From Caldifarciminota bacterium (lineage in GTDB: Bacteria; WOR-3; Hydrothermia; UBA1063; CAJXJZ01), in contig JALTEL010000391.1 in the NCBI GenBank assembly GCA_027073945.1, positions 1 through 7,087 on the forward strand: a stretch of 7,087 bases of DNA. The letters are read 5' to 3'. Within the stretch, counting starts at the first letter, position 1, and each line of letters opens with the position of its first letter. This document shows, piece after piece, positions 1-7,087 of this stretch. The position numbers and the translations under genes are program-made. The notes beneath the pieces were generated by a model. The model saw only the letters and a list, made by a program, of their open reading frames with translations. It was not told the origin of the DNA and ran no database searches.

Positions 1-654
1 GGTATAAATATATTCTCCCTTAGGATTCCCTCCATTGTGTTCTACAAGGTCTATTTCTATATACCCTGGCCTGGATGGAACTTTCTCCTTCCATATCTCT
101 ATGTCTATTTGCCCTTTTACTAAATGCGCTGATTTCTTCCGTCGCTTCTTTAAGGGAAATGGTATTATATTGTCTTTGTATCTATCCCTGTGAGGCTTTA
201 ATAACCTGTCTATGGTGGCAGGGGAAATTTGTCTTAAGAGTTCTCTGTGTTCTAAAGGAACTTCTTTTAACCCATCATATCCCCATAATGTATCATAATT
301 CTCTAAAATGAATGTCTTTAAATGCTTTGAACTTATTCCACCTGTTATCTTCCATATCCTGAATAAAAGCTTTGAAATCTCCTTACCATAAACCTTTTTC
401 CTCCCTCTACTTGAAATACCACTTTTTTGTATGTCCGCTCTTATAATAACCCTGCCTTCCCTCTTTATTACCCTGTTATGTATGTTTAAAAGTTTGATTA
501 TGTATTTCCTTGAATAACCTGTCAGGTCTTGAAGGTCATTTAATACAAGTGTCTTCTCTTTCCTGTCTGCCTTTTTATACCTCTTATGGTTGACTTTTAT
601 TATGGATTTCTTCTGTTTTGCTTTAAGATTTTGATAGGGAATTGTAATGTTCAT
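1..654 (-). CDS. Integrase-core (DDE) transposase, N-terminal part, runs off window edge
   Basis: Reading leftward from the ATG at 654-652 the frame is open for 218 codons to the first base of the window, so the C-terminal part is missing only because the window ends. The protein begins MNITIPYQNLKAKQKKSI and has a basic, helix-rich N-terminal DNA-binding region (a GYSRKYIIKLLN segment near residue 50, then RGRKKVYGKEISKLLF near residue 85). Around residues 196-218 it reads PGYIEIDLVEHNGG followed by KGEYIYT, which is the start of an rve/RNase H-like catalytic core; D202 would be the first acidic residue of the DDE triad. This pattern resembles ISNCY/IS481-like integrase-core transposases, but the exact IS family cannot be fixed from half a protein. 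The start is supported by AAGGAGG about 8 nt upstream. No frameshift or stop is seen in the visible part, so the element may be intact. Confidence 0.85.
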   Translation of the reverse strand, partial: MNITIPYQNLKAKQKKSIIKVNHKRYKKADRKEKTLVLNDLQDLTGYSRKYIIKLLNIHNRVIKREGRVIIRADIQKSGISSRGRKKVYGKEISKLLFRIWKITGGISSKHLKTFILENYDTLWGYDGLKEVPLEHRELLRQISPATIDRLLKPHRDRYKDNIIPFPLKKRRKKSAHLVKGQIDIEIWKEKVPSRPGYIEIDLVEHNGGNPKGEYIYT

Positions 655-655
655 T

Positions 656-708
656 GGGAGCTCCTCCTTTTTTAAGGTATAATAGGATACACTATCCCGG
701 GAGCTCCC
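656..708 (-). promoter_or_regulatory. Transposase leader with potential start-occluding stem
   Basis: GGGAGCTCCC at 699-708 and GGGAGCTCC at 656-664 are self-complementary sequences that flank the transposase leader. In a leftward RNA the upstream copy could pair over 9 bp with the copy lying between the Shine-Dalgarno (AAGGAGG, 669-663) and the ATG. A second small palindrome, GGATA-CAC-TATCC (685-697), lies between them. A possible leftward -10 (TATTAT, 684-679) would start RNA downstream of the first copy, leaving the site open; no good -35 is visible. Known insertion sequences such as IS10 and IS50 use stems of this type to block translation from read-through transcripts. Function here is inferred. 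Confidence 0.4.
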
Positions 709-754
709 TCCTATTGTTTTTGAAACTCTCATCGTTTCTCTATTTCTGTTACCT

Positions 755-802
755 TTATTTTGAGGAAACATTATCCCCTTCGGTGCAATTATTTTTGAGG
801 AA
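755..802. repeat. Imperfect direct repeat TTATTTTGAGGAA
   Basis: TTATTTTGAGGAA at 755-767 recurs as TTATTTTTGAGGAA at 789-802, a start-to-start distance of 34 bp, in the A/T-rich stretch between the insertion sequence and the feo promoter. It may be an activator or regulator site pair, or a chance repeat in low-complexity sequence. Nothing else in 709-812 is recognisable. Confidence 0.3.
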
Positions 803-812
803 TAACGATTAC

Positions 813-841
813 TTGAAAGTTCGGTTAACCTAACTTATAAT
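813..841 (+). promoter_or_regulatory. Sigma70-type promoter of the feo operon
   Basis: TTGAAA at 813-818 and TATAAT at 836-841 are separated by exactly 17 bp, giving a near-consensus promoter 22 bp upstream of the first start codon. The expected transcription start is near 848, so the 5' leader is very short. It is the only convincing promoter on the plus strand and probably drives the rightward operon from 863 onward. Confidence 0.85.
817..836. promoter_or_regulatory. DtxR/IdeR/MntR-type operator in the promoter spacer
   Basis: AAGTTCGGTTAACCTAACTT is a 20-bp palindrome matching its own reverse complement at 18 of 20 positions. It contains GGTTAACC with outer AAGTT/AACTT arms, closely resembling the TTAGGTTAGGCTAACCTAA operator type of DtxR-family metal repressors. 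It fills the spacer between -35 and -10 and overlaps both elements by a base or more, so bound repressor would block RNA polymerase. The first gene downstream encodes a DtxR-family repressor, so autoregulation by metal is the simplest reading. Confidence 0.8.
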
Positions 842-862
842 TATACACAAGCGGAGGTATAC

Positions 863-1555
863 ATGGAACTTGGAATGTCTCTTGAAGACTATCTTGAAAG
901 CATTTTCGTGCTGGGGGCAGGTAAAAGACCTGTCAGACTAACGGATATTGCACGGAAATTAAGTGTGAGAAAATCATCCGTTGTTGGTGCTCTGAACAAA
1001 TTGCAATCTGAAAATCTGGTTATACACGAAAGGTATGGAGACGTAATGCTGACCCAAAAAGGCATAGAGGTGGCAAGCAAAGTGTATAAAAAACATCTTG
1101 CTGTTTATGCATTCCTGGCAGAAGTACTCGGTATAGACGATATTGCAGCCAACAGGCAGGCGTGTAATATAGAACATTACATAGCACAAGACACGGCCGA
1201 TAGACTTGATATGTTAGTGAGGTTTGTAAGGTCATGTGAAGAAATGACTAAGCTATTCAAGGATGAATTCAGAAACTTCATTGAACAGGGGATCCTGCCC
1301 TTTCCGTGCAACAAAAAGGAGGTTATTATGATTACTCTTGAAAAATTACATGTCGGTGAAAAGGCTGTTATAAAAAGGATTAACTGTGACCTTCCTATAA
1401 AGTCGAGATTGCTTGCTATGGGCATAGTTCCGGGTGCAGAGGTAATTCTTGAGAAACTTGCCCCTCTTGGCGACCCTATTGATATACTGGTGAAAGGCTA
1501 TCATTTAAGCCTGAGGAAAGAGGAGGCATCTTGTATAGAGGTTGAGAAAAAATGA
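863..1555 (+). CDS. DtxR/MntR-family metal-dependent repressor fused to a FeoA domain
   Basis: The 230-residue protein has three parts. Residues 1-65 are a winged helix-turn-helix (LTDIARKLSVRKSSVVGALNK, then a wing before LTQKG). Residues 66-142 are the metal-binding dimerisation domain. Residues 156-230 are a FeoA/SH3-like domain (ITLEKLHVGEKAVIKRI, LLAMGIVPGAEV). By motif alignment the metal ligands are D9, E12, H78, C101, E104 and H105. D9 matches MntR (Asp8), whereas C101 matches DtxR (Cys102), giving a mixed site; the DtxR ancillary ligands at the E83 and H98 positions appear replaced. It probably represses its own promoter when Fe(II) or Mn(II) is plentiful. The ATG at 863 follows GGAGGT at a proper distance. 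DtxR proteins often carry a C-terminal SH3-like domain, but this one looks like full-length FeoA and has its own internal start. Repressor assignment is strong; the metal preferred is uncertain. Confidence 0.9.
   Translation: MELGMSLEDYLESIFVLGAGKRPVRLTDIARKLSVRKSSVVGALNKLQSENLVIHERYGDVMLTQKGIEVASKVYKKHLAVYAFLAEVLGIDDIAANRQACNIEHYIAQDTADRLDMLVRFVRSCEEMTKLFKDEFRNFIEQGILPFPCNKKEVIMITLEKLHVGEKAVIKRINCDLPIKSRLLAMGIVPGAEVILEKLAPLGDPIDILVKGYHLSLRKEEASCIEVEKK
1316..1330 (+). promoter_or_regulatory. Internal ribosome binding site and ATG within the repressor-FeoA fusion
   Basis: AAGGAGGT at 1316-1323 lies 4 nt before an in-frame ATG at 1328-1330 (Met156 of the fusion). Initiation here would give a separate 75-residue protein beginning MITLEKLHVGEK, which is the usual size and start of stand-alone FeoA. 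The Shine-Dalgarno is encoded by the linker codons for K-K-E-V. This suggests that the gene makes both a repressor-FeoA fusion and free FeoA, or is a recent fusion of two genes that kept the old start site. Confidence 0.6.
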
Positions 1556-1770
1556 TGACCTTTGCCTTTTCAAAATCATGTGATAGAGTCAAAATCTCAG
1601 GCATTGATGGTATAAGAGGTATATACAACAGAACACCAAATACAAGAATAAAAGCAAGGAATATTGTGGAAGCTATTCAAAATAGCATTGGATATATTAT
1701 TATAAAAGGACAATTAATAAGAATCCCTATTGAGTCCAGATTCTATGGGAAAATGCCGATAATTCCGTAG
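1552..1770 (+). CDS. Hypothetical protein, 72 residues, between feoA domain and feoB
   Basis: The ATG at 1552 overlaps the previous stop codon (ATGA), an arrangement typical of translational coupling, and the frame closes 16 bp before feoB, so it fills the gap between the two genes neatly. There is only a weak GAGG-like site upstream. The protein is basic, has one Cys, no signal peptide and no clear membrane segment, and ends KMPIIP. I do not recognise a family. Its position would suit a FeoC-like accessory protein, but no FeoC cysteine cluster or winged helix is visible. Residues 18-50 (IDGIRGI, then a P, basic residues, and YIII) very loosely recall the TusA fold pattern of the gene at 5428, which is too weak to call. 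It could also be a decayed gene. Confidence 0.4.
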   Translation: MMTFAFSKSCDRVKISGIDGIRGIYNRTPNTRIKARNIVEAIQNSIGYIIIKGQLIRIPIESRFYGKMPIIP

Positions 1771-1786
1771 ACAAAGGAGGTTAAAA

Positions 1787-3802
1787 ATGTTCAGGGTAGC
1801 AATAGCAGGAAATCCAAACAGTGGTAAAACTTCTTTATTTAATGCCCTCACAGGACAGAACCAGTATGTTGGTAATTGGCCAGGGGTCACAGTTGAAAAA
1901 AAACAAGGTTATTTTGTTTATAATGGTGAGAAGATAGAGATAACTGACCTTCCTGGCACTTACTCCTTAACACCCTACTCCATTGACGAGCGTATTGCAA
2001 GGGATTACATCCTCAAAGACAGGCCAGACATCGTTGTTATTGTGGCTGATTCAATAAATCTTGAAAGGAATTTCTATCTTCTTCTTGAAGTTCTGCACAT
2101 CCACAGGAATGTGGTACTGGTATTAAATATGAGTGATATCGCCCAAAAAAATGGGATAAATGTTAGACAAATCGAACTTTTTAAAATACTGGGGATTCCA
2201 GTAGTGCAAACAGTCGCTAATAAGGGAATTGGTGTGGAGAAACTTAAAGAAGCCATACACTCAAACTTCAAGAAACAAAACATACTCTATGTGGAGAATT
2301 TAATTAACAAGATTTACAGTAACGAAGTAAGTAAAAGAATTAATGCTCTGTCCAGTATTGTAAAGAAATATGTTGAGGATTATCCTCCAGATTATATTGC
2401 AGTTAAACTGCTTGAAAGGGATGATGAGATGAGGGAAAAGATAATATCCAAGAACAATGGCAAAGTGATATTGCAGGAGGCGGATAGGTTAATAAGAGAA
2501 ATAGAAGAATATAAAAGAGATGATACACCGTCGGTACTTGCAATGGAAAGGTATGCCTTTATTCACGGAGTGTACAAAGAAGTCGTGGAAATTGCAGAAA
2601 CTGTAGAGAAAAAAATAGATGCCACAGACAAAATTGACCGTGTGATGACCAACAGATATCTTGGTATTCCCATTTTTCTCCTTTTGATGTACACAGTCTT
2701 TACGCTTGTTTTTAAACTTGGTGGGCCCTTGAGTGATTTACTGGATTCAGGCATGAGTAAACTTGCAATATTATCTGAAAAAGCATTGTTATCAATTGGA
2801 TTATCAAAGTACATAGTGTCTTTTTTTAGCGACGGGATAATTGCCGGTGTGGGTTCGGTACTTGTATTTCTACCAAGCATAATGATATTGTATCTTCTAC
2901 TTGCCATGCTTGAAGATTCAGGATATATGGCAAGGGCAGCCTTCGTTGTTGACAAAATAATGCACAAGTTTGGTTTACACGGTAAATCAGCCATTCCAAT
3001 GGTTATTTCATTTGGCTGCAATATTCCAGGCATACTGGCAACAAGAACGCTCAAGTCTGAAAAAGATAGGTTGCTTACTATTTTAGTCATACCAATGATT
3101 CCATGCGCTGCAAGATTACCCATATTTATACTATTTGGTTCTGTGTTTTTTAAGAATCACAGTGCACTTTTTGTGTTTATGATGTATGCACTGGGACTGA
3201 CAATGGCTTTTTTATCCTCTATAATCATGAGCAAAGTATTTTTCAAAGGAGAGAGTTCCCCTTTGGTGATGGAATTACCACCATATAGAGTGCCTGATTT
3301 TTCTGTTGTATGGCGAGTAACAAAACAAAGAACATGGATGTTTCTGAAAAAGGCCGGCACATTTATCATGTTAACAGTTGCATTAGTATGGCTACTTGGA
3401 ACCTTACCAGTGGGAGTGGAATATGCATCTCACAAATCTCTGATAGGGGAATTCGGTTCTTTACTGGCTCCAGTATTTCGCCCCATTGGCTTTGGTTTTT
3501 GGCAGGCGACAGTTGCCCTTATTTTCGGTTTTCTTGCCAAGGAGGTTGTTGTCGGCACACTGGGAACTGTTTTCAAAGCGGGGGAAAACACATTGTCCAG
3601 CATTTTACCCGTCTATTTTAGCCATCTTTCTGCCCTGAGTTTTTCAGTATATTCGCTTCTGTATGTGCCCTGTGTGGCAGCCGTGGCCGCAATCTGGAAA
3701 GAGACGAATATAAAATGGGCACTGGTGTCTGTTTTTTACAGTATGACACTGGCATATATCGTTGCTTTTATAATATACAGCATTGGCGGAGTAATTTTAT
3801 GA
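1787..3802 (+). CDS. feoB: Ferrous iron transporter FeoB
   Basis: This 671-residue protein imports Fe(II) across the inner membrane. The N-terminal G domain shows G1 GNPNSGKTS (8-16), a G2 threonine at T35 in NWPGVTVEKK, G3 DLPG (54-57) followed by TYSLTPYSIDE, G4 NMSD (114-117) and a degenerate G5 around 142-147. A helical GDP-dissociation-inhibitor-like region spans about 160-280. The membrane core begins near residue 291 and contains the conserved SFGCNIPG (408-415), PCAARLP (439-445), LAKEVVVGTLG (583-593) and YVPC (626-629) segments, with Cys411, Cys440 and Cys629 in places typical of the family. The length is at the short end of the family and there is no C-terminal cytoplasmic extension. 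AAAGGAGG six to seven bases upstream fixes the start. It probably belongs to the operon controlled from the promoter at 813-841. Confidence 0.97.
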   Translation: MFRVAIAGNPNSGKTSLFNALTGQNQYVGNWPGVTVEKKQGYFVYNGEKIEITDLPGTYSLTPYSIDERIARDYILKDRPDIVVIVADSINLERNFYLLLEVLHIHRNVVLVLNMSDIAQKNGINVRQIELFKILGIPVVQTVANKGIGVEKLKEAIHSNFKKQNILYVENLINKIYSNEVSKRINALSSIVKKYVEDYPPDYIAVKLLERDDEMREKIISKNNGKVILQEADRLIREIEEYKRDDTPSVLAMERYAFIHGVYKEVVEIAETVEKKIDATDKIDRVMTNRYLGIPIFLLLMYTVFTLVFKLGGPLSDLLDSGMSKLAILSEKALLSIGLSKYIVSFFSDGIIAGVGSVLVFLPSIMILYLLLAMLEDSGYMARAAFVVDKIMHKFGLHGKSAIPMVISFGCNIPGILATRTLKSEKDRLLTILVIPMIPCAARLPIFILFGSVFFKNHSALFVFMMYALGLTMAFLSSIIMSKVFFKGESSPLVMELPPYRVPDFSVVWRVTKQRTWMFLKKAGTFIMLTVALVWLLGTLPVGVEYASHKSLIGEFGSLLAPVFRPIGFGFWQATVALIFGFLAKEVVVGTLGTVFKAGENTLSSILPVYFSHLSALSFSVYSLLYVPCVAAVAAIWKETNIKWALVSVFYSMTLAYIVAFIIYSIGGVIL

Positions 3803-3850
3803 TGAATAATGAAAAAGGGGGTAAAAATGAAAAATCGCTTAATTAATCCA

Positions 3851-3902
3851 AGGGGAATACTCGCATCTGAGTCACCAAACAGGAACTTAAGGGTATTCCC
3901 CT
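3851..3902 (+). repeat. Inverted repeat, possible intercistronic RNA hairpin
   Basis: AGGGGAATAC at 3851-3860 is exactly complementary to GTATTCCCCT at 3893-3902, and the stem extends inward by a T-G wobble and a C-G pair. The loop is about 28 bases. The related segment of the intact tusA-like gene (5454-5506) has a shorter 8-bp version. No T-tract follows, so it is not a classic terminator; it may stabilise or process RNA between feoB and the downstream genes. Confidence 0.5.
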
Positions 3903-3923
3903 ATGTATAGACAAAATGACAGC

Positions 3924-3942
3924 TTTTTACACTATGTAAAAA
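3924..3942. repeat. Perfect palindrome TTTTTACA-CTA-TGTAAAAA
   Basis: Two 8-base arms around a 3-base centre lie 53 bp upstream of the FmdE-like gene. The shape would suit either a regulator binding site or a small hairpin. It derives from the 3' end of the tusA-like remnant, whose intact version has a looser palindrome (TTTTTTAC and GTAAAAAA around 6 bases). No convincing -35/-10 pair with normal spacing was found here. Confidence 0.4.
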
Positions 3943-3994
3943 TGGGAGAGTTATAAGGGTAGTTATATTTTAACTTATTAGTAAGGAGGTATTT

Positions 3995-4684
3995 ATGTAC
4001 AAAGAATTTATCAGTGCCGTAATTTTCCTGTCCGCATTGACATCCTCTGGCAATGCAAACTGGGCACAGGAATTTTACGGAGATGTGCCACCCATCAAAA
4101 TCAAAGAACCCTTGGGGGCAATGGTGGGTTCATTGAACCCTGATAATCCTGTTATTGTTATCTCCATCAAGGATGTTGGGCTTTATACAGGACACATCTG
4201 CCCTGGTATTGCGGCAGGATTTAAGGCAACAAGCCTTGCACTTAATGCGCTTTATGGGAAGGAAACACCTGTCCGGGGTAAAATTAGGATAGCGACAAAT
4301 GAGCCCTCTGATTTATTGGATGTAGTTTCATACATTACAGGTGCAAGGGCATTTTATGGAAGGGATGAGGTAAATCATAATGATATTGTTATTGATAAGA
4401 CCTTGGGGGAGAAACCTGGAATAGTTGTTATGGTATTCAAAAGAAAGGACACAGGTAAGATGGTAAAGATTGTATTTAACAAAGCCAAACTCTTTAATCC
4501 AAAAGAGATGAAAAAGATGAAACAAATGAAAGAGAAAGTAATGAAAGGAAAAGCCACTCTAAAAGAAGAAATAACAATGAGAACAAATCTACAGAAAAAG
4601 GTAAAACAGATTTTCTTCAACCTTCCGAAAGGTGCTATAACAGTGGAAGAAATTAAGGACTATAAAATCCCTGACAGGGATTAA
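3995..4684 (+). CDS. Exported FmdE-family (GHxCPG) protein
   Basis: The 229-residue protein opens with a short hydrophobic stretch (residues 7-16, ISAVIFLSAL) and small residues ending near ANWAQ (21-25). This looks like a weak Sec signal peptide, so a periplasmic location is likely but not certain. Residues 60-165 fit the FmdE family (named after a formylmethanofuran dehydrogenase accessory subunit): GHICPGIAAG at 66-75 is the hallmark metal-binding motif, and a D-V-V-S-Y-I-T-G segment (109-116) follows the usual order. The second conserved cysteine of many FmdE proteins is replaced by NEPSD (102-106). Residues 164-208 form a Lys/Met-rich, probably helical extension. GGAGGT five bases upstream sets the start. 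There is no methanogenesis gene here, so formylmethanofuran chemistry is unlikely. The Feo context suggests binding or handling of a metal ion; this is inference. Confidence 0.75.
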   Translation: MYKEFISAVIFLSALTSSGNANWAQEFYGDVPPIKIKEPLGAMVGSLNPDNPVIVISIKDVGLYTGHICPGIAAGFKATSLALNALYGKETPVRGKIRIATNEPSDLLDVVSYITGARAFYGRDEVNHNDIVIDKTLGEKPGIVVMVFKRKDTGKMVKIVFNKAKLFNPKEMKKMKQMKEKVMKGKATLKEEITMRTNLQKKVKQIFFNLPKGAITVEEIKDYKIPDRD

Positions 4685-4696
4685 AAAGGAGGTAAA

Positions 4697-5410
4697 ATGG
4701 TAAAATTAACGGATGTGAAGCCAGGAACAAGGGTAATAGTAAGAAGGATTGATGGGGTAGAAGTAAAAAAACACCTTGAGGACATTGGTATAAGAGAGGG
4801 AATAGACCTCAAAATAGTAGGTACAGAATTACACCATAAACATAAAGGACCAATTTGTATTAAGATATCTGATTCTGATAAGGAAGTAATTATCCCACAG
4901 GGAATAGCAGATAAGACAAACCTTGATAAAGGTGGACAAGAAGTCTCGCTCCTCGCGTTGGAACAAGGTGATAAAGGGATTGTTAAAAACATTCAAAGTG
5001 GTGAAGCAATGACATTATTGAATGAATTAGGCATTATGGGAGGTGCAGAAATAGAATTTGCGAGGCATATGCCAGATGATACACTTGTATTTAAGATTGA
5101 GGAAAGGGAGATGAGAGTTGGCGAAGGTGAAGCAGCAAAAATACTCGTAGAATTGGAAGGAAAGCGTATTCAGGCAAACTACGTTAAAGAAGGCATTGAG
5201 ACCACTATTGTCAAGATAATCGGCGGGATTGAATATGGGCATAAATTTGAAGGTATTGGACTTAAAGAAGGTACAAATATTACCCTACTTAAAAAAGAGG
5301 CACATCCACCATCTGCCCTCAGAGGAAGATATATCCGGGCGAAGATAGGTGAAGAATTGATTACCGTTGGACACGGATTAGCAGAGAAAGTCTGGGTAGA
5401 GAGTACATGA
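4697..5410 (+). CDS. Protein of three tandem FeoA domains
   Basis: The 237-residue protein consists almost entirely of three FeoA/SH3-like repeats. Domain 1 (about 1-75) has LTDVKPGTRVIVRRIDG and LEDIGIREG. Domain 2 (about 82-154) has LLALEQGDKGIVKNIQSG and LNELGIMGG. Domain 3 (about 158-237) has a diverged start, then KFEGIGLKEG and a C-terminal VGHGLAEKVWVE. FeoA is normally a single cytoplasmic domain of about 75 residues that binds FeoB and supports its assembly or activity. Here one polypeptide offers three copies, in addition to the FeoA domain on the repressor. No signal peptide, membrane segment or cysteine other than C54 is present. A good SD (AAAGGAGG) precedes the ATG, 12 bp after the FmdE-like gene, so both are in one operon. 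It may bridge a FeoB trimer; that is speculation. Confidence 0.88.
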   Translation: MVKLTDVKPGTRVIVRRIDGVEVKKHLEDIGIREGIDLKIVGTELHHKHKGPICIKISDSDKEVIIPQGIADKTNLDKGGQEVSLLALEQGDKGIVKNIQSGEAMTLLNELGIMGGAEIEFARHMPDDTLVFKIEEREMRVGEGEAAKILVELEGKRIQANYVKEGIETTIVKIIGGIEYGHKFEGIGLKEGTNITLLKKEAHPPSALRGRYIRAKIGEELITVGHGLAEKVWVEST

Positions 5411-5427
5411 TAAAAAGGAGGTGAAAA

Positions 5428-5670
5428 ATGGGAGAGCGTTTGATTGATGTAAGGGGAATACCTGCTTCTCTTAGACCCAAAAGGGTCAAACAGGGACTTA
5501 AGGGTATTCCTGCTGGTGAGCAGGTTAAGATTATCTCCGATGATGAAAGGATGCAGAAACTTGCTCCCAAAATGGTAGCCTCTATAGGTGATACTGACTT
5601 TATTAGTGTGTATAAAGGTGATGATGGGCTTTTTTACACAATCGTAAAAAACAATAAAAAAGGAGGATGA
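5428..5670 (+). CDS. TusA/SirA-like protein lacking the catalytic cysteine
   Basis: This 80-residue protein follows the TusA plan: DVRGIP near the start (7-12), a first helix, KGIPAGEQVKIISDD (25-39) matching the usual 'G-E-x-(L/V)-x-I-x-x-D-D' strand, a second helix, and a C-terminal strand DGLFYTIVKN (66-75). TusA proteins pass sulfur as a persulfide on the cysteine of a CPxP motif. Here that region reads ASLRP, and the protein has no cysteine at all, so sulfur transfer by the known mechanism is excluded. It probably acts by binding a protein or ligand. AAAGGAGGT precedes the ATG by six bases, 17 bp after the triple-FeoA gene. A deleted sister copy lies at about 3827-3945. The first 80 bases contain inverted repeats (GGAATACC/GGTATTCC and GACCC-AAAA-GGGTC). 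Confidence 0.78.
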   Translation: MGERLIDVRGIPASLRPKRVKQGLKGIPAGEQVKIISDDERMQKLAPKMVASIGDTDFISVYKGDDGLFYTIVKNNKKGG

Positions 5671-5675
5671 TAATG
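5660..5675 (+). promoter_or_regulatory. Ribosome binding site that fixes the start of the barrel gene at 5673
   Basis: AAGGAGG at 5660-5666 directly abuts an ATG at 5667 and lies six bases before a second in-frame ATG at 5673. An SD with no spacer cannot work, so 5673 is the real start. It also gives the cleaner signal peptide (MKKSLIK...). The SD lies inside the last codons of the upstream TusA-like gene, whose TGA is at 5668-5670, so the two genes are probably coupled. Confidence 0.8.
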
Positions 5676-6662
5676 AAAAAATCTTTAATAAAACTCTGGA
5701 TATTTGGATTAGGATTGTTTTTTGTTTTTGTTCCTTCAGGAAAGGTGTTTGCTGGTGACCCTATAATTGGATGCCCCCTTGGAGTGGAAAAAGGTAAGGT
5801 GTGGCTTTTTTCAAGAACATCTTACTTCAAAGCAACAAAGGCATACTGGAATGAAAACCCCACAGAAAGCCCTGTAATGGTAAATATGCCAGAAGGCTGG
5901 CATGCAAAGATATTGAAGACAAGTTACAGAACAGAGTTTGGTGTCACTGATAGGCTTTCCATGGGAGTACTCCTCACATATTGGGATAAGGATATATCTA
6001 AAGAAGTATGGAAACAAAAACCTGATAGTTCCTATATGAAAAAATCAGTTTCTTACCGTGCCTATGGATTTGGCGATATCTGGACTATTGGACTTTTCAA
6101 ATTGGTAAAGGAACATCCGATATTTGAGGCTATTTCCGTAGGTCTTGGTTATAAATTGGATGCGGCAGATAATTCTCTGGTTGTTCATGGCGTTGGCACA
6201 GGGTCAAAGGATGCACGGTTTGCCTTTCTTACGCACGATAATATAAACAAAAGAATTCACCTGTGTACATCCCTCTGGTATGAGTATAGAGGGAAAATAA
6301 GGGACATAGAAGTGAAAAATGACCAGGGACAATATGTGGAATGGGAAAAATCCGGTAGAGATATTGGAGATGCCTTTGGATACAATATAAACACAGAGGT
6401 CCATCTGGATAAAGATGAACACTACCAGATTGTACCTACTTTTGTAGGTTGGAAAAAGTTTGCGGACAAAGACAAGGATGGTAATCAGGTGAAAAATTCC
6501 GAATTCTACAATTATTCAACAGGAGTAATGTTCATGTATTTGCCTCATGGAGAGGAATGTGACCACTGCAAATTTATGATAGGTGGAAAAACCCCTATAA
6601 AATCAGTTAATTCCTTCAGTGCTTTATTCTCTCTGCAAATTGGGGCGATGTGGACATTTTAA
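5673..6662 (+). CDS. Outer-membrane beta-barrel, porin/transporter-like
   Basis: The 329-residue protein starts with a classic Sec signal peptide: MKK, a hydrophobic core to about residue 20, and likely cleavage after VFA (25-27) before GDP. The mature part alternates polar and aromatic residues in short beta-like stretches (for example WLFSRTSYFKATKAYW, SMGVLLTYWDKD, AISVGLGYKLD, LCTSLWYEYRG, GVMFMYLP). It ends in FSLQIGAMWTF, whose terminal aromatic residue fits the BAM recognition signal of outer-membrane proteins. The overall style recalls the MetA-pathway/phenol-degradation transporter-like barrels, but I cannot assign the family firmly. A loop near 292-300 carries HGEECDHCK, with Cys296, His298 and Cys299 as possible metal or disulfide ligands; another cysteine is at 34. 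As the last operon gene it may let Fe(II) or another substrate through the outer membrane (inferred). Confidence 0.75.
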   Translation: MKKSLIKLWIFGLGLFFVFVPSGKVFAGDPIIGCPLGVEKGKVWLFSRTSYFKATKAYWNENPTESPVMVNMPEGWHAKILKTSYRTEFGVTDRLSMGVLLTYWDKDISKEVWKQKPDSSYMKKSVSYRAYGFGDIWTIGLFKLVKEHPIFEAISVGLGYKLDAADNSLVVHGVGTGSKDARFAFLTHDNINKRIHLCTSLWYEYRGKIRDIEVKNDQGQYVEWEKSGRDIGDAFGYNINTEVHLDKDEHYQIVPTFVGWKKFADKDKDGNQVKNSEFYNYSTGVMFMYLPHGEECDHCKFMIGGKTPIKSVNSFSALFSLQIGAMWTF

Positions 6663-6704
6663 TTTAATATTAAGTGCTAATACAAACTTAAGAAGTAAAA
6701 AACA

Positions 6705-6736
6705 ACTGCCCTCTCTATCTTAATAGAGGGGGCAGT
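6705..6736. terminator. Intrinsic terminator hairpin, probably bidirectional
   Basis: ACTGCCCTCTCTAT (6705-6718) and ATAGAGGGGGCAGT (6723-6736) form a 14-bp stem with one T-G wobble and a CTTA loop, 43 bp after the barrel gene stop. On the plus strand only a short TGTTAAGT follows, so rightward termination may be incomplete. On the minus strand the hairpin is followed by TTGTTTTTTACTT, a good U-tract, so it would terminate leftward transcripts well. This arrangement fits convergent transcription with the minus-strand traces to its right. Confidence 0.7.
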
Positions 6737-6794
6737 GTTAAGTAACTAACAATTTCTCAAAAATTACAATACAACTTTAGCAGCACTGCACATA

Positions 6795-6962
6795 TTATAT
6801 TACCTTAACCAGATGAAGCGGACACAGGGATCCTCTGTACAAATGATTCAGAAAATAGCCAAGTATCTGGGACTTCAGGAATAGTAATGGATTTTTAGGA
6901 AAGATTAACTTTTGCTGTCCGTATTTACCCAGTAAAGATTCTTTTAATGGAATAATATTCAC
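6795..6962 (-). CDS. Unidentified small minus-strand ORF, 55 residues (GTG start)
   Basis: A leftward frame opens with GTG at 6962-6960 and runs to TAA at 6797-6795, encoding VNIIPLKESLLGKYGQQKLI and ending CPLHLVKVI. I do not recognise it. It begins in the -1 frame where the upstream small ORF stops (GGGGTGA), so the two may be one 73-residue frame broken at a GGGG run. The hairpin 59 bp downstream has a leftward U-tract, as expected at the end of a minus-strand unit. The AGGAAGAGG ahead of the GTG is too close to be a good SD. Could be a gene fragment. Confidence 0.3.
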   Translation of the reverse strand: MNIIPLKESLLGKYGQQKLIFPKNPLLFLKSQILGYFLNHLYRGSLCPLHLVKVI

Positions 6963-7015
6963 CCCTCTTCCTCAAAATTAGAGTTTACCGAAGTATCCTG
7001 ATTATATTGTTTCAT
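6959..7015 (-). CDS. Unidentified minus-strand mini-ORF, 18 residues
   Basis: An ATG at 7015-7013, preceded by AAAGGAGGTT nine bases upstream (a strong SD with slightly long spacing), encodes MKQYNQDTSVNSNFEEEG and stops at 6959. The stop overlaps the GTG of the next frame. The ORF is either a short leader or the 5' part of a gene frameshifted at GGGG (6962-6965). No family recognised. Confidence 0.3.
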   Translation of the reverse strand: MKQYNQDTSVNSNFEEEG

Positions 7016-7021
7016 AACGAT

Positions 7022-7087
7022 TTAACCTCCTTTTATGTGCCAGTTTTTGTTCTTATGAACCTCCTCAAGCTGGTTGTACAATTTTAC
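7022..7087 (-). CDS. C-terminal end of an unidentified minus-strand gene
   Basis: From the right edge of the window a leftward frame reads VKLYNQLEEVHKNKNWHIKG then G and TAA at 7024-7022. The charged, helix-like composition and the nested SD of the next ORF (GGAGGT formed by the final glycine codons) look like a genuine gene end. Twenty-one codons are too few to identify it. Confidence 0.4.
   Translation of the reverse strand, partial: VKLYNQLEEVHKNKNWHIKGG

Follow-up and report, generated by a model that had tools for sequence, protein, structure and literature searches.

The window, i.e., the whole 7,087-nucleotide stretch of DNA analysed here, carries a gene cluster at 863–6662 lying entirely on the forward strand, and every gene of the preliminary description is present where it had been positioned. 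The cluster is bounded by a promoter–operator on its 5′ side and by a strong hairpin on its 3′ side, and comprises the following features.

813..841, + strand: sigma-70-like promoter, TTGAAA-17-TATAAT (11 of 12 consensus positions)
863..1555, + strand: DtxR/MntR-family repressor with a C-terminal FeoA domain, 230 aa (Pfam Fe_dep_repress, Fe_dep_repr_C, and FeoA)
1552..1770, + strand: eroded FeoA, orf72, 72 aa (by position and identity to relatives)
1787..3802, + strand: FeoB, GTPase-linked inner-membrane Fe(II)/metal permease, 671 aa (Pfam, NCBIfam)
3812..3899, + strand: 5′ piece of a decayed tusA-like gene (its alignment scores 60, whereas 300 shuffles reach at most 28)
3995..4684, + strand: FmdE-core protein with an export-like N-terminus, 229 aa (Pfam FmdE, 48.7 bits, cut-off 22.9)
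4697..5410, + strand: three-domain FeoA, 237 aa (Pfam FeoA in three stretches, 88.5 bits)
5428..5670, + strand: TusA-fold-like protein without cysteine, 80 aa (Pfam TusA, weakly)
5667..6662, + strand: predicted 12-strand outer-membrane beta-barrel, FapF/COG4313-like, 331 aa, ending in MWTF (AlphaFold model, fold match)
6705..6736, + strand: 14-pair hairpin without a T-run (z = −5.7 for a 71-nt piece)

The composition initially proposed, namely a metal repressor–FeoA fusion, FeoB, a GHxCPG protein, a three-domain FeoA, a cysteine-less TusA-like protein, and a barrel, all on one strand, is borne out. The short gaps said to link these genes are found for five spacings (−4 to 17 nt), but not between feoB and fmdE: in order, the distances are −4, 16, 192, 12, 17, and −4 nt. 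The 192-nt gap could be a place for a second promoter, which counts against the explanation favoured below. The signal peptide ascribed to the FmdE-like protein amounts to an export-like N-terminus recognised by eye. A seventh gene, orf72, had been overlooked. No Rfam elements were found in the window. A transposase-like ORF, also identified by eye, flanks the cluster.

The promoter is one of two sites with 11 of 12 consensus positions, and promoter-like sites in the window number 26 against 23.1 expected by chance. Its spacer is occupied by a 16-bp inverted repeat (819–834), which is read as a putative DtxR/MntR operator; no ungapped 18-mer elsewhere in the window is palindromic at 8 or more of 9 positions. 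The repeat also occurs at the equivalent place in two relatives, G061 (L098) and G062 (L114), with symmetric G-to-A/C-to-T changes; because its place is kept and the changes match in both arms, metal-controlled autoregulation of the operon is likely. The hairpin is the probable 3′ end of the transcript.

The repressor scores above the cut-offs for PF01325 (HTH; 43.7 bits) and PF02742 (metal-binding and dimerisation; 57.9 bits) and is 58% identical to its G062 counterpart. Its residues D9, E12, H78, C101, E104, and H105 line up with the metal ligands of B. subtilis MntR, with Cys instead of Glu99. Such a Mn/Fe hybrid site (Asp9, Cys101, Glu104, His105) resembles that of PgMntR from P. gingivalis, likewise a DtxR–FeoA fusion with an Asp/Cys/Glu/His site but with two FeoA domains versus one here; PgMntR is described in PMC4805248 as binding both Mn and Fe and as acting on the Mn transporter FB2 by binding to its promoter. 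This likeness, along with ZIP transporters near FmdE at six loci, would suit a Mn or Zn system with a Meo-like FeoB rather than an iron system. However, TIGR00437 scores the permease as FeoB (637 bits, cut-off 315.65), and no Mn-specific feature was found, so that we regard a Mn or Zn system as quite improbable; it concerns the metal only and overlaps with the explanation favoured below, for which the best reading of the substrate is Fe(II), possibly Mn.

FeoB possesses the Pfam domains FeoB_N, Gate, FeoB_C, and FeoB_Cyto, and its C-terminal part is 69% identical to that of G061. FeoA is represented by the domain on the repressor, by orf72, and by the three-domain protein; in this FeoB architecture and its FeoA partner(s), the cluster agrees with the Feo system. 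orf72 shows end-to-end identities of 37.5% and 31.5% to Pfam-positive FeoA proteins at the equivalent place in G061 and G062, but has lost the usual RLxxMG stretch and gives no Pfam match. The triple FeoA lacks an export signal and bears conserved H47, H49, and H124. Since its relatives with an organism name are archaeal only, it looks like a later addition to the operon. A direction of transfer for the triple FeoA was considered and rejected, the window protein sitting on a long branch (0.88) in the tree. No full-length triple FeoA was found in 147 genomes of the WOR-3-type phylum, and searches of viral contigs and plasmids found nothing.

The FmdE-fold protein is likely a periplasmic metal-binding accessory protein. 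It shares the core fold and the G-H-x-C-P motif with the PF02663 structures 2glz, 2gvi, and 3d00, and genes of this family have been noted near metal-ion transporters (PMC2954224). It differs from them by the export-like N-terminus and by an incomplete HxHxC-plus-Cys site as known from 2glz and 2gvi: His67 and Cys69 are kept, Thr65 stands at the first His, and the second Cys is missing, which leaves two of the four known ligands and metal binding unproven. These positions were set by a wider profile aligned to 2glz at E 0.88, used for placement alone. The N-domain zinc is likewise absent from 3d00, so the missing site does not bar membership in the family; Asp109 is invariant. Profile A1 has no match among PDB sequences at E up to 0.1, and profile P0036 gives only chance matches there. 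Identity with formylmethanofuran dehydrogenase subunit E was rejected because the C-terminal zinc finger is absent (there is no further Cys) and the window lacks fmd/fwd genes; a role in methanogenesis was dismissed on the latter ground. A counterpart from a WOR-3 MAG (L003) is 81% identical, while 32 plasmid records all fall below 60% identity (27–36% among the 20 listed) and none spans 80% of the query.

TusA sulfurtransferases carry a catalytic Cys within a CPxP motif. The TusA-like protein reaches 18.4 bits against Pfam TusA, under the cut-off of 28.6, and sulfur transfer was rejected, as the Cys is missing both here and in a 72-aa homologue of L001 (76% identical, at 6376–6594, ahead of a barrel). 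A TusA-like gene is clearly present in one of the 147 genomes. The decayed tusA-like piece sits inside the feoB–fmdE gap and marks, by its sequence, an apparent past rearrangement.

The product of 5667–6662 is modelled as a 12-strand barrel with a mean pLDDT of 70.5 and has no Pfam or NCBIfam match. It is only 9–11% identical to the COG4313/FapF structures 4rl8 and 5o65. Channels of the COG4313 and FapF kind usually go with hydrophobic substrates or with the export of amyloid; more specifically, they are associated with aromatics, sphingosine, or amyloid, whereas the window barrel is linked to FeoB or FmdE. Its closest relatives (88% in L003, 63% in L001) both occur together with FmdE, with no Feo on their short contigs. 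L001 is labelled Pseudomonadota in one source and is placed in the phylum of L002 by genome search, while L003 is labelled Caldifarciminota. Viral contigs yielded no barrel.

The barrel and FmdE might instead serve another substrate, e.g., in uptake of hydrophobic compounds, having come to lie behind feoB through the landing of a mobile cassette. The COG4313 channel Pput2725 is judged by its authors, in PMC4493636, which links such channels to hydrophobic molecules, unlikely to serve hydrophilic ones. The FmdE–barrel pair free of Feo, the flanking transposase-like ORF, and the decayed tusA-like piece agree with a landed cassette, as does the rarity of FeoB near FmdE in the window's own FmdE branch (2 of 16 loci, several on short contigs). 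On the other hand, a barrel of a different branch lies directly 3′ of FeoB in G062, G078, and G134 (27–31% identical to that of the window), i.e., in three of the eight barrel-bearing genomes among the 147 of the Caldifarciminota/WOR-3 group, and directly after FeoB in G952 of another phylum (LCP-89 group). Moreover, in a second FmdE branch, FmdE and FeoB are neighbours at 7 of 8 loci. With these recurrences, a cassette for another substrate seems rather unlikely.

Within the WOR-3-type phylum, FmdE lies at most 10 kb from FeoB at 7 of 12 places, and it does so in L004 and L005 as well. Profile A4 finds FmdE in 7/395, 16/247, and 2/149 genomes of the phyla of G011, G004, and G012 (three centres counted), but these remote branches do not widen the Feo link, because no FeoB match occurs in 25 FmdE regions from three other phyla. 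The barrel profile A2, which does detect G001 and G002, finds no barrel in 18 further FmdE-bearing genomes; the phylum of G004 has partial matches only (2/217 genomes), and the barrels of G135, G136, and G950 are near neither FeoB nor FmdE. There is no second case of the whole gene set among the loci examined. Hence, the suggestion of an accessory module is supported as far as the pairs FeoB–barrel (in two phyla), FmdE–FeoB, and FmdE–barrel recur, but not for the four downstream genes together; against a single conserved module speak the counts for triple FeoA (0/147), the TusA-like gene (1/147), and FeoB in the own branch.

TonB receptors are the more frequent neighbour of FmdE: of 24 loci, 15 have one nearby (9/16 in the window's branch and 6/8 in the second). 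Among the 25 remote regions, L144 and L145 have a Pfam-confirmed TonB receptor adjoining FmdE. L149 has a candidate TonB-like ORF. Such neighbourhoods suggest that exported FmdE might strip or reduce metal from haem, a ferric chelate, or another complex brought by an outer-membrane receptor, for which the barrel would stand in, with FeoB or ZIP importing the ion. HmuY at L053, L056, and L014 and an exported CbiX chelatase-like protein at L007, L009, L012, and L014 fit this scheme. To our knowledge, however, FmdE has no haem or reductase chemistry; the window lacks a TonB receptor, HmuY, and CbiX, and transport through a barrel of the COG4313 type is not energy-coupled. In favour of this scheme, a receptor-plus-Feo route for ferric citrate is described for Stenotrophomonas in PMC9047314 (FciTABC/FeoABI), where, likewise, an outer-membrane protein and FeoB share one iron route, but with a ferric-citrate receptor instead of the linked barrel and FmdE. 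We consider a chelate route unlikely.

The explanation we tentatively prefer, at somewhat less than an even chance, is that the cluster serves Feo-type uptake under metal repression in a diderm host, which the identities to relatives place probably in the Caldifarciminota (WOR-3), and that the operon has gained an envelope extension consisting of a barrel port and an FmdE handler; as for the extension itself, the gene neighbourhood makes it plausible. At low cytosolic Fe(II) (or Mn), the repressor would leave the 819–834 operator and the cluster would be transcribed. The metal would cross the outer membrane via the barrel, either as the ion or within a small complex; exported FmdE might hold it weakly near His67/Cys69, perhaps with Asp109, and hand it to FeoB, which, as known for its family, would carry it over the inner membrane. 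The triple FeoA, perhaps with its own His metal site, may supersede the eroded single FeoA as the cytosolic partner of FeoB, and the TusA-like protein may be a non-catalytic adaptor. It is doubtful that the full version applies, i.e., a two-membrane Fe(II)/Mn(II) importer in which barrel and FmdE chaperone work with FeoB under DtxR–FeoA, while the triple FeoA (conserved His site, as in Methanophagales-type archaea) supplies three covalent FeoA units in place of the single one. Against the preferred uptake operon stand the single find of the full set, the scarcity of FeoB at own-branch and remote FmdE loci, the incomplete FmdE site, the usual hydrophobic substrates of COG4313/FapF together with the modest pLDDT, and the barrels apart from both partners.

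Among importers of Fe(II), Feo is very widespread, and general porins are usually credited with the passage of the ion through outer membrane and periplasm. The recurrence of partners in little-known bacteria suggests a dedicated Feo route through both membranes: FeoB–barrel linkage and exported FmdE near TonB, FeoB, and ZIP provide concrete candidates for the outer-membrane and periplasmic steps, and the FmdE export branch, within a family of unclear function, gains a testable role. In E. coli, OmpC/OmpF and FeoB likewise form one iron route, but those porins are general and unlinked (PMC7315122), whereas the barrel is linked here. Compared with known DtxR/MntR–FeoA–FeoB operons, the window is alike in FeoB architecture, FeoA domains, and the upstream repressor gene, and differs by the three-domain FeoA, exported FmdE, TusA-like protein, and barrel, with the single FeoA eroded. 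Double FeoA proteins are present in the relatives L106 and L108, and the solved 162-aa chain 2k5i matches two of the three domains of the triple FeoA.

The cluster occupies 863–6662 of the window and comprises seven genes, all on the plus strand; the gene list of the preliminary description was confirmed in full on that strand, but it had overlooked a seventh gene, orf72, an eroded feoA that has kept its length and place and lost the usual RLxxMG stretch.

Genes of the cluster, with one decayed piece
863–1555, plus strand: dtxR/mntR–feoA
1552–1770, plus strand: orf72, eroded feoA
1787–3802, plus strand: feoB
3812–3899, between feoB and fmdE: decayed remnant of another tusA-like gene (5′ part)
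3995–4684, plus strand: fmdE-like gene with an export-like start
4697–5410, plus strand: three-domain feoA
5428–5670, plus strand: tusA-like gene, Cys-less
5667–6662, plus strand: barrel gene (predicted outer-membrane protein)

The intergenic distances in gene order are −4, 16, 192, 12, 17, and −4 nt, so that the short gaps described previously hold for five of six, the sole wide one being the 192 nt from feoB to fmdE. The decayed tusA-like copy within it (score 60, where 300 shuffles reached at most 28) contains a 24-mer with 96% identity to the intact tusA-like gene and is a sign of an earlier rearrangement. A 14-pair hairpin (z −5.7) without a T-run lies 3′ of the barrel gene. On the minus strand, a leftward transposase/integrase-like ORF (by eye; no Pfam family exceeds the cut-off) occupies 1–771, is truncated at the window edge, and adjoins the operon promoter, while at 7034–6960 a good ribosome site and an ATG (~7015) are followed by a stop after only 18 codons (by eye).

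The promoter match TTGAAA-17-TATAAT (813–841; 11/12) is one of two that good in the window, where promoter-like sites are not enriched (26 versus 23.1 expected by chance). Its spacer holds AGTTCGGTTAACCTAACT, the only ungapped 18-mer in the window that is palindromic at no fewer than 8/9 positions. In two relatives' genomes, G061 (locus L098) and G062 (L114), TGTTCGATTAATCTAACA sits 5′ of the same repressor gene and is also flanked by promoter-like hexamers (by eye). Both arms of the inverted repeat are altered together between AGTTCGGTTAACCTAACT and TGTTCGATTAATCTAACA, which is the behavior expected of an operator, and AGTTCGGTTAACCTAACT may be considered a candidate for this role. Upon comparison of the DNA upstream of 18 dtxR-type genes, the element proved common to three (window, G061, and G062); the L101 gene is preceded by TTAGGTATACCTAA, and several others by TTAG...CTAA-like pairs (by eye). 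In the alignment, repressor residues D9, E12, H78, C101, E104, and H105 match the metal-ligand positions of MntR, with Cys replacing Glu99 (ligand names from an excerpt of PMC4805248). The same replacement is found in PgMntR of Porphyromonas gingivalis, which binds both Mn and Fe (same excerpt); either Fe(II) or Mn(II) is a possible metal for the window repressor.

Excluding itself, the triple FeoA has 25 database relatives, and the four that bear organism names are all archaeal (Methanosarcinales, Methanophagales, Halobacteriota, and Methanospirareceae). Methanophagales are also known as ANME-1. No full-length match was found in the 147 WOR-3-type genomes, where matches spanned one or two domains, and the tree gives no direction of transfer because the window protein forms a long single branch. 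The loss of the RLxxMG stretch from orf72 is consistent with the triple FeoA having taken over from this single feoA of 1552–1770. The triple FeoA shares His47, His49, and His124 with its relatives in the alignment, and these residues could form a metal site. An excerpt of a Feo phylogeny paper notes that several FeoA proteins per operon merit study (PMC8749426).

The feo core and the fmdE–barrel part appear to differ in ancestry. G061 and G062 carry dtxR–feoA, feoA, and feoB in the window's order (feoB being divided between two contigs in each), with 57–58% identity for the repressor and 53–69% for FeoB. A barrel gene lies directly 3′ of feoB in G062 but not in G061, and a search of the 147 genomes gave no FmdE match in either. 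The window barrel is 88% identical to that of L003, which directly follows fmdE, and only 30% identical to that of G062, which points to a two-source origin; an fmdE–barrel cassette would thus seem to have been joined to a dtxR–feo core. The L001 locus has fmdE, a DUF6512 gene, a tusA-like gene, and a frame-broken barrel, its 72-aa Cys-less TusA-like protein being 76% identical to the window's.

Barrel genes were found in 8/147 WOR-3-type genomes: directly 3′ of feoB in G062, G078, and G134; adjoining fmdE in G001 and G002; in G032, with an ArsR-like regulator (by eye) and a FeMo-co-type protein (weak phmmer match) as neighbors; and, in G135 and G136, whose contigs measure 5 to 11 kb, near neither feoB nor fmdE. 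Rough binomials for the FeoB–barrel adjacency, which ignore kinship and the post hoc choice of distance, are 1e-4 to 7e-6. In LCP-89, the phylum of G006, 2/39 genomes have the barrel, with the order DtxR–FeoB–barrel in G952 (L174) and no Feo nearby in G950; among 217 genomes of the G004 phylum there are just two matches, both partial.

FmdE occurs at 12 places in 10/147 WOR-3-type genomes, with FeoB at most 10 kb away at seven (G153, G154, G005, G145, G093, G026, and G078); of the remaining five, three are on contigs shorter than 9 kb, one is ~15 kb from FeoB, and one has no FeoB on its 12-kb contig. Rough binomials with the same disregard of kinship and post hoc distance are 3e-4 to 5e-7. The association is uneven between FmdE branches: FeoB is nearby in 7/8 second-type loci (L049–L051, L053–L057) but in only 2/16 window-type loci (14 from a scan of the genome-contig collection with two peptide patterns, plus L144 and L145), namely L005, with FeoB 93 nt upstream, and L004, with FeoB one small ORF upstream. 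Hence the proposed four-gene accessory module is borne out in part: FeoB–barrel and FmdE–FeoB pairs recur, but FmdE–FeoB linkage is strong in the second branch alone, and the complete module has so far been seen only on the window contig. This unevenness makes a metal-repressed Feo-type uptake operon with an envelope extension (barrel and exported FmdE) a little less likely, and slightly raises two rivals, in which FmdE acts on a receptor-imported metal complex or fmdE and the barrel are a chance cassette unrelated to the metal of FeoB. The Feo-type operon with an envelope extension is still the best explanation, held tentatively and a little short of probable; as such a variant, the cluster yields a hypothesis, open to test, for how metal would pass the outer membrane and the periplasm.

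In the open-licence literature, where absence is no proof, no paper was found on FmdE together with FeoB, on formylmethanofuran dehydrogenase subunit E and iron transport, or on Caldifarciminota and iron. Excerpts of two papers describe OmpC used together with FeoB in E. coli (PMC7315122) and a ferric-citrate receptor coupled to FeoABI in Stenotrophomonas (PMC9047314).

A TonB receptor lies within ~5 kb of FmdE in 9/16 window-type loci (L002, L003, L005, L007, L009, L013, L014 with a broken FmdE gene, L144, and L145), or 9/18 with L146 and L150 included, two weaker matches neither of which shows TonB, and in 6/8 second-type loci (L050, L051, L053, L054 by phmmer alone, L056, and L057). An exported CbiX/CbiK-like chelatase homologue is close to FmdE in L007, L009, L012, and L014, immediately adjoining it in the last three; a TonB receptor is present as well in L007, L009, and L014, and a ZIP carrier in L012. 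ZIP carriers were identified by Pfam in L006, L012, and L055 and by phmmer in L049, L054, and L056. One run in G078 (L053:9924–18457) encodes repressor–FeoA, FeoB, barrel, FeMo-co-type, DUF4491-like (below cut-off), HmuY, TonB receptor, and FmdE proteins, placing haem and Fe(II) uptake genes side by side. L051 and L054, from two WOR-3-type genomes, share the order Fur-like regulator (by eye), FeoA-like, FeoB, flavodoxin-like, 108-aa protein, and FmdE; Pfam assigns the 108-aa protein to DUF2023 in L051 but not in L054. Finally, three loci from different lineages share an unnamed family of exported proteins or lipoproteins (L002:2976–3716, L013:2311–3153, and L145:4983–5747), which accompanies exported FmdE and a TonB receptor there.
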